Below, in pieces: positions 1-64,000 of a DNA stretch of 64,000 nt. How positions within the stretch are numbered: position 1 is the first letter of the stretch; each line of letters opens with the position of its first letter. The notes under the pieces are model-generated. The model was not told where the DNA came from, ran no database searches, and saw nothing but the letters and a program-made list of their open reading frames with translations. The DNA is taken from positions 1 to 64,000 of the forward strand of contig NZ_JAQUOY010000013.1 of the NCBI RefSeq assembly GCF_028716865.1, given 5' to 3'. The position numbers and the translations under genes are program-made. The stretch is from Candidatus Methylomirabilis sp. (lineage in GTDB: Bacteria; Methylomirabilota; Methylomirabilia; Methylomirabilales; Methylomirabilaceae).

Positions 1-147
1 TCCGGGGTCGGGGCGACCAGCGGCCTCTCGGCGGTGCGGTGGGGGGTGGCCAGACAGATCGTCTGGGCCTGGATCCTCACCATTCCCCTCTCTGCTGCCA
101 TCGCCGCTGTCTCATTTGCCCTGATCAGACTCTACTTCCGTTTCTAG
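1..147 (+). CDS. pit: PiT-family inorganic phosphate permease, C-terminal end
   Basis: An open frame runs in from the window edge and stops at TAG 145-147, giving the last 48 residues of a membrane protein. The motif SGVGATSGLSAVRWGVA followed by a hydrophobic helix and a short basic tail is characteristic of the C-terminus of PiT-family phosphate permeases, which carry metal-phosphate across the inner membrane with protons or sodium. The gene begins outside the window. Its position next to the Pst/PhoU cluster fits phosphate transport. PiT permeases are usually paired with a DUF47 accessory protein; here that domain seems to be fused to PhoU at 2152-3510. The family call is inference from the short tail. 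Confidence 0.75.
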   Translation, partial: SGVGATSGLSAVRWGVARQIVWAWILTIPLSAAIAAVSFALIRLYFRF

Positions 148-196
148 ATTTGTCGTGGCGTGGACCGAATATCCCTGACCTGATGTTGAGCATGGT

Positions 197-829
197 ATGT
201 TCGGACTCTCTCCGCAAGAACTGCAAGCCTTCATGGCCCCCTATGTGGCCCACTGGGGATACCTGTTCATCGGCGTAGCGGTCATGCTCGGCAACATTGG
301 GTTGCCGGTTCCTGAGGAGACGATCTTATTGGTCGGGGGCTATCTTGCGGCGAAGGGGATGCTGAGCCTCTGGGGGCTGATCCCGACGGCGATTGTCAGC
401 GCCACCGGGGGGGATAGTCTTGGGTATTGGCTTGGGAGCCGGGCTGGGCGACGCCTCCTCCTGCAGTATGGAGCGGCCTTGGGGGTGACGCGCCAGCGAC
501 TCTTCGCGGCTGAGCAGTTTTTCGGGCGATACGGTCCCTGGACGGTCTTCCTGGCCCGCTTCATCGGTGGCCTTAGGTTCATGGCGGGGCCCCTGGCGGG
601 GGCATTCCGCATGCCATTCCCTCGCTTCTTCCGCTACAATCTAGCTGGGGCGGTAGTCTACTGCACGGCGATCGTCTGCATTGCGTATTTTTCGGCCCCT
701 TTCTTCGATCGGGTCGTTCACCTTGTTGCTATGGCACACTGGGTTTTGGCCCTCTTTGTGTTTTTGATGGCACTAGGCTTCGTTGGCTGGCTCCTTTGGG
801 GCTCGAAGGTCCAGCAGGGCAAGGGGTGA
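197..829 (+). CDS. DedA/VTT-family membrane protein
   Basis: This 210-residue protein of the DedA (SNARE-associated, VTT) family probably sits in the inner membrane. Family members act in lipid scrambling or undecaprenyl-phosphate recycling and proton-motive-force homeostasis. Visible features are a hydrophobic segment at about residues 20-40, the motif GLPVPEE near 36-42, the G-D-x-LGYWLG segment near 72-80, and the F-x-G-R-YGPWTVFLARFIGGLR region near 108-126, which holds the conserved FxARF-x-PxxR-type arginine. The C-terminus is strongly hydrophobic. The substrate cannot be read from sequence. The start has no strong ribosome binding site, and another ATG lies five bases upstream in a different frame. 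Confidence 0.9.
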   Translation: MFGLSPQELQAFMAPYVAHWGYLFIGVAVMLGNIGLPVPEETILLVGGYLAAKGMLSLWGLIPTAIVSATGGDSLGYWLGSRAGRRLLLQYGAALGVTRQRLFAAEQFFGRYGPWTVFLARFIGGLRFMAGPLAGAFRMPFPRFFRYNLAGAVVYCTAIVCIAYFSAPFFDRVVHLVAMAHWVLALFVFLMALGFVGWLLWGSKVQQGKG

Positions 830-919
830 GTGGACTGGGGCTTGACTTTGCTGGGGGTCAAGCGTAGGCTGAGTTGCGGGATAGGGATGGGTCGTCAACG
901 TTCGTAAGGAGTTCTCGCG

Positions 920-1207
920 ATGTTCGGACTTGGGATGCAGGAGCTGATCGTTATTTTTGTCATTGCGCTCTTGGTCTTTGGCCCTGGTAAACTGCCGGAG
1001 CTTGGTCGGTCACTGGGTCGGGCCATGGCGGAATTCAGGCGGGCCTCTGAAGAGCTGAAGGAAGGGTTGACTGCCGAGCTATCGACCGAGGAGGAAAAGG
1101 CAAACGCGCCGACGCGCGAAGAGCAGCAGGCCGCTAAGGTCGAAACGCCTCCGGCCGTAGGCCAGGAGGACAAGCCGAAGGGAACGCACGAGACGCGGAA
1201 TGTCTGA
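920..1207 (+). CDS. tatA: Sec-independent protein translocase TatA/B
   Basis: TatA-type subunit of the twin-arginine translocase, 95 residues, which polymerises to form the transport pore for folded proteins. The N-terminus has one short transmembrane helix (about residues 6-20), the [16 protein letters not shown] hinge and amphipathic helix, and then a charged, disordered tail rich in Glu and Lys. An AAGGAG ribosome site lies just upstream of ATG 920. The stop overlaps the tatC start by eight bases, so the two genes form an operon. No separate TatB is present, so this subunit may serve both roles. Tat export would serve cofactor-loaded periplasmic enzymes. Confidence 0.93.
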
Positions 1208-2000
1208 TGAGAAGATGTCGTTCTTCTCCCACCTGGAGGAGCTTCGACGGCGGATTCTCATCTCGCTGGTCGCTATCGGGATCGGCTTCGCGCTCACGTT
1301 CAACTATTCCGAGACGCTCCTCCGATATCTCAAGCGCCCCCTGACGACCGACCTGGTTTTCTCCCGGACCTACCCCTTCCTGCGATCTACTCCGCGTCCG
1401 GGTCCCCCTCTCGACTTGATCTTCCTGGCGCCTGCCGAGGCCTTCTGGATGCACATGAAGATCGCCTTCGTGGCCGGCCTAATGCTCGTCTTGCCGGTCG
1501 TCCTCTATCAGATTTGGAAATTCGTTGCACCAGGTCTGCTCCCTCACGAGAAGCGGTATGCCCTCCCATTCGTCGTGCTGGCCACGGTCTTCTTTATTGT
1601 TGGCCTGCTGTTCTGTTTCTACTTTGTTCTTCCGTTCGCCCTGAACTTCCTCCTGACCTACAAAACGGAAAACCTGAAGCCGATGATCTCCATCGGCAAC
1701 TATGTGGACTTTACCACAAAATTTCTGTTGGCCTTCGGCTTGGTCTTTGAGCTCCCGTTAGTCATTGGGATTGCGGCCAAGATGGGACTGGTCACACCGC
1801 AGTTCCTGTCCAAGAACCGGAAGTACGCGATCCTGATCAACTTCACGATTGCCGCCATCCTTACCCCCACACCGGACGTCTTCAACCAGACGCTGATGGC
1901 GTTACCGATGTGTTTGCTCTACGAGATTGGGATTCTGGCCGCCCGCATCCTGGTCAAGAAACCGGCAATCACCTCGCAGGAGGCGACGGAAGGAGTCTAA
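1200..2000 (+). CDS. tatC: Sec-independent protein translocase TatC
   Basis: TatC, 266 residues, is the multi-spanning receptor that recognises twin-arginine signal peptides. The N-terminal motif [12 protein letters not shown] at residues 7-18 is the diagnostic cytoplasmic TatC signature. Six hydrophobic segments follow, with the conserved F-x-P-L region and the LTPTPD motif near residue 220. It is translationally coupled to tatA through an 8-bp overlap. A loop of about 25 residues after the first helix (residues 50-75, rich in Pro and Arg) is somewhat longer than usual. Confidence 0.95.
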
Positions 2001-2032
2001 GACGCTGGAGGTTCCAAGTTCGACGCGATACT

Positions 2033-2121
2033 GTTCACTTTAGCCGTTCGTGGTGAGCCTGTCGAACCACAATTACTCTTCGACAAGCCCAAGGGTGAAC
2101 GGTTGGGAGGGCCTAAGTGAA
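2033..2121. repeat. Imperfect palindromic dispersed repeat downstream of tatC
   Basis: The tatC-phoU intergenic region holds a long imperfect inverted repeat. GTTCACTTTAGCC at 2033 pairs with GGGCCTAAGTGAAC ending at 2121, and the inner arms contain CCGTTCGTGGTGAGCCTGTC against GACAAGCCCAAGGGTGAACGG. Sequences of the type 'CCGTTCG...GAGC.TGTCGAA' are common dispersed repeats in GC-rich bacteria. A related sequence lies at 52033-52066, and a degenerate copy appears to lie inside tmk near 41735-41762. Because it separates convergent genes, it could also act as a bidirectional transcription end. Confidence 0.6.
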
Positions 2122-2151
2122 CAGCATTGAGATTAAACGAGTGGTTCCGAC

Positions 2152-3510
2152 TTACGAATGTTTGAGGACGATCGACTCCACGACGTCAGCGACATCCTCG
2201 CAGTGGTCGGTCACTGCTTCCAGCAGTTCGTAAATCTCCTTCCACTTGGTCACCTCGAGGATCGGTCGCTCTCCCTGGAACAAGTCGGCGATGGCGCGCC
2301 GATACAGATCATCTGCCGCGTTTTCCAATCGATTGATTTCTACGCAGATCTCCTCCACCCCGGCGAATCCTGGCAGGTCCCCAATCGCCTTCACGATCTG
2401 CTCGGCCGATGCCATAATGAGAGCCACCATTTCGCGGGATTCCGGCGTGGGCTGTTCGATCTTGTAGAGCACCATCCGGGAGGCCGTTGCTTCGATGAAG
2501 TCCACGACATTATCGAGGGCTGACGTCAGCGCATGGAGGTTCTGCCGGTCGAGGAACGGAATGAAGGTCTGGTTCAGCTTCTTCATGATGCGGTGGGTGA
2601 TTGCGTCTCCCTCATGCTCAGCTTCCCTGACCTCTCGCCACTTTCCCGCGGGATCGGTGTAATCCTCGAACATGACCTGTAGAGACTTTGCGGCCCGGAG
2701 GAGATTGTGCGCGGCGGATTTGATCAGGTCGAGAAACTCCCGCTCTTCCGGAATCAGCCTGTGGGCCGCGAGGGCTGCTTCTCGATCAACTCCTGGAATT
2801 TCTGGTGAGATACCGGCCGGGTGCCTTAAGCCCTTTCGTATTTCTTTGTCGCCACGCTCCCGGATATCCTCACCCCGAACGATATAGACGACATCCTCTG
2901 CGATATTGGTCGCATGATCGGCGATCCGTTCGAGATAGCGTGAGATGAGTACCAGATCCAAGGCTCTAGGGACCGTTGTAGGGTCAGTAATCATGAAGTT
3001 GAGAAGCTCTCTGAAGACCTGGTCCCGCAGAAGATCGACGGGATCGTCCGATTCGATGACGATCCTGGCTAACTCCGCATCCCGCGCTACGAAGGCATCC
3101 AGACTTTTCTTCACCATCTCTTGACAGAGTTGGGCCATCCGCGGGATATCGATAAGAGGCTTCAGGGTTGGCTGTCTGATGAGCGACATGGTCGCCTGCG
3201 TGATATTGACCGCCAGGTCACCGATTCGCTCGATGTCGCTGTTGATCTTGATGGCTGCCGCGATGAAACGGAGGTCGCCGGCCATCGGCTGCTGAAGGGC
3301 CAGCAAGGTGAAGCAGCGCTGATCAGTTTCGATGCATCGCTGATCCATCTCTTCCTCGTGGGCGAAGACCTCCTGTACCAACGCCTCGCTCCGATCCATC
3401 AACGCCTTGACGCTCTTGACGATCATCGTCTCGGCCAGACTTCCCATCGCCAACAGGTGTTCTCTCAGTTCCTGTAGTTGCTCATCGAAATGTCGATGCA
3501 TGGTTTTCAT
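2152..3510 (-). CDS. phoU: PhoU phosphate regulator fused to a DUF47-like domain
   Basis: This 452-residue protein is twice the usual PhoU length. Residues 1-215 are a PhoU repeat pair: the N-terminus FDEQLQELREHLLAMG, the ETDQRCFTLLALQQPMAGDLR motif and SRYLERIADHATNIAEDVVY are all visible. Residues about 238-452 look like a DUF47/YkaA-type helical bundle, with E-x-D-AITHRIMKKLNQTFIPFLDRQN and DNVVDFIEA. PhoU silences PhoR signalling and Pst activity when phosphate is plentiful; DUF47 proteins accompany PiT permeases. The fusion would link both transport systems. It is the last gene of the minus-strand pstSCAB-phoU operon, 8 bp after pstB. Confidence 0.88.
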   Translation of the reverse strand: MKTMHRHFDEQLQELREHLLAMGSLAETMIVKSVKALMDRSEALVQEVFAHEEEMDQRCIETDQRCFTLLALQQPMAGDLRFIAAAIKINSDIERIGDLAVNITQATMSLIRQPTLKPLIDIPRMAQLCQEMVKKSLDAFVARDAELARIVIESDDPVDLLRDQVFRELLNFMITDPTTVPRALDLVLISRYLERIADHATNIAEDVVYIVRGEDIRERGDKEIRKGLRHPAGISPEIPGVDREAALAAHRLIPEEREFLDLIKSAAHNLLRAAKSLQVMFEDYTDPAGKWREVREAEHEGDAITHRIMKKLNQTFIPFLDRQNLHALTSALDNVVDFIEATASRMVLYKIEQPTPESREMVALIMASAEQIVKAIGDLPGFAGVEEICVEINRLENAADDLYRRAIADLFQGERPILEVTKWKEIYELLEAVTDHCEDVADVVESIVLKHS

Positions 3511-3518
3511 CTGTTGTC

Positions 3519-4280
3519 CTAGCCGAATCGGCCTGTAATGTAGTCCTCCGTTTGTTGCCTGGAGGGTTTGACGAAGAGTTGCCTGGTGAGATCATACTCG
3601 ATCAACTGGCCGAGGTACAGGAAGGCAGTGTAATCCGAGACCCGGGCCGCCTGCTGCATATTGTGCGTGACGATCACGATCGTGTACTGTAGCTTCAGGT
3701 CGGCTATCAGCTCTTCGATCTTTCCCGTTGCAATCGGATCCAGCGCGGAGCATGGTTCGTCCATCAAGAGGACCTCCGGTTCGACGGCAATGGCCCTGGC
3801 GATGCACAGCCGCTGCTGTTGTCCCCCTGACAGGCTGAGCGCGCTGCTGCGCAGGCGATCCTGGACCTCGTTCCAAAGGGCGGCTGCCCGCAGACTCCTT
3901 TCCACGATCTCGTCCAGCGACGACTGTCCGCGCATTCCGAGGATCCGCGGCCCATAGGCGACGTTGTCATAGATCGTCTTCGGGAAGGGGTTCGATTTCT
4001 GGAACACCATGCCTACGCGTTGGCGGAGTTCCGTGATTTCCAGGGCCGGGTCATGGATGTCGAGTCCGCCGATCCGGATGGTCCCGCTGACCGTTACCCC
4101 GTCGATGAGGTCGTTCATGCGGTTCAGACATCGCAGCAGGGTCGTCTTCCCGCACCCCGATGGCCCGATGAAGGCCGTGACCTGATGCTTGGGGATATCG
4201 AGGCTGATATCCTGGATGGCGAGCTTCTCGCCGTACTTGAGGGTCAACTTTCTGATTTCGATCATCGGCTCCGTTGTCAT
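3519..4280 (-). CDS. pstB: Phosphate ABC transporter ATP-binding protein PstB
   Basis: PstB is the cytoplasmic ATPase of the high-affinity phosphate importer; at 253 residues it is typical for the family. It shows Walker [10 protein letters not shown] (residues about 38-46), the Q-loop in [22 protein letters not shown], the signature [14 protein letters not shown] and Walker [14 protein letters not shown], followed by the switch histidine in [11 protein letters not shown]. The [12 protein letters not shown] segment and the C-terminal [10 protein letters not shown] are typical of PstB rather than other ABC ATPases. It lies between pstA and phoU, all on the minus strand. Confidence 0.97.
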
Positions 4281-4378
4281 CGTCGGTGTTCACAGTCCAA
4301 TTGAAATCTCATGGCTCCGTACCATTCCCACCAGGCACCGCCCACCGCTTTCTATATCATAGGGCATTTTCTCTATCT

Positions 4379-5998
4379 CTAGAACGCCGAAGATGCGTAT
4401 TTTTTTCGCAGACGGTTCCTGATCAGGATCGTTGCCAGGTTCAGGATCAGGACGACCAGGAGAAGGAGGAGCACGGTGGTGTAGACCATCGGCCTGGCGG
4501 CGTCCACATTGGGCGATTGAAACCCGACATCGTAGATATGAAATCCAAGGTGCATGAACTTGCGTTCCAGATGTACGAACGGCCAGACGCCATCGATCGG
4601 AAGAGACGGGGCGAGCTTGACCACCCCGGTAATCATGAGCGGCGCGACCTCCCCGGCCGCCCGAGCCATGGCCAGAATGAGTCCCGTGAGGACCGAGGGC
4701 ATGACCGTCGGCAGGACGACCCGCCAAGTCGTCTCGAACTTCGTGGCGCCCAGCGCTAGCGAGGCCTCACGCATCCCCGGCGGGATAGCCGCAAGCCCCT
4801 CCTCTGTGGCCACGATGACGACTGGGACGGTCAGAAGGGCCAGGGTCAACGAGGCCCATAAGATCCCTCCTGTTCCGAAGGTCGGGGTCGGGAGCGCCTC
4901 AGGATAGAAGAGCCGGTCGATACTTCCCCCGACCAAGTAGATGAAAAAGCCGAGACCAAAGACCCCAAAGACGATGGACGGGACGCCGGCCAGATTATTC
5001 ACGGCGATCCTGACCGTACTGACCAACACCCCCTGTTTCGCGTACTCTCGAAGGTAGAATGCGGCCAGCACGCCCAGCGGGGCGACGAGAAGGCTCATGA
5101 TCATCACCATCATCACCGTGCCGAATATGGCGGGGAAGACGCCACCCTCGGTGTTCGACTCCCTAGGATCGCCGGAGATGAACTCCCAGAGCCTGGACAG
5201 ATAGACGCCGCTCTTGGACCACACCCCCATCGAGTTCGGTCGGATGATTCGCACAATCTGCTGAAGCGGCAGTTCCGTCTCCTTGTCGCCGATGACCGAA
5301 ACGATGAGCGTCTGTTGGGAGTGGTGGCGGACCGTGGCGAGCCTCGCCTCCTGTTCGCGGTACTTGGCTGCCCAACCCTCCATCTCCTTATCGAGTCGTG
5401 CTGTTTCTGAACCTCCCTCTTGTCCTGAGAGTTGAAGCTTCTTGAGCTTGAGGCGGATCTTCTCTTGGGCATAATTGATCGCCCCGATCTCCTTTTTCTC
5501 GATCTGCCTGATCTCCTGAAACGTCGATGTCGCATTCGGGAGAAGGCCCTGAAGAGTGGTCCAGGCCGCCTCAGGCCCAGCAGTTACGGCGCGCTCGTTA
5601 TCCCGAACCTCTTTGATAAAACCGTAGAGATTGCCCCACTCCCGTCGCTCGATGAGGACAGCCTCCGCAGGGAAGTCGCGGCGAGCGATCGTGGCCTCCT
5701 CGACCCAGACGAAGTCGGCGCCGTACAGGTCACGATTGCCGACCTTGACCTGAATCCGGTAGCGCGGGGCGGTCCCAGGAGATGCGTCTGGTTGCGGGAT
5801 CGCCTCCCGTTGCGTCACCTGGCCTAATAGCTCCTTGCCATCCGACAGTATCAGGCGCACAATCGGCGACGGCCAAAAGAAGCCCAGCCCGTTGAGCAGC
5901 ACCAAGAGGACGAGCCCGGCCACCATGAGCAGGCTGAGGGCTAATGCGCCTCCAGTGAGCCAGATGAATGGATCGCCGCTCTTCCAGAAGCGCTTCAT
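4379..5998 (-). CDS. pstA: Phosphate ABC transporter permease PstA, long form
   Basis: This 539-residue permease is about twice the size of E. coli PstA. The first helix (residues about 15-42) is followed by a large predicted periplasmic domain (about 45-285) with a Lys/Glu-rich coiled-coil stretch near 165-220. The C-terminal half is a normal ABC permease with the EAA loop EGLAAIPPGMREASLALGAT. It pairs with the equally enlarged PstC; similar long PstA/PstC pairs are known in Pseudomonas-type systems. The stop lies about 100 bp before pstB, and the start overlaps the pstC stop by four bases. Confidence 0.93.
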   Translation of the reverse strand: MKRFWKSGDPFIWLTGGALALSLLMVAGLVLLVLLNGLGFFWPSPIVRLILSDGKELLGQVTQREAIPQPDASPGTAPRYRIQVKVGNRDLYGADFVWVEEATIARRDFPAEAVLIERREWGNLYGFIKEVRDNERAVTAGPEAAWTTLQGLLPNATSTFQEIRQIEKKEIGAINYAQEKIRLKLKKLQLSGQEGGSETARLDKEMEGWAAKYREQEARLATVRHHSQQTLIVSVIGDKETELPLQQIVRIIRPNSMGVWSKSGVYLSRLWEFISGDPRESNTEGGVFPAIFGTVMMVMIMSLLVAPLGVLAAFYLREYAKQGVLVSTVRIAVNNLAGVPSIVFGVFGLGFFIYLVGGSIDRLFYPEALPTPTFGTGGILWASLTLALLTVPVVIVATEEGLAAIPPGMREASLALGATKFETTWRVVLPTVMPSVLTGLILAMARAAGEVAPLMITGVVKLAPSLPIDGVWPFVHLERKFMHLGFHIYDVGFQSPNVDAARPMVYTTVLLLLLVVLILNLATILIRNRLRKKYASSAF

Positions 5999-8265
5999 AG
6001 GGAACGATACCTCTGCCGGAGCTTCAAGCGAACCAGCTCGGCCAGGGTGTTCACGATGAATGTCATCACGAAGAGCAGGAGGGCTGCCAGGAAGAGAATT
6101 CGGAAGAGCGTCCCGCCCTCAGGCGCCTCGGGAAGCTCCACGGCGATGTTGGCCGAGAGGGCCCGAAAACCGTTGAAGATGCTCCAGTCCATCACCGGCG
6201 TATTTCCCGTGGCCATCAGGACGATCATTGTCTCGCCCACCGCCCGTCCGAAGCCGATCATGATGGCGGAGAAGATCCCAGGGCTTGCCGTCGGCAGGAC
6301 GACCCTCAGCGCGGTCTGCCACCGGGTGGCGCCAAGCGCGAGCGAACCGGCCACAAGGTGTTGAGGCACGTTGGAGAGCGAATCCTCGGCAATGGTAAAA
6401 ATAATCGGGATGACGGCGAAGCCCATGGCGATGCCGACAACCAGGGAGTTTCGTTGATCATAGGTGAGTCCGAGGACATGTAAGAGCCAGCCTCGATAGT
6501 CGCCTGACAGCAACAGGCGCTCGACCGCCCCACCGAGTTGGAAGGAGATCCAGCCTCCGAGGATCACGATCGGGATGAGCAGGGCGACCTCGGTACCCGC
6601 CTTGACACGACTGCGGATGCCGATGGGAACGAATCGCCAGCACAAGACGGCGATCAGAATGAGGAGTGTGGTCACGATCGGCATGAGGAAGAGACCTGGA
6701 ACGACCTTTTCGACAAGGGGCGCAAGCCATAGGCCTGCCAGGAAGCCCAGGACGACGCTCGGAAGCGCAGCCATGATCTCTACGGTCGGCTTCACGATCC
6801 CCCTGAGCATCGGGTGCATGAACTGGGAGGTGTATAGAGCGCCCAGGAGCGCCAGCGGGATTGCGAAGAGCAGTGCGTAGAAGGTCCCTTTGATCGTCCC
6901 GAAGATGAGCGGGGTGAGGCTAAACTTTGCCTCAAAATCGTCGGTTCCTCCAGTGGACTGCCAGACATAGGCCGGCGCAGGGTACCCTTCGTACCAGACC
7001 TTCCCGAATAGGTTCCCCCAACTGATCTCGGGGTGGGGGTTCTCCACGGTCCAGTGTGAGAGGCCCCCCTTCGCATCAATCGTCATGACGCCGTCGGCTT
7101 TGGGGGCGAAGGTGACCGCGCTCAGTCCCACATCTGCAGCCTTGAGCGTCAGCAAGGTCTTCCCCGTGGTGCCATAGTGGATGCGGATGATGCCGGAGGC
7201 ATCCGCCGTCACAAACCCCTTATCGCGGCGGGACGGAGCGAAGGCGACGACGGGTCCCGTGTGGGCCAGAAAGTCATGGACCTTCGCCAAGCGCTGCTCT
7301 GTGCCATCCGCCTGCACGAGTTGCCAGGAACTGATGCCGCCCATCGCATCACCTATCACCAGTGTGCGGTCCCCGATCAGGAACCCCATCGTGCTCACGC
7401 CGATCCCTGGTCGGATCGTAGCGGGGACAACGCCGACAACCTTTGGGTCGTTTGGGTCTCGGAGGTCTACCCTGATGACTTGGCCGGACGAGGTACCGGC
7501 GAACAGGTTCTCGCCGCGGCCATCGAGGAGGATCTGAGTGATCTCTCCCTCGATCGGTAGAGTGAGACGCTCACGTGACTCCTCCTTCGTGGACGGACCG
7601 ATCAGGGCCTTCATCTCTTTGATGGTGACGAGAATGATAGCTTTTGGACCGACGACAGCCGCTGTTACGGGTCCGTTTGGGGTGGAGGCGTAGGCGAGCC
7701 TAGCGACCGGGTGCCGCTCCGGATCGACCGCGATCGGATCGCCGGCCGTGAGCTCAGCCTCGACGCGGCGCTTTCCTTCCGGGAAGGTGACCGAGAATCT
7801 GACCTCAGCGGGGATCGCACGCCCATCCGAGAGTCCCAGTACAAACGGGCCTCGTCCTAATCCTGATACCCCGACGACCGTCGCGTCGCGCAGCCCCTGG
7901 AGCCGATTGGATGTCAGTAACGTTCCGTCTTTGGCGGACACGAACTGTACGCCGGAGGCGGTCACTACGTACACGATCTCGCGGTATTCGTCCACCCCGA
8001 CCGCGAGCGGGGCCGAATCGAGCGTCGTGGTAATCGCCCCAAGCGGTACTGCCGTCGGCCTTCTGAAGAGGGGATAGACCTCGGCGGCAATGACAAACAG
8101 GATGGCCAGAATGGAGACGATGATCGCCGCCCCCCCGAGCGTGACGACCCAACGGGCCAGGCGATCCAGCAGGAGACGCCGCGTGATCTTTTGGTGCGGG
8201 ACAGTAAACGGGCGAGCCGCCTGCAGTGGCTCGCCCGGTACGATAGCCTTGGTGCTGTCCTTCAT
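5995..8265 (-). CDS. pstC: Phosphate ABC transporter permease PstC with large periplasmic domain
   Basis: PstC of 756 residues. After one N-terminal helix (residues about 38-70) comes a region of about 370 residues rich in short beta repeats (for example VVTASGVQFVSAKDGTLLTS and LAHTGPVVAFAPSRRDKGFV), which resembles a WD40/PQQ-like propeller. The last 300 residues form the permease core, with AALPSVVLGFLAGLWLAP and the EAA-type loop NVPQHLVAGSLALGATR. The propeller may sense or bind something at the membrane face; no ligand can be named. It is cotranscribed with pstS upstream and pstA downstream on the minus strand. Confidence 0.92.
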   Translation of the reverse strand: MKDSTKAIVPGEPLQAARPFTVPHQKITRRLLLDRLARWVVTLGGAAIIVSILAILFVIAAEVYPLFRRPTAVPLGAITTTLDSAPLAVGVDEYREIVYVVTASGVQFVSAKDGTLLTSNRLQGLRDATVVGVSGLGRGPFVLGLSDGRAIPAEVRFSVTFPEGKRRVEAELTAGDPIAVDPERHPVARLAYASTPNGPVTAAVVGPKAIILVTIKEMKALIGPSTKEESRERLTLPIEGEITQILLDGRGENLFAGTSSGQVIRVDLRDPNDPKVVGVVPATIRPGIGVSTMGFLIGDRTLVIGDAMGGISSWQLVQADGTEQRLAKVHDFLAHTGPVVAFAPSRRDKGFVTADASGIIRIHYGTTGKTLLTLKAADVGLSAVTFAPKADGVMTIDAKGGLSHWTVENPHPEISWGNLFGKVWYEGYPAPAYVWQSTGGTDDFEAKFSLTPLIFGTIKGTFYALLFAIPLALLGALYTSQFMHPMLRGIVKPTVEIMAALPSVVLGFLAGLWLAPLVEKVVPGLFLMPIVTTLLILIAVLCWRFVPIGIRSRVKAGTEVALLIPIVILGGWISFQLGGAVERLLLSGDYRGWLLHVLGLTYDQRNSLVVGIAMGFAVIPIIFTIAEDSLSNVPQHLVAGSLALGATRWQTALRVVLPTASPGIFSAIMIGFGRAVGETMIVLMATGNTPVMDWSIFNGFRALSANIAVELPEAPEGGTLFRILFLAALLLFVMTFIVNTLAELVRLKLRQRYRSL

Positions 8266-8284
8266 GGAGATGCTCAGTGAGCCA

Positions 8285-9295
8285 TTAGAGCGCCTTACTC
8301 AGCTCTTCCTTGGCTACGGAGTTCGGGATCGGAAAGAATCCATCCTTGATCACGACCTCCTGCCCCTCCTTCGAGAGTACAAGCCTGATGAACTCACTGG
8401 TGAGGGGGTCAAGGCGCTTACCAGGCGCGCGATTGACGTAGATGAACAGGAACCGTGACAGGGGGTACTTCCCGGAATAGGCGTTGGCTGCGGTGGCCTC
8501 GACACACGTACCGCCTTCTTTCTCGGCCAGTGGAACGGCCCGCACGCCGGCGGTGGTGTAGCCGATGCCACTATAGCCCATGGCGTAGCGGTCAACGGCC
8601 ACCCCCTGGACGACAGAGGCCGAGCCGGGCTGCTCCTTTAACTGATCCTTGTAGTCGCCGTTCTTCAGCGCGTGCTCCTTGAAGAATCCGTACGTCCCGG
8701 AGGCCGAGTTCCGACCAAACAGGCTGATCGGACGGTTGGCCCAGTCACCGGTCAAGCCGAGCTGCCCCCAGGTTTTGAGGTCTTCCTTGTGGCCGTAGCG
8801 CCTGGACTTGGAAAAGATGGCATCTACTTGGGCGATTGACAGGCACTTGATCGGGTTGTCCATATTCACAAATACGGCCAGGGCGTCCACGGCAGTGCGG
8901 AGCTCGGTCGGCTTGTGGCCGAACTTCTTTTCAAAGGCATCGATCTCGGTTCCTTTCATGGGCCGAGACATGGGACCGAGCTGAGCGGTGCCGGAGATCA
9001 GCGCCGGCGGAGCCGTGGAGGAGCCTTTCCCCTCGATCTGGATCTTCACATTGGGGTAAAACTTGTTGAGCGTTTCGGCCCAGAACGTCATAAGATTGTT
9101 CAAGGTGTCCGATCCGACACTCGAAAGATTGCCCGAGACGCCGCTGACCGCCTTGTAGGTCGGGAGTGCCGGATCTACCTTCAGGACCTCAGCCACGGCG
9201 AGCGCAGACCAGAGCAAGATCGCACACACTATCTCTGAAAGCAGCAGTAAAAAAGTATAACCTCTTCTCCATTTGCCGTTCTCTTGCCTTAGCAT
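8285..9295 (-). CDS. pstS: Phosphate-binding periplasmic protein PstS
   Basis: PstS (336 residues) captures phosphate in the periplasm for PstCAB. An N-terminal signal peptide with a hydrophobic core spans about residues 14-36. The phosphate-binding signature is visible: [14 protein letters not shown] near 60-74, [12 protein letters not shown] near 108-120, and the loop [14 protein letters not shown] near 198-212. It heads the minus-strand pst operon. A Pho-box-like set of direct repeats lies 45-80 bp upstream, so induction by phosphate starvation through PhoBR is likely. Confidence 0.95.
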
Positions 9296-9340
9296 TGTTG
9301 GCCTCCTTTTTCAAAAGGTTATCAGATGAAGTATAACGAT

Positions 9341-9372
9341 CACGTTACATCTATGTTACGGATATGTTACAT
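9341..9372 (-). promoter_or_regulatory. Pho box (three 11-bp direct repeats) upstream of pstS
   Basis: Three copies of GTTAC occur on the plus strand at 9344, 9355 and 9366, exactly 11 bp apart; they read GTAAC on the minus strand, toward pstS. Tandem 11-bp direct repeats 46-72 bp ahead of the pstS start are the hallmark of PhoB binding sites. The core differs from the E. coli CTGTCAT half-site. A matching phoB-phoR pair lies in this window at 20340-22873. Confidence 0.7.
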
Positions 9373-9560
9373 GTTGGCAGCATGCACAACCGGAGATTGT
9401 TGGCCCCAGATCGGCTCATCGCCACCATGATTGGAGGGAGGGCTACAATCAGGGGCAGCGATGAGCCTCCAGGGCAACGTACACAGCCTGCTCAAATGCA
9501 GCGCGGTACCTCAAATCTGCAGCGCTCGTCGCGAGTGAAACTTGTCATCAAATCTACCGT
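9373..9560. other. Intergenic region between porin and pstS
   Basis: No gene is supported in the space between the porin stop and the Pho box. A short frame at 9364-9564 has no recognisable domain. I see no clear terminator. Confidence 0.5.
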
Positions 9561-11054
9561 TTAGAACTGGATCTGCACCTCAGCAATCCCCTCGTGAACC
9601 AACTCGCCGTGCGTGCTATTGCTTACCCCGATGGTATTCCGACCCGGCCGGACATCGGTGAGGAGGTAGTTGGCTCGCAGTCGGACACTGGGGTTGACAT
9701 ACCAGTTCAGCCCGAGGGTGCCGGAGCGCATCTCCATTGGCCGCTCCTTGGTGGCCGAGGCGGGTGCCGTATAGGTGCCTGTGTTGTCATCGACCCGCAG
9801 GTGCTCGTAGCGGCCGATGGCCAGTAGGCCACTGCGCTTATTACCGAAGATCCAGTAGCCGATCGACCCGTAGCCACCCTGCATGATGAGGTTGTCGAGA
9901 TTGCTGCCGCCAGCGCCCAAGGCGTCACGCTCCTGAGAGGCGTAGGCATACTCCCCTTTGATGATGAATGGATAGAAGTCGAAGACGAGGTCGCCGCCAC
10001 CCGTGACGCGGTTCCCATTGATCAGGAAGCCGTTCTGCGACGTGCCGGCCCCGTCGCCCCCCAATTTCCAGCCGGTCGCCTGGATCGGATCGAAGCGATG
10101 AAACGAGGTACCGGTGACGGGCGTCGTCACACCGTTTGCCTCGGTTGCCCCTTTCCCGTTCACCATCCTGAAGGTGCGGTGATCGGCGTTCAGCCCGATG
10201 GTGAGATTGCCGAAGGGCATAGGAGGCGACAAGGTCAATCGCCCGGCGAACGCCTTATCGCCGTCGTTGTCGATTCCCCCAGGGCACTGATCGATCCGGC
10301 CGCAGCCGTTATAGATCGAGGCCCCATAGTAGACAGGCATGGTGGCGAGTTTCAGCGTGCCCTCGACAGTGGCGCCAAGCTGCTGCTCCGGGGACAGCGC
10401 TCTGGAGATAACCGCTCGCTCGGCGAAGTCCAGGTCCGAAGAGGAGGTGAGCATCTCGAGGCCGAACCGAGGCTTGTGCTGCCCGACGACGACTTTCGCC
10501 CACGGGGCGTACGTGTAGCTGCCCCAGCCCTCTTCGAGCCGCGCAGCACCGGTGATATCAGGCTGGATATGGAAGTTAAAGTCATTGAAGAGTTGGCCGG
10601 TCACGAGCAACCGAACGCGGCGCTCCCTGAAGGTGCTCGGGTTGTGTCGAGCGATACCTGCTACCTTGTCTGCAGCGCTATAGTCCTCTTCCTTTCGCGA
10701 CCCTTCAACTTGCATCCAGGTCTGGAGGTACCCGCCCAGGTTCAGTCGGAACTGGCCATCGGCTGATTTCAGGTAGAACCCCTTCCCCGGGTCATATCCG
10801 GTGAGCAGTGACGAGGCGGCGGCCTCGGCGGCCTTCTTCTCCACCTCCATCACGCGCCTGTCCGTGTCTGTCTGTTGCGCAGTCCGATCCTGTCGCAACC
10901 GGTTCATCTCCTGCTGCAACTGCTGCAGCGACTGCTGCTGCGCCTCAAATGCCTGCTCGATCTCCGTAAGCTTGTCGGCCCACGCCCCTACCGGGGCGAG
11001 CAGCAAGGCGCTGCCTAAGACGACACCACGAACCCACCACCTTCTTTGAGCCAT
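9561..11054 (-). CDS. Phosphate-selective-type porin (OprP/OprO family), copy 1
   Basis: Outer-membrane anion porin of 497 residues. It has a signal peptide ending ALLLAPVGAWA (residues about 14-26), then a coiled-coil periplasmic helix rich in Gln (LTEIEQAFEAQQQSLQQLQQEMNR, about 28-75) that may mediate trimerisation, then a beta barrel that ends in the usual aromatic residue (VQIQF). The barrel family matches OprP/OprO phosphate and polyphosphate porins. It lies next to pstS, so phosphate passage is likely. A paralogue at 27016-28545 is near-identical over the C-terminal third and shares the upstream leader. Confidence 0.9.
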   Translation of the reverse strand: MAQRRWWVRGVVLGSALLLAPVGAWADKLTEIEQAFEAQQQSLQQLQQEMNRLRQDRTAQQTDTDRRVMEVEKKAAEAAASSLLTGYDPGKGFYLKSADGQFRLNLGGYLQTWMQVEGSRKEEDYSAADKVAGIARHNPSTFRERRVRLLVTGQLFNDFNFHIQPDITGAARLEEGWGSYTYAPWAKVVVGQHKPRFGLEMLTSSSDLDFAERAVISRALSPEQQLGATVEGTLKLATMPVYYGASIYNGCGRIDQCPGGIDNDGDKAFAGRLTLSPPMPFGNLTIGLNADHRTFRMVNGKGATEANGVTTPVTGTSFHRFDPIQATGWKLGGDGAGTSQNGFLINGNRVTGGGDLVFDFYPFIIKGEYAYASQERDALGAGGSNLDNLIMQGGYGSIGYWIFGNKRSGLLAIGRYEHLRVDDNTGTYTAPASATKERPMEMRSGTLGLNWYVNPSVRLRANYLLTDVRPGRNTIGVSNSTHGELVHEGIAEVQIQF

Positions 11055-11128
11055 GATTCTCCTCTCTGTGCGTTGTTCGGTTAATCACTGCGCTCCCGAG
11101 TGCAGAGCGCTTTGTTGATGCGGGGCGC
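11055..11128 (-). repeat. Porin leader sequence, duplicated copy 1
   Basis: The roughly 74 bases directly upstream of this porin, read on the minus strand, are nearly identical to 26943-27015 ahead of the second porin. Shared blocks include CCCCGCATCAACAAAGCG, CACTCGGGAGCGC, TTAACCGAACAACG and ACAGAGAGGAGAATC before the ATG. The duplicated unit therefore included the 5' untranslated region. Confidence 0.85.
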
Positions 11129-11215
11129 TGCATTGATCTCGCCCCGGTCCCCTGCATGGGGTGATGCTGGCCGTTGCGGCCCGTGGATGCGCTACACTTA
11201 TGGTGCTCATTAAGT

Positions 11216-11575
11216 TCAGGCTGATCGCTTCAGGGGCAGGTCCGGCATCTGTGAGAAACTGCTTTCAAGGTCGTGGTACAACGCGTAGACCTGAAGGAAG
11301 GGATTCCAATCGAATTGCGCCCGAAGTTTGTCTTGAAGAGCGCACAGCCGGAGGGTGCCGTCCTGTGCCTTGACCTCTTGGCGGATAGCGCCCAGGACGC
11401 CCAGCTCCGGGATGCCGAGCTCGTCAAGTCCGGTCAGGTTGATGACGACTTTCACGCCGTGGCGCCGCAGCAACGGCAAGAGGACTCGGCGTAACCTTGC
11501 CTCCTCGTTGTCCAGCGCCTTCCCATCAAGCTTGATGAGCAGACTCCCTTTGCGCTCCTTGATCCGGTATCGCAT
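11216..11575 (-). CDS. STAS-domain protein (anti-sigma-factor antagonist type)
   Basis: A 119-residue protein starting at ATG 11575, which is preceded by GAGGAG; longer upstream readings of this frame overlap the next gene and lack support. The core VVINLTGLDELGIPELGVLGAIRQEVKAQDGTLRLCAL (residues about 40-78) follows the beta-alpha pattern of STAS domains. At the site where SpoIIAA-type proteins are phosphorylated on Ser, this protein has 'LGIPELG', so regulation by phosphorylation is doubtful. Partner-switching or lipid-asymmetry roles are both possible. It probably forms an operon with the small gene at 11598-11816. Confidence 0.75.
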   Translation of the reverse strand: MRYRIKERKGSLLIKLDGKALDNEEARLRRVLLPLLRRHGVKVVINLTGLDELGIPELGVLGAIRQEVKAQDGTLRLCALQDKLRAQFDWNPFLQVYALYHDLESSFSQMPDLPLKRSA

Positions 11576-11597
11576 ACTCCACTCCTCTTCGTTATGG

Positions 11598-11816
11598 TTA
11601 CGCCGCCCGTCGTTCCCCGCCCATTGGTCGAATGCTGATGCGCAGTGCCTGCTCTTCCCTGTTGTACGAGATTCGTTCGATGGTTCCATCGATGGGGCTC
11701 AGCACAAATTGATCATCGAAATATGGAGAGAGACCCAACAGGTAGCCCCTCTTTACCTCGCCCTTTGTGATCAGCCGGTTGTAAGAACTCGCATCAACCT
11801 TTAACGTAATCAACAT
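11598..11816 (-). CDS. Small protein with barrel-sandwich-like motif, function unknown
   Basis: A 72-residue protein preceded by a strong AGGAGG site six bases before ATG 11816. The segment LSPYFDDQFVLSPIDGTIERISYNREEQ resembles the lipoyl/biotinyl barrel-sandwich fold seen in membrane-fusion proteins, but the attachment lysine is missing. It precedes the STAS gene by 22 bp on the same strand, so the two are probably expressed together. I do not recognise a named family. Confidence 0.6.
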   Translation of the reverse strand: MLITLKVDASSYNRLITKGEVKRGYLLGLSPYFDDQFVLSPIDGTIERISYNREEQALRISIRPMGGERRAA

Positions 11817-12189
11817 GTCATCCTCCTTTTTGCTGGCATCCTAACCGTGACTTGTTACAACCGTATGAAGGATCGATGACACGGGAGTAAATTTGAGGCT
11901 TTTTCGGTGAGTATCTCAGTGAGGCTGGAAAGAGGATCAAGGTCAGATACTTGGCGGAGATTCTCGATAATAGCGAGGGTAATAACGTGGATTCCAGCGA
12001 AGAGGCGTAGGTCGGGTTAGCGTAGCGTAACCCGACAACCCGGCTACACTAGGCTCAGGATATCGAAGCCGTCTGGCCGCTCGCTATTTCCAGAGAGGCA
12101 AGGTCTATTCTTGGGGAGCACTTTACCGTTGACCGCAACTGTATTTCACAGTAACGTAGTAATGTCACTACGTCGATAGCGAGGTCTGG
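11817..12189. other. Intergenic region with a REP-like palindrome
   Basis: This gap of about 370 bp contains no supported gene. It holds the palindrome at 12011-12036 described separately. Divergent or promoter elements are not obvious. Confidence 0.5.
12011..12036. repeat. REP-like palindrome GTCGGGTTA...TAACCCGAC
   Basis: Perfect 9-bp inverted arms (GTCGGGTTA at 12011-12019 and TAACCCGAC at 12028-12036) flank GCGTAGCG. The sequence 'GTCGGGTTAGCG..GCGTAACCCGAC' is a widespread intergenic repeat in Proteobacteria and other GC-rich bacteria. It stands alone here and marks the edge of the toxin-antitoxin region. Confidence 0.75.
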
Positions 12190-12468
12190 ATGCGGATAGG
12201 ATTGCGAGAAGCCAACCAGCAGTTCTCAAAAGCCATCAAGGCGGTCAAGACCGGGGAAGAGGTGGTGCTGACCGAACGCGGGAAACCTATCGCCGTAATC
12301 AGGCCGTTGGGGCAACCGGGTGCCGCTGAGGCGGAGGTTCGACACCTGGAAGCGGCAGGGCTGTTACACGCGGCGTCCAAGCGCCGGCCTCTCCCCCCCT
12401 GCGCGCCACGGCCCTTGAAGGGCCCGCCGATCTCCCGCACGCTTCGTGACGAACGAGACGAATCCTGA
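12190..12468 (+). CDS. Phd/YefM-type antitoxin
   Basis: A 92-residue antitoxin of the prevent-host-death family. The N-terminus MRIGLREANQQFSKAIKAV followed by GEEVVLTERGKPIAVIRPL is the standard DNA-binding fold that represses its own operon. The C-terminal tail (residues 60-92, rich in Pro and Arg) would wrap around the toxin. The stop overlaps the ATG of the PIN toxin (TGATG), as expected for a coupled pair. Confidence 0.88.
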   Translation: MRIGLREANQQFSKAIKAVKTGEEVVLTERGKPIAVIRPLGQPGAAEAEVRHLEAAGLLHAASKRRPLPPCAPRPLKGPPISRTLRDERDES

Positions 12469-12926
12469 TGCCTGTGCCGTGGGCGTACTTCGACACCAGC
12501 GTCCTGCTCAAACGGTATATCCGTGAAGCGGGTTCGGCGCAGGCGCGCGCCACGCTGCGCCGTCATCGCTTCCTCTCCTCGGCTATTGCTCCGGTTGAGG
12601 CGATATCAGCGCTGTGTCGACGGCGTGCATCGGGTGAACTGGCCGAACAGGATCTGACCGTGATTCTCTCTCGCATGCGGCAGGATCGCAGTTATTGGGA
12701 ACTTGTCGCAGTGACTCCGCTGGTCCTCACCCATGCCGAGGAGCTTATTCGGACGACGGGGGTCAAAACGCTCGATGCCCTCCATCTGGTCTCAGCCCTG
12801 GCCTTTCAGACGATGTCTGGAATTCGGATTCCCTTTATCACGGCAGATATACGCCAGCGGGACGCGGCGAGCCAACTCGATCTCACAGTGATGTGGATTG
12901 GATCGACTCAGCCACACGCCAATTAA
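12468..12926 (+). CDS. vapC: VapC-type PIN-domain toxin ribonuclease
   Basis: A 152-residue PIN-domain endoribonuclease, the toxin partner of the Phd-type antitoxin just upstream. The acidic metal-binding residues are visible: D9 in AYFDTSVLLKRY, E44 in APVEAISAL, an Asp near 105 in TLDALHLVSAL, and an Asp near 127 in ITADIRQRDAA. All four are present, so the protein is probably active. Targets of VapC proteins are usually tRNA or rRNA, but this one's target cannot be inferred. Confidence 0.88.
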   Translation: MPVPWAYFDTSVLLKRYIREAGSAQARATLRRHRFLSSAIAPVEAISALCRRRASGELAEQDLTVILSRMRQDRSYWELVAVTPLVLTHAEELIRTTGVKTLDALHLVSALAFQTMSGIRIPFITADIRQRDAASQLDLTVMWIGSTQPHAN

Positions 12927-12944
12927 GGGCATGCCCGGCTGCGG

Positions 12945-13130
12945 ATGCTGTTAGTGGCCCTGGATACAGCTCTGAATATCGAGGACATGAACATTCCTGG
13001 GTTTCGTTTACACCCTCTGAAGGGATCAGAGCGCGGTCGGTGGTCGGTGTGGGTCAACGGTAACTGGCGCGTAACCTTCGCATTCAAAGACGGACACGCC
13101 CACGTCTTGGATTATGAGGATTATCACTGA
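12945..13130 (+). pseudogene. HigB-type toxin, N-terminally truncated
   Basis: The frame encodes the C-terminal two thirds of a HigB/RelE-family killer protein: IPGFRLHPLKGSERGRWSVWVNGNWRVTF and the terminal VLDYEDYH are standard. Full-length HigB has about 92 residues; here homology starts at HARLRMLLVALDTA directly after the vapC stop, so about 30 residues are missing. The first usable ATG (12945) gives 61 residues. Loss of the first strand and helix should inactivate the toxin, which leaves the intact antitoxin downstream. Confidence 0.75.
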
Positions 13131-13423
13131 TGGCTATGCACAATCCACCCCATCCCGGAGAGTTCATCACTCAGGTCTATCTGGAGCCGAATCACCTGAG
13201 CGGCCGGGAGCTGGCTGCAAAGCTCGGTGTGGCACCTTCGACATTGCATCGTATTCTGGTGGGCTCCAGCCGTGTCAGTCCGGAAATGGCGCTGCGGCTC
13301 TCCAAGGCCCTTGGGCGTTCTCCCGAGAGCTGGCTTGCTATGCAGAACAACCATGATCTTTGGCAAGCGAAACAGCGCCTCAAACTCGGCAATGTTGGTA
13401 AGGTGCGGCTCACGGCGGCCTAA
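13130..13423 (+). CDS. higA: HigA-type XRE antitoxin
   Basis: A 97-residue helix-turn-helix antitoxin. The sequence PPHPGEFITQVYLEPNHLSG at the N-terminus and the HTH region ELAAKLGVAPSTLHRILVG are characteristic of HigA. It overlaps the truncated higB by one base. It probably still binds its operator, although its toxin is broken. Confidence 0.88.
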   Translation: MAMHNPPHPGEFITQVYLEPNHLSGRELAAKLGVAPSTLHRILVGSSRVSPEMALRLSKALGRSPESWLAMQNNHDLWQAKQRLKLGNVGKVRLTAA

Positions 13424-13632
13424 CCCGCCGCTTAAGCCGACGGAAAACTTTTGTGGTGGATCATTCCGTTTTCTGATAGCGACTCAGCGACACAACGTTC
13501 GACTTGAAAGGTGGACCGGCCAAGATTGACGCAGAGCAGAGCAATGATGGCAAACGCGTGAGATCGACGAGGGGCGGTGCCGAGCGCGGATCATCATGTG
13601 TCGCAAAGCCACCAGGCGCGAGAGAGGGCAGT

Positions 13633-13833
13633 ATGGCAAGTGAGGAGATGAGAAAAGAATACGACTTTTCGAAGGGTGTTCGGAGCAAGTCCAGGACGAC
13701 GGCAGCTTTACGGGTGGGAGTCCAGCGATTTACTCTTCGGGTCGACTCGGTCATTCGTCACCTCCTGGTTGAGTCGCCCCAGTTTGTCACAAGCGATGTC
13801 TACTCCTCAAGGGGGTCAGTATATTCGTCGTGA
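13633..13833 (+). pseudogene. Possible antitoxin remnant
   Basis: The start MASEEMRKEYDFSKGVRSK matches the N-terminal signature (KEYDFSKGVRGK) of a family of small antitoxins that accompany RelE- or PIN-like toxins. The reading then becomes unlike anything I recognise, and the neighbouring frame stays open, which suggests a frameshift near 13690. No partner toxin is visible. Confidence 0.35.
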
Positions 13834-13939
13834 AGACATGAAAAAGATGATCCTCGCAACCCGGGGCAAGGTATTCACACTCAAGACGCTTAATCAACTC
13901 ATCGAACATACAAAGCTTAAGGATTTCAAGACCAGGTAA
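13796..13939 (+). CDS. Small hypothetical protein
   Basis: A 47-residue reading beginning MSTPQGGQYIRREDMKK and ending IEHTKLKDFKTR, overlapping the antitoxin remnant in another frame. It is basic and has no recognisable domain. It may be a tail of a decayed gene. Confidence 0.25.
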   Translation: MSTPQGGQYIRREDMKKMILATRGKVFTLKTLNQLIEHTKLKDFKTR

Positions 13940-14029
13940 CATGCAATTCGAGCGGCATGGCAGGAAGGTGCTGCATCTGGCCGCCAATCCGCTGCGCTTC
14001 ATCGCAGCAGGTGAGCTTTCCTTCGGCAT

Positions 14030-14359
14030 ATGGAGTTACTGCGATCTCTTGGGCTGTTTGTATTGACGGCGGTGGCAGAAATAGTCGGCTGTTACCTGCC
14101 ATTCCTTTGGCTTCGAAAGGGAGTGTCGCCATGGGTCCTCGCTCCGGCTGCAGTCAGTCTGGCCGTCTTCGCCTGGTTGCTGACTCTCCATCCCACTGCG
14201 GCAGGGCGCGTTTATGCTGCATACGGCGGAGTCTATGTGAGCGTCGCGATCCTTTGGCTTTGGGCCGTGGATTCTGTTCGGCCGAACACAACTGACATCG
14301 TCGGAATTGCCCTTTGCCTATCCGGAATGCTGGTGATCATGTGGGGTGCCAATGTCTGA
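14030..14359 (+). CDS. YnfA/UPF0060 family membrane protein
   Basis: A 109-residue protein with four predicted transmembrane helices. The N-terminus [23 protein letters not shown] and the motif [12 protein letters not shown] are diagnostic of UPF0060 (YnfA), related to small multidrug-resistance transporters. It lies between the toxin-antitoxin debris and the arsenic operon. Its physiological substrate is not established. Confidence 0.93.
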
Positions 14360-14681
14360 CTTGGCACTGGAGCGACCGCACGCATCTTTGCGGAAGCCGG
14401 GTGTGTACGCCGCTCAGCCTTGGTATGAGGTGCTAGGGCACAGGTCAGTGGTGTCTAGGGGAATTATCTCTACGACCGAGCGCGATGCAGACTGCACTCC
14501 CGTGATGTGCGCTTCGTCGCTCCCCTGAATAACCTGTCGTCTTCCTCTCAGCCGATAGCTCACTCCGGATAGCTCGTCGCATAGCCCATCTGCTGATCAG
14601 GTGGCTCTTACTTTGCGCCACCTCTCAGTTCCCATGCCCCCAACTACCGGTGGGGACAAGAGGGAATTCGATGACGCCAGG
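14360..14681. other. Intergenic region, no gene seen
   Basis: About 320 bp between ynfA and arsC. A 60-residue frame at 14346-14528 has no domain and a weak start. I see no clear repeat or terminator. Confidence 0.5.
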
Positions 14682-15113
14682 CTACGAGGAGGATTTCTCT
14701 TGATCGACGAGCCAGTCGCGAAGCTTGGCGTGGATTTCATCGCGAACGCGACGGAATGTCCTTAACTTGTCTTCATCTGTGCCGGTGGCCTGAGAGGGAT
14801 CGTCGAAGCTCCAGTGGAGGCGGGTCGTCTTTCCTGGAAAGATCGGACAACATTCGTTGGCGTTGTCGCAGACTGTGATCACATAGTCCCATGATTGGCC
14901 GAGGAAGGCGTCGATGGTTTTGGAGGAATGTCCGGTCAGGTCGATGCCGATCTCCTGCATGGCCTGGATCGCAAGCGGGTGAACGCGTGTGGCCTCGGTT
15001 CCGGCGCTGGCGACGTCGAAATGATCTCCCGCAAGCGCGCGAAGGAGACCTTCGGCCATCTGGCTCCTGGCCGAGTTGTGTGTGCAGAGAAACAGGACGC
15101 GCAATCTGGTCAT
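14682..15113 (-). CDS. arsC: Arsenate reductase ArsC, thioredoxin-coupled type
   Basis: ArsC of 143 residues from the low-molecular-weight phosphatase family reduces arsenate to arsenite using thioredoxin. The P-loop CTHNSARSQMAEGLLR (Cys10-x5-Arg) and the redox pair in ITVCDNANECCPIFPG (around residues 80-90) are present. It is the last gene of a minus-strand arsR-acr3-arsC operon, so the arsenite it makes is exported by Acr3. Confidence 0.95.
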   Translation of the reverse strand: MTRLRVLFLCTHNSARSQMAEGLLRALAGDHFDVASAGTEATRVHPLAIQAMQEIGIDLTGHSSKTIDAFLGQSWDYVITVCDNANECCPIFPGKTTRLHWSFDDPSQATGTDEDKLRTFRRVRDEIHAKLRDWLVDQEKSSS

Positions 15114-15209
15114 AGAGCTCCTCTCAGCGTGGAATGCTGACCGTAGATCGCTGGATACTATCCGGAAGAGTTCCCAAATATGGTGAAGCAGAGATCGTGC
15201 TGAACATGG

Positions 15210-16319
15210 TCAGGCCCGCCTGCCGATTGGCCGCCTGGCCGATTCGACGACCGGGACCGCCGTGGGCTCGGTAAACCAATGGCGTGTACGATTACAGACC
15301 GAGCATACCGAGAGCATGACCGGCACCTCGACGAGGACCCCGACCACCGTGGCCAATGTCGCGCCGGAGGTGAGGCCAAAGAGCGAGATGGCGGTGGCGA
15401 CGGCCAGCTCAAAGAAGTTACTGGCGCCGATCAGCGCGCCGGGAGCCGCGACCGAGTGGGGGACGCGGAACCGCCACGCTAACCCGTACGCCAATCCCGA
15501 GTTGAAGTAGACCTGGATGAGCAGGGGGATCGCGATGAGCACGATGTGCGACAGCTTCCCCAGGATCACCTCCCCCTGGAAGGCGAAGATGATGAGGAGG
15601 GTGGCCAGGAGCGCCACAATAGTGACCGGCTTGAGCCGTGCAAGAAAGACTCCCTCGAACCACGTGGGGCCATTGGTCCGGAGGAGCGCCGCGCGGGAGG
15701 CAGCCCCGGCAGCGAGCGGAATAACAATGTACAGGATCACCGAGTACAGCAGTACGTCGTACGGCACCGTGATGTTCGAGACGCCCAGGAGAAAGATCAC
15801 GATGGGCGCAAAGGCGAAGAGCATGATGAGGTCGTTCAACGCCACCTGGACCAGTGTGTATGCCGAGTCGCCGTCAGTCAGATAGCTCCAGACAAAGACC
15901 ATGGCCGTACACGGGGCAGCCGCTAGGATGATCGTTCCCGCGAGGTACTGATCCCCGAGCGCGGGACCGATAATCCCGGCAAAGAGATGCTTGAAGAAGA
16001 GCCAGCCGAGGAAGGCCATGCTAAAAGGCTTGACCAGCCAGTTCACGAACAGGACGATCAGGATTCCCTTCGGTCGACGCCCGACGTCCCGGAGTGCCGC
16101 GAAATCGATCCGCAACATCATCGGATAGATCATCAACCAGATCAGGATCGCGACCGGGAGGTTGACGTGACGCACCTCCATCCGGCTTAAGGCACCCACC
16201 AGTCCAGGGCTGACCTTACCGATGGCGACGCCCGTCACGATACAGAGCGCCACCCAGACAGAGAGGTAACGCTCAAAGATGTTCAGCCGCGTTGCAACTG
16301 TGATGCCCTGCTTGCTCAT
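15210..16319 (-). CDS. acr3: Arsenite efflux permease, ACR3 family
   Basis: A 369-residue inner-membrane transporter with about ten hydrophobic helices. The conserved AAAPCTAMVFVWSYL segment contains the catalytic Cys of ACR3 proteins, and the N-terminal FERYLSVWVALCIVTGVAIG is typical. It expels arsenite using the proton gradient. It sits between arsR and arsC on the minus strand. Confidence 0.95.
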   Translation of the reverse strand: MSKQGITVATRLNIFERYLSVWVALCIVTGVAIGKVSPGLVGALSRMEVRHVNLPVAILIWLMIYPMMLRIDFAALRDVGRRPKGILIVLFVNWLVKPFSMAFLGWLFFKHLFAGIIGPALGDQYLAGTIILAAAPCTAMVFVWSYLTDGDSAYTLVQVALNDLIMLFAFAPIVIFLLGVSNITVPYDVLLYSVILYIVIPLAAGAASRAALLRTNGPTWFEGVFLARLKPVTIVALLATLLIIFAFQGEVILGKLSHIVLIAIPLLIQVYFNSGLAYGLAWRFRVPHSVAAPGALIGASNFFELAVATAISLFGLTSGATLATVVGVLVEVPVMLSVCSVCNRTRHWFTEPTAVPVVESARRPIGRRA

Positions 16320-16373
16320 ATTGTCTTCCCGCTATCCCATCAAGATTCATTGATGAGTCAGGCCAAAAAAAGG

Positions 16374-16700
16374 TCAATCACATCGTTTCAACGAAACGCG
16401 GAGGCTACGTCCTCTTGGTTTCAGCGAGCCAATAAACCGCTCCAGGTCCTCGATCGCCTCCTGGTTCAACGAGTAGTACACCCATCGACCCTCCCGTCTG
16501 TCCGTCAGGAATCCGGCCTCCTTGAGTGTCTTGAGATGGAAGGAGAGCAGCGACTGAGTTGTCGCCAGCATGTCGGTCAAGTTGCAGACGCACTGCTCGC
16601 CGTCGCTCAGACGTTCGATGATCTGCAGGCGCGTTTCATCGGAGAGTGCGTGAAACCAGCGTGCAGCCCGAGTGAGATCTTTCGGCATCAGAAATAGCAT
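16374..16700 (-). CDS. arsR: ArsR-family arsenic-responsive repressor
   Basis: A winged-helix repressor of 108 residues. The metal-binding signature EQCVCNLTDML (residues about 34-44) has the two Cys of the arsenite site, followed by the recognition helix SLLSFHLKTLKEAGF. In the absence of arsenite it would repress its own operon; an inverted repeat immediately upstream is a likely operator. Confidence 0.93.
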   Translation of the reverse strand: MLFLMPKDLTRAARWFHALSDETRLQIIERLSDGEQCVCNLTDMLATTQSLLSFHLKTLKEAGFLTDRREGRWVYYSLNQEAIEDLERFIGSLKPRGRSLRVSLKRCD

Positions 16701-16704
16701 GAAC

Positions 16705-16735
16705 TGAATATATCAAATGTTATTGATGTGTCAAA
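16705..16735 (-). promoter_or_regulatory. Candidate ArsR operator
   Basis: A perfect inverted repeat ATCAA-N6-TTGAT at 16712-16727, set in an AT-rich stretch, lies 12-27 bp upstream of the arsR start. ArsR-family operators are AT-rich dyads of this kind and overlap the promoter. The position implies autorepression of arsR-acr3-arsC. Confidence 0.55.
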
Positions 16736-16929
16736 CGACTATGAAATAGGGCGTCTTCCTCGTAACGGCTGGGCTACACACACCAACGAACCCGGGTAAT
16801 TCCTACATGGCCAGAACTGTGGGGTTGCGGTTCGCTACCCTATGATTTACACTCGGTACGTTGATCGTTGAAGTCATACGCTTAATGACAACCGACTACA
16901 TCCTAATTCTCCAATAACTCAAATCACCT

Positions 16930-19239
16930 ATGCTTCAAACTATCGAACAGTGCATCGCCACCGAGCTCGGTGTCAAGCCTGCCCAAGTCATTGCCGCGGT
17001 TCAATTGCTTGACGAGGGAGCCACCGTACCCTTTATTGCCCGCTACCGCAAGGAAATCACCGGCGAGCTCAACGACGTCCAATTGCGATTACTTGAGGAA
17101 CGATTGACCTATCTGCGCGAACTCGAAGAGCGCCGTGCGACAGTACTTGCGTCCATAGACGAGCAGGGCAAGCTGACTGCCGAGTTGAAAGCCGAGATCG
17201 ATGGCGCAGAGACCAAGCAGCGTCTCGAAGATCTCTACTTGCCCTACAAATCCAGACGACGCACCAAGGCCCAGATTGCTCGAGAGGCGGGCCTGGAGCC
17301 CTTGGCCGATGCCCTGTTCGACGATCCAACGCGGGTTCCGGAAATTGAAGCCGCACAATATGTGCGAACCGACCTTGAGCCACCAGAGCAGCATGTACCG
17401 GATATCAAGGCAGCGCTCGATGGCGCACGCCAGATCCTGATGGAGCGGTTCTCCGAGGATGCCGGACTGCTCGGCGGGCTGCGTCGTTACCTGTCCAATC
17501 ATGCCCTGATCGCCTCCAGGGTGGTCGAGGGCAGGGAGGCCGAAGGCGCCAAGTTCCGCGACTGGTTCGATTTCCGCGAACCGATCAAAAGCGCTCCCTC
17601 GCACCGGGTTTTGGCCATGTTGCGAGGCCGCAACGAGGACATCCTGCGTGTGGCGCTGAAGACCGAACCCGAACTTGAAGATCCGCCGCGTGTCTCGCCA
17701 TGCGAAGCCATGATTGCAGGCCATTTCGGTATCGCCGACAAAGGGCGCCCGGCGGACAAGTGGTTGCTGGACTCGGTACGCTCGGCCTGGACGATTAAGC
17801 TCTCGCTACACCTGAAGCTTGAACTGATAAACGAGATGCGGGAGCGTGCCGAGGACGAAGCCATCCGGGTCTTTGCCTGCAACCTTCATGACCTGCTGCT
17901 CGCGGCACCGGCCGGCCCGCGCGTCACCATTGGTCTTGATCCGGGGATTCGCACCGGAGTCAAGGTCGCTGTCATCGACAAGACCGGTAAGCTTGTCGAT
18001 ACCTCCACGATCTACCCTCATGAACCGCGCCGTGACTGGGAAGGTGCGCTGGCTGCCATTCGCCGGTTGGCTCAACAGCACGGTGCAGAGTTGATTGCTA
18101 TCGGCAACGGTACAGCCAGCCGGGAAACCGACAAGCTCGTCGTCGATCTCATCAAGCGCCACCCCGAATTACAACTGACCAAGGTGGTGGTGTCGGAGGC
18201 AGGGGCCTCCGTGTATTCAGCCTCCGAACTGGCCTCGAAGGAATGTCCCGATATAGACGTCTCTTTGCGGGGCGCCGTGTCTATCGCGCGCCGCCTGCAA
18301 GACCCTCTGGCAGAACTGGTCAAGATCGACCCGAAGAGCATCGGCGTCGGCCAGTATCAACACGATGTGAATCAGAGTAAGCTGGCAAAGTCGCTCGGCG
18401 CAGTGATCGAGGACTGCGTGAACTCGGTCGGCGTCGACGTCAATACCGCATCTGTGCCCCTGCTGACTCGTATCTCCGGCCTCACCCCGACGCTTGCCGG
18501 CAACATCGTCAGCTACCGCGATCAACATGGCGCCTTCAAAAGCCGCAAGCAGTTGCGGCTTGTCCCCCGCCTGGGCGACAAGACATTCGAACTGGCTGCT
18601 GGTTTCTTGCGCATCAACAATGGCGACAACCCGCTCGATGCCTCGGCTGTGCATCCGGAAGCCTATCCCGTCGTCGAGCGCATTCTGGCCGACATCAGGA
18701 AGGGCATTCGTGAAGTGATCGGAGACGGCAAGGCCGTGCGCGCGCTCGAACCCGGGAAATACACCGATGACAAGTTCGGCCTGCCCACGGTTCAGGACAT
18801 TCTCACAGAACTCGAAAAACCTGGTCGCGATCCGCGACCTGAGTTCAAGACTGCGGTATTCCGCGAAGGGGTTGAACACCTCAAGGACCTTGAGCCCGGG
18901 ATGATACTGGAAGGCATCGTCACCAATGTCGCCAATTTCGGCGCCTTTGTCGATATCGGCGTACACCAGGACGGTCTCGTCCACGTCTCAGCGCTTGCCG
19001 ACAAGTTTGTCAAAGACCCGCACAGCATCGTCAAAGCGGGCGACGTCGTGAAGGTGAAAGTGTTGGAGGTTGATATCGCGCGCAAGCGCATTGCCCTGAC
19101 TATGCGCCTGTCGGACGAAGTCACGGCGAGGAACGACGGCACCATTTCGCATCGAAGAGGCACACCCCCGCTACCGAAACCAGATGCAGTGCAACAACGC
19201 AGTGCGATGGCAGCGGCTTTCGCGAAATTAAATAGGTGA
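16930..19239 (+). CDS. tex: Tex transcription accessory protein
   Basis: Tex, 769 residues, is a nucleic-acid-binding protein related to eukaryotic Spt6. It shows the N-terminal helical HTH region ([23 protein letters not shown]), the YqgF-like domain beginning [19 protein letters not shown]-type (about 335-460), helix-hairpin-helix repeats near 500-570, and a C-terminal S1 RNA-binding domain ([29 protein letters not shown], about 655-725). It affects transcription and tolerance to stress or toxin expression. It overlaps the next gene by four bases. Confidence 0.96.
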
Positions 19240-20333
19240 GGCCGGTGACGCAGGCTATTCTCGTTCGCCGACCGAGTGGTCTGACGGTCGCCTGGGCCCA
19301 ACGCATCGTTGCGCAACATGCTGCAGATGCCACGGTGTCGGAGGTCAATGTGCTGTCCGCTGATATCGGGACGACAACGCGGGTGCGCGTTGCGGTTGAA
19401 CACAATGGGCCGGAGACGTTGCCCCGTCGTTGGTTCGTGAAACTGCCGTCGCGGTCCTGGCGAGCCCGGTGCATTACGGCGTTACCCCGCCTCCTCCAGA
19501 CGGAAGTGCGTTTCTATCAGGAAGTGACGCAGGCTATCCCCGTACTTCGGCCTACCATTTTAGCGGCACAGAGCCAGGCCGGACGAGGCACGACGCTGGT
19601 CCTTGCTGATGTGACAGAACATGGCGCTGTTCCCGGCGCTCCCGGGGATGCTTTGACGGCCGTCCAAGCGACCATGGTGGTCGAGCAATTGGCCAGACTT
19701 CACGTGCAGTTTTGGAATAAAGCGAGTCTCGATCGCGAATATCGGTGGTTGGACGGTCCTGTTCGACGCTGGGAAGATCGATTGGGAACAGCCCTGGCAG
19801 TGCCGTTGATGCAACGGGGGTTACGGCGTGCTGGGAGCGTCGTTCCGATAGCGCTCCACGCCCCCGCTGTGCACTATGCGCGTCGGCGTCGTCAAGCGAT
19901 GCGCGTGCTTGCAGACGGCCCACGCACCCTCGTCCATCACGATGTACATCCCGGCAATCTCTTCTGGCAGCAGTCCCAACCAGGATTCCTCGACTGGCAG
20001 CTCGTCCGCATTGGTGAGGGGATTGGTGATATCGCGTACTTCTTGGCTACCGCGCTCACACCTGAAATCCGGCGGACGTGCGAAGCGCACCTGCTCGCAC
20101 GGTATCAACAGGTTCTTGAAGACCATCAGATTGCGGATCTCGATTCCACGACGCTGCGGCAAAGATATCGCGCCCATCTCGTCTATGCCTTTGAGGCCAT
20201 GGTGGTGACGCTTGCGGTCGGTGATCTGATGCCTCTGGAGAGCAATTTAGAGCTTATCCGCCGAACTGCCGCGGCGGTTGAGGATCACGATGCCTTTGCG
20301 TTCAGACCGGCGAAGAACGCCCATCTCGATTGA
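19236..20333 (+). CDS. Phosphotransferase (aminoglycoside-phosphotransferase/ecdysteroid-kinase-like fold)
   Basis: A 365-residue kinase-fold protein. The catalytic loop [13 protein letters not shown] (about 228-240) and the metal-binding [20 protein letters not shown] (about 248-267) match the APH/CHK-like phosphotransferase family. The substrate is unknown; family members phosphorylate antibiotics, choline, steroids and sugars. It starts at GTG overlapping the tex stop and converges on phoR. Confidence 0.8.
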
Positions 20334-20339
20334 TCCATA

Positions 20340-22172
20340 TTACACGAAGTCCTTACCAAGAGGGGCGATTGGCAGCGTAAAGCGGACGGTGGTTCCTTGG
20401 TTTAATTGGCTTTCGATGGCTAGCTCCCCGCCGTGCGCCTTGACTAGGTGCTTCACGATGGCCAGGCCAAGTCCTGTCCCGCCCATCTCCCGAGAGCGGG
20501 CCCTATCTACCCGGTAGAATCGCTCCGTGATCCTGGGTAAGTCCTGAGAGGGGATGCCGATACCGGTATCCTGCACTGCAACCTCCACGAAGTCAACGGC
20601 AGGGTGTAGGGTATCGGGTGTAGGGTGGGTGAGCGAAGCGGACACCCTGACAGTCCCGCCCTTTGGAGTAAACTTGAAACTGTTGTCCAGGAGGTTGATC
20701 ATAACCTGTGCGATCCGATCGCGGTCGGCCAGAACGCACGGTAGATCATGGGGAAGCTCGGCCTGAAGCTCGATCTCCTGCTTGGTCGCTTGCGGTCCGT
20801 AGATTGTCATAACGCTCCCCACCACCTCGGCAAGGCTCATCGAGCGCCGGTGAAGGGCGATCTTCCCCAACTCGAGGTTGGAGAGATCCAGCAGGTCGTC
20901 CAGGAGCCGACCCAAACGCTCGGTGTGCTTGTGAATCACCTCGAGGAACGGACGGGCATGCTCCCGATCCTCGAGCGCTCCCTCCAAGAGGGTCTCCAGG
21001 TATCCCCTGACTGAGGTGAGGGGGGTGCGGAGCTCATGAGAGACGTTGGCCACAAACTCCGTACGGGCCGTCTCCAGCCGACGGAGCTCGGTGACATCAT
21101 GCATCACCCAAAGGGCGCCTGATGGTCGTTCGCTGCCCTTGAGGGGAGAGGCGTGCACTTGAAGCACCCGCTGCACCGGGGTAAAGATATGAAGCTCCCG
21201 CGGGGCGAAAATCCCCTCCCGAAGCGTTTGATTCAAAAGATCTAACATCTCCTTGTTGCGGATCACCTCGAGAAATGGCCTGCCCTCCGCTACGACCGAC
21301 GAGATGTTGAAGAGCCGGCAGGCGCTGGCGTTAATAAAGAGGATCCGATTCATCCCATCAACCGCCAGCACCCCTTCCACCATGCTGTCAAGGATGGCGG
21401 CCCCCTTGGCCCGTTCCTCTTCCAGCGCGGTGAGCCGATCCTCCAGCCCCTTTGCCATCAGATTCAGGGCATTCCCTAACTGGCCAATTTCATCGGAGGA
21501 GACCGCGGAAATCTTTCGGGAGAAGTCCCCATCGGCCATGCGACGAGCGACGGCTGTCATCTCGGCGATGGGGCTGGTCACCTGACGAGCGAAGATGAAA
21601 CCCAGGACCGCTGCCGCCGCCAGGGCAATCAGGCCCCCAATGACCAGTGTGTGCCTGATTAACGCGAGATCACGACTGAGATCAGAAAGCGGCATCGCAA
21701 CGCGGAGGACCCCGGTGATTACCCCATCCTGTCGCAGGGGGATGGCCAGATACAGCATCGTGACGCCGAGGGTGTCGCTTTGACGAAGAACGCTCCCCAC
21801 ACCATCGGTGATGGCAGCCTGAACCTCCGGGCGGTGCAGGTGATTGTCCATCAGCGCGACTTGCTCAAGCGTTCTCTCGGAATCGGCGAGGACTCGGCCT
21901 CCCGCCTCGATTACCGTGACTCGGGTCGCGACCTGCTGAGCGAGCCGTTGCGCCAACCGCTGAAGCTGCTCGGCATCCCGGGAGAGGAGGGCGGGATTCA
22001 CCTCGTTGCTCATGAGCTGAGCTTGGGCCTGTAAGCTTGTCTTCAACCGATCGATCGGGGTGCGCTCGAGCGAAGAGAGGAGATAGACGCCGGCGACGGC
22101 GACGATGACCAGCACTAAGAGGAGATACGTGCCGATCAGCTTGCGCTGAAACCCGCCTTCGATCCGTGACAT
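20340..22172 (-). CDS. phoR: PhoR-type sensor histidine kinase
   Basis: A 610-residue membrane kinase. Two transmembrane helices (about 12-31 and 175-195) bracket a periplasmic sensor region. They are followed by HAMP (TSPIAEMTAVARRMADGD, about 200-250), a PAS domain (about 265-355), HisKA with the phosphoacceptor in FVANVSHELRTPLTSVRGYL (about 380), and an HATPase domain ending near 605. Between the N and G1 boxes, an insertion (THPTPDTLHPAVD, about residues 512-530) comes from a heptameric DNA repeat. It follows phoB by 17 bp. As PhoBR it would control the pst operon. Confidence 0.9.
   Translation of the reverse strand: MSRIEGGFQRKLIGTYLLLVLVIVAVAGVYLLSSLERTPIDRLKTSLQAQAQLMSNEVNPALLSRDAEQLQRLAQRLAQQVATRVTVIEAGGRVLADSERTLEQVALMDNHLHRPEVQAAITDGVGSVLRQSDTLGVTMLYLAIPLRQDGVITGVLRVAMPLSDLSRDLALIRHTLVIGGLIALAAAAVLGFIFARQVTSPIAEMTAVARRMADGDFSRKISAVSSDEIGQLGNALNLMAKGLEDRLTALEEERAKGAAILDSMVEGVLAVDGMNRILFINASACRLFNISSVVAEGRPFLEVIRNKEMLDLLNQTLREGIFAPRELHIFTPVQRVLQVHASPLKGSERPSGALWVMHDVTELRRLETARTEFVANVSHELRTPLTSVRGYLETLLEGALEDREHARPFLEVIHKHTERLGRLLDDLLDLSNLELGKIALHRRSMSLAEVVGSVMTIYGPQATKQEIELQAELPHDLPCVLADRDRIAQVMINLLDNSFKFTPKGGTVRVSASLTHPTPDTLHPAVDFVEVAVQDTGIGIPSQDLPRITERFYRVDRARSREMGGTGLGLAIVKHLVKAHGGELAIESQLNQGTTVRFTLPIAPLGKDFV
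20600..20632 (-). repeat. Heptameric repeat inside phoR
   Basis: Read on the minus strand, this stretch consists of degenerate 7-mers ACCCTAC, ACCCGAT, ACCCTAC and ACCCTGC. It lies in the kinase domain of phoR and encodes the unusual segment HPTPDTLHPA. The same heptamer family forms four perfect units in holB (42137-42167). Confidence 0.7.
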
Positions 22173-22189
22173 CCTTACTGTTCCGCCGA

Positions 22190-22873
22190 TCAGGAGTCCT
22201 GGTTGAACCGGTACCCGACGCTCTTGACTGTGACGATGCGTGCGGCCTCCGGTCCCAGCTTCTCCCGGAGGCGTCGGACATGAACATCGACGGTGCGGGA
22301 TTCTATTTCGGAGGCCCGCTCGTATCCCCAGACACGGTCCAACAGGTACTCCCTGGTCAGGACGCGGCCCTTGGCCAGAACGAGGGCTTTCAGAAGGTCG
22401 AATTCCTTCGGTGTCAGCTCGACGGCCCGCTTGCGGATCGTAACAGTATACCGGTCGAGATCGATCTCAAGACTGCCGGCCTTCACAACCTCTCCCCCCT
22501 GGACCTCCTCGCTTCTGCGAATCAGGGCCTTGACCCTGGCTATCAGCTCCTTAGGGCCGAACGGCTTGGTGAGATAGTCGTCGCCGCCCAACTCCAGGCC
22601 CAGGACCTTGTCGGTTTCTTCCGCCTTGGCGGTCAGCATCAGGATCGGGAGGCGCGCAGTGTCGGGTTCTTTGCGAAGCCGACGGCAGACATCTAATCCG
22701 CTCAGATGCGGCAGCATCAGATCCAGGACCAGCAGACTTGGTCGCTCACGCTTGACCAATTCTAAGGCCTGAAGGCCATCATGTGCCTGAAGGACACGGA
22801 ATCCCTCGCGCTCCAGATGGTACGCGACCAGGGCGGTAATGTCTTTCTCGTCATCGACTACAAGGACCTTCAC
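22190..22873 (-). CDS. phoB: PhoB-type response regulator
   Basis: A 227-residue regulator with a receiver domain (residues 1-120: acidic pocket DDEKD, phosphoacceptor Asp in LLVLDLMLPHLSG, switch Thr in MLTAKAEE and Lys in YLTKPF) and an OmpR/PhoB winged helix (about 130-225: ELTPKEFDLLKALVLAKGRVLTRE). With PhoR it should bind the 11-bp repeats upstream of pstS. It is the first gene of the minus-strand phoB-phoR pair. Confidence 0.92.
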   Translation of the reverse strand: MKVLVVDDEKDITALVAYHLEREGFRVLQAHDGLQALELVKRERPSLLVLDLMLPHLSGLDVCRRLRKEPDTARLPILMLTAKAEETDKVLGLELGGDDYLTKPFGPKELIARVKALIRRSEEVQGGEVVKAGSLEIDLDRYTVTIRKRAVELTPKEFDLLKALVLAKGRVLTREYLLDRVWGYERASEIESRTVDVHVRRLREKLGPEAARIVTVKSVGYRFNQDS

Positions 22874-23000
22874 GACTACACCTCCAGTCAGGTTATCAGC
22901 ATCACGTGGTTAGGGTAAGCAGTGGCGTATCCGATGATAGCGACCTTCACGGTGAGTCGCAAGCGCTTTACCTCGGTCAGGGGTCTCTCGACAATTTTAT

Positions 23001-23029
23001 TTGACGCAATAAGCACATGATGCTAGATT
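23001..23029 (+). promoter_or_regulatory. Sigma-70-type promoter of the Mo/W cluster
   Basis: TTGACG at 23001-23006 and TAGATT at 23024-23029 are separated by 17 bp. The dyad at 23032-23055 starts just downstream of the -10 box, so a bound repressor would block transcription. Confidence 0.6.
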
Positions 23030-23031
23030 TT

Positions 23032-23055
23032 CGATATGTTCATGCAAACATAACG
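23032..23055 (+). promoter_or_regulatory. ModE-box-like operator
   Basis: The dyad CGATATGTT-N6-AACATAACG has nine-base arms with a single mismatch and lies between the promoter and the ModE-like gene at 23066. E. coli ModE recognises dyads of the form CGNTAT...ATAACG, so this fits autoregulation by molybdate or tungstate. The match rests on recalled consensus and not on a search. Confidence 0.6.
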
Positions 23056-23065
23056 GAAATAATCG

Positions 23066-23404
23066 ATGCGCGTTGAAGTGAAATCGAAGACTTGGCTGGA
23101 GGCCGATGGCAAGTTCATCATCGGGGAGCACGGGATCGCGCTCCTGGAGGCGATCGATGAACTCGGGTCGATTCAGCAGGCGGCGAAACAGCTTGGGTGG
23201 GGCTATCGGCACACCTGGGGGTATCTCAAGAATATGGAGCGGAATGCCGGCGTGCCGATCCTGCTTGTTCGCCATGGAGGGCAGTCAGGCGGCGGGACGC
23301 AGCTTACACCGCAAGGGCGCAAGCTCCTACGAGACTACAAGCGATTGCAGAAGACGTTGCGGGCAACCATACAACGGAAATCGCGGTTGCTGTTCTCGTA
23401 CTAA
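23066..23404 (+). CDS. ModE-family N-terminal HTH regulator
   Basis: A 112-residue protein matching only the winged-helix DNA-binding half of ModE. The sequence GIALLEAIDELGSIQQAAKQLGWGYRHTWGYLKNME (about 26-62) and GGGTQLTPQGRKLLRDY are diagnostic. The C-terminal molybdate-binding (TOBE/Mop) domains are absent. A separate Mop protein is encoded 65 bp downstream and may supply the sensing half in trans. A ModE-like dyad lies directly upstream. Confidence 0.88.
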   Translation: MRVEVKSKTWLEADGKFIIGEHGIALLEAIDELGSIQQAAKQLGWGYRHTWGYLKNMERNAGVPILLVRHGGQSGGGTQLTPQGRKLLRDYKRLQKTLRATIQRKSRLLFSY

Positions 23405-23468
23405 GCTACAGGCGCAGAAGTGACAGATATTACCAAGGTGATGTTCGGAAAGGGAGGAGGTGGGGAGG

Positions 23469-23675
23469 ATGGAGATGAGCGCTCGGAATCAACTGCCTGG
23501 GACCATTAAGAAGGTCAAAGTCGGTACCGTGATGGCTGAGATAGTCATGAAGGTGGGAGATCAGGAGCTGGCCGCGGCCATCACCAGCGGCTCGGCCAAG
23601 CGAATGAAATTGAAGGTGGGTGATAAAGTCTTCGCCGTCATCAAAGCCACCGAAGTCATGATCGCCAAGGAGTAG
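23469..23675 (+). CDS. mop: Molybdenum-pterin/oxyanion-binding protein, Mop (TOBE domain)
   Basis: A 68-residue molbindin. ARNQLPGTIKKVKVGTVMAEIVMKVGDQELAAAIT and KLKVGDKVFAVIKATEVMIAK form one complete TOBE domain, which assembles into hexamers that store molybdate or tungstate. A GGAGG site lies 9-16 bases before ATG 23469. It lies between the ModE-like regulator and tupA and stops seven bases before the tupA start. Confidence 0.93.
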   Translation: MEMSARNQLPGTIKKVKVGTVMAEIVMKVGDQELAAAITSGSAKRMKLKVGDKVFAVIKATEVMIAKE

Positions 23676-23681
23676 CGGGAG

Positions 23682-24569
23682 ATGATTGGGGTCATGGGTA
23701 AGAGATGGCTGAAGAGCGCTCGTAAACGCTTTGTCGTGGGTTTGGCGGCGGTTGGCATTTTGCAGATCGCGTTGATCTGTAGCGTTCAGGCCACAAGCCA
23801 GAATGTCATTCTGGCGACGACGACGAGTACGCAGGATTCTGGTCTACTTGACGTCCTAGTTCCGCTATTTGAAAAGCGAACTGGCTACGTAGTGAAAACG
23901 ATTTCCATCGGAACCGGTCAGGCGCTTGCGTTGGGCGGTCGAGGCGAAGCCGACGTCGTCCTGGTGCATGCGCCTGAGGCTGAGAAGAGGTACGTGGCTG
24001 AGGGGACGCTCATCAACCGTCAGTTGGTCATGCACAACGATTTTATCATCGTCGGCCCGGAATCCGATCCAGCCAGGATTCGTAGTCTTCGGAAGGCGAG
24101 TGATGCGTTTCGCAAGATTGCCGAGACGAAGGCGGCGTTCGCCTCGCGCGGCGACAACTCCGGAACGCATCAACTCGAACGACGCCTCTGGAAAGAGGCG
24201 GGACTGAACCCGAACGGCGACTGGTATTTGCAATCGGGCCAGGGGATGGGGCAGACCCTCGCAATCGCGTCAGAGAAACGGGCCTATACCCTCACCGACC
24301 GTGGAACCTATCTTGCCTTGAAAAGACAGAGACGCCTCGCCCTGGACACTCTGGTCGAGCGGGACCCATCGCTCCTGAATATCTACTCGGTCATGGAGGT
24401 CAGTTCCGCCAAGCTCCCGAAGGTGAACGCTGCGGGCGGGAAGGCGTTCGCCGACTTTATGGTCTCGCCTGCGGCCCAGGAGGTCATCAAGAGTTTCGGG
24501 GCAGATAAGTTCGGTGAGCCGCTCTTCTACCCGGACGCAGGCAAACACGAGGAGGAGATTGGGCGCTAA
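23682..24569 (+). CDS. tupA: Tungstate ABC transporter substrate-binding protein TupA
   Basis: A 295-residue periplasmic binding protein with a signal peptide (about residues 1-38). The motif ILATTTSTQDSGLLDVL (TTTS at 46-49) is the TupA tungstate-binding signature, and RGDNSGTHQLERRLW is the second conserved anion-binding loop. It delivers tungstate to TupBC, which is encoded about 7 kb downstream (31437-33223) and not adjacent. It is next to fwdD-fwdB, pointing to a tungsten-dependent enzyme. Confidence 0.93.
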   Translation: MIGVMGKRWLKSARKRFVVGLAAVGILQIALICSVQATSQNVILATTTSTQDSGLLDVLVPLFEKRTGYVVKTISIGTGQALALGGRGEADVVLVHAPEAEKRYVAEGTLINRQLVMHNDFIIVGPESDPARIRSLRKASDAFRKIAETKAAFASRGDNSGTHQLERRLWKEAGLNPNGDWYLQSGQGMGQTLAIASEKRAYTLTDRGTYLALKRQRRLALDTLVERDPSLLNIYSVMEVSSAKLPKVNAAGGKAFADFMVSPAAQEVIKSFGADKFGEPLFYPDAGKHEEEIGR

Positions 24570-24662
24570 TAACTATCGACTCATGGCAACTTTAGGCTCA
24601 GTGTGGTTCTAGGATGGCGGGTACCCTTGCAGGCGAGGGGCCTGGGAAGGAGCACGCTTGAG

Positions 24663-25001
24663 ATGACGAAGAGACGGTTTACGGTGATCACGGCCCGGAC
24701 GCTCACGCAAGGCCAGGCGATGCACGTCGGAAAGGAGTCGAAAGAGTATGTGGACGAGATCTCTACGGCGCGAATGAACCTCAAAGACTTCGAGGAACTC
24801 GAACTGCATGACGGGGATCGCATTCGATTAGCGACGAAGCACGGGTCAACTGTGCTGAAATGTGCAAAGGGTGATGTGCCCCAGGGGATGGTGTTCATTG
24901 CGTATGGGCGACTGATTAATCCGATTGTCGGCACGGATACCCAAGCGACCGGGATGCCGGACTACAAGGGTATCGAGGTGGAGGTGGAACGCTATGTCTG
25001 A
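24663..25001 (+). CDS. fwdD: Formylmethanofuran dehydrogenase subunit D (molybdopterin-dinucleotide-binding)
   Basis: A 112-residue protein with the six-stranded barrel typical of the C-terminal domain of molybdopterin oxidoreductases. The segment ITARTLTQGQAMHVGKESKEY, then ELHDGDRIRLATKHG and DVPQGMVFIAYGRLINPI, matches FwdD/FmdD, which clamps the pterin dinucleotide onto FwdB. The start ATG 24663 is preceded at a distance by GGAG; an upstream extension in frame is less likely. It overlaps fwdB by eight bases, a tight operon. FwdD is not part of the usual bacterial FhcABCD complex, so its presence argues for a cofactor-containing enzyme. Confidence 0.88.
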   Translation: MTKRRFTVITARTLTQGQAMHVGKESKEYVDEISTARMNLKDFEELELHDGDRIRLATKHGSTVLKCAKGDVPQGMVFIAYGRLINPIVGTDTQATGMPDYKGIEVEVERYV

Positions 25002-26364
25002 GAATGTGGCTGTAATAGACTTGAAGAAGGTGGAAGTGTTTACCGGTGTAGTCTGTCCCTTCTGCGGCACGGCGTGCGATGACATCGAAATTCGTGTCGA
25101 GGATGGAAAAATCAAGACGGTGAAGAATGCCTGTGCCCTGGGCAAGGCCACCTATATGCACTATCAAAGCGACCTGGCGACGCCAAGGATTCACGGGCAA
25201 CCCGCGACCATAGAGCAGTGCATCGATGCGGCCGCAGAGATCCTGGCCAACGCCAAGTACCCCTTGATCTATGGTCTGGACTCGACTGAGTTAAGTGCCC
25301 AGCGGAAGGCGATCGAGTTGGCGGAACTGATCGGCGCCAACATCGACCATACGTCATCGGTCTGACACGGACCAGGTCTGCAGGGTCTGCAGACAATCGG
25401 TCTTCCGACGTGCACCGTGGGAGACATCAAGAACCGGGCCGACCTCGTCGTGTACTGGGGGTCGAACCCGGCAGAGGCGCATCCGCGACATCCCAGTCGC
25501 TATGCCGTAACGGCCAAGGGGCTTTTTACCCCCTTGGGAAAAAAAGAACGGACGATCGTGACGGTCGATGTGAGACCGACTCCTTCGGCCCGGATGGCCG
25601 ATATCGCTTTCCAGATCAAGCCGAACTCCGACTATGAGGTTCTTTCCGTCCTGTTGGCGCTGGTGAAGGGTCACGAGCTGGATTGCCGTGAGGTGGGTGG
25701 AGTGGCGATCGAGGAATGGAAGGCGCTTGCAGACAAGATGAAGCAGTGCAAATTCGGGATCATCTGTTGGGGGATGGGCATCACCATGAGCCGGGGCAAG
25801 ACGATGAATGCGATCGCCATCCTGAAACTGGCTCAAGAGCTGAACCGATTCACCAAGTTTTCGGGTATGCCGATGCGTGGTCATGGCAACGTGGTGGGTA
25901 TCCAGCAGGTGCTGACCTGGCAGACCGGCTACCCTATGTCGGTCAACTTCAGCCGGGGCTATCCTCGATACAACCCGGGAGAGTTTTCAGTCGCCGACCT
26001 CGTGGGCCGCAGAGAAGTAGACGCCGCCATGATCATCGCGGCGGATGCCGTTGGTCACCTTCCCGGTAAGACCGCGGAGCATCTTCGGTCGATTCCGCTC
26101 ATTGCCATAGACCCAAAAGAGAGCGATACGACGAAGGTGGCGACGGTGGTGATTCCCGTGGCGCAGGCTGGGGTGGCTGCCGCCGGCATGCAGTATCGGA
26201 TGGATCACATCCCGCTCAAGCAGAAGGGGGTTGTCGACTCGCCCTGGCCGACGGATCGGGAGGTTGTGGAGCGGATTGTTACGAAGATTGTCGCGAAGAA
26301 GAACGGTAGGAGCGGCGTTGCCGCAGGCTTAGGGAAAGGGGGAGCAGTAAAGGGCAAGTGGTAG
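24994..26364 (+). CDS. fwdB: Formylmethanofuran dehydrogenase catalytic subunit B, selenocysteine-containing (UGA at 25363)
   Basis: Two open frames share one phase and are split only by TGA 25363-25365. Read through as selenocysteine they give one 456-residue FwdB. The N-terminus VVCPFCGTACDD plus KNAC (C21, C24, C28, C47) binds [4Fe-4S]. The UGA is residue 124 in HTSSV-U-HGPG, exactly where methanogen FwdB/FmdB has the Cys or Sec ligand of W/Mo. Downstream IKNRADLVVYWGSNPAEAHPRH continues the family without loss. FwdB catalyses reversible reduction of CO2 (via formate) that precedes formyl transfer to methanofuran. Subunits A and C and the formyltransferase are not in the window. The neighbours fwdD, tupA, mop, modABC and selA support a seleno-W/Mo enzyme. 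A nonsense mutation is the alternative, but the SECIS-like hairpin makes it unlikely. Confidence 0.9.
25376..25394 (+). promoter_or_regulatory. Bacterial SECIS element in fwdB
   Basis: A perfect 7-bp stem GTCTGCA (25376-25382) / TGCAGAC (25388-25394) encloses the loop GGGTC. GGTC begins 18 bases after the UGA, which as I recall equals the spacing in E. coli fdhF, where SelB recognises a GGUC-type apical loop. The stem-loop lies within coding sequence, as bacterial SECIS elements do. Confidence 0.82.
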
Positions 26365-26573
26365 CGATAAGGGGCTGAAGACAATAATCGCGATCCCCCC
26401 AACCGCCATTTGCCCTGCCTGAACCCCCTGCCGAACCGTCGCCAGAACGGGCGCGAGATCCAGAGCGCCCTGCCTTTCTCAGTGAGCTTCTCTAAAACGA
26501 CTACCAGCCCGGAAAGCGAAAACTCCCACGACCGAGCGCGTAGGTCGGTTCCGGTATTTCCAAAGGGGGTTCG
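26365..26573. other. Intergenic region after fwdB
   Basis: About 210 bp with no supported gene. It may include decayed sequence of a former formate dehydrogenase operon, of which clear coding remnants begin at 26574. Confidence 0.4.
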
Positions 26574-26867
26574 GTGAACAACTCCGTGACCAAGACGGAG
26601 GCGGCCGAGACGTTCTATCATCTCGTGAGTCCAAATCTGCCTCCGTTCTGCCAAGGCACCGCCTGTTTTGTGGCGCGCCACCTCAATCCGTGGCGTTTCT
26701 CGCAAGCCGAGGCCCAATCCTCTCGCCTGAAGCCCGGCGAACTCTTCTCCACCTTTCATTCCCCGGACTTATTTCTGAACAAGGTCACCGGTCCGCACCG
26801 CGACTCGCAGGTCAAGACACCGGAATACAAGCTAACCGCGGTCCATATTGAGGCCGCGGGAACATAA
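26574..26867 (+). pseudogene. Deletion remnant of an NAD-type formate dehydrogenase operon
   Basis: The 97-residue frame appears chimeric. Residues 1-48 (FYHLVSPNLPPFCQGTACFVARHLNP) resemble the N-terminal thioredoxin-like [2Fe-2S] region of a NuoE/NuoF-type formate dehydrogenase beta subunit. Residues 50-97 (ELFSTFHSPDLFLNKVTG and TPEYKLTAVHIE) match the extreme C-terminus of a molybdopterin formate dehydrogenase alpha subunit. The simplest explanation is one internal deletion that joined the start of the beta gene to the end of the alpha gene. It stands between fwdB and the second porin in the Mo/W cluster. Recognition rests on short motifs. Confidence 0.6.
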
Positions 26868-26942
26868 TCCGAATGGCGGTGAGGATCTGAAGTCCGCGTA
26901 CACCAGGCAAGAGATCATCCGATCAGGGCGGGGGCAGTTGAA

Positions 26943-27015
26943 CGCCCCGCATCAACAAAGCGTTCCGCACTCGGGAGCGCGGTAGTTAACCGAACAACGT
27001 ACAGAGAGGAGAATC
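26943..27015 (+). repeat. Porin leader sequence, duplicated copy 2
   Basis: The leader ahead of the second porin is nearly identical to that of the first (11055-11128 on the other strand), including the ribosome site AGAGAGGAGAATC. It marks the upstream limit of the duplication. Confidence 0.85.
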
Positions 27016-28545
27016 ATGACGCAAAGAGGCTGGTGGGTTCGTGGTGCCGTCCTGGGTAGCGCCTTGCTGCTTGCCCCGGTGGGGGCGTGGGCCGATAAAC
27101 TCACGGAACTCGAGCAGGCATTTGAGACACAGCGGCAGTCGCTGCAGCAGTTGCAACAGGAGATGAACCGGCTGCGGCAAGACCGGACCGCGCAACAGGC
27201 CGAGACGGACCGGCGCGTAATGGAGGTGGAGAAGAAGGCTGCCGAGGCCGCGGCCTCGTCCCTGCTCACTGGGTATGAGCCCGGGAAAGGGTTCTTCCTG
27301 AAGTCCGCCGATGGCCAGTTCACCCTGAACTTGCGCGGCTACGTTCAGACTTGGTTCATCACGGAAGGGGCGCGACAGGAAGAAGAGTTCAACGCCGCAG
27401 ACAAGGCAGCCGGGATCGCGCGACACACCCCGAGTACCTTCAGGCAGCGCCGCACTCGGTTGATCGTGAGCGGCCAGGTCTTCAATGACTTCGGCTTCTA
27501 CATCGAGCCAGAGCTCTCCTTCGGTGGGGTTCCCGATTCCACCGGGCAAAGTACAGGCGCTGCACGGCTCGAAGCGGGCTATGTCAACTATACGTATGCT
27601 CCGTGGGCCAAGGTGACCGTCGGGCAATACAAACCCCGCTTTGGCCTCGAAATGATCACCGCCTCTACTGATCTGGACTTCGCCGAGCGAGCGGTGATCT
27701 CCAAGGCGCTGTCCCCGGACTGGCAGCTAGGCGCCACCGTCGAGGGTACTGTGAAACTGCTTCCCATACCCGTCTACTATGGAGTGGGGATCTATAACGG
27801 CTGCGGCCGGATCGATCAGTGTAAGGGCGGCATCGACAATGACGGCGATAAGGAGTTCACCGGTCGAGTGACCGTTGCCCCCCCGATGCCCTTCGGGAAT
27901 CTCACCATTGGGCTGAACGCCGATCATCGCACCTTCCGAGTCGTCAATGGGAAGGGTGCGACCGATGCAAACAGTACGACGACATCGGTCAGTGGTACCT
28001 CGTTTCACCGCTTCAACCCAGCCCAGGCGACCGGCTGGAAATTGGGGGGTGACGGGGCCGGCACGTCACAGAACGGCTTCCTGATCAACGGTAACCGCGT
28101 CACCGGCGGCGGCGATCTCGTCTTCGACTTGTACCCATTCATCATCAAGGGGGAGTACGCCTACGCCTCTCAAGAGCGTGACGCCTTGGGCGCGGGTGGC
28201 AGCAATCTCGACAACCTCATCATCCAGGGTGGCTACGGGTCGCTTGGTTACTGGCTCTTCGGTAATAAGCGGAGTGGCCTGCTGGCCATCGGCCGCTATG
28301 AGCACCTGCGGGTCGATGACAACTCAGGCGCATTTACGGCGCCTGCCTCGGCCACCAAGGAGCGGCCAATGGAGATGCGGTCCGGCACTCTCGGCCTGAA
28401 CTGGTATGTCAACCCCAGCGTCCGGCTACGGGCCAACTATCTTCTCACCGACGTCAGGCCGGGCCGGAATACGATCGGCGTGAGCAATAGCACGCACGGT
28501 GAGCTGGTGCACGAGGGGATTGCTGAGGTGCAGGTCCAGTTCTAA
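27016..28545 (+). CDS. Oxyanion-type porin (OprP/OprO family), copy 2
   Basis: A 509-residue outer-membrane porin, paralogous to the one at 9561-11054. The signal peptide (to ADK near residue 27), Gln-rich coiled coil and final QVQF are conserved. It differs mostly in residues about 90-190, including an additional loop near EPELSFGGVPDSTGQS (about 162-178), while the C-terminal third is almost identical to copy 1, which suggests gene conversion. It stands just upstream of modA inside the Mo/W cluster, so it may serve molybdate or tungstate entry; this is inference. Confidence 0.88.
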   Translation: MTQRGWWVRGAVLGSALLLAPVGAWADKLTELEQAFETQRQSLQQLQQEMNRLRQDRTAQQAETDRRVMEVEKKAAEAAASSLLTGYEPGKGFFLKSADGQFTLNLRGYVQTWFITEGARQEEEFNAADKAAGIARHTPSTFRQRRTRLIVSGQVFNDFGFYIEPELSFGGVPDSTGQSTGAARLEAGYVNYTYAPWAKVTVGQYKPRFGLEMITASTDLDFAERAVISKALSPDWQLGATVEGTVKLLPIPVYYGVGIYNGCGRIDQCKGGIDNDGDKEFTGRVTVAPPMPFGNLTIGLNADHRTFRVVNGKGATDANSTTTSVSGTSFHRFNPAQATGWKLGGDGAGTSQNGFLINGNRVTGGGDLVFDLYPFIIKGEYAYASQERDALGAGGSNLDNLIIQGGYGSLGYWLFGNKRSGLLAIGRYEHLRVDDNSGAFTAPASATKERPMEMRSGTLGLNWYVNPSVRLRANYLLTDVRPGRNTIGVSNSTHGELVHEGIAEVQVQF

Positions 28546-28757
28546 GCGGTAGCGCACGGGCAGGTTTCAGTCGGAACCTACTATCTGAAAGGACATACAT
28601 TCACGATTGATGCAGACCGTGGGCTACCTGCGCTGCACCTGGCGATCGCGAGTGGGATCGGTCTAATGGAGGCGGGCCGGCACCGGGTGACCACAGGTAA
28701 GAGCCGATCGAGGTCAGGATTGCGTTTTAAGCCGCATTCGGCATATACTGAGCCAGA
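28546..28757. other. Intergenic region upstream of modA
   Basis: About 210 bp. One frame reads LKGHTFTIDADRGLPALHL and onward without a start or a recognised family, so it may be a gene fragment. A ModE-type dyad comparable to 23032-23055 is not evident. Confidence 0.35.
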
Positions 28758-29600
28758 ATGCTGCGGGGCGATCGAGAGACAATCCGACCGGGCTGGCGCT
28801 TACGCTTACCTGGTTACGCAACGAAGGGTTGGCTGTTAGGTCTCCTGACGGTCATTGCGTGGTTTACCATCGCATCTGCGGCGTCGAAGCAAGAGTTGCT
28901 GATTTCCGCCGCGATCAGCCTGAAGGAGCCGCTGCAAGAGATTGGCGCGCTGTTTGAACAACGCCATCCAGAGGTGAAGGTGATTTTCAACTGGGGCGCC
29001 TCCGGCGCGTTGCAGCAGCAGATCGAGCGTGGCGCTCCAGTAGATGTGTATGTCTCCGCCGCGTCGAAACAGATGGACGAGCTCGAGGCTAAGGACCTTC
29101 TGCTCAATGAAACCCGGCGTACACTTGCTGCTAACCTGCTGGTCCTGATCACATCTTCTACTCTTCGGTCCGATTTCGCTTCCTTCAAAGATTTGACGAA
29201 GTCAGGGGTCAAGCTGATCGCCATCGGCAACCCACGGACTGTCCCTGCTGGAGGGTACGCGCAGGCGGCCCTGATGAGTCTTGGGTTGTGGGATTCGCTG
29301 CAACCGAAGCTGATCTTCACAGAGAATGTTCGTCAGGCTCTGGCCTACGTCGTACGAGGCGAGGTCGAAGCCGCCCTGGTCTATGCCACCGACGCGCAGA
29401 GCGCCGGCGAAGCGGTCCAGGTGGCCGTCGCCCCACTGGAGGGGAGTGCTCCGCCGATCTTGTACCCGATCGCCGTGGTCAGGACCTCAAAACAAAGCCA
29501 AGAGGCCAGGGCCTTCGTTGATCTGACGCTGAGCGAGGCGGGCCAGCGGATCCTAAGGGCTCATGGGTTCCTGCCGCCGCCAAAGGTCCTGGCTCGCTGA
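28758..29600 (+). CDS. modA: Molybdate ABC transporter substrate-binding protein ModA
   Basis: A 280-residue periplasmic molybdate/tungstate binder. The signal segment is about residues 24-43. The motif LLISAAISLKEPLQEIGALFE, then FNWGASGALQQQIERGAPVDVYVSAA, is the ModA signature that holds the oxyanion. It is followed directly by modB and modC, forming a complete importer. The predicted N-terminus is longer and more basic than usual, so a later start is possible. Confidence 0.94.
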   Translation: MLRGDRETIRPGWRLRLPGYATKGWLLGLLTVIAWFTIASAASKQELLISAAISLKEPLQEIGALFEQRHPEVKVIFNWGASGALQQQIERGAPVDVYVSAASKQMDELEAKDLLLNETRRTLAANLLVLITSSTLRSDFASFKDLTKSGVKLIAIGNPRTVPAGGYAQAALMSLGLWDSLQPKLIFTENVRQALAYVVRGEVEAALVYATDAQSAGEAVQVAVAPLEGSAPPILYPIAVVRTSKQSQEARAFVDLTLSEAGQRILRAHGFLPPPKVLAR

Positions 29601-29648
29601 AGGGGACGGTCAGGACGCGAGACCGCCTCTCATGAAACGAGGACAGCC

Positions 29649-30311
29649 ATGACTCAAATCCCACTGTCCCCCCTGTTTCTATCGTTGAAGATCGCCGGCT
29701 TGGCAACAGTGGCTACGCTTCTTATCGGCACTCCGATTGCGTGGATGCTGGCGCGAGGCCGTTTTCCAGGCAGGGCAGTCCTGGAATCGATCGTAGTGGT
29801 CCCGCTGATTCTGCCTCCTACCGTAACTGGCTACTATTTGCTGCTGTTGATTGGCCGACAAGGACTGCTGGGACGTCTTCTGGAGCAAGGGCTGAATATC
29901 GGCATTATCTTCACCTGGAAGGCCGCCGTTCTCGCCTCGACCATCGCCGCGTTGCCGCTGTTCATTAAGGCCGTCCAGGGTGCGTTCGAAGGAATCGACC
30001 GCCGGATCGAGGATGCGGGTCGAACGTTCAGACCTGCCGTGATCGTGCTGTGTACCATCACCCTTCCCCTGGCGTGGCGGGGCATCTTGGCAGGGTCGAT
30101 CCTGGCTTTTGCCAGGGCCATGGGAGAGTTCGGGATGACGCTGATGATTGCCGGAAGCATCCCGGGGCGGACCCAGACGCTTGCCCTCGCGATTTACGAC
30201 GCGGTCCAGGCAAATCAGCCGCAGGAGGCGAATGCCCTGTCGATCCTGGCGACGGCCACCGTGCTGCTGATCCTCGTGTTGGTCGGTCGGATGACGAAGG
30301 TCAAATACTGA
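29649..30311 (+). CDS. modB: Molybdate ABC transporter permease ModB
   Basis: A 220-residue inner-membrane permease with five or six helices. VVVPLILPPTVTGYYLLLLIGRQG and the EAA-type loop IEDAGRTFRPAVIVLCTITLPLAWRGI with FARAMGEFGMTLMIAG are typical of ModB. It overlaps modC by one base (TGATG), implying coupled translation. Confidence 0.95.
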   Translation: MTQIPLSPLFLSLKIAGLATVATLLIGTPIAWMLARGRFPGRAVLESIVVVPLILPPTVTGYYLLLLIGRQGLLGRLLEQGLNIGIIFTWKAAVLASTIAALPLFIKAVQGAFEGIDRRIEDAGRTFRPAVIVLCTITLPLAWRGILAGSILAFARAMGEFGMTLMIAGSIPGRTQTLALAIYDAVQANQPQEANALSILATATVLLILVLVGRMTKVKY

Positions 30312-31405
30312 TGCTTGAACTCGCGCTCGACAGACGACTGCCGGGATTCCACCTCCAGACGCATCTTCAGATCGGCGATGAAATCGCCGCTCTGTACGGC
30401 CCATCCGGTTCGGGCAAGAGTCTGACGCTCCTGGCCATCGCCGGCCTGATCAGACCGACCTCCGGGACGATTCGCATCAACGGTCGGACCGTCTTTGATG
30501 CGAAGACCGGCATCGATCTTGCGCCGCATCAGCGGCGGGTTGGCCTCGTGTTCCAGGAGTATGCCCTCTTTCCTCATAAGACGGTATCAGGGAATCTCTC
30601 GTTCGGACTGGCTCGAGGGGTCTCCACACATGAAGCGACCCTTCGGGTGGACGAGATGCTTCATCTCCTGCGGCTCCAGTCATTCGCACAGCATTATCCG
30701 CATCAGCTCTCAGGCGGACAGCGGCAACGCGTGGCCTTGGGACGCGCCCTGATCGGTCACCCTGAGATCCTGTTGCTGGACGAGCCGTTCTCCGCCCTTG
30801 ATCCGGCCGTCCGCGAGACCCTCCGACAGGAGTTGCTTCAGATGCTGGCCGACTATAAGGGCACGATCCTGCTTGTGACCCACGATCTGCAGGAGGCGTA
30901 TCTTATGGCCTCCACCATCGCCATCATCGACGGCGGCAAGGTGCTCCAGATGGGAACTCGGGAAGAGGTGCTCCATCAACCACGGACCCGGCGCGTAGCC
31001 GAGCATACCGGCGCGAAGAACATCTTGCGAGGTGTGGCCTGCCGAGACCCAGATGGCGCCTTGGACATCGTCTGGCGAGGACATCATCTGCGGGCCGATG
31101 GCCCTGGGCCGACGGTACCTGGGGAGGTGGAATTCTGTATCCGACCGGAGGATGTCAGACTGGTGTGGCCGGAAAGGGCGGAGCGGCGTGTCAACCTCCT
31201 GCGGGGCCAGATCGTCCACGAGCTTGGGCGTGGTCTTGACTATCTGCTCTTTGTGAGCCTCGTCGATGGGGGCGATCGCGCGAAGTATGATCTGGAAATC
31301 CAGGTCCGAAGCCGCCTGCACCACTTGATGACGCTGCACGTGGGAAAAGAGGTCTGGCTGTCGTTGCCGGCAGACCGTCTGCACCTGCTGGCCCCTGATG
31401 AGTAA
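30311..31405 (+). CDS. modC: Molybdate ABC transporter ATP-binding protein ModC
   Basis: A 364-residue ATPase. Walker A GPSGSGKSLTLLAIAGL (about 33-49), the signature LSGGQRQRVALGRAL and Walker B ILLLDEPFSALDP are intact. The C-terminal 120 residues (from about 245) form the TOBE regulatory domain typical of ModC. A longer in-frame reading extends upstream into modB but lacks any support. It closes the modABC operon. Confidence 0.95.
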   Translation: MLELALDRRLPGFHLQTHLQIGDEIAALYGPSGSGKSLTLLAIAGLIRPTSGTIRINGRTVFDAKTGIDLAPHQRRVGLVFQEYALFPHKTVSGNLSFGLARGVSTHEATLRVDEMLHLLRLQSFAQHYPHQLSGGQRQRVALGRALIGHPEILLLDEPFSALDPAVRETLRQELLQMLADYKGTILLVTHDLQEAYLMASTIAIIDGGKVLQMGTREEVLHQPRTRRVAEHTGAKNILRGVACRDPDGALDIVWRGHHLRADGPGPTVPGEVEFCIRPEDVRLVWPERAERRVNLLRGQIVHELGRGLDYLLFVSLVDGGDRAKYDLEIQVRSRLHHLMTLHVGKEVWLSLPADRLHLLAPDE

Positions 31406-31436
31406 TGGTTGAGCGTAGCTGCGTGGAGGAGCGAGG

Positions 31437-32135
31437 ATGGAGCTGATCTGGCAAGGCATCAAGCAGGCTATTCTATTGCTTGTTCACGGCGACCCGGAGG
31501 TGCTGCGGATTATGCTGCTTTCGCTGCAGGTCTCGGGGACCGCGACCCTGCTTAGCCTGCTGATCGGCATCCCCCTTGGCACCGTCTTGGCTCTAAGCCG
31601 CTTTCCTGGGCGGAGCATTGCCATCAGCCTGGTTAATACCGGGATGGGCTTGCCGCCGGTCGTGGTTGGTTTATTCGTGAGCATCTTCCTCTGGCGGAGT
31701 GGGCCGCTTGGCTTTCTGGAGTTGCTTTACACGCCGACTGCCATTGTCCTCGCCCAACTCGTGATCGCCGGCCCGGTTGTCACGGGCCTTACGGTGGCCG
31801 CCGTTCAGCAGTTGAACCCGCGACTGTGCCTGCAACTCGTGGGGCTTGGTGCGTCGAGGCTTCAGGTCGTGTACCTCCTCCTCAAAGAGGCGCGCCTGCC
31901 GCTCCTGGCTGCGCTGATGGCCGGCTTCGGTGCGGTCATCTCCGAGATCGGCGCCTCCATGATGGTGGGCGGCAACATCTACCGGCAGACGCGGGTACTC
32001 ACCACCGCCACTGTCCTGGAAACCAGTAGGGGGAATTTCGACATGGCGATTGCGCTCTCTCTCCTGCTGTTGCTCCTGACCTTCGGCGTGAACGTGACCC
32101 TTACCTGGATTCAGCAACGGGGACGGACACCGTGA
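31437..32135 (+). CDS. tupB: Tungstate ABC transporter permease TupB
   Basis: A 232-residue permease. VNTGMGLPPVVVGLFVSIFLWRSGPLG and LVGLGASRLQVVYLLLKEARLPLLAALMAGFGAVISEIGASMMVGGNI match TupB-type (WtpB/TupB) permeases rather than ModB. A GGAGGAG site precedes ATG 31437. It overlaps the tupC start by four bases (GTGA). Its binding protein TupA is encoded 7 kb upstream in the same cluster. Confidence 0.92.
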   Translation: MELIWQGIKQAILLLVHGDPEVLRIMLLSLQVSGTATLLSLLIGIPLGTVLALSRFPGRSIAISLVNTGMGLPPVVVGLFVSIFLWRSGPLGFLELLYTPTAIVLAQLVIAGPVVTGLTVAAVQQLNPRLCLQLVGLGASRLQVVYLLLKEARLPLLAALMAGFGAVISEIGASMMVGGNIYRQTRVLTTATVLETSRGNFDMAIALSLLLLLLTFGVNVTLTWIQQRGRTP

Positions 32136-33223
32136 GCGGGCCGATACTCTGCCTCGACAGGGTCACAGTGACATACGACGGCATACCGGTCCTGGACGCG
32201 CCGTCATTTGAGGTCCAGGAGGGGCAGATCCTGGCCGTCATCGGCCCAAACGGGGCCGGCAAATCGACACTGCTTCGACTCCTCGGATTTTTGGAGCGTC
32301 CTACTGAAGGACGCGTCCTCTTCAGGGGTCAGTCGGTCCAGCCGTATAGCAATCTGCTAATGGTCCGTCGCCGCATGGCCAGTGTCTTTCAGGAGCCATT
32401 GCTGACTGATGGAACCGTGGAGGCAAATGTGGCCCTCGGGCTCAGGCTCCGACGCGTCGATTCGGCCGAGGTCAGCAGGCGCGTTCAGGAAAGCATGGGC
32501 ACCCTTGGCATCGGGCATCTGGCCAGACGGCGGACCCGAACCCTTTCGGGCGGCGAGGCTCAAAGGGTGAGCCTGGCGCGGGCCCTGGTCCTCGATCCGG
32601 AGGTCTTCCTGCTTGATGAGCCGTTCGCCGCCCTGGATCCGCTGACTCGCGAGGGGCTACTGGTTGACCTCAAGGCGATTCTCGACAAGAGACGGATCAC
32701 GACGATCTTTGTGACGCACGATCGGAACGAGGCGTTGGCGCTTGGCAATCAGGTCGCTGTCATGATTGGTGGGCGGGTATTGCAGGTGGACATGCCTGAG
32801 CGGGTCTTTACCGAGCCTATCAACGAGGAGGTGGCCCGTTTCGTCGGTATTGAAACGATCCTCCGCGGCCATGTACAGTCCATCAGCCAGGGACTCGCTA
32901 CCGTCGAGGTCCCGGGGTGGGCGCTGGAAGTGGCAGCGCCGTTGACGCCGGGGGAGCGCGTGCTGGTCTGCCTCAGGCCGGAGGAGATCACGCTCTTCCC
33001 TCGCGGGGTAACCCTGACTACCTCCAGCGCGCGGAATCAGTTCTACGGGCGGGTGATCCGCCACCTGCCGGCTGGCTCCACCTTTCGGGTAACGATCGAC
33101 TGCGGTGTCCTGATCGTGGCGACAATCACCCGGCAGTCGTGGGAGCAACTCGGCCTGCAGGACGGGGTCGAGGTTGTTGCCGCATTCAAAGCAACCGCTC
33201 CCCATATCATCCGCTGCGCCTGA
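32132..33223 (+). CDS. tupC: Tungstate ABC transporter ATP-binding protein TupC
   Basis: A 363-residue ATPase starting at GTG. Walker A GPNGAGKSTLLRLLGFLERPT, the signature LSGGEAQRVSLARAL and Walker B VFLLDEPFAALDP are intact; GEAQR is usual for tungstate transporters. The C-terminus (about 235-360) contains TOBE-like oxyanion-binding sequence. Two Mo/W ABC systems in tandem imply separate handling of tungstate and molybdate. Confidence 0.92.
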   Translation: MSGPILCLDRVTVTYDGIPVLDAPSFEVQEGQILAVIGPNGAGKSTLLRLLGFLERPTEGRVLFRGQSVQPYSNLLMVRRRMASVFQEPLLTDGTVEANVALGLRLRRVDSAEVSRRVQESMGTLGIGHLARRRTRTLSGGEAQRVSLARALVLDPEVFLLDEPFAALDPLTREGLLVDLKAILDKRRITTIFVTHDRNEALALGNQVAVMIGGRVLQVDMPERVFTEPINEEVARFVGIETILRGHVQSISQGLATVEVPGWALEVAAPLTPGERVLVCLRPEEITLFPRGVTLTTSSARNQFYGRVIRHLPAGSTFRVTIDCGVLIVATITRQSWEQLGLQDGVEVVAAFKATAPHIIRCA

Positions 33224-33235
33224 TGGTTTTTGCCC

Positions 33236-33432
33236 TTGACTTTTTTCTCATAATTGGGTAGGGTAAAATCAAAATGGGATGTCCCTCACAACATATGCCT
33301 GCCTTTACGCATGAGCAGTTTAGCCTCCCAATGCTGAGAGGCGCTCGTCATCGCGAGCCTTTTGGCGTTGAGCTCCATTCAGTTACGAGAGGTTGTCATC
33401 GCGGTCAAAATCCACCCGAGAGGAGGTAAAAG
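33236..33432 (+). promoter_or_regulatory. Promoter and structured leader ahead of the moaC operon
   Basis: TTGACT near 33238 and TAGGGT, 17 bases further on, form a plausible promoter. The leader then contains two small hairpins: GCCTC...GAGGC near 33328, and GCTCG...CGAGC near 33350 followed by CTTTT, which resembles a weak terminator. Control of moa genes by an RNA leader is known in other bacteria. I cannot match this leader to the Moco riboswitch by eye. Confidence 0.35.
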
Positions 33433-33681
33433 ATGGAAGAGACGGAGGCGCAACTCTTTGCTCGTCTCAGGGAGGAGCATCCGGAGTTCCAGCGGCTGGC
33501 CGAGAAGCACCGAGAATTTGATCAGAAGATCAGCGAGTTTGACCGAATCTATTACCTGACGAGCGAGCAGGAGCGAAAGCGGAAGGAACTACAGAAGCTG
33601 AAGCTGACGATCAAAGACCAGATGCATGTGATTATGCATCAATATCGGCGCAACCATACGCCGGCTACGTCCCAAAAATGA
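33433..33681 (+). CDS. YdcH/DUF465 family small coiled-coil protein
   Basis: An 82-residue, highly charged helical protein. [23 protein letters not shown] and the later [21 protein letters not shown] form the two-helix hairpin of the DUF465 (YdcH) family, whose function is unknown. A strong GAGGAGG site lies before the ATG. Its stop overlaps moaC by four bases, so it is cotranscribed with it. Confidence 0.85.
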
Positions 33682-34175
33682 AGCGGCTGACTCACATCGA
33701 CCGACACGGCCAGGCCCGCATGGTCGATATCAGTGAGAAGGATGAAACCAGGCGGGAGGCCGTAGCCGGCGGTACAGTTACGATGCAGCCCGAGACCCTT
33801 CGTATGATCCAGAAAGGAAGAGTCCCGAAGGGCGATGTCCTGGCCGCTGCCAGGCTTGCCGGGGTCATGGCGGCAAAAAGGGTGCCCGACCTCATTCCAC
33901 TCTGTCATTCTCTCCTGCTCTCCAGCGCCGAAGTCGAGTTCACGCCGGTCGAGGAAGCCGGGCGCCTCGACATCGAATCCCGGATCAAGGTCACGGGCCG
34001 AACCGGAGCAGAAATGGAGGCCCTCACCGCTGTGGCGATGGCAGCCCTGACCATCTATGACATGTGCAAGGCGGTGGACAAGGAGATGGTGATCGGCTCA
34101 ATCCGTCTGATCGCCAAAACGGGGGGGAAGAGCGGGGTGTATCGTCGGCCTGGCGAGAACGGAGTCGAGGGCTGA
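33678..34175 (+). CDS. moaC: Cyclic pyranopterin monophosphate synthase MoaC
   Basis: MoaC, 165 residues, completes the first step of molybdenum-cofactor synthesis after MoaA. The motifs [18 protein letters not shown] (about 16-33), [17 protein letters not shown] (about 73-89) and the active-site region [24 protein letters not shown] are all present. It supplies the pterin needed by FwdBD and other Mo/W enzymes. Other moa genes are not in the window. Confidence 0.97.
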
Positions 34176-34227
34176 GAGGCCCCCGCAAAGGATTAAGGGC
34201 CCAGACATACCGCTCTTGGCGTTCAGG

Positions 34228-35367
34228 ATGCCTTCAGGACTGAGGACAGCGTTCATTTACACCCCACGGTTCCTGGAGTTCGACTATGGACCGGGGCACC
34301 CCCTTCGCAATGAGCGACTTGAGTTGACCTATGATTTGATCAGCGCCTGCGAGTTACTACCCATTCCCTCTGCCCGCTATGTCGAACCTGAACCCGCCAC
34401 CGACGAGGAACTCCTGGTCTTTCTGAAGCCCGACTACCTGAATGTTCTCAAGGCGGCCGATGCCGGTCACCCTCCGTTGGAAGCATTCCGGTACGGTCTT
34501 GGCACCTCCGACAACCCAATCCTGCCGGGAATCTACCGGTGGTCTGCGCTGGTGGCCGGCGCCTCGCTGCTCGCCATGCGCCTCGTGGAATCGGGTGAGG
34601 TGAGAACGGCGTTGAACATCTCCGGGGGTCTCCACCACGCCGGACCGGGAAGCGCCTCCGGGTTTTGTTACATCAACGATGCTGCGCTGATTATCGCTGA
34701 CCTCTGTCGGCGTGGGCATCGAGTAGCCTACGTGGACATCGACGCGCACCACGGCGATGGTGTCCAGTGGGCATTCTACGACACGGATCAAGTGTTGACA
34801 CTTTCAATTCATGAGAGCGGCCACACTCTGTTTCCTGGTACCGGGTTCGTGGAGGAACTTGGTGAAGGGAAGGGGGAGGGGTACTCAGTCAACATCCCCC
34901 TTCCGTCCTCGGCGGACGACGAGATCTTTCTTTGGTGTTTCAATGAGGTGATCCCGCCTCTTATAGACGCCTTCCAACCCGATATCCTGGTTACCCAGCT
35001 TGGAATCGACGCACACCGGACCGATCCCCTCTCCCACGTCGGGATCAGTCTTGGGGCATTCGTCCAGACAGTCCGGCGCCTGAAGGGTGTGTGTGACCGG
35101 TGGGTAGCACTCGGCGGAGGCGGATATGACCTGAGGAACGTCGCTCGCGCCTGGACCGCCGCCTGGGCCATCATGAATGATCGTGAGCCACCGGCCTTGC
35201 TCCCGGAATCCTTTCTGGCCAGGCATGGGGGGCTCGGGTTCAGCGACCTTACATTTATAGATGCCCCTGCAATCATTGAGGGGAAGGCCAAGGCGCGTGC
35301 CTGGGAGGAGGCCCGAGAAACGGTAGGACTTCTCAGGCAGTTAGTGTTTCCGCGGCACGGCATCTGA
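34228..35367 (+). CDS. acuC: Histone-deacetylase-family hydrolase (AcuC-like)
   Basis: About 379 residues of the arginase/deacetylase fold. ISGGLHHAGPGSASGFCYINDAA contains the catalytic His pair, VDIDAHHGDGVQWAFY the zinc ligands, and LVTQLGIDAHRTDPLSH and LGGGGYD the remaining pocket. AcuC removes acetyl groups from proteins such as acetyl-CoA synthetase. ATG 34228 is the likely start; a TTG 12 bases upstream is possible. It follows moaC on the same strand, although no functional link is evident. Confidence 0.92.
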   Translation: MPSGLRTAFIYTPRFLEFDYGPGHPLRNERLELTYDLISACELLPIPSARYVEPEPATDEELLVFLKPDYLNVLKAADAGHPPLEAFRYGLGTSDNPILPGIYRWSALVAGASLLAMRLVESGEVRTALNISGGLHHAGPGSASGFCYINDAALIIADLCRRGHRVAYVDIDAHHGDGVQWAFYDTDQVLTLSIHESGHTLFPGTGFVEELGEGKGEGYSVNIPLPSSADDEIFLWCFNEVIPPLIDAFQPDILVTQLGIDAHRTDPLSHVGISLGAFVQTVRRLKGVCDRWVALGGGGYDLRNVARAWTAAWAIMNDREPPALLPESFLARHGGLGFSDLTFIDAPAIIEGKAKARAWEEARETVGLLRQLVFPRHGI

Positions 35368-35497
35368 CGTTGGATCTTAACCCAGGGGGAGGGCCTATGA
35401 CGAGGCGAAGGTAGAGGCTAGGCGGGAACGGTACGAGTGGAGCGTTGAGGTACGGGAGTAGCGCAAAAACGGGCTTCGGTTTGGCAGGAGGCAGCCA

Positions 35498-35788
35498 ATG
35501 GCATTCCAGGATAGGTCACTGACGTGTGTCGATTGCGGGCAACAGTTTGTGTTTACTGCGGGGGAGCAGGAGTTTTACGAGCAGAAGGGATTCATGAATG
35601 AGCCGAAACGGTGTAAGGGCTGTAAGGCGGTACGCAAAGGGACAGGCGGCCATGGCGGCCCCCGCCAGGAGTACGAGGTCGTCTGCTCAGCCTGTGGCCA
35701 GCAGACCTCCGTTCCTTTCAAACCGATACTCGATAAACCGGTCTTCTGCAAGCCCTGCTTCGTGGCCAAGCGATCGGCGACGGCGTGA
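35498..35788 (+). CDS. Double zinc-ribbon protein (CxxC-x17-CxxC type)
   Basis: A 96-residue protein with two zinc ribbons: TCVDCGQQFVFTAGEQEFY ... RCKGCK (about residues 10-42), and VCSACGQQTSVPF ... FCKPCFV (about 61-89). It resembles the small 'zinc-ribbon domain' family common in environmental bacteria. The function is unknown. GGCAGGAGGCAGCC precedes the ATG. A strong hairpin terminator lies 39 bp after the stop. Confidence 0.88.
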   Translation: MAFQDRSLTCVDCGQQFVFTAGEQEFYEQKGFMNEPKRCKGCKAVRKGTGGHGGPRQEYEVVCSACGQQTSVPFKPILDKPVFCKPCFVAKRSATA

Positions 35789-35826
35789 GATGCGCAAATC
35801 TGAATAACCTGTTGTTGTAAGCGTGT

Positions 35827-35866
35827 GCGAAGGGCCGGGCGAATAGATGGCAGCCCGGCCCTTCGC
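35827..35866 (+). terminator. Strong hairpin terminator after the zinc-ribbon gene
   Basis: A perfect 14-bp inverted repeat, GCGAAGGGCCGGGC and GCCCGGCCCTTCGC, with a 12-base loop, is followed by only a short T-run (TTTC). It marks the end of the Mo/W cluster and the start of the accessory island. Confidence 0.75.
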
Positions 35867-35940
35867 TTTCCGTATGCGATCACGGAGTAGTTGGTCGCAT
35901 AACACCGCTATGAGCTATCGGCGGAACGCTAAGCCCGCCG

Positions 35941-36333
35941 CTATGATGGCTTGCGAAGGATATGCGAACTTACCCACTCGGTGAAAGCGTCGCGCTCCAA
36001 TGTACCTGACGCGAGCCGCAGCATAATCGCCTCCTGCTCATCTATCGAAGCATGGAGTTCATAACCGTTCAGCAGCAGGAATACTTCCATGGCGGCGTGC
36101 CCCGTGCGCTTATTGCTATCGCGGAAGGGATGATCCTTCACCAGCGAGAAAGCCAGGGCCGAAGCTTTCTCTGCAATCGTGGGATATACCTCCTGGCCAC
36201 TGAAAGTTATGCGCGGTTGCGCCAGCGCCGACTCAAGCCCTTCTAAGCTGTGAATGACGACTGCGCCGCCCGATGCAGCCATCACCTGCCGATGTAACTC
36301 CAGCAGTTCGGAAAGCGTGAGATACCGAATCAA
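35941..36333 (-). CDS. doc: Doc-type (death-on-curing, Fic-fold) toxin
   Basis: A 130-residue Doc protein. The catalytic loop HPFRDSNKRTG (residues about 68-78) fits the Doc/Fic HxFx(D/N)xNKR motif. Doc proteins phosphorylate elongation factor Tu and arrest translation. It overlaps its upstream partner by four bases on the minus strand, forming a toxin-antitoxin pair of unusual antitoxin type. Confidence 0.92.
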   Translation of the reverse strand: MIRYLTLSELLELHRQVMAASGGAVVIHSLEGLESALAQPRITFSGQEVYPTIAEKASALAFSLVKDHPFRDSNKRTGHAAMEVFLLLNGYELHASIDEQEAIMLRLASGTLERDAFTEWVSSHILRKPS

Positions 36334-36527
36334 GCGAGCCGCCGGTAGAGTTCAGCGTTCTTTTTGAGGACCGTATCGATCGCGCGCTGAAACGCTTCGT
36401 CCGGGCGGTTGAGCAGTTCTTCGATGCCGACACGAGCCAACTCTTCCGGCGCAATCTGAAAGCGGGCCGCGATTGCCTCGAGCTGGCGCAGGCGGTCATC
36501 AGAGAGGGTGATGGTGATGGTTGTCAT
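36330..36527 (-). CDS. Antitoxin partner of Doc, ribbon-helix-helix-like
   Basis: A 65-residue protein starting at ATG 36527, preceded by GGAGGTACCC. The sequence TTITITLSDDRLRQLEAIAARFQIAPEELARVGIEELL looks like a ribbon-helix-helix antitoxin, with a C-terminal helix (DEAFQRAIDTVLKKN) to clamp the toxin. Doc is more often paired with Phd, so this pairing is a variation. The frame continues upstream but lacks plausible coding there. Confidence 0.82.
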   Translation of the reverse strand: MTTITITLSDDRLRQLEAIAARFQIAPEELARVGIEELLNRPDEAFQRAIDTVLKKNAELYRRLA

Positions 36528-36861
36528 GGGTACCTCCATGAGTAAGGATACCATCGGATTTGGGTTAATGCCAGTATCGAGCGTACGCCACTTGGCGGGC
36601 CTAGACATAATGACTGCTGGTTGATAACGCGTATTAGTAGGATCAACCTGGTGAGTGTTGGCTCTGTCTTCGCAGGTCCTTTCCCCACTGGAGGTAATGC
36701 CCATGTAGCTCGACCAAGCCGCAGAGCCCCTTGACGCCGGAAGTCATATCAACGGTTCCACGATGAGCTACGGCGGGCCGTCTACCGCGGAGTTTCACGT
36801 AACCGCCCACGCCCATGGCGGCCCACTACCAGCTCCATCGCGACTTTGGCACGCCCCACTC
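36528..36861. other. Intergenic region
   Basis: About 330 bp between the antitoxin start and the AIPR stop. I see no gene, strong repeat or terminator. Confidence 0.5.
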
Positions 36862-38712
36862 CTATTCCTCGGGTGCGGCCCACTCGATTTCATTATCAAG
36901 GTTCTCGAATGCCTTAAATGGATCCACCTGCGACAGTTTTAGCGCAGCCAGACAACTTTGATATGCCGAGGCCATGTTCTCATTCGATTTACTTTCTAGG
37001 GACATGAAACGGTCCTTTAATTCACGCTTGACTTTAGAGTGGTAATTATCCAACCAAGAACAGACCTGCTCTCGAAAGAGTTTCTTGCCTCCCCAGAGGG
37101 TTGTTCCGAAAGTTATGATGTCGCCGTGCCTCTCCTCCTTTGCCAGGTAGCGTGTGAGCAGCGCCATTGTATAGTAAGTGAGGCTGCCCGGCTTTGGGGC
37201 CCCTGGGTTAGGCTCAAGGCCAAGGTTCTTTTTGAGCACCACACCGAGGACATTGTGAAGATTCTGAAGAAAGACACAAAACGCTATAGAACTCACGCGG
37301 GATGGCGCGAACGTCTTCGCGTACAACCTATCACTTTCGAAGATGTCATTCGGATGATGGGCTGCGTGGATCTCTCCTGCTACCGCAGCGATGGATCGAG
37401 CGAGATCGACGATCGAAACATAGGAGCCAGCCGTCTGGGCATAGATGTCTGCGAGAAGCTCCGGGTTCGTTCGCTCCAGCTGCTCAAAAGCGCCCTCCTG
37501 TCGCTGGTAGAATATATTGTGCCTACGAAAGCGTTGCTCCAGTTCGAGTTGTTCCGAGTCGTTCGCCCGGAGCGCAGCGGCGGAAATCGAGTTTTGGCGG
37601 TTGTTCGCAACGGTGACCCGCCTCACGAGTTCTTCGCTCTTTGTCGTAATCACGCGAACAGGAATGCGAACACGCTTCCAAAGATCCTCGTTGAGTTTCC
37701 CCTTGGCAGATGCGTCCGTTGCGAACATATGGGCTGTCTTTATCGTCTGACAACCATTCAAAACATACGGGTCGCGCACCCTGCAGAGCCCATTGTCGAC
37801 TTCCGCCTCGCGGGCAAAGATCGTCACCCCATTGTGGTAGAATGCGAACAACTCAGGCGAATCCTCTCCTTGCGTCACGAGGCGCTTGAGTGTCTCTCGA
37901 ATCTTTCCCGATGGTCCGGTCTCGACATTTGCCTTTCTGCTGATAAAGTAGCGGATGTTCTTAGAGAAAAGCTCGCTGCGTCTCTCGTTGTATAACTTGA
38001 CCAATTCCGCAAGGACCCCTATGCCGTAGAAAAAGGCTGCATCCTGTCCCGAATGAGTCGTCCTGCACGAGACTGCCTCTAGCGTCAAGTTTGACCAGAC
38101 GGGCGGTGCCTGTACGTCCGAGACATGGAACGCGAAAGCGGCGGGTCCCAGAAACGACGTTGTGACGGTGTGCTCGGAGAGGTGCTCCAAGGCTGCCTCA
38201 AGCAGCATGGCGCGCGCCGGCTCCGTCTTCTTATAGATATACTCCGGATCTTCGCCGGAAAGATGGATAACGACAAAGTCGATGGCGAGCGCACTACGCT
38301 CTTCATGTGAAAGCCGGTTTAGCGTTGCACGTAGATTCACGACCACCTTGTTCTCCAGAAGGGCGATGCTTTCCTCGCCTCGAAGGAGCCTAGCCACCAG
38401 TGGGACTCCCTTTCTTGCAACTTCCCGAAAGCCCTCGGCGATCAGGGCATGCTTGATGGTGTACTTGCTCTGGATGATCACAAGGCGATTGCGACCTTCG
38501 TCGCGGTGCAGATGAAAGGCGTCGATCGCAGAGTCATGCCCCTTGGGGCCTGACTCAAGTGCGGGGTCCGAAGTTTGCGCGATGGCTACCGTCTCGGCGA
38601 TCTGAAACCTGCGGGTCAGATACCACGCGGGGAAACAATCCTCGGCCTTCCCACCATAGGCCGTTTTTACGCGAAATGCCTCCACCTGCGTTCGGACAAG
38701 GGTCGAGTCCAT
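36862..38712 (-). CDS. AIPR-family abortive phage infection protein
   Basis: A 616-residue protein starting at ATG 38712 after AGGAGGGTAC. The N-terminal domain contains HDSAIDAFHLHRDEGR and LVIIQSKYT, the D-x(n)-QxK pattern of PD-(D/E)XK nucleases. The middle contains the AIPR core: NIRYFISRKANVE, FYHNGVTIFAREAE, VLNGCQTIKTAHMF and VTVANNRQNSISAAALRAND. AIPR proteins are anti-phage defence factors that stop infected cells. The gene stands alone beside a toxin-antitoxin pair and a recombinase remnant, a typical defence-island setting. Confidence 0.88.
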   Translation of the reverse strand: MDSTLVRTQVEAFRVKTAYGGKAEDCFPAWYLTRRFQIAETVAIAQTSDPALESGPKGHDSAIDAFHLHRDEGRNRLVIIQSKYTIKHALIAEGFREVARKGVPLVARLLRGEESIALLENKVVVNLRATLNRLSHEERSALAIDFVVIHLSGEDPEYIYKKTEPARAMLLEAALEHLSEHTVTTSFLGPAAFAFHVSDVQAPPVWSNLTLEAVSCRTTHSGQDAAFFYGIGVLAELVKLYNERRSELFSKNIRYFISRKANVETGPSGKIRETLKRLVTQGEDSPELFAFYHNGVTIFAREAEVDNGLCRVRDPYVLNGCQTIKTAHMFATDASAKGKLNEDLWKRVRIPVRVITTKSEELVRRVTVANNRQNSISAAALRANDSEQLELEQRFRRHNIFYQRQEGAFEQLERTNPELLADIYAQTAGSYVSIVDLARSIAAVAGEIHAAHHPNDIFESDRLYAKTFAPSRVSSIAFCVFLQNLHNVLGVVLKKNLGLEPNPGAPKPGSLTYYTMALLTRYLAKEERHGDIITFGTTLWGGKKLFREQVCSWLDNYHSKVKRELKDRFMSLESKSNENMASAYQSCLAALKLSQVDPFKAFENLDNEIEWAAPEE

Positions 38713-39033
38713 GTACCCTCCTGTTGAGATACCCCTGTGAGGCGTTTGTATCACTGGTCGAAACCCAAGGAAAGGGGCAAGGGTGAGCCTGGCGGGTCTG
38801 CCGAACGCCCTGCCGCTCAGCCGCGAGCGGCACTTCCATTTCTCGCCATTAATCCGACCTCGACCGCACCGCTCGACGGCTGCAGCGGCTTGTGAGGCGG
38901 CTTAGCTGAAGGCTCACCGGCTGCGGAGATCAGAAGCCCCAACAGCCTTCAGAAAGAACGAATACGCCAACCCAAAAGCGCACAAAGATACGCGAGGCGA
39001 CCGTGCGCCTCTGGATGCTCACAACAACGGTAG
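38713..39033. other. Intergenic region
   Basis: About 320 bp. No gene is supported; short readings on both strands lack starts or domains. Confidence 0.45.
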
Positions 39034-39417
39034 CTAAGCTCCGAGTAGCCGTGACTTGCGAGTTGAGAACTCCTCTTCCGTTATGACACCGGAGGCCCTG
39101 AGTTCAGCTAGCTTGCGGATTTCGTCTGCAACGGATCCGTCCGCCGTCAGAGGAGAACGCCCAACCTGATCCTCAGGAACGTAGCCGTCTTTCAAAAGGC
39201 TCTTCCGATACTGATCGTTCGCAAAGAACGGAAACGCGAGCCATGAGAGCCCCCACGTAACGATCGCCAGCAGGAAGGCTAAGATGCCCATTCCCCACAG
39301 CCCCTTCGCTACATACCAAAAACACCCAGCGAAGAAGCAAGGCCATGAAAAGCCTCGGAATACGGGGACTCTATCCTTATTAACTGGATGGACGAGCGTG
39401 CCTGCCGGTTGAGACAT
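39034..39417 (-). CDS. SHOCT-domain membrane protein
   Basis: A 127-residue protein with one or two hydrophobic segments (about residues 22-66) and a C-terminal SHOCT motif ADEIRKLAELRASGVITEEEFSTRKSRLLG. The first part resembles DUF2628-type membrane proteins. The function is unknown. It lies in the accessory island between the AIPR gene and the integrase remnant. Confidence 0.8.
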   Translation of the reverse strand: MSQPAGTLVHPVNKDRVPVFRGFSWPCFFAGCFWYVAKGLWGMGILAFLLAIVTWGLSWLAFPFFANDQYRKSLLKDGYVPEDQVGRSPLTADGSVADEIRKLAELRASGVITEEEFSTRKSRLLGA

Positions 39418-39557
39418 AGCTACATCTCCCTATAGACTCGAGGTCACTCAGTCGTTTCGCCTACGTTCGACCGGTGCGTCCGCCTAACTAATGAGGAGAT
39501 TGATCAGCCTATCTCCATTAGCTATTTTCGTAGTTAATGCAGATTATATTGTGTTCT

Positions 39558-39690
39558 TTAGCGGTTAGCAAGGAATTTCTGATTCAAGACGTGGGTATGG
39601 ATCATCATAGGGCTGTAATCCCGATGACCGAGCAACTCCTGGACCGTCCGGATATCGTAACTCTCTTCTATCCGCGCCATGCCTACCGCG
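39558..39690 (-). pseudogene. Tyrosine recombinase (integrase) C-terminal remnant
   Basis: Read on the minus strand up to the TAA at 39560-39558, the frame gives [16 protein letters not shown], then [12 protein letters not shown]. This is the C-terminal box of an integron/phage-type tyrosine recombinase, normally LLGHKDVSTTMIYTHVLN. The catalytic Tyr (in MIYTHV) is replaced by His, and upstream sequence loses homology. The fragment is inactive and shows past site-specific integration just before selA. Confidence 0.72.
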
Positions 39691-39740
39691 AGGCAGGGGA
39701 GGGAACGGCGGGATGCGGAGTTGAATCGGGCGGGTAAGTG

Positions 39741-39793
39741 TGATAACGTGACAAGAAAGCAGCTATCAGCTAACGGCTTTCAGCGATCAGCTA
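39741..39793. repeat. Short internally repeated sequence ahead of selA
   Basis: Copies of ATCAGCT and CTTTCAGCG alternate here (CAGCTATCAGCTAACGG, TTTCAGCGATCAGCTATTGG). It overlaps the region that would hold the selA ribosome site, so it may affect selA translation. Confidence 0.45.
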
Positions 39794-39811
39794 TTGGAGA
39801 AAACAGCTTCC

Positions 39812-41227
39812 GTGGATAATCGGGCCAGACTGTTGCTCAGACAACTTCCCTCGGTCGATGAGATCTTGCAGGAGCCGTCGATCCGAGAGACGGTTCAGAC
39901 GCTGCCGCGCTGGGCGGTCATTGAGGCGATCCGAGAGGTGTTGGAGCGTTGGCGGCGAATGATCACCACCGGGCAGTCCGAATCGACGCCGGCCGATCTG
40001 CCGTCCAGGGCCGCTCTGGTTGCCGAGGCGCAGCGGATCGCGCTGCGGCTGAATCGGCCGGCCCTGCGGCGTCTCATTAACGCAACAGGTGTGGTCATTC
40101 ATACGAACCTCGGTCGCGCCCCGCTTGCCGAGGTCGGTATCGAGCGCATGGTCGAAGTGGCTCGGGGGTACTCGAACCTGGAGTACGACCTTGAACGGGG
40201 GGACCGGGGGTCCAGGCAGGCCCATGTGGAGCGGCTCTTATGCCGCCTTACGGGGGCCGAGGCCGCACTTGCGGTGAACAACAATGCGGCGGCGGTGCTG
40301 CTGGCTATTAATACGCTGGCCGAGGGGAAGGAGGTCATCGTCTCGCGTGGCGAGTTGGTGGAGATCGGCGACTCGTTTCGGATTCCCGATATCATGCGCC
40401 GCGCTGGCGGCATCCTGCGAGAAGTGGGAACTACCAACCGAACCTATCTGAGAGATTACGAGGACGCGATCGGGACGGCGAGCGCGATGCTGCTGAAGGT
40501 TCACACCAGCAACTTCCGAATCCAGGGCTTTGCCAGCCAGGTTCCTATAGCCTTATTGGCGAGCCTGGGCGAGAAGACCGGCCTTCCGGTAGTAGAAGAC
40601 GTGGGCAGCGGTGCCCTCGTCGATCTGTCACAGCTCGGGCTTTCCAAGGAGCCGATGCCTTCGGAGAGCATCCGCGCCGGAGCAGACCTGGTGACCTTCA
40701 GCGGAGACAAACTGCTGGGAGGACCTCAGGCAGGCCTGATCGCGGGGAAGCGACTGCTGGTCGAGAAGCTCCGCCGCAATCCGCTGGCGCGTGCCGTGCG
40801 GATCGACAAGCTCACGCTGGCTGCCTTGGAGGCGACGTTGCGCCTTTACCTCGATGAGGGGCAAGCCTTTTCCCACGTTCCGGTGCTCCGAGCGCTTGCC
40901 ATGCCGCTTCAGGAGATCGAGCAGCGAGCCGAGCGTCTGTGCGACCGTATCGCCACGCTCGCCTCGGGTCATCTTGAGGTCTCTGTTATCGAAGGTACCT
41001 CGGAGGTCGGTGGTGGCGCGCTGCCCCTCGAGTCGATCCCGACGCGACTGGTGGCCGTACAGGCCGCCCATCTGACCGCACCGGTCTTGGAGGGACGCCT
41101 GCGCCGGACCGACCCGCCGGTGATGGTTCGGATCAAGGACGATCGGATCATCCTGGACCCTCGCACCGTCTTGGAAGATGAGCTGGACACACTGGCCAAC
41201 CTAGTGGCCTCGGTTGCAGTGCCGTAG
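39812..41227 (+). CDS. selA: L-seryl-tRNA(Sec) selenium transferase SelA
   Basis: SelA converts seryl-tRNA(Sec) to selenocysteyl-tRNA(Sec) with selenophosphate. The N-terminus LLLRQLPSVDEILQEP is typical, RLINATGVVIHTNLGRAPL is the family signature, and FSGDKLLGGPQAG holds the PLP lysine near residue 300. GTG 39812 gives 471 residues; an in-frame TTG at 39794 would add six residues. It is the first gene of a run with tmk, holB, ricT, metG and tatD. Its presence is required if the UGA in fwdB encodes selenocysteine. selB, selC and selD are not seen here. Confidence 0.96.
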   Translation: MDNRARLLLRQLPSVDEILQEPSIRETVQTLPRWAVIEAIREVLERWRRMITTGQSESTPADLPSRAALVAEAQRIALRLNRPALRRLINATGVVIHTNLGRAPLAEVGIERMVEVARGYSNLEYDLERGDRGSRQAHVERLLCRLTGAEAALAVNNNAAAVLLAINTLAEGKEVIVSRGELVEIGDSFRIPDIMRRAGGILREVGTTNRTYLRDYEDAIGTASAMLLKVHTSNFRIQGFASQVPIALLASLGEKTGLPVVEDVGSGALVDLSQLGLSKEPMPSESIRAGADLVTFSGDKLLGGPQAGLIAGKRLLVEKLRRNPLARAVRIDKLTLAALEATLRLYLDEGQAFSHVPVLRALAMPLQEIEQRAERLCDRIATLASGHLEVSVIEGTSEVGGGALPLESIPTRLVAVQAAHLTAPVLEGRLRRTDPPVMVRIKDDRIILDPRTVLEDELDTLANLVASVAVP

Positions 41228-41246
41228 GTGGTGCGAGGCGTGAAAG

Positions 41247-41954
41247 ATGAACGGACTGTTTATCACCTTTGAGGGGGGCGAGGGGTCCGGGAAGTCGACC
41301 CAACTCAAGCTGTTGGCCAATCGAATTCGGGCCTTCGGCAAAGAGGTCATTGAAACTCGAGATCCAGGCGGGACCGCCATCGGCAAGGAGATTCGGACGC
41401 TCCTGCTCCATTCCCCGCTTAATACATGCGGGGACAGGCCGGAGTCGCGGCCCATCGCGGCTGCCACGGAGTTGCTGCTGTATGAGGCCAGCCGCGCGCA
41501 GCTTGTCCGGGAGGTGATCGCTCCTGCCCTCGCGCGCGGGGCAGTGGTACTTTGCGACCGTTTTACCGATTCCACGCTGGCGTACCAGGGATTTGGAAGA
41601 GGCATCGACCTTGATCTGATACGGCAGTTGAGCCGGTTCAGTACCGATGGGCTTGTCCCGGACCTGACCGTCCTGCTGGATCTCGACCCGAAGATCGGAC
41701 TGATGCGGTGCGGAAGAGGTGCCGGCGTCGATGCGTCAACAGGGCTCAGCACAGGACTGTCGTGCTGGGACAGGATCGAGGCCGAGCCGCTTGCCTTTCA
41801 CCAGCGGATCAGAGAAGGGTACCTTGCCCTGGTACGCGAAGACCCGGATCGCATCGCCATGATCGATGCCGGCTTGGGTGTGACCGAGATCGAGACGATC
41901 GTGTGGAATCAGATCATCCGTCTTCAAGATCGATGCGGTTATGCCGTTTCGTGA
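41247..41954 (+). CDS. tmk: Thymidylate kinase, with two repeat-derived insertions
   Basis: A 235-residue dTMP kinase with the P-loop FEGGEGSGKSTQ (about 8-19), the ETRDPGGT motif and DRFTDSTLAYQG. It exceeds the usual length of about 205-215 because of two inserts. The first (NTCGDRPES, residues about 58-67) lies on the palindrome at 41413-41439. The second (residues about 156-172, GVDASTGLSTGLSCW) lies in the lid region before RIEAEPLAFHQRIREGYL and resembles a second repeat family. It overlaps holB by 14 bases. Confidence 0.95.
   Translation: MNGLFITFEGGEGSGKSTQLKLLANRIRAFGKEVIETRDPGGTAIGKEIRTLLLHSPLNTCGDRPESRPIAAATELLLYEASRAQLVREVIAPALARGAVVLCDRFTDSTLAYQGFGRGIDLDLIRQLSRFSTDGLVPDLTVLLDLDPKIGLMRCGRGAGVDASTGLSTGLSCWDRIEAEPLAFHQRIREGYLALVREDPDRIAMIDAGLGVTEIETIVWNQIIRLQDRCGYAVS
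41413..41439. repeat. Palindromic element in tmk
   Basis: CCCCGC (41413-41418) and GCGGGG (41428-41433) form perfect arms around TTAATACAT, followed by ACAGGC. The same layout, CCCCGCTTAA-N5-GCGGGGACAGGC, occurs in metG at 45431-45457. It is read through in frame. Confidence 0.75.
41735..41762. repeat. Second repeat-like insertion in tmk
   Basis: GGCTCAGCACAGGACTGTCG resembles GGCTCAGGACAGGCTTGTCG of the intergenic repeat at 52033-52066, with three differences over 20 bases. It corresponds to an extra segment in the enzyme's lid. Confidence 0.55.
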
Positions 41955-43005
41955 TCTGATCGGACAGGCGCGAGCCATTCGGTTCCTTCACCGGGCGCTC
42001 ACGACCGGGCGGATCGCCCACGCCTATCTCTTCAGCGGGCCGGTAGGGGTGGGCAAGCAAGCCGCCGCGCTCGCCTTTGCCCAGGCGCTCAACTGCGAAC
42101 AAGTTGCAAGTGTCGAGTTTGGAGTTTCGAGTGGTTACCCGACACCCGACACCCGACACCCGACACCTATGGATGGATGTGGGGAGTGCCGCGCTTGTCG
42201 CAACATCGCCAATGGACAGCATCCGGACGTACAGGTAATCGAGCCGGACGGTGCGACAGTGAAGATTGAGCAGATCCGGACCCTTGAGGCCGATGCGGCT
42301 CTGGTCCCATACGAGGCTCAATGGAAAGTATTTATTCTCAATCGGTCGGAGAGAATGACGGAGCAGGCAGCCAATGCTCTCCTCAAGACCCTGGAAGAGC
42401 CACCTAGGAGAACTGTGTTCATCCTCCTGACCAGTACGGTGTCCGCCCTGCTTCCCACGATCGCCTCTCGATGTCAGACAGTTACCTTCTCCCCGCTCCC
42501 GCACGGACAGATCGAGGCTCTCCTGACAGAGAAGGGGATGGAGCCGTCTCGGGCCCGACTGATCGCCTCGTTGAGCCAGGGCAGTATCGAGCGGGCGCTG
42601 AGCCCCGAGATGTCGTCCCTGCCGACGACGAGGGATCTGCTGCTCGAAGGGCTTGGGCGAGGGCTTCAGGGTGGACCCGCCGCCCTCGTTGAATTGGCCG
42701 AGAAGCTGGCGAAGGATCGGGAGAAGCTTCAGCAACAGCTGGAAATCCTTTCGGCCTGGCTGCGCGATCTCATGGTTGCGAAGGCATCCGGACGGCGGAA
42801 TTGGCTTGTGAACGATGATCGCCACGAGGCGGTCACCCGCCAGGCGGAGGGCGTACCCCTGGACGCCATCCTGGACGGCCTTCGCGCGGTCCACGCCGTG
42901 ATGGAGAACCTCGTTCGTAACGCGAACCCGCGCCTGTCGATGGAGGATCTGTTGCTCCGGCTGCGCGAACTGCTCCCGTCTGGCCTGTTGTCGGTGTCCG
43001 CATGA
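41941..43005 (+). CDS. holB: DNA polymerase III delta-prime subunit
   Basis: A 354-residue clamp-loader subunit. It has FRDLIGQARAIRFLHRAL, a P-loop-like GPVGVGKQAAALAFAQAL, the zinc knuckle GCGECRACRNI, and the SRC-type arginine region LPTIASRCQTVTFSPL. An insert of about 26 residues (VASVEFGVSSGYPTPDTRHPTPMD) separates LNCEQ from the next zinc cysteines and is encoded by a heptamer repeat. The gene begins inside tmk and overlaps ricT by four bases. Confidence 0.93.
   Translation: MPFRDLIGQARAIRFLHRALTTGRIAHAYLFSGPVGVGKQAAALAFAQALNCEQVASVEFGVSSGYPTPDTRHPTPMDGCGECRACRNIANGQHPDVQVIEPDGATVKIEQIRTLEADAALVPYEAQWKVFILNRSERMTEQAANALLKTLEEPPRRTVFILLTSTVSALLPTIASRCQTVTFSPLPHGQIEALLTEKGMEPSRARLIASLSQGSIERALSPEMSSLPTTRDLLLEGLGRGLQGGPAALVELAEKLAKDREKLQQQLEILSAWLRDLMVAKASGRRNWLVNDDRHEAVTRQAEGVPLDAILDGLRAVHAVMENLVRNANPRLSMEDLLLRLRELLPSGLLSVSA
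42137..42167 (+). repeat. Heptamer tandem repeat (ACCCGAC)4 inside holB
   Basis: Four perfect ACCCGAC units plus ACC fill 31 bases in the zinc-knuckle region of holB. The unit is not a multiple of three, so gain or loss of one copy would shift the frame. Degenerate copies of the same unit lie in phoR. Confidence 0.85.
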
Positions 43006-43901
43006 AAACAGTACGCATTAGCTTGGGAGAGACCGAGTACCAGGAGCAACACTACGATCCGCGAGGCGTGAAATTAAAGCCGGGCGATCAGGTGGTGGTC
43101 GAAACCAAGTGGGGACAGGGGCTGGCCCGGGTGCTCGCCACCTTCCCGATGTATCCCAGTCAAAAAGCCGCGGAACCGCTCCCAGCCGTCCTCCGTGTGG
43201 CAACGACGCGGGATCGCGCCAATGAGGAACGGATCAGGCGCCTGGAAGTCGAGGGGAAAGCCTCTTGCTTGCGGAAGATCACAGAACGGGAACTGCCGAT
43301 GAAGCTGGTTGATGTCAAGGCGAGCTTCGACCGGAGCAGAGTGACCTTCTACTTTTACGCTGATGAGCGGATCGATTTCCGCGAGTTGGTGAAGGAATTG
43401 GCCCAGCAGCTCCACACCCGTATCGAGATGCGACAGATCCGGGCCCGGGATGTCGCCAGCAAGTTGGGCTGCGTTGGCCCGTGCGGCCGACAGCTCTGCT
43501 GCAAAACCTTTCTGAAGGAGTACGAGCCGATCTCAGTCCGGATGGCCAAGGACCAGGGCCTCCCCCTGAATCCAAGTAAGCTGGCGGGGATGTGCGGGCG
43601 GCTGAAGTGCTGCCTTCGCTACGAACACTCCATGTACGAGGAGCTGAAGCGGCGCCTGCCCAAGGTTGGTTCCCCCGTTGAGGCGCCTGAGGGAGTGGGG
43701 ATTGTAAAGGCGAGGAACATCCTGACTGAATCGGTGGTCGTCGAACTGGAAGACGGCGCGCAGATCACTGTGAAGGCGGCTGACCTGATTCACATCGGTC
43801 CCCCCCTGGACGAGAACTCACCCCGGAATAGTTGCGGCGGCGGAGGCTGCAGCAGTGGCGGCTGCGGAGTTGACGTTGCGCCGAACCGCGATCACTCATG
43901 A
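43002..43901 (+). CDS. ricT: RicT/YaaT-like PSP1-domain protein
   Basis: A 299-residue PSP1-domain protein. The Cys-rich core KLGCVGPCGRQLCCKTFL and KLAGMCGRLKCCLRYEH (about 150-210) matches RicT/YaaT, which in Bacillus joins an Fe-S-containing complex affecting RNA processing. The C-terminus ends with CGGGGCSSGGCG, a Cys/Gly-rich tail. The position between holB and metG is conserved in many bacteria. Confidence 0.9.
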   Translation: MKTVRISLGETEYQEQHYDPRGVKLKPGDQVVVETKWGQGLARVLATFPMYPSQKAAEPLPAVLRVATTRDRANEERIRRLEVEGKASCLRKITERELPMKLVDVKASFDRSRVTFYFYADERIDFRELVKELAQQLHTRIEMRQIRARDVASKLGCVGPCGRQLCCKTFLKEYEPISVRMAKDQGLPLNPSKLAGMCGRLKCCLRYEHSMYEELKRRLPKVGSPVEAPEGVGIVKARNILTESVVVELEDGAQITVKAADLIHIGPPLDENSPRNSCGGGGCSSGGCGVDVAPNRDHS

Positions 43902-45838
43902 GTGACGAGAGCTTTTACCTTACCACCCCGATCTATTACGTCAACGCCACCCCGCATCTGGGACACGCCTACACCACGATCCTGGCCGACACGATGGCCC
44001 GCTTCCAGAAGCTTCGGCTGGGGCCTGAGCGGGTCTATTTCCTCACCGGTACCGACGAGCACGGCGACAAGATCGCCCAGGCGGCCGCACAGGGCGGCGA
44101 GACTCCACAGGCCTATGCCGACCGGATCAGCGGCATCTTTCAGGAGACGTGGAAGCGGCTGGGGCTTGCGCCGAACCAGTTCATTCGCACGACCAGCGAA
44201 CCTCACAAGCGCGCCGTACAGCGGTTTCTGCAACAGATCTACGATACCGGGGATATCTATTTCGGAGAGTATGGCGGCCAGTATTGTTTTGGCTGCGAAC
44301 GGTTCTACACTGAGAAGGAGTTGCAGGACGGCAAATGCCCCGATCACCAGACGGCCCCGACCTTTATCAAGGAGCAGAACTACTTCTTTCGGATGGGGAA
44401 GTATCAGGATTGGCTGATCGAGCACATTCGCCACAATCCCGACTTCATCCGGCCGGAGCGCTTCAGGAACGAGGTCCTGTCCTTTCTGAAAGACCCGCTG
44501 GAGGATCTCTGCATCTCCCGGCCTCGAACCCGCCTTGAGTGGGGGATCCCGCTTCCCTTCGACGACAAATACGTCACCTATGTCTGGTTCGATGCCCTCA
44601 TCAACTATATCTCGGCGTTGGACTGGCCTGAGGGCGAGACATTCCGGCGTTTCTGGCCCAGTGTCCAGCATCTGATCGCCAAGGATATCCTGAAGCCGCA
44701 TGCGATCTACTGGCCGATTATGCTGAAGGCGGCCGGACTGACGCCGTATCGGCACCTGAACGTCCACGGCTACTGGAAGATCGAAGAGGCCAAGATGTCC
44801 AAGAGTCGCGGCTCGGTCGTCCGTCCGCTCGATCTGGCTGACAAGTACGGCGTCGACGCCTTTCGCTACTTCGTGCTGCGGGAGATGACGTTCGGCCTGG
44901 ATGCCGGCTTCAGTGAGGAGGCGCTCGTGGCCCGACTGAACGCGGACTTGGCCAATGACCTGGGGAATCTCTATAGCCGTGTGCTGAAGCTGATCCAGCG
45001 ATACTACGATGGGAAAATCTCCGAATCGCCTGGGGGCGGGGCGCTGGCTGATGCCACGCGGACCGCTATGGTGGACGTGACAGCGGCTACGGAACGCTTC
45101 GCATTCAGCGAGGCGCTGGCGGCTATCTGGAATCTGATCTCGGCTACGAACAAATACCTGGTGACCAACGAACCGTGGAAGCGGGACCCAGGGGATGCTC
45201 AGACGAAAGCGGTCCTTTTCAACGCAGCAGAAACCCTCCGCGCGATCGCCATTCTCCTGTGGCCGTTTCTTCCCCAGACCGCAGAGCGGATGCTTCAGGG
45301 GTTGGGCATCTCGGAGCCAATCGGATCGATTCGCGTCGAGGAGGCGCTCTCATCACCGTGGCATCTCGCGTCACGGCAGTGGCAAGTTCAAGAGGTGCAG
45401 CCCCTCTTCCCCCGTATCGAGGCGACCGCTCCCCGCTTAAAACCCGCGGGGACAGGCGCAAAGCCGGCACCAGAAAAAACGGAATCGACTGCTGTCCCCG
45501 AGTCCGTAGCCGAACAGATCGCTATCGAGGAGTTCCGGCGCGTCGACCTGCGCGTTGCGGAAGTGATCGAGGCGGCGGCGATCCCGGGATCGAAGAGGCT
45601 GGTCAAACTGCGGGTGAAGCTTCAGAATGAAGAGCGGACCGTTGTGGCCGGTCTGAAGGAGCACTATCCGCCGGAAAGCTGGGCAGGGAAGCGAGTCATC
45701 ATGGTGGCCAACCTGAAGCCGACCAAGCTGATGGGGATCATGTCTCATGGAATGGTGCTCGCCGCCGAAGACGAGGCAGGCCGAATCGTACTGCTCACAC
45801 CGGAGGCGCCGATCGCCTCGGGTTCCAAGGTCCGCTGA
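43898..45838 (+). CDS. metG: Methionyl-tRNA synthetase
   Basis: A 646-residue enzyme. It has the HIGH-like HLGHAYTT (about 17-24), a zinc site YCFGCERFY with GKCPDHQ (about 128-150), the KMSKS loop at residues 299-303, and a C-terminal tRNA-binding domain (from about 538: EFRRVDLRVAEVIEAAAIPG). The linker around residues 505-530 contains the palindrome also found in tmk (LKPAGTGAKPAPEKTE). It directly precedes tatD. Confidence 0.97.
   Translation: MSDESFYLTTPIYYVNATPHLGHAYTTILADTMARFQKLRLGPERVYFLTGTDEHGDKIAQAAAQGGETPQAYADRISGIFQETWKRLGLAPNQFIRTTSEPHKRAVQRFLQQIYDTGDIYFGEYGGQYCFGCERFYTEKELQDGKCPDHQTAPTFIKEQNYFFRMGKYQDWLIEHIRHNPDFIRPERFRNEVLSFLKDPLEDLCISRPRTRLEWGIPLPFDDKYVTYVWFDALINYISALDWPEGETFRRFWPSVQHLIAKDILKPHAIYWPIMLKAAGLTPYRHLNVHGYWKIEEAKMSKSRGSVVRPLDLADKYGVDAFRYFVLREMTFGLDAGFSEEALVARLNADLANDLGNLYSRVLKLIQRYYDGKISESPGGGALADATRTAMVDVTAATERFAFSEALAAIWNLISATNKYLVTNEPWKRDPGDAQTKAVLFNAAETLRAIAILLWPFLPQTAERMLQGLGISEPIGSIRVEEALSSPWHLASRQWQVQEVQPLFPRIEATAPRLKPAGTGAKPAPEKTESTAVPESVAEQIAIEEFRRVDLRVAEVIEAAAIPGSKRLVKLRVKLQNEERTVVAGLKEHYPPESWAGKRVIMVANLKPTKLMGIMSHGMVLAAEDEAGRIVLLTPEAPIASGSKVR
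45431..45457. repeat. Palindromic element in metG linker
   Basis: CCCCGC (45431-45436) and GCGGGG (45446-45451) around a 9-base loop, followed by ACAGGC. It is shared with tmk (41413-41439). It sits in the flexible linker before the tRNA-binding domain, where an in-frame insertion is harmless. Confidence 0.75.
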
Positions 45839-46609
45839 GTGTTTATCGATACGCATAGCCACATCCAGATGCGGGAGTTCGAGTCCGACAGGGCCGCGGC
45901 GCTCACGCGGGCCGAGGCTGCCGGGATCGGCCTGATGCTCGCGGTCGGGTATCACCTTGAGGCAAGCCGTCTGGCGGTAGAGGCTGCGGAACGCTACCCA
46001 CAGGTCTACGCCAGCGTCGGCATTCATCCCCATGATGCCAAACAGTACGATGATGCGGCTGAAGAGACCCTTCGATCCCTCGCCAAGCAGCCCAAGGTGG
46101 TGGCCATCGGTGAGGCCGGCCTCGACTTCTATCGCGATCGCTCGCCTCGCGATGTTCAGGCTGAGGCGTTTCGCTGTCAGATCCGCCTAGCCAGAGAGCT
46201 GGACCTGCCGCTCATCGTCCACGATCGTGACGCCCATCGCGAGACGATGCAGATGCTGGAGACGGAAGGGGCCGAGCGCGTGGTTTTGCACTGCTTCTCC
46301 GGGGATCTCGCCATGGCTGAAGAGGCCTGGCGGAGAGGCTACTACGTCTCAATCGCCGGTCCGGTGACCTATCCCAAGAACGAGGCCCTCCGCGAGGTCG
46401 TACGGAAGGCTAAGACGGATCGCCTCCTCTTGGAGACCGATTGCCCCTATCTCCCTCCCCAAACGTTCCGAGGCCAGCGCAACGAGCCGGCCCATCTCCT
46501 CCACACCGCCCAAGAGGTCGCCAGGCTTCTGTATATGCCGCTGACCGAGCTAGGTCGCCTGACCACCGAGAATGCCCGCCATCTGTTCCGACTCCCTCCA
46601 TTGGAATGA
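45839..46609 (+). CDS. tatD: TatD-family metal-dependent deoxyribonuclease
   Basis: A 256-residue TIM-barrel hydrolase. FIDTHSHIQM (first metal His pair), AIGEAGLDFYRD (Glu), LIVHDRDAHRE, VLHCFSGD and LLETDCPYL are all visible. It begins with GTG directly after the metG stop. The last 530 bp recur at 51415-51942, and the last 32 bp plus 18 bp of flank recur at 53189-53238, so this locus is an insertion hotspot. Confidence 0.96.
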   Translation: MFIDTHSHIQMREFESDRAAALTRAEAAGIGLMLAVGYHLEASRLAVEAAERYPQVYASVGIHPHDAKQYDDAAEETLRSLAKQPKVVAIGEAGLDFYRDRSPRDVQAEAFRCQIRLARELDLPLIVHDRDAHRETMQMLETEGAERVVLHCFSGDLAMAEEAWRRGYYVSIAGPVTYPKNEALREVVRKAKTDRLLLETDCPYLPPQTFRGQRNEPAHLLHTAQEVARLLYMPLTELGRLTTENARHLFRLPPLE

Positions 46610-46627
46610 GTGCCAATCACTCTACTA
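46578..46627 (+). repeat. Direct repeat, left copy (tatD 3' end, att-like)
   Basis: These 50 bases, covering the end of tatD and 18 bases after it, match 53189-53238 at 45 of 50 positions. The pair brackets the 6.6-kb insert 46628-53188. Such duplications of a gene's 3' end are typical of site-specific integration, in which the element restores the gene end. Confidence 0.75.
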
Positions 46628-46635
46628 TAAAGTTT

Positions 46636-46653
46636 CTTGGGTCTTCTCCCAAG
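46636..46653. terminator. Short hairpin after tatD
   Basis: CTTGGG and CCCAAG flank TCTTCT shortly after the tatD stop. It is a small stem without a clear T-tract, so termination is only possible. Confidence 0.3.
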
Positions 46654-46699
46654 TGAGTGGGTAAAAATCAGGTAATAAATTGTCGAAGGTTAGCTTGGG

Positions 46700-47035
46700 A
46701 TGACGCTGCCGGGCCTCCAGCCTGCAGGACGTAGCCAACGAACTGCATCTGAGCTGGAATGTCAGGGGACGATGCGGATCATCAGTGTCATCAAGGACCC
46801 GTCGGTGATTCGGGATAGCCTCACTCATCTGGGACTATGGCTGGCAAGCGCAAGCCCGCCACCAAAAGCTCACGCCACGCCAATCCGGGAATACGCCGCT
46901 TGCGATCGACAGCTTCACATACACACTGATACTATCTACGGCGACCCCGACTACACCCGGGATGACTACAGACAGTCATCACGCATTGTGAAAAAGAGGT
47001 GCGCAAGAGCGGTATGTCTGAATCGTGCGCAATAA
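46700..47035 (+). pseudogene. Transposase C-terminal remnant (IS91-like)
   Basis: From about 46763 the frame reads CQGTMRIISVIKDPSVIRD, then LTHLGLW, then a Pro-rich tail. This matches the C-terminus of IS91-like transposases, where a CxxC zinc motif is followed by MRIIAFIEDP...ILRHLGLW. The first Cys and everything upstream are lost. It sits at the left end of the insert and suggests transposition activity. Confidence 0.5.
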
Positions 47036-47156
47036 TACCCTCTTGCCGGGTGATTCGACCACAAGATGAGCTGATTACTCAAAGGAGCAGTCGCCGACCC
47101 ATTTTTCCCTTATCTAACCGCATCGTCAGCCACTGTTTTTTGATGTATAATATCCC

Positions 47157-47185
47157 TTGACAAGCAAAAACATCTTTCCTATACT
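47157..47185 (+). promoter_or_regulatory. Near-consensus sigma-70 promoter of the peptide cassette
   Basis: TTGACA at 47157-47162 and TATACT at 47180-47185 are separated by exactly 17 bp. The peptide start codon lies 59 bp beyond the -10 box. It is among the best promoter matches in the window and implies strong transcription of the cassette. Confidence 0.75.
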
Positions 47186-47243
47186 TCCAGCCATCGAAAG
47201 CAATGTCTTATAAACTGTCAACCAACTCAACAGGAGGAAGACA

Positions 47244-47465
47244 ATGGCGAAGTCGAAGGCCGAGCTCTCCGAGATCAACGTGCGGCAGATTTCTTCCCTT
47301 GTGAAGAAGGACATCGCTTCTCTGCAGGCTCACGCGGATCGCCTCACCTCATTCCTGAAGTCGCCGGGCGCAGTCGCCCTCAGAATCTGCGAGTGCTGTA
47401 TCAACGTATCCAAGCCCGATCCCGGGACAGAGCCGCAACGCATTCGTTCGGCACGACGTAAGTAA
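47244..47465 (+). CDS. Putative RiPP precursor peptide
   Basis: A 73-residue peptide. It has a consensus promoter and a perfect AGGAGG eight bases before the ATG. The first 40 residues form a charged amphipathic helical leader (ELSEINVRQISSLVKKDIAS). The C-terminal region LRICECCINVSKPDPG has three Cys in ECC/IC context and then a basic tail (RIRSARRK). A radical SAM-SPASM enzyme starts 27 bp downstream. Short precursor plus modifying enzyme is the usual RiPP arrangement. No known family is recognised, so the role is inferred from context. Confidence 0.65.
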   Translation: MAKSKAELSEINVRQISSLVKKDIASLQAHADRLTSFLKSPGAVALRICECCINVSKPDPGTEPQRIRSARRK

Positions 47466-47491
47466 GGTCGGCCCGAGCGTGGCTCCTCCGG

Positions 47492-49057
47492 ATGTTCTAT
47501 TCGAACGTCACCCTACTCGCTCGTTCGAATGGAGGGCTTCGATTGGCCGTGCAAAGCGCTTATAACGTGGTGGTCCCTCTTCCAATGGAGGGGCCAGTGC
47601 GGTACTTTGCGCTCTTCAACACTCTTGCCGGCTCCATCGACATCCTCGATCAAGGCATCGTTGAGGGACTAAAGACACTGCAAGCCGCGGGGTCGCAGCA
47701 GTTGCTGCAGATTCGGACCCGCACTCCACGTTCGGTGCCACTCGACGACGCCGTGACGAGCTACCTCGATCGGCGCGGCTATTTGTTCGAAAGCCTCGAC
47801 GAGGAGCGCGTGCAGGCTCGTTTGCTGTACGACGAGATGCTGCGCTTCCACCGCCAGGTCGTGCGTCAGCCGCTCGCCATTATTCCGAGCTACAACTGCG
47901 ACCTCAAGTGCCCTTATTGCTGGCAGCGTCTCTACGACATGGACTCCCCGATCATGTCGGAGGAGACGGCTGAGCGCCTGTTCGAGGCCCTCCCGCAGGT
48001 GATCGGCCGATCGCCAGACCAGCCGGTGGACCTGGCGATCTTTGGCGGCGAGCCACTTCAGGACGTGCCCGCGCTCCGCGAGCGCGTCCTGCAACTGCTC
48101 GACCTGTCGACGGCGGCCGGTTTCTCGACCAAGATCATCTCCAACGGCGTCGGCTTGGCGGCCGCTGCGCCACACATCGCCGGCAAGGTCGAATCGGTGC
48201 AGGTGACCATCGATGGGCCAGCCGAGGTCCATCGCCGACGCCGTCCGCTGCCGCATGGCGACTCCTTCACCGCGATGGCCAACGGCGTCGATGCCGTCCT
48301 CACCCATCGCATTCCCGTCCACGTACGCGTCAACGTCGATGTCACCAATCTCCCGACGCTACCGGCACTGGTGGACTTCGCACGCGACCGCGGATGGGTG
48401 GGGAGCGGGCTGGTCGATTTCCACCTCGCGCCCGTCAAGAATCACAACCTGCGCAAGGAAACCAACCTAGAGGGCACCCTCCTCGATGAGGTTCTGGCGC
48501 TGAGCGATCGTCACGAGCAGATGTCGATCTTCGAGATGACGGGATTCCCGGGAATCAAGTACTTCGAGGGATTCCAGGAGTCTGGTCTGTTTTCGCTGCA
48601 TCGCTTCTTCAACTGTGAAGCGCAGATCAACTTCTTCGCCTTCGACCTTCACGGCGATATCTACGCGTGCTGGGACGCCGCCGGAATCACGGATCTGTCG
48701 GTCGGCCGCTTTCTCCCCGATGTGGAAATGTACGAGAGGCGCCTCAACATGTGGCGCAGGCGCACCGCCCTCGACATCGGCGGGTGCGAGGGCTGCACGT
48801 CACAGCCACACTGCGGCGGCGGTTGTCAGTTCCTCGCGCTCGAGCACACGAACTCGTTCTTCTCTCCCAACTGCGACTCGATGATCGAGGGGTATGTGCG
48901 CTCGATCGAGCGGAATGCGACGTGGCTGCTCGAGCGCGCGCAAGCCGGCGACCACGCCGTCGGACTGGTTACCTCAGACGGCGTCATCAGCCCTGTCGAA
49001 CGTGAGTTTGGCTTGGTAGAAATTGGCGGAGTGAACCTCGCCGTCAATTGCGGCTGA
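47492..49057 (+). CDS. Radical SAM/SPASM peptide-modifying enzyme
   Basis: A 521-residue enzyme. The N-terminal 120 residues (for example ALFNTLAGSIDILDQGIVEGL) resemble a winged-helix peptide-recognition domain. The radical SAM cluster is CDLKCPYCWQ (CxxxCxxC, about residues 134-143), followed by FGGEPL. A C-terminal SPASM domain (CWDAAG ... GCEGCTSQPHCGGGCQFLALEH, about 393-450) binds auxiliary Fe-S clusters. SPASM enzymes form thioether, C-C or other cross-links in ribosomal peptides. The 27-bp gap to the Cys-containing peptide makes it the probable substrate. The gene is very GC-rich compared with the AT-rich upstream region. Confidence 0.85.
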   Translation: MFYSNVTLLARSNGGLRLAVQSAYNVVVPLPMEGPVRYFALFNTLAGSIDILDQGIVEGLKTLQAAGSQQLLQIRTRTPRSVPLDDAVTSYLDRRGYLFESLDEERVQARLLYDEMLRFHRQVVRQPLAIIPSYNCDLKCPYCWQRLYDMDSPIMSEETAERLFEALPQVIGRSPDQPVDLAIFGGEPLQDVPALRERVLQLLDLSTAAGFSTKIISNGVGLAAAAPHIAGKVESVQVTIDGPAEVHRRRRPLPHGDSFTAMANGVDAVLTHRIPVHVRVNVDVTNLPTLPALVDFARDRGWVGSGLVDFHLAPVKNHNLRKETNLEGTLLDEVLALSDRHEQMSIFEMTGFPGIKYFEGFQESGLFSLHRFFNCEAQINFFAFDLHGDIYACWDAAGITDLSVGRFLPDVEMYERRLNMWRRRTALDIGGCEGCTSQPHCGGGCQFLALEHTNSFFSPNCDSMIEGYVRSIERNATWLLERAQAGDHAVGLVTSDGVISPVEREFGLVEIGGVNLAVNCG

Positions 49058-49060
49058 TCC

Positions 49061-50917
49061 ATGTCGAGCCAGGTTGGCGCAGCACCAAAGCCTCTGCAAA
49101 CGCTGTTCTTTCTCGACTACGACGACGGTCTGGGAGGGCGATTCACTAACTCCCCAGGGCTTCTGCCGCTGATCGGTCACGCGCGCGCCGCCGGGTTTGA
49201 TGTCACGTTCGTCGATGCCGAGGAGCGGCTGTTCGCCGCGCTCGACGACGGCCTAATCGACGTAGTCGCGATCTCCTCGATGGAGCGACTCTTGCCCCGT
49301 TCGATCCAGACGGCGCAACGAGTGCGCGAGCGCCGCTCGGACGTGGTGCTGATGCTGGGAGGCAGTGCCATCGAGGCGTTCGCGCTCGACTTGGCGGCGT
49401 CCTTGTTCGACGTCGTTGTGACGGGCGAAGGGGAGCACCGATTCGTGCCGCTCCTCACCGCGATTGCGCAGTCGCGTGGTCTGTTGATCCCCACTCCGAT
49501 CCCGGCGACGATCCGGCTACCGGCCCACCAACGCGACCTCGGCCCAGCGGAACCGGGCGGCGTGCTCGACGCCAACGCGGTCGCGTGCATTGCCGCCGCG
49601 ACGTTTCGGCGCAGCGCAAAGCGAGCGTCGCACGTGTCGCTCGATATCGGACTCGGCGGGGTATACTTGCGGGCCGTCGACACGGGCCGCGTCCTGCTCA
49701 TTGAAGCGCCGACGCGAGCCCAGCTCGCCGACGCCATCAAGCGGTTCGACGACGAAGGCACTACGCTCCCCCCCGACGTCGCAGCCACGTCCCTGGACGC
49801 GACACCGCTTGCCGAGGAGCTAGACGCCTTCTGCATCTATCCGTGGGACGAGGTAAATACGAACCGCTGGTCGACCCTTGAGTTCTACACGCAGCGAGGG
49901 TGCTGCTGGGGGCGCTGCGAATTCTGCTCGGTCGCCGATCGCAACATCCGTGCGATCTCCCATGACCGCGTGCTGGATGTGCTCCGCGAAGCGGCGCAAC
50001 ACGGTATCGAAACCGTTTCCTTCTCCGACGATCTCTTCGTGCAGGACACGGCGTGGAATCGGCGTCTGCTCGAACGCCTGCTGCCGCTTCACCTCGGCTT
50101 GAAATACCGCGCTCAGACGATGGCGAACCGCTCCGTCTGGCCACTTCTAGACCTGATGCGCGATGTTGGATTCCTGGAGCTCTCGTTCGGGGTCGAAACG
50201 CTCAACGGCGCGCGGGCGCGCTTCATGGGCAAGTCTTACAACGGCGAGCGCTACGTCGAAGGCGCTACCGAAACCATCACCAGAGTTGCCGAGGCCGGCA
50301 TCTGTCCCGTCCTCTATCTGATCATGGCCGATCCCTGCTCGACCTTGGAGGAGATCGCGGCGGAATTGGCGGACGTCGTGGACTTCGTGGGGATGGTCTA
50401 TTGCCGCACGGGCGTGGTCCCGAAGACCTCGTATTCCCTGGCGATGTTACCGGTCGCGGGTCCCGCCATGACCGGACGTTACCGCTACTCGACGACGAAC
50501 GTGAAGGTAGGCGACCGCGTGCTTCGCCTCCCGGCGGAGTTTCATTTCGCGCCGCTCGTTTCTCGCTATCTGCGCAGCGTCGCGGCGACGACCGACGCCC
50601 TCCCGTTCCGACGCGAGAACCTCGGCTGCTTCCCGATCTACCTCCGCATCGCGCGCGAAGTGGCGGCCGACGCCGCGGCGCCGGAGCAGGCCGCGGTGAA
50701 CGCCCATGTTGAACGCGGTCTCTGCGCCTTCGAGGCCCTGGCACGCGAGCTCGACCGCGACATTGAGTGGACGGCGCGGGAACTCGCAGGCGAGGGAAGT
50801 GGACGTACGCTCCAGTGTCGCGATGAGCTCCGTTTCGAATTCGCCCGATTCGGCGGCTACATCGCCGGCGTTCAGCGCTACCACGAGCTACTCGACGCGG
50901 CTGCGGGCGCGCAGTAA
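49061..50917 (+). CDS. B12-binding-type radical SAM enzyme
   Basis: A 618-residue protein. Residues about 30-130 have a Rossmann-like cobalamin-binding-type fold (LIGHARAAGFDVTFVDAEE, VVLMLGGSAIEA, DVVVTGEGEHRF), without the DxHxxG motif. The radical SAM cluster is CCWGRCEFCSVADRN (C-x3-C-x2-C, about 284-298), with GVETLNG downstream. Such enzymes methylate or rearrange unreactive carbons. It follows the SPASM enzyme by three bases, suggesting a second tailoring step on the same peptide. Confidence 0.83.
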   Translation: MSSQVGAAPKPLQTLFFLDYDDGLGGRFTNSPGLLPLIGHARAAGFDVTFVDAEERLFAALDDGLIDVVAISSMERLLPRSIQTAQRVRERRSDVVLMLGGSAIEAFALDLAASLFDVVVTGEGEHRFVPLLTAIAQSRGLLIPTPIPATIRLPAHQRDLGPAEPGGVLDANAVACIAAATFRRSAKRASHVSLDIGLGGVYLRAVDTGRVLLIEAPTRAQLADAIKRFDDEGTTLPPDVAATSLDATPLAEELDAFCIYPWDEVNTNRWSTLEFYTQRGCCWGRCEFCSVADRNIRAISHDRVLDVLREAAQHGIETVSFSDDLFVQDTAWNRRLLERLLPLHLGLKYRAQTMANRSVWPLLDLMRDVGFLELSFGVETLNGARARFMGKSYNGERYVEGATETITRVAEAGICPVLYLIMADPCSTLEEIAAELADVVDFVGMVYCRTGVVPKTSYSLAMLPVAGPAMTGRYRYSTTNVKVGDRVLRLPAEFHFAPLVSRYLRSVAATTDALPFRRENLGCFPIYLRIAREVAADAAAPEQAAVNAHVERGLCAFEALARELDRDIEWTARELAGEGSGRTLQCRDELRFEFARFGGYIAGVQRYHELLDAAAGAQ

Positions 50918-51216
50918 GTGGAAGCCTCGTGCCGCCACCTGCCGCTGTGGCGGCTTGGCTCGTTCTCGACGACAGCGTCGCCTCACCCACGGCGCGTGCT
51001 CCTCGTGGCGATGCGCTACCAGAATGTGGCGGTAGCGCCGCTTGGAATCACGCTGCTGGCGACGCTCCTCCGCTCGTGCGACGTGCCAGTCGTCGAGGCC
51101 TACCTCCACTTCGATTTCGACCGGTTGCTGGGTCGTCAGGCATACGCGCGCATCGCCACCCACGGCGCGCGCAATGGCATCGCTGGCGAGCTGGTCTTTG
51201 CTGAGACCTACCGGGG
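50918..51216 (+). pseudogene. Truncated RiPP-maturation radical SAM protein, N-terminal part
   Basis: Starting at GTG just after the previous stop, the reading RVLLVAMRYQNVAVAPLGITLLATLLRS, VVEAYLHFDFDRLLGR and GELVFAETYRG matches the N-terminal domain of the radical SAM family named RiPP maturation protein 1. Homology stops abruptly at about 51216, before any CxxxCxxC motif. The next bases encode an integrase piece in another frame, so recombination cut the gene. Confidence 0.7.
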
Positions 51217-51411
51217 GGTTACGCGGATGACTCTCAGCTGGATGAGGTCCTCCGCCCGACCTTCGGCCAGTCGCCCGCGGTGTTGGGCCCTAAGCAGATT
51301 CGCGCCTACCAACTGTATTTGACGAACGACCAGCACCGGGCCCCGGCGACGATCGGCAGTGCCGTGGCCGCGCTGCGCTTCCTCTACACGGTCACACTCC
51401 AGAATAAATAA
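51217..51411 (+). pseudogene. Tyrosine recombinase (integrase) N-terminal domain remnant
   Basis: The frame beginning GYADDSQLDEVLRP continues FGQSPAVLGPKQIRAYQLY and ATIGSAVAALRFLYTVTLQN, then TAA at 51409-51411. This is the core-binding (SAM-like) domain of a tyrosine recombinase; the catalytic domain is missing. It is joined precisely between the truncated radical SAM gene and a second copy of the tatD 3' half. Confidence 0.75.
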
Positions 51412-51414
51412 ATT

Positions 51415-51942
51415 GCCAAGCAGCCCAAGGTGGTGGCCATCGGCGAGGCCGGCCTCGACTTCTATCGCGATCGTTCCCCTCGCGATGTTCAGGCTGAGGC
51501 GTTTCGCTGTCAGATCCGTCTGGCCAGAGAGCTGGATGTGCCGCTCATCGTCCACGATCGTGACGCCCATCGCGAGACGATGCAGCTCCTGGAGACGGAA
51601 GGGGCCGAGCGCGTGGTCCTGCACTGCTTCTCCGGGGATCTCGCCATGGCTGAAGAGGCCTGGCGGAGAGGCTACTACGTCTCAATCGCCGGGCCGGTGA
51701 CCTATCCCAAGAACGAGGCCCTCCGCGAGGTTGTGCGGAAGGCCAAAACGGATCGCCTTCTCCTGGAGACCGACTGCCCCTATCTCCCTCCCCAAACGTT
51801 CCGAGGCCAGCGAAACGAGCCGGCCCATCTCCTTCACACCGCCCAAGAAGTCGCCAGACTCCTGAATATGCCGCTTACTGAACTCGGTCATCTCACCACC
51901 GAGAATGCCAGCCGCCTGTTCCGACTCCCTCCATTGGAATGA
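51415..51942 (+). pseudogene. Duplicate 3' two-thirds of tatD
   Basis: Starting at AAKQPKVVAIGEAGLDF-equivalent sequence, these 528 bp are about 95% identical to 46082-46609 by eye and end with the same FRLPPLE stop. The first 80 residues of TatD, including the HSH metal ligands, are missing. A GTG at 51430 could start a shorter reading, but the product would be inactive. The downstream flank differs from that of full tatD. Confidence 0.85.
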
Positions 51943-52278
51943 TTGTCACCCGCAAACCTCCGTTCACCCTGCGACAAGGGCGAACGGTATACGCATTGAA
52001 CAGATTGACGTTTTTCCGTTTGTGCTAAGTCCTTCGACTAGGCTCAGGACAGGCTTGTCGAAGCCTGTAGTGAGTGAGGTCGAATCACACAACAAGAGAT
52101 TTAAAGGACAGACGCTTTAGACTCCAATATTTCGCGACTTATTCACGTTTTCCCTTGACAGAGAGGATAGAGCCTTGTAAGTTGCGCCAGCACTATTTCC
52201 AGTGCCCTGAGATACGGTGCGTTGTGTTCTGGCCGAGGCGAGCGCATACTCGCCTCCACTCAAACGAGGAGAGCACCC
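51943..52278. other. Intergenic region with dispersed repeat
   Basis: About 335 bp. It holds the repeat at 52033-52066 and an additional CGTTCACC...GGGCGAACGG stem near 51960-51987. No gene is supported before the secreted protein. Confidence 0.5.
52033..52066. repeat. Dispersed palindromic repeat (CTTCGAC...GTCGAAG)
   Basis: CTTCGAC and GTCGAAG arms flank TAGGCTCAGGACAGGCTT. The family includes the repeat at 2033-2121 and a degenerate copy in tmk. Confidence 0.65.
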
Positions 52279-52851
52279 ATGCTGAACCAGAAAATGACTT
52301 GGATCCGTTGTGCCGTAACGGTGGCGGCCGGCGTGGCCGCCCTTCTCACCACGGTGCCGCGAGCCGAAGCGCGAGGGATGGTTCCCGGTAATCCCGACAA
52401 GGTGGCGTTCGGTCTTGTCGGCATCACCCGTGACCAGTCGGCGCGGATCAACGTGGTCATCGGCAACCCCAACCTCATCGGCAACCCCAACCTCATCGGC
52501 AACCCCGACCTGCGGCCTGCGTCCTGCCACGTCATGCTGAGCTTTGTCGATGAGACGGGCGCGCCCTTCCTGAACCGCGACGGCAACCGTATCGCCGTCG
52601 ACGGCAGCGTCCGGCCCGGACAGTCGCTCTCGCTGGATATCCACTCGTTCGATGTCTTCCGGACGGGTGACAGCCAGCGCCGGCAGATCCGCGCCGTCGC
52701 CTGGGGCGAGCAAGCTCCAGGGGCCCCGGACTCCCCGAGCACTGCGTGCCTGCTGCCGGCAGCTCTGACTGAGGAGATCTACGAGCTGTCCTCTGGCCGG
52801 ACCTCCGTGCTCTACCCGCTCGCGCTCGGTTTCCTCCCTGCGGTACAGTAG
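52279..52851 (+). CDS. Secreted protein with Asn-Pro repeat, unknown function
   Basis: A 190-residue protein from ATG 52279, preceded by ACGAGGAG. The signal peptide (about residues 1-32, ending PRAEAR) is clear. A tandem unit NPNLIG occurs at about residues 59-70, then NPDL, encoded by an 18-bp DNA repeat. The rest (HVMLSFVDETGAPFLNRDG, GQSLSLDIHSFDVFRTGDSQRRQIRAV) resembles a beta-sandwich domain. No named family is recognised. It is carried inside the tatD insertion, so it may be accessory cargo. Confidence 0.7.
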   Translation: MLNQKMTWIRCAVTVAAGVAALLTTVPRAEARGMVPGNPDKVAFGLVGITRDQSARINVVIGNPNLIGNPNLIGNPDLRPASCHVMLSFVDETGAPFLNRDGNRIAVDGSVRPGQSLSLDIHSFDVFRTGDSQRRQIRAVAWGEQAPGAPDSPSTACLLPAALTEEIYELSSGRTSVLYPLALGFLPAVQ

Positions 52852-52891
52852 CCGGCGCGCCCCTGGCGCCACCGGGGCGTCCACAAGAAAA

Positions 52892-53180
52892 TAGGGACAG
52901 ACGCTAGCATCGTGACAACTCGTGGTGTTCGCGGCCATGAACGTGCATGCCACGAATTACCCGAACCGTCGTATTCGGCCACCCGTATCATGTGAGGCAA
53001 CGAGGGAATGATCGCCAGGCGGCCTTTCGGAACGATAGCGATTCGAATTCGCACGATGAGAGAGCGGCCACTGCTAAGAGACGGGTTCATCTGGGAGGTG
53101 CGCAGGAAACTGGACGAGTAATACATGTGTTGCAGAGGGGAAGACCAAGGAAGGATTCCAAGAAATAGTGTCTGTCCCTA
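52892..53180. mobile_element. Non-autonomous element derived from a Y1 (RAYT-like) transposon
   Basis: TAGGGACAGAC at 52892-52902 is perfectly inverted at 53170-53180. Inside, ATG 52947 opens a reading whose start, PRITRTVVFGHPYHVRQRGN, is the N-terminus of a REP-associated Y1 transposase and whose end, GRPRKDSKK, is its C-terminus, with the catalytic middle deleted. The 289-bp element is therefore a deletion derivative that needs transposase supplied in trans. Confidence 0.75.
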
Positions 53181-53188
53181 TAGCACTC

Positions 53189-53238
53189 GCCGCCTGTTCC
53201 GACTCTCTCCATCGGAATGAGTGCCAATAACTCTACTA
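53189..53238 (+). repeat. Direct repeat, right copy (tatD 3' end, att-like)
   Basis: Matches 46578-46627 at 45 of 50 positions, covering the tatD tail and its native downstream flank. It marks the right boundary of the insert. It shares GCCGCCTG with the middle copy (51415-51942). Confidence 0.75.
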
Positions 53239-53486
53239 ATATTGCTTGACAACTTTTTGATAATGCGTAGAATTTCCAATCGAACCGCCATGGTCCACCG
53301 AAGCTGTTAGCTCACCAGGCTTTTCCTTCGGTATCGCTATTACACTCAGTTCGATGTATGTATTGTACGCTTCGTATGGGTGTATGCCTGCAATTGTGGT
53401 ACGTGTGGTACGCTGGCGGTTTGCTCGTGTGGGTCGGACCAAGGGAAGACATCGTATGTACTGCGTGAAAGGAGGGAGAAGTCGAC

Positions 53487-53663
53487 ATGGCGGAGAAGCC
53501 ACAAGGAGCAAAGCTTGCCAGCCGCGCGAAGGGCCAGGTTCGGAAGACGGCCGGTCAGTGCCAGTGCGGCGGCGATCTGATCTGGAGTATGGTGTTTAAC
53601 CCGCGCGGTCGCATGATGAAAGTCTGCGAGAAGTGCGGAACAGCCCTGCCGAAGGCGAGCTAA
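53487..53663 (+). CDS. Small zinc-ribbon protein
   Basis: A 58-residue protein, preceded by GGAGGGAGAAG. After a basic N-terminus (KLASRAKGQVRK) come CQCGGDLIWSM and KVCEKCGTALP, a CxC...CxxC zinc ribbon. The function is unknown; it may bind nucleic acid. A terminator hairpin follows 31 bp later, so it forms a single-gene transcript. Confidence 0.75.
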   Translation: MAEKPQGAKLASRAKGQVRKTAGQCQCGGDLIWSMVFNPRGRMMKVCEKCGTALPKAS

Positions 53664-53693
53664 GACGCGGCAGCAAGCAGCCCCTTAAGATAA

Positions 53694-53733
53694 TAGGGCC
53701 TCCCGGTATGATCCGGGGGGCCCTTTGTGTTTC
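53694..53733 (+). terminator. Rho-independent terminator after the zinc-ribbon gene
   Basis: GGGCCTCCCGG and CCGGGGGGCCC pair around TATGAT, followed by TTTGTGTTTC. Hairpin plus T-rich tail is a clear intrinsic terminator. Confidence 0.85.
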
Positions 53734-53927
53734 AGGGTTGACGTGTAGATCGTGGCCGGTAAGTCGTGAACCGAGCGCCGAGAAGCCTTCGCGACGCTTC
53801 AGCGAAACGGGAGATAATGCTTGGCAGTGGCCAGCCCAAACAGTATCATATCCTCGAATCGGATATGTAACCCTGATCGCGCGTGAAGGCGTGACGGGGT
53901 GAGACTATCGGGAGCTGAGCGGGGGAG

Positions 53928-54662
53928 ATGGAGCTTCGCGGACGAACGGCGTTGGTGACCGGGGCGGCCAGACGTGTGGGCCGGGCAATTGCCCTGGCGA
54001 TGGCCGACCGAGGCGCGGATCTAGTAATCCACTACAAAAGCAGCGAATCCGAGGCCCACGAGACGGTAGAGGCGGTGGAGCGCCTCGGCCGTCGAGCGTT
54101 CGCTATCCGGGCCGATCTGGCGGAGCCTGCGGAGGTCGAAGAACTGGCCGATCGGGCGGTTCAGACCTTCGGGAGGATCGATGTTCTTATCAACAACGCC
54201 GCCCTCTATCACCGGACGTTTCTGGAGACGCTTGCGTTAGCGGACTGGGAGCAGTTCCTGCGCATCAATCTCACGGGGCCGTTTCTGCTGAGCCAGCGAC
54301 TGGGCCTGCTGATGCGGCGACAAGGCGGAGGGAAGATTGTCAATGTCGTTGATATCATGGGGATGAAGCCATGGGCCGACTTCCTGCCCTACGGTGTCTC
54401 CAAGGGCGCCCTGATCGCGCTGACCCAGGGCCTCGCCAAGGCATTGGCACCGGAGGTACAGATCAACGCGGTTGCGCCCGGCGCGGTGCTGCTTACGGAG
54501 GCAGAGGGGGAGAAGGAGCGGGAGGCGATTGCCAGGAGCACGCTGCTCAAGCGGATGGGCGACCCGACCGATGTTGCGAAGACGGTCCTCTTCCTTCTGG
54601 AGGGTTCGGACTTCATTACCGGTCAGGTCGTGGTGGTGGATGGAGGTCGATCGCTCAAGTAG
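53928..54662 (+). CDS. SDR-family oxidoreductase (pteridine-reductase/FabG-like)
   Basis: A 244-residue short-chain dehydrogenase. ALVTGAARRVGRAIALAMADRGADLVIHY is the NADPH-binding motif with the ARR variation common in pteridine reductases. NNAALY, then the catalytic Tyr-x3-Lys in YGVSKGAL, and the C-terminal TGQVVVVDGGRS are present. The second catalytic Ser position is replaced in NVVDIMG, which fits pterin-type SDRs. The substrate is uncertain. It precedes a metallo-hydrolase gene. Confidence 0.85.
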   Translation: MELRGRTALVTGAARRVGRAIALAMADRGADLVIHYKSSESEAHETVEAVERLGRRAFAIRADLAEPAEVEELADRAVQTFGRIDVLINNAALYHRTFLETLALADWEQFLRINLTGPFLLSQRLGLLMRRQGGGKIVNVVDIMGMKPWADFLPYGVSKGALIALTQGLAKALAPEVQINAVAPGAVLLTEAEGEKEREAIARSTLLKRMGDPTDVAKTVLFLLEGSDFITGQVVVVDGGRSLK

Positions 54663-54732
54663 TGCGCCCTCGATGTTGGCGGCGAAGCGAGCCATCGAGG
54701 AACGGTGAGGCGGAACGAAGGAGAACTGACGC

Positions 54733-55410
54733 GTGGACACGTCCCTCTACCTGAAGCAGGTTGAATTGGGCGAGATGGCCAACTACGTCTATCTGATCGG
54801 CTCGACCAAGACGAAAGAGGCTGCCGTGATCGATCCGGCGTGGGAGATCGATAGGATTGTGGAACTCGCCCAGGCTGATGAGATGAAAATTACCCACATC
54901 CTCGCCACCCACACCCATCCGGATCATGTGGGTGGTAAGCTGTATGGTCTTCAAATTCAGGGAGTCGCGGAGTTGCTCGAGCGGGTAGACGCCAAGGTAG
55001 TAGTCCATAAAACTGAAGCCGGCCACCTGACCCCTCTTGCCGGATCGAACATCATGCGGGTCGACCATGGGGACACCGTGAACCTCGGCGATGTTGCTGT
55101 GACATTAATCCATACCCCCGGCCACACGCCGGGGTCTCAGTGTTTTCTGGTATGCAATCGCCTGATTACGGGCGACACGCTGTTTATCGGCTCATGCGGC
55201 CGGGTTGATCTTCCGGGCAGCAATCCTGAGCAGATGTACGATTCGCTGACCAATAGATTGATGAAACTGGACGACAAGACCGTGGTCCTGCCCGGCCACA
55301 ACTATGCCGCCGGCCGCACCTCCAGCAGCATCGGGGAGGAGCGGAAAAAGAACCCCTGCTTTCAGTATCGTTCTCTCGCTGCATTCCTCCGCGCCATGGG
55401 CCATGCCTGA
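54733..55410 (+). CDS. Metallo-beta-lactamase-fold hydrolase (glyoxalase II-like)
   Basis: A 225-residue hydrolase. The zinc motif THTHPDHVGG (about 56-65), HTPGHTPGSQ, GDTLFIGSCGRVDLPG and PGHNY match the glyoxalase II/persulfide dioxygenase branch. The Arg-Val-Asp in GSCGRVDL resembles sulfur dioxygenases, so hydrolase and dioxygenase functions are both open. The start is GTG. The stop overlaps the next gene by eight bases. Confidence 0.88.
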   Translation: MDTSLYLKQVELGEMANYVYLIGSTKTKEAAVIDPAWEIDRIVELAQADEMKITHILATHTHPDHVGGKLYGLQIQGVAELLERVDAKVVVHKTEAGHLTPLAGSNIMRVDHGDTVNLGDVAVTLIHTPGHTPGSQCFLVCNRLITGDTLFIGSCGRVDLPGSNPEQMYDSLTNRLMKLDDKTVVLPGHNYAAGRTSSSIGEERKKNPCFQYRSLAAFLRAMGHA

Positions 55411-56557
55411 ACCAAACGTGGTACCGAGCCTTCGACAACACTCAAGACCGGTCTACTCGGCTTCTCGACTCTCCACGTACGAGTCCTGCCCCCTTCAATT
55501 CAGGTTTCGCTATATCGATCGGATCCCCCGAACGGAGGAGTCGATTGAGGCGTACCTTGGCTCGCGGGTTCATGAAGCGCTGAGCACGCTGTACCGAACG
55601 CTGCAGCTTGGCGGTGAACCATGCCTGGCTGATCTGCTGAACGACTATCATCGGTTGTGGGAGCAGCACTGGCACAACCAGGTGAAGATCGTCAAACAGG
55701 ACCGTTCGATCGAGCATTACAAGGAGTTTGGCGAGCGGTGTCTGACGAACTACTATCAGGCTCATACGCCATTCAACCACGGACAGGTGCTGGGATTAGA
55801 ATATCAGGTAGCGGTATCCCTTGATCCTCATGGCTGCTACAAGATTCAAGGATATATCGACCGTCTTGTGAGGGTCGGATCGGGGCGCTATGAGATCCAT
55901 GACTATAAGACATCCGGTCGTCTACCGAGCCAGGGAGATCTTGATGTCGATCGGCAACTGGCCCTCTATCAGCTCGCGGTAGAAGATCTGTGGTCTGACG
56001 CCAAAGAGATCGAGCTGGTCTGGCACTACCTGGCTTTTGGAAAGGAACTCCGTTCAAGGCGAACGCCGACAGGGCTCGAGAGGCTGAAAAGTTCGACGAT
56101 TGCCGTCATCAACCGCATTGAGGCTGATGCCGACTTCAAGCCGATCAAAAGCAGTCTCTGCCATTGGTGCACCTATAAGAACATCTGCCCGCTCTGGACT
56201 GACCGTCCAGATTCAACCTACGCCCAATCAACCAAGAGTGTCGGCAATGGGCGATCGATGGAGATCCAGACCTCGGCTGAGCGAGGAGGGTTTGATCTGC
56301 AAGCCATTTCTCGCGCCGCGCTCCGGGAAGCGATCGTGGTGGCGGCCGAGCATGAAGGGGCAGAGATCCGTTTCGCCGAACACGGTCAGCTCTGGATCGG
56401 CGCAGGTCATTTACCGCCGAAGGCCGGCCTGGATGATACGGAGGACGGGTGGGTCCGGCTATCCGCCGAAAGCTTACCCCTGCTCTTCAGGCAGGTGGAA
56501 CTGGCGCGATTGAGTGCCCCCTTTGTTGAAAAGCTGCAGCGGTACCTTACGTTGTGA
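55403..56557 (+). CDS. RecB-family PD-(D/E)XK nuclease with Fe-S cluster
   Basis: A 384-residue nuclease starting at ATG 55403. SRLSTYESCPLQFRFRYIDRIPR begins the AddB/Cas4-like domain. The catalytic acid/lysine region is YEIHDYKTSGR (about 162-172). Cys in YESC and CHWCTYKNICPLW (about 249-261) suggest a [4Fe-4S] cluster as in AddB. The last 100 residues are an extra unrecognised domain. It may act in DNA repair as a single-gene RecB-like exonuclease. Confidence 0.85.
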   Translation: MPEPNVVPSLRQHSRPVYSASRLSTYESCPLQFRFRYIDRIPRTEESIEAYLGSRVHEALSTLYRTLQLGGEPCLADLLNDYHRLWEQHWHNQVKIVKQDRSIEHYKEFGERCLTNYYQAHTPFNHGQVLGLEYQVAVSLDPHGCYKIQGYIDRLVRVGSGRYEIHDYKTSGRLPSQGDLDVDRQLALYQLAVEDLWSDAKEIELVWHYLAFGKELRSRRTPTGLERLKSSTIAVINRIEADADFKPIKSSLCHWCTYKNICPLWTDRPDSTYAQSTKSVGNGRSMEIQTSAERGGFDLQAISRAALREAIVVAAEHEGAEIRFAEHGQLWIGAGHLPPKAGLDDTEDGWVRLSAESLPLLFRQVELARLSAPFVEKLQRYLTL

Positions 56558-56561
56558 TCGT

Positions 56562-57122
56562 ATGTCGCCGCCTCTTCGGTACGCACCGGTTTCAACCCCG
56601 CTTGGACGGCTCTACGTGGCCTATCATGGCACTGCCGTCTGCTGTGTCGCACTCGGAACACATGGACGCAGCTTTGAGCAGGCGTGTGCGAGGGCGTTCG
56701 GCGTTCGACCGACGCAAGATCCTTGCCTGCCAGAAGAGATGGCCAAACAGATACTGAATCATCTGGCAGGGAGGCGGCGCTTCTCCGGCCGGATCGACCT
56801 GTCCCGCCTCACACCGTTTCAACAGAGGGTCTTGCGAAAGGTCCGGACAATCCGCGTCGGTCAGGTGCGCTCGTACCGATGGATCGCGAAGGCGATCGGC
56901 GCGGAGCGGGCAGCCCGTGCGGTCGGGACAGCCTTGGCCAAGAATCCGATCCCGCTTCTGATCCCGTGCCACCGGGTGGTCAGGAGCGATGGCCGCCTCG
57001 GGGAGTATTCCGGGGGCGGCCCTTCGGTGAAGGCGAAACTGCTGGCCTTCGAAGGTGTTGATCTTGAGGGCCTGACGCGCCTGCGGAGCCGCCGCAAGAT
57101 CGCAACCGGCCGGCCAGCGTAA
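56562..57122 (+). CDS. ogt: O6-methylguanine-DNA methyltransferase
   Basis: A 186-residue DNA repair protein from ATG 56562. The suicide-Cys motif IPCHRVV (about residues 137-143), preceded by VGTALAKNPIPLL and the HTH region VGQVRSYRWIAKAIG, is diagnostic. It removes methyl groups from O6-methylguanine. A longer upstream reading overlaps the nuclease gene and is unlikely. Confidence 0.94.
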   Translation: MSPPLRYAPVSTPLGRLYVAYHGTAVCCVALGTHGRSFEQACARAFGVRPTQDPCLPEEMAKQILNHLAGRRRFSGRIDLSRLTPFQQRVLRKVRTIRVGQVRSYRWIAKAIGAERAARAVGTALAKNPIPLLIPCHRVVRSDGRLGEYSGGGPSVKAKLLAFEGVDLEGLTRLRSRRKIATGRPA

Positions 57123-57195
57123 GAGCGGCGCGGATCGCCCAGCCTCTGTCGCTTGACAGCTCCGAGACCCTTGGCTATAGTAGTCGCACCCTCGC

Positions 57196-57271
57196 GCCGG
57201 CGTAGCTCAGTTGGTAGAGCAGCTGATTCGTAATCAGCAGGTCGAGGGTTCGAATCCCCCCGCCGGCTCCA
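57196..57271 (+). tRNA. tRNA-Thr (anticodon CGT)
   Basis: A 76-base cloverleaf with acceptor arms GCCGGCG and CGCCGGC, D-arm TAGCTCAGTTGGTAGAGCA, anticodon stem GCTGA/TCAGC with loop TTCGTAA (anticodon CGT, reading ACG), T-arm GGGTTCGAATCC and a genome-encoded CCA. There is no sign of an insertion at its 3' end. Confidence 0.96.
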
Positions 57272-57480
57272 GCCGTTTGTTCGGCGCGTACATGCTGGGT
57301 GTATCGCTGTAACACGGTATCGCGTGTGTTCTGCTCTTACGAGACTCAGCAATCGTGTCACGATGTGAGATGCCATCGTGAGGCGTGCCTGCCTGTGCGG
57401 TGCACGCAGACAGGTTGCGGAGGCTGTAGATCATCACCCGTCGATCGTGTTTCTCACGTGTTCTGACGCTCTGGTGCAAA
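57272..57480. other. Intergenic region after tRNA-Thr
   Basis: About 210 bp without a supported gene. Several short readings have no recognised domain. Confidence 0.5.
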
Positions 57481-57936
57481 ATGGTCGCATTGGTCCCCTA
57501 CAGTCCGAAGCATTATGTGAAGAAACGGCGCCTGCTCGGTTATGCCACGGTGCTGCTCGTCCTTGCCCTCCAGGGGTCAAGCCTCGCGCTTGAGGGCAAA
57601 TCGCCGGAAGCCGAGTATAAGCCGGCCGTCAATAAGGCGACGACGGCAGAGGCGCATTACGATCTCGGGGTCTCTTACCATGAGCGAATGTTCGCCGACC
57701 TCGACCAGGCGATTACCGAGTACGAGCAGGCGATCAAGCTTCGGGGTGACTTTGCCGACGCACACTATCATCTGGGGCTCTCATACCATACGAAGGCCAA
57801 ATTAAGTGTTGACGATAAGCTCCTGTACCGTAAGGCGCTGAAAGAGTACAAGTCGTATCTGCAGTATCTGCCAAAGGGCCCATTGGCCGAGAAGGCCCGG
57901 CAGAATATCAAAGCGGTAGAGTTGAGGCTTCGATAG
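57481..57936 (+). CDS. TPR-repeat protein with N-terminal membrane anchor
   Basis: A 151-residue protein. The N-terminus has a basic segment followed by a hydrophobic helix (about 18-36), a signal peptide or anchor. Two to three TPR motifs follow (AEAHYDLGVSYHERMF, AHYHLGLSYHTKAK, ALKEYKSYLQYLP). It is followed after nine bases by the M48 protease gene, so it may act with it in the cell envelope. Confidence 0.82.
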   Translation: MVALVPYSPKHYVKKRRLLGYATVLLVLALQGSSLALEGKSPEAEYKPAVNKATTAEAHYDLGVSYHERMFADLDQAITEYEQAIKLRGDFADAHYHLGLSYHTKAKLSVDDKLLYRKALKEYKSYLQYLPKGPLAEKARQNIKAVELRLR

Positions 57937-57945
57937 GCATTCGGT

Positions 57946-59016
57946 GTGAGGATTGTCGTAATGGGTAGCCACAGCCGGGTCGACAGGCGTGTTGTCCTGC
58001 TCTTAGTCGTGGGATCCTTGCTTGGATTCGTTTCCCCTCCACGCGCCGCTGGTTTCACCATCATCTCTGAAGCGGAGGAGAACGAGATCGGGAAGAAGGC
58101 CGATCAGGAGATTCTTGAGCATTTTGGTCGTTACCGCGATCAGCAACTGCAAGCGTATGTGGAGTCGGTCGGCCAGCGGCTGCTCGACGGGATTGGTCCA
58201 ACCAGTTTCCATTACAGCTTCAAGATCATCGATACAGCGGAAGTGAACGCGATGGCGTTGCCCGGCGGCTATATCTACATCACCCGAGGAATGCTGGCGA
58301 TGCTGAATAACGAGGCGCAGCTCGCGGGGGTCCTCGGCCACGAGATCGGCCACGCGACCTCTCGTCATGCGGCGAAACAGCTTACCAAAGCCTTGGGCGC
58401 GCAGATCCTGTCGCTGGGTCTCATGGCCGTCAGCCCTGGCGGTCGCCAGAACACAGGGGAGTGGGCGAGGGTGTCGGCAGCCGTCTTCGAGCACGCCCTC
58501 ATGGGGTATGGCCGAGAGGCGGAGCTGGAGGCCGACGAGCTGGGACTCCGCACGGCCCACCGCGCCGGATACGATCCCGGGGAAATGGTGGTCTTCCTCA
58601 AGGCGATGAAGATGAAGGAGCGACTGGAGGCGTTGGGTTATCACGGCTTTCAAGGGACCCATCCGGAGACCATCGATCGCGTCGTGAAGGCCGAGACCAT
58701 GTCCTCCATTCTCATTGGGCAAGGCAGCGGCAGCCTCGAGGTGAAGGCGAACGAGTACAAAGCGCACCTCGACGGTCTGGTCTACGGGGCAAAGCGGGAT
58801 AACAGGCGTCTGAAGATATACGTTGCCAAAGATGGAGATACCCCCGCGACCGTGGCCAGGAATGTGCTTGGCGATCAGCAACTGGCGTGGGAAGTCGCGC
58901 ACCTGAATGGGATCAAGGAAGCGAGTACCTTCCGTGAGGGGGACCAGGTGAAACTGCTGCCGCCTGTTTCTACAGGATCGCATGGAGAGCGGCAGTTGGA
59001 GCTTTCCCCGAACTGA
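57946..59016 (+). CDS. Secreted M48-family metalloprotease with C-terminal LysM-like domain
   Basis: A 356-residue BepA/YggG-like zinc protease. It has a signal peptide (about residues 17-36), the HExxH zinc motif HEIGHATSRH near residue 132, and the third ligand in REAEADELGLR. The C-terminus (YVAKDGDTPATVARNVLGDQQ ... FREGDQVKLLPP, about 286-340) looks like a LysM peptidoglycan-binding domain. A role in outer-membrane protein quality control is likely. It starts at GTG; an ATG five codons later is an alternative. Confidence 0.88.
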   Translation: MRIVVMGSHSRVDRRVVLLLVVGSLLGFVSPPRAAGFTIISEAEENEIGKKADQEILEHFGRYRDQQLQAYVESVGQRLLDGIGPTSFHYSFKIIDTAEVNAMALPGGYIYITRGMLAMLNNEAQLAGVLGHEIGHATSRHAAKQLTKALGAQILSLGLMAVSPGGRQNTGEWARVSAAVFEHALMGYGREAELEADELGLRTAHRAGYDPGEMVVFLKAMKMKERLEALGYHGFQGTHPETIDRVVKAETMSSILIGQGSGSLEVKANEYKAHLDGLVYGAKRDNRRLKIYVAKDGDTPATVARNVLGDQQLAWEVAHLNGIKEASTFREGDQVKLLPPVSTGSHGERQLELSPN

Positions 59017-59739
59017 ATGGGGGCGAATGGGGGTGGAAGAGACGGCGACGCGATTCGCCGGATGTTTGGCGGCATCGCGCCTCGATATGATCTCCTCAAT
59101 CGTCTCCTCAGCCTCGCGCGGGATCGCTACTGGCGCCGGGAGGCTGTGGCTTCAGCCCGGCTCCCTTCCGGCGGAGTGGCGCTGGATGTCTGCACCGGAA
59201 CTGCCGACATGGCCCTCGAGTTTGCCAGGCAGTTTCCCTCAGCCAAGGCGATTATCGGAGTAGACTTTTGCCTGCCGATGATTCGTATTGCGGCGGAGAA
59301 GGTGGCCCGCAAGGGGCTGACAGACCGTATTCGGCTGCAGGTCGGCTCGGCTGAGGCTCTGCCGTTTCGCGCCGACACCTTCGATGCGGTCACCGTTGCC
59401 TTCGGCATCCGCAACGTGGTAGATCGCAAGTGTGGGCTGGCAGAACTCTATAGGGTACTGCATCCAGGGGGGGTGGGGATCATCCTGGAGTTTGCCACAC
59501 CCCAGGGGCCATTTTTCGGGTGGCTCTATCGTGTGTATTTCCATCACGGGCTCCCCTGGCTGGGTGGCCTGATTTCCGGTGACCCCCAGGCGTACAGCTA
59601 CCTTCCAGCCTCTGTATCCGCCTTTCCCGCCCCGCAGGAGCTGTCCAGGATGATGGAAGAGGTGGGTTTTCACGATGTGCACTTCCGCACCATGACCGGT
59701 GGGATCGTCACCCTTCATGTGGGAAGGAAATCGGCGTGA
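59017..59739 (+). CDS. ubiE: Quinone-biosynthesis methyltransferase UbiE/MenG
   Basis: A 240-residue methyltransferase. The N-terminal FGGIAPRYDLLNRLLSLARDRYWR and the motifs LDVCTGTADMALEFA, GVDFCLPMI and AFGIRNVVD are standard for UbiE. It C-methylates the quinone ring in ubiquinone or menaquinone synthesis. It starts directly after the protease stop and overlaps ubiA by four bases. Confidence 0.94.
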   Translation: MGANGGGRDGDAIRRMFGGIAPRYDLLNRLLSLARDRYWRREAVASARLPSGGVALDVCTGTADMALEFARQFPSAKAIIGVDFCLPMIRIAAEKVARKGLTDRIRLQVGSAEALPFRADTFDAVTVAFGIRNVVDRKCGLAELYRVLHPGGVGIILEFATPQGPFFGWLYRVYFHHGLPWLGGLISGDPQAYSYLPASVSAFPAPQELSRMMEEVGFHDVHFRTMTGGIVTLHVGRKSA

Positions 59740-60608
59740 ACCCGCTGCAGTCCGTCATTCGCAAGATAGCCCTGTTGTTCGAGCTGATCAAGTTTTCCCA
59801 TACGGTCTTTGCGCTTCCGTTCGCCTTCATGGGCGCGATCCTGGCAGCCCGAGGGATCCCGACGCCGTCGACGCTCCTGTGGATTGTGCTGGCTATGGTC
59901 GGCGCAAGGAGCGGTGCCATGGCGATGAATCGTCTGGCCGACCAGCAGATCGATGCGGCAAATCCCCGCACACGGGAGCGGGCCCTTCCACAGGGCCTGG
60001 TCCGACGCGGAGAGGTAATTCTGCTCACGCTTGGATCCTTCGCGCTGTTCCTGTTCGCCGCCGCCCGGCTGAATCCCCTCTGCCTCAAGTTGGCTCCCGT
60101 GGCGATGGCGGTGCTGATCCTGTACTCCTACGCCAAGCGCTTTACCTTTTTCTCCCACCTGATCCTGGGGCTGGCTTTGGCCATGGCGCCTCTTGGCGCC
60201 TGGATTGCTGTAACCGGCGAGGTGGCGGTGGCTCCGGTTGTGCTCGGCCTTGCCGTCCTCTTTTGGGTGGCCGGGTTCGATATCCTGTACGCCATGGCTG
60301 ACATTGACTTTGATCGGGCCTCCGGTCTCTATTCGATTCCAGCTCGGTTCGGCGCAGCGAGTGGGATGGCCATTTCTCGAGTCTTGCACGCGCTGACCCT
60401 GCTGCTTCTTCTGCTCCTGATTATCCTCTCCGACCTGCGCTCTTTCTATCTGACCGGCGTCCTCCTCGCCTCGGGCCTCCTGGTGTATGAGCATCTGCTC
60501 CTTCTCCGCTACGGCCTGAAGCGACTCGACGCCGCCTTTTTCACGGTCAACGGCCTCCTCAGCATCACCCTGTTCTGTTTCACCCTTCTCGATGTTCTTT
60601 TGTTGTAG
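59736..60608 (+). CDS. ubiA: UbiA-family prenyltransferase
   Basis: A 290-residue membrane prenyltransferase with about eight helices. The first Asp-rich motif is NRLADQQIDAANPRT, and the second is ILYAMADIDFDRASGLYS. It attaches a polyprenyl chain to 4-hydroxybenzoate or to a futalosine-pathway aromatic acid. The coupling to ubiE supports quinone synthesis; the exact quinone cannot be decided here. Confidence 0.92.
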   Translation: MNPLQSVIRKIALLFELIKFSHTVFALPFAFMGAILAARGIPTPSTLLWIVLAMVGARSGAMAMNRLADQQIDAANPRTRERALPQGLVRRGEVILLTLGSFALFLFAAARLNPLCLKLAPVAMAVLILYSYAKRFTFFSHLILGLALAMAPLGAWIAVTGEVAVAPVVLGLAVLFWVAGFDILYAMADIDFDRASGLYSIPARFGAASGMAISRVLHALTLLLLLLLIILSDLRSFYLTGVLLASGLLVYEHLLLLRYGLKRLDAAFFTVNGLLSITLFCFTLLDVLLL

Positions 60609-60691
60609 CGAGATCGGAGAGGCGAAGGACGAAGAAACGCGGTCCGTCGAGGCTGAGATAGCAGATGACTGTGATTGCTCTGAGGATGCGG

Positions 60692-62464
60692 TTAGTCTGA
60701 CGAGGGCCGTCGCTCCTCGCTGACGGCCAGCGCCTGGGCGATTGCTTGCAAGAGCTGCTCGTTTGTGAAGGGCTTGGGCAGTATCAGGTCAACTCCGGAG
60801 ATGGCCATCTGTTCGTCCTCCACCACTTCCCCCCACCCGGTGATGAGAATAACCGGAAGCCTCGGCCACCGTGCCTTCACCACAGAGGCGACCTCCCACC
60901 CCGACATCCCCGGCATGCTCAGATCGGTGATGACCAGATCAAAGTCTCCCGCCTCCAGGCGTGCCAGACCTTCCTCTCCGCTTGCGACTGCCTCGGCCTC
61001 GTGCCCCATGGCGCACAGGAGCTGTACAAGCGTCTCGGCGATGAACGGCACGTCGTCGATGACCAGAGCCCGTAGCGAGGAAGGCAGAGGGGCCGGCGCA
61101 GTCGGAGGCGGGGCCGGACCGGCAGACTCTGTTGCTGCCGGCAGGCGTACCGTCACGGTAGTGCCCTCTCCCGGAGCGCTTGTCACATCGATCGTCCCTC
61201 CATGTCGCCTGACGATCCCCTGGACCATGCTGAGCCCGAGTCCGGTTCCTTTGACCCCCTTTGTGGTGAAGAACGGCTCGAATAGCCGCGCTCGCACCGT
61301 CTCCGGCATCCCGATGCCCGTGTCGCTCACGGTGACCTCGACCAGCTCGCCTTCGGCGGCGCGCGTTGCCCGCGTTGTGATCGTGATGGTTCCACCATGC
61401 GGGAGGGCGTCTACGGCGTTGAACAGGAGGTTCGTGAGCGCTTCGCGCAGCTCTGCCTCCCGGCCGGAGACTGCTGGTACCGCAACGAGATCGGTACGGA
61501 GGGTGATCATGACTCCTCGCGCCTGCGGTTCATGTTGCCACCGAGGCCGAGTGACATCGAGAACGTCCGTCACAATCTCGTTGATGGCGACAGCGGTGAA
61601 AGGCTCCATTCCTCGCTGGCGGGTAGCCTCGCGGATCCTTCGAACCGTCTCAGCGGCATCCAGCGCCGCCCGCTCCACCCGTTTGAGATGCTCCGATAGC
61701 TGATCCTTCGAGGAGGTGCCTTGCTGGAGGCTCAGCCGCATGAGTTGGGTCTGGCCCAGGATGGTCATCAGCGTGTTATTGAAGTCATGGGCGACACCGG
61801 CTGCCAGTTGGCCCATAGCGCGCAGCCGTTCCGTCTCGATGAGCGTGGCCTGAGTCCGCCGAAGCTCCTCGATTTTCGCCTCCAGTTGCTTCGTTGCAAT
61901 CCAGAGGTCCTCGTACAGGTGACCGTTGGCCACTGCCAACCCGATCGCAGCCCCGACCGCGTTCAAGAGTTCCAGATCGCGCTCCGTCAAGGTGTACGGC
62001 TGCCGCCCGACAATATCGAAACATCCAACGATTCGCCCCTTGGCCCTAAGCGGGACTGCGGCAAAGGTGCGGAAGCCCGCCTCGATCACCTGGGGCCGAA
62101 GGAAGCGGCGGTCGGACGCCAAGTCGGGAATGATGATACATTCGTTGGTCTGCACCACGCGACCGGGGATCCCCTCCCCAAGGGCGAAGCAGGTGCGCTC
62201 GGCGAAGCTCTCCGGGATCTGACCTCGATGCCGAACCTTACTCACCTCACCTCTGGTGGCATCGACGAGGAAGACCTCTCCCGCCTCCATATTCAAGCAG
62301 GTAAGCGTGGCATCGAGAGCCCGATCCAGGATCTCGTTGAGCGTAAGCGTGCCGCCGATGGCATTCCCGATCATGGTCAGGATGTTCATCTCCCGGGTCC
62401 GAGGGGTCTGCCGCTCGGTCTGGGCCTGTAACTCCGTTCGCTTGCCCTCAGTGCTGTCGGCCAT
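60692..62464 (-). CDS. Hybrid sensor histidine kinase: GAF-HisKA-HATPase-REC
   Basis: A 590-residue cytoplasmic kinase. A GAF domain occupies about residues 30-180 (GEGIPGRVVQTNECIIIPDLASDRRF). A HisKA segment carries the phosphoacceptor His in LAAGVAHDFNNTLMTI. HATPase G-boxes follow (DTGIGMPE, GTGLGLSMVQG), then a C-terminal receiver (FDLVITDLSMPGMSG, K in ILPKPF). It lacks transmembrane helices. It is adjacent to the ANTAR regulator on the same strand, 36 bp away, so the two may work together. Confidence 0.9.
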   Translation of the reverse strand: MADSTEGKRTELQAQTERQTPRTREMNILTMIGNAIGGTLTLNEILDRALDATLTCLNMEAGEVFLVDATRGEVSKVRHRGQIPESFAERTCFALGEGIPGRVVQTNECIIIPDLASDRRFLRPQVIEAGFRTFAAVPLRAKGRIVGCFDIVGRQPYTLTERDLELLNAVGAAIGLAVANGHLYEDLWIATKQLEAKIEELRRTQATLIETERLRAMGQLAAGVAHDFNNTLMTILGQTQLMRLSLQQGTSSKDQLSEHLKRVERAALDAAETVRRIREATRQRGMEPFTAVAINEIVTDVLDVTRPRWQHEPQARGVMITLRTDLVAVPAVSGREAELREALTNLLFNAVDALPHGGTITITTRATRAAEGELVEVTVSDTGIGMPETVRARLFEPFFTTKGVKGTGLGLSMVQGIVRRHGGTIDVTSAPGEGTTVTVRLPAATESAGPAPPPTAPAPLPSSLRALVIDDVPFIAETLVQLLCAMGHEAEAVASGEEGLARLEAGDFDLVITDLSMPGMSGWEVASVVKARWPRLPVILITGWGEVVEDEQMAISGVDLILPKPFTNEQLLQAIAQALAVSEERRPSSD

Positions 62465-62500
62465 GATGTTCGCGGCGCCTCACATGGATGCCTGTTCCGT

Positions 62501-63286
62501 TCAGATGATCTTACCGGCCTGCACAATGATGTGCGCGATCTGCGCCAGCCTCTTGTTCTGGCCCTGGCTCTCCTTCTGGAGTCTCCGCATTGCCTCGGTC
62601 TCGGTGAGCTTAAGCCGCTCCATCAGGATCCCTTTTGCCTTCTCGATCAGCTTTCGCTCCTCCAACGCATTTTCCAGTTCTTCGACCTTGTGCTCCAGGC
62701 GACGGATCCGCGCTCTGAGTAGTCGGATCGTCTCGTTCGCAGATACGTCGGCGCCTACAGGTGCCGGAGAGGGATCGTGGGTGGAGAGGTCTGCGATGCT
62801 TTCTTCGCTATCCGCCTCAGCGGCTTCTTTCAGGTAGACCCGAATATCACAATGCTCATCACCAACAGCTATCCGCTGTTTAAAGACTACTTTTCCATAG
62901 CCGAAGTGCTGGACTGCGCCCCACCAGAGGCTGGCGCCGATGAGATGGCAGAAGCCTGGTGCCTGTTTGATCGCCTCGCCGAAGGGGCATTTTGTGCAGA
63001 TGAAGCGGATGCGATCGGCCGCAAGCTGATAATGACTTTCCCCGCCTTGCTGCTGTATCAATCTGGCGACGGCCTCGGCGTATTGGGTGGAGGTCAACGT
63101 CCCCTGGGCACCGAGGGAGCTCTGCGCCGCGCTCGACCCACTGCGCCACCCATCCAGGAGGGACGCGACGTGCCCGATGAGCCCCCCTACCAGGAGGCTC
63201 AGGGCCTGCTCGCCATGTGGGTGCTTCGCCGCTGCGTCCACGTCCGGACTCATTTTCGGCGGTTGCGACCGACTTGTCAACACCAC
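62501..63286 (-). CDS. ANTAR-domain RNA-binding regulator with Cys-rich sensor domain
   Basis: A 261-residue protein. The C-terminal 55 residues (EERKLIEKAKGILMERLKLTETEAMRRLQKES) form an ANTAR domain, which binds paired hairpins in nascent RNA to prevent termination. A coiled coil precedes it. The N-terminal region contains FICTKCPFGEAIKQAPGFCHLIGAS and GDEHCDIRV, with four Cys in a C-x2-C...C...C layout. This resembles the MetOD1/V4R-like output domains and may hold a metal or cluster. It lies upstream of the hybrid kinase. A terminator-like hairpin lies about 90 bp ahead of its start. Confidence 0.82.
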   Translation of the reverse strand: MVLTSRSQPPKMSPDVDAAAKHPHGEQALSLLVGGLIGHVASLLDGWRSGSSAAQSSLGAQGTLTSTQYAEAVARLIQQQGGESHYQLAADRIRFICTKCPFGEAIKQAPGFCHLIGASLWWGAVQHFGYGKVVFKQRIAVGDEHCDIRVYLKEAAEADSEESIADLSTHDPSPAPVGADVSANETIRLLRARIRRLEHKVEELENALEERKLIEKAKGILMERLKLTETEAMRRLQKESQGQNKRLAQIAHIIVQAGKII

Positions 63287-63373
63287 TCCTCGTAAGGAAT
63301 ATAGAGTCTGTTGCGCAGATTGCCAAGATCAGCGACAAGCTTCGCGTCGCGAAAGCGAGACAAAAACAAAAAA

Positions 63374-63399
63374 CCCTTCATCGAAGTTCCGATGAAGGG
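63374..63399 (-). terminator. Intrinsic terminator or attenuator ahead of the ANTAR gene
   Basis: On the minus strand, CCCTTCATCG and CGATGAAGGG form a perfect 10-bp stem around a six-base loop GAACTT, followed by TTTTTTGTTTTTG. It faces toward the ANTAR gene, whose start lies 87 bp further. It either ends an upstream transcript or attenuates the ANTAR message. Confidence 0.8.
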
Positions 63400-64000
63400 C
63401 TCCATCACCCTTTCTCGAGCCGCCAAACATTAGCGTTCCCGAGGTTCCACTACATCCGAAACGTTTTAGTCACTTTGGACCCTAACTAGACAAGACTAAA
63501 AAACAAGAGGTTGTCGAGTTCGGGTGTCCCAGTCTGGCTGAGTTGCGTCCTTAGATTTGCATTAGCCAAATGATGGTGTCAAGAGAAAAGCGAATTGCAG
63601 TTTCACATCTTGGTCGTCTCACTTTTCCCCCTCCTTGTGCCTTAGGTGTTCCACCGTTGTTGCCGGGCCGGGTCTTGCAACCCGTTGCTCCAATGAGACC
63701 ACCGCCAGGGCCACGCCGGTTACTTGTCCCAAACTCCTCCATGCACGTTCTTATCGGCAGTATCCCGTCTTTGCATAAATCGAACTCCGGGTGTCAGCCG
63801 CTGACGGCACAGGACATGCATTCTGTCTGAGGTGAACAGGCTCAAGGAGGCAGCCGAAGCTGTCGATATAAGAACAGTGGATGCCGCTTCGGTGGGCCGC
63901 TTGGGGCCATTGGCAAGCAGAAGGGTTTGCCGCTTCGCGAGCATTCTTTGCCGGGTAGATGCCGGCGGCACGAATCTGAAGCGGTGAGAATGATCAAGAC
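63400..64000. other. Right end of the window, no gene assigned
   Basis: About 600 bp. A possible promoter TTGACA on the minus strand lies at about 63576-63581. Several short frames on both strands (for example 63720-63971 minus) have no domain. A gene entering from beyond the edge cannot be excluded. Confidence 0.4.

Follow-up and report, generated by a model that had tools for sequence, protein, structure and literature searches.

A predicted selenocysteine-containing isoform of formylmethanofuran dehydrogenase subunit B in 'Candidatus Methylomirabilis'

In the genome of 'Candidatus Methylomirabilis' sp. (NC10; contig C13 of G000, 2.54 Mb in total; all other G-numbers are comparison genomes) we have identified a bacterial gene for formylmethanofuran dehydrogenase subunit B (FwdB) with an in-frame UGA at 25363, which, to judge from sequence comparison, is almost certainly read as selenocysteine (Sec). 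Together with its partner FwdD, the product would probably form a selenium- and tungsten- or molybdenum (W/Mo)-dependent isoform that is decoded by SelA, SelB, SelC and SelD and shares FwdA and FwdC with the main enzyme. The central features are located as follows in the window, i.e., the whole stretch of 64,000 nucleotides that was analysed:

24663-25001, + strand: fwdD, molybdopterin dinucleotide binding domain (NF042908 FwdD, E=1e-24, below cut-off; Pfam PF01568 above cut-off)
24994-26364, + strand: fwdB with predicted Sec at residue 124, UGA read through (frame, TIGR03129, orthologues, dN/dS, alignment)
25363-25365, + strand: TGA codon of predicted Sec124, corresponding to M. wolfei FwdB Cys118, which binds W/Mo (TGA in 6/6 orthologues)
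25376-25394, + strand: bSECIS-type hairpin GTCTGCAG-GGT-CTGCAGAC, 8 bp, loop GGU, 18 nt past the UGA (fold and model check)

As an earlier, sequence-only reading of this DNA had stated, 24994-26364 (+) is a single open frame except for the TGA at 25363-25365, and its two halves share one phase. The read-through protein scores 536 bits with TIGR03129 (cut-off 328), covering positions 2-421 of the 421 in the profile, and shares ~46.6% identity with the structurally characterised FwdB of M. wolfei (PDB 5t5i). The proposal that the UGA occupies the Cys/Sec ligand position was borne out by alignment with archaeal FwdBs: codon 124 pairs with Cys118 of Methanothermobacter (M. wolfei) FwdB, the protein ligand of W/Mo. 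Likewise, C21, C24, C28 and C47 align with the four N-terminal [4Fe-4S] cysteines C9, C12, C16 and C35 of the M. wolfei protein, and H125, R295 and H297 with H119, R288 and H290. Altogether, the protein retains 80 of the 85 residues that are invariant in the metal-ligand FwdBs of archaea and bacteria, archaea being represented by four PDB chains and an Asgard locus. Identification as a formate dehydrogenase (FDH) alpha subunit was rejected, as FDH model cut-offs were not reached in one chain (TIGR01591, 74 bits against a cut-off of 666), and so was identification as FhcB, as the 24994-26364 protein carries both the Sec ligand and His125.

Orthologues 83-92% identical at the protein level are found in five further genomes of the genus. 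All six copies that cover codon 124 (G000, G025, G021, G026, G032 and G034, the last present only from residue 114 onward) have TGA there and none has another sense codon, the outcome of the search in related genomes that the sequence-only reading had proposed. A sequencing error or chance was rejected, given the recurrence of the TGA in these orthologues and the low dN/dS on both of its sides. Only a C-terminal piece of the gene is present in G033 and, 80% identical, in the record of 'Candidatus Methylomirabilis sp. Ru_enrich_MO2'. The ligand codon is TGC or TGT in all Cys paralogues examined. Estimates of dN/dS are 0.05-0.12 upstream of the UGA (0.27 for the close pair G025/G021) and 0.05-0.14 downstream; by this measure purifying selection is alike before and after the codon.

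The hairpin was compared with a published bSECIS model that demands a loop of 3-9 nt with G in the first two positions, a stem of 4-16 bp, a distance of 16-37 nt from the UGA and a minimum free energy (MFE) of at most -7.5 (PMC13188914). In five of the six orthologous copies, including the present one, a stable hairpin satisfies the model (3-nt loop beginning with G, 8 bp, spacing 18), and in G032 one U-C mismatch interrupts the 8-bp stem. The check by itself is weak, being passed also by 47% of synonymous resamplings and by 6 of 11 Cys paralogues. The MFE is unexceptional (10% of the resamplings are equally stable), and the case for the hairpin therefore rests on synonymous constraint: codons 127-134 show the lowest synonymous variation among 425 eight-codon windows (permutation p ~0.002), a dip that the Cys paralogues lack at the hairpin codons (rank 147 of 424). 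Two substitutions, S128G and A131G, replace residues that are Ser and Ala, respectively, in all 16 comparison FwdBs by Gly in all Sec copies. Both codons fall inside the hairpin or on its border, and codon 131 (GGT) forms the loop itself. As both Sec-specific Gly codons coincide with it in this way, the protein sequence seems to have yielded to the RNA at these positions. An Rfam scan of the window at gathering thresholds returned one tRNA and nothing else.

The machinery for Sec insertion is complete in this genome, with the first component encoded in the window:

39836-41206, + strand: selA, L-seryl-tRNA(Sec) selenium transferase (TIGR00474, 604 bits, cut-off 268)

Genes selB, selC and selD, whose absence the sequence-only reading had named as a possible refutation, are located on contigs C28, C1 and C3, respectively. 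With these genes, the conserved UGA and the full-length TIGR03129 match, its central claim of a bacterial FwdB selenoprotein is supported. The selD gene (L080, G000:C3:103676-104599) has its own UGA at the usual Sec site (GAG-U-ACK) and thus represents a second selenoprotein of G000. Across the genus genomes, selB was found in 15/15 and selC in 13, including some that lack Sec-FwdB; FwdB alone is therefore not what maintains the machinery. In G031, G034, G033 and G026, a second tRNA-Sec-like gene of 98 nt with UCA in the anticodon loop (1501-1598 of L094, L095, L096 and L097) precedes the Cys fwdB operon by ~2 kb. It scores 54-58 bits on RF01852, above the cut-off, and ARAGORN calls no tRNA-SeC there; no second copy above the RF01852 cut-off was detected in G000 or G025.

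Two other interpretations of the codon are both highly improbable. One takes the UGA as a true stop in a decayed copy or split gene, a loss that would be tolerable beside the intact Cys paralogue of the same genome. It conflicts, however, with the recurrence of the same UGA and of low downstream dN/dS in several species, at dS up to ~0.9, with the absence of any further internal stop ahead of the C-terminal end, and with the overlapping RNA constraint at the hairpin codons; the pseudogene reading was rejected. The other, just as hard to credit, has the UGA read through by a different route, e.g., with insertion of Trp or Cys. Read-through does not by itself name the residue, but the full Sec machinery, the UGA-type selD, a ligand position known to be occupied by Sec or Cys and the SECIS-type hairpin all point to Sec.

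Besides fwdD, which overlaps the fwdB start by 8 nt and is 82-95% identical to its counterparts at four further Sec loci, the Sec gene is surrounded by the following genes, several of them for tungstate or molybdate uptake:

23066-23404, + strand: winged-helix regulator of ModE/LysR type, 112 aa, limited to the DNA-binding domain (TIGR00637 ModE_repress, E=3e-23, below cut-off; Pfam HTH_1)
23682-24569, + strand: TupA-like binding protein of a tungstate ABC transporter, encoded upstream of fwdD (NF041772 TupA, E=8e-65, below equivalog cut-off)
26574-26867, + strand: remnant ORF in which the N-terminus of an FDH diaphorase subunit runs, across an internal deletion, into an FdhA C-terminus (blastn against intact G025 genes; Pfam of the intact genes)
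27016-28545, + strand: porin, Porin_O_P (Pfam)
28758-30311, + strand: modA and modB, molybdate transport (TIGR01256, TIGR02141, above cut-offs)
31437-33223, + strand: TupB-like permease and WtpC-like ATPase (NF041773, NF040840, below equivalog cut-offs)
33678-34175, + strand: moaC, molybdenum cofactor synthesis (TIGR00581, above cut-off)

These profile matches agree with the earlier observation that FwdD and Mo/W uptake genes are retained. Among five Sec loci examined, a TupA homologue precedes fwdD-fwdB in all (75-85% identity in the four other genomes), molybdate transport genes follow in four, and each has a porin gene beside fwdDB, between or downstream. The fwdDB pair of G025 is followed by genes for a diaphorase and an NAD-type FdhA, and G021 is without these two genes. 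Compared with G025 (L067:9995-14131), the remnant in the window carries a deletion of ~3.8 kb, at whose junction 5 bases overlap. The FDH genes were rejected as a constant part of the Sec-FwdB system, being present in G025 and absent or broken elsewhere.

The sequence-only reading missed a Cys paralogue (TGC) in the same genome, encoded at C3:44269-45624 and 68% identical to Sec-FwdB. This gene belongs to a complete H4MPT operon in the order fae, mtdB-like, fwdD, fwdB, fwdA, ftr, fwdC, mch and mptN-like, and a Cys FwdB accompanies Sec-FwdB in every genome that has the latter. The one fwdA of G000 is located in the Cys operon, and neither fwdA nor fwdC adjoins the Sec pair. Genomes of the genus have one fwdA each (split over two contigs in G027), except that none was detected in the fragmented G033. 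No electron-transfer subunit (FwdF/G-like) was seen beside the Sec or Cys operon. Since the H4MPT operon has its own Cys FwdB together with the only FwdA, the Sec gene is to be regarded as an isoform. The earlier proposal of a Se- and W/Mo-dependent enzyme at the CO2/formate end of the methanopterin pathway would thus apply to an isoform and not to the main pathway enzyme.

From these data, a function can be proposed. The SelA/B/C/D route and the in-frame downstream hairpin would insert Sec at UGA 25363, and FwdB and FwdD would form a bis-MGD W/Mo formate/CO2 module with Sec124 as metal ligand, as suggested by full-length homology and conserved active-site residues. Because no fwdA or fwdC adjoins the Sec gene, the module would most likely dock on FwdA and FwdC of the H4MPT operon, where it might replace or supplement the Cys FwdB-FwdD pair when tungstate or molybdate and selenium are available, and the formyl group would be oxidised to CO2 (or the reverse) during methane or C1 oxidation. 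Sec insertion, W/Mo binding, redox activity, reaction direction, regulation and the sharing of FwdA/FwdC are each what we infer from the genes. The complete picture, in which methane-oxidising NC10 bacteria keep one FwdA/FwdC core and, depending on how much metal and selenium is available, alternate on it between a Cys and a Se/tungsten FwdB-FwdD, with a bacterial SECIS that evolved inside the gene, is put forward as tentative.

Sec-FwdB and FwdD could instead make up an enzyme of two subunits that is independent of FwdA and acts as a formate dehydrogenase or CO2 reductase, in effect an FDH split in two, an option that we consider unlikely. The separation of fwdA and fwdC from the Sec pair would fit such an enzyme, as would the diaphorase and NAD-type FdhA genes after fwdDB in G025 and the FDH-like structure of the methanogen FwdBD module (PMC11656701). 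However, the G025 FDH carries a catalytic subunit of its own, no FDH genes follow fwdDB in the other loci, that of the window being a deletion remnant, and the 80 of 85 retained residues are those invariant in FwdA-associated FwdBs. An isoform sharing FwdA and FwdC with the main enzyme therefore remains the preferred reading.

In a tree of 29 rows the five Sec copies cluster in a single clade (100/99), the Cys FwdBs of the order are its sister group (92/85), and both together are separate from archaeal FwdB (96/99); branches are long and deeper placements unsure. Sec-FwdB was found in 7 of 10 pmoA-bearing genomes of the genus and in none of the 5 that lack pmoA (chance 0.019, ignoring relatedness), four of these five negatives being genomes only 80-83% complete.

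Selenoprotein reviews attribute Sec-FwdB to methanogens (PMC13188914, PMC2933860), and one source gives a Methanopyrus reference alone (PMC9312934); no statement on a bacterial Sec-FwdB was found in the open-licence papers searched. Bacterial FwdB as such is documented, with 149 bacterial representatives (PMC10100899) and Cys118 in that of Hakuba Actinobacteria (PMC7325909). Redox-competent bacterial Cys FwdB is already published (PMC10100899, PMC7325909), and selenium is the new point. The closest parallels are the Sec/Cys pairs of Methanopyrus kandleri (FwuB) and Methanococcus maripaludis (FwuB/FwdB) (PMC2933860, PMC11097638), in which FwdB likewise has Sec as metal ligand and the motif U-H-x-P, and a Cys isoform is encoded in the same genome. 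Unlike these, the 'Ca. Methylomirabilis' copy is bacterial and clusters with Cys FwdBs from its order, and its hairpin follows the UGA in frame, whereas archaeal SECIS elements are mostly in the 3' UTR (PMC13188914); the decoding signal must therefore be of bacterial origin. In methanogens, the selenium supply decides between the Sec and the Cys isoform (PMC11097638), and a similar switch may exist here. Two further kinds of FwdB, those encoded in the H4MPT operon of Methylomirabilis/CSP1-5 and those of Hakuba Actinobacteria (PMC6094997, PMC7325909), are also bacterial and keep the [4Fe-4S] and metal-ligand residues, but their ligand is Cys and their genes are part of fwdDBA-ftr-fwdC operons, which include fwdA. 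The alpha subunit of bacterial Sec formate dehydrogenase shares the Sec ligand, the U-H motif and bacterial decoding, but is one longer chain, and FwdB here stays far below the FDH cut-offs.

A bacterial Sec version would mean that selenium is used at the CO2/formate site with bacterial decoding, and would make selenium and tungsten or molybdenum part of what carbon flow depends on in nitrite-dependent methane oxidisers. A comparison of 2018 described extra formate dehydrogenase loci of M. oxyfera as minor expressed (PMC6094997). With fwdB split, the G025 locus amounts to five ORFs (fwdD, two fwdB halves, diaphorase and FdhA), of which the last two are missing in G021, and for this reason one of these extra loci may be the Sec-fwdDB locus; given their minor expression, flux through Sec-FwdB may be small. 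Because standard gene callers would split the frame at the UGA, the gene may have been counted in M. oxyfera proteomes and transcriptomes as fragments or as part of an FDH locus. Published enrichment media already contain SeO2 (PMC6094997), which makes Sec-FwdB directly testable.

FhcB of the bacterial formyltransferase/hydrolase complex is a homologous subunit, but lost the metal ligand and the His and serves as a scaffold, with formate released (PMC10100899). The statement of the sequence-only reading that the ligand is lost proved correct for the relatives examined (Gemmatimonadota, Methyloversatilis), which lack the His and in which T, S, F, A or P occupies the position where Sec124 aligns with the archaeal Cys ligand. 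The N-terminal Cys motif, retained in Sec-FwdB as had been noted, does not separate FwdB from FhcB, as these relatives keep its first three cysteines. In addition to a Cys FwdB, G008 has, 35 kb off, a FwdB homologue (45% identical) with Phe as ligand (L076, G008:C2:358000-376000), and further FwdB-like copies with open frames, 42-46% identical, are encoded at G023:C140:6532-7821 and G010:C19:2162-3217.
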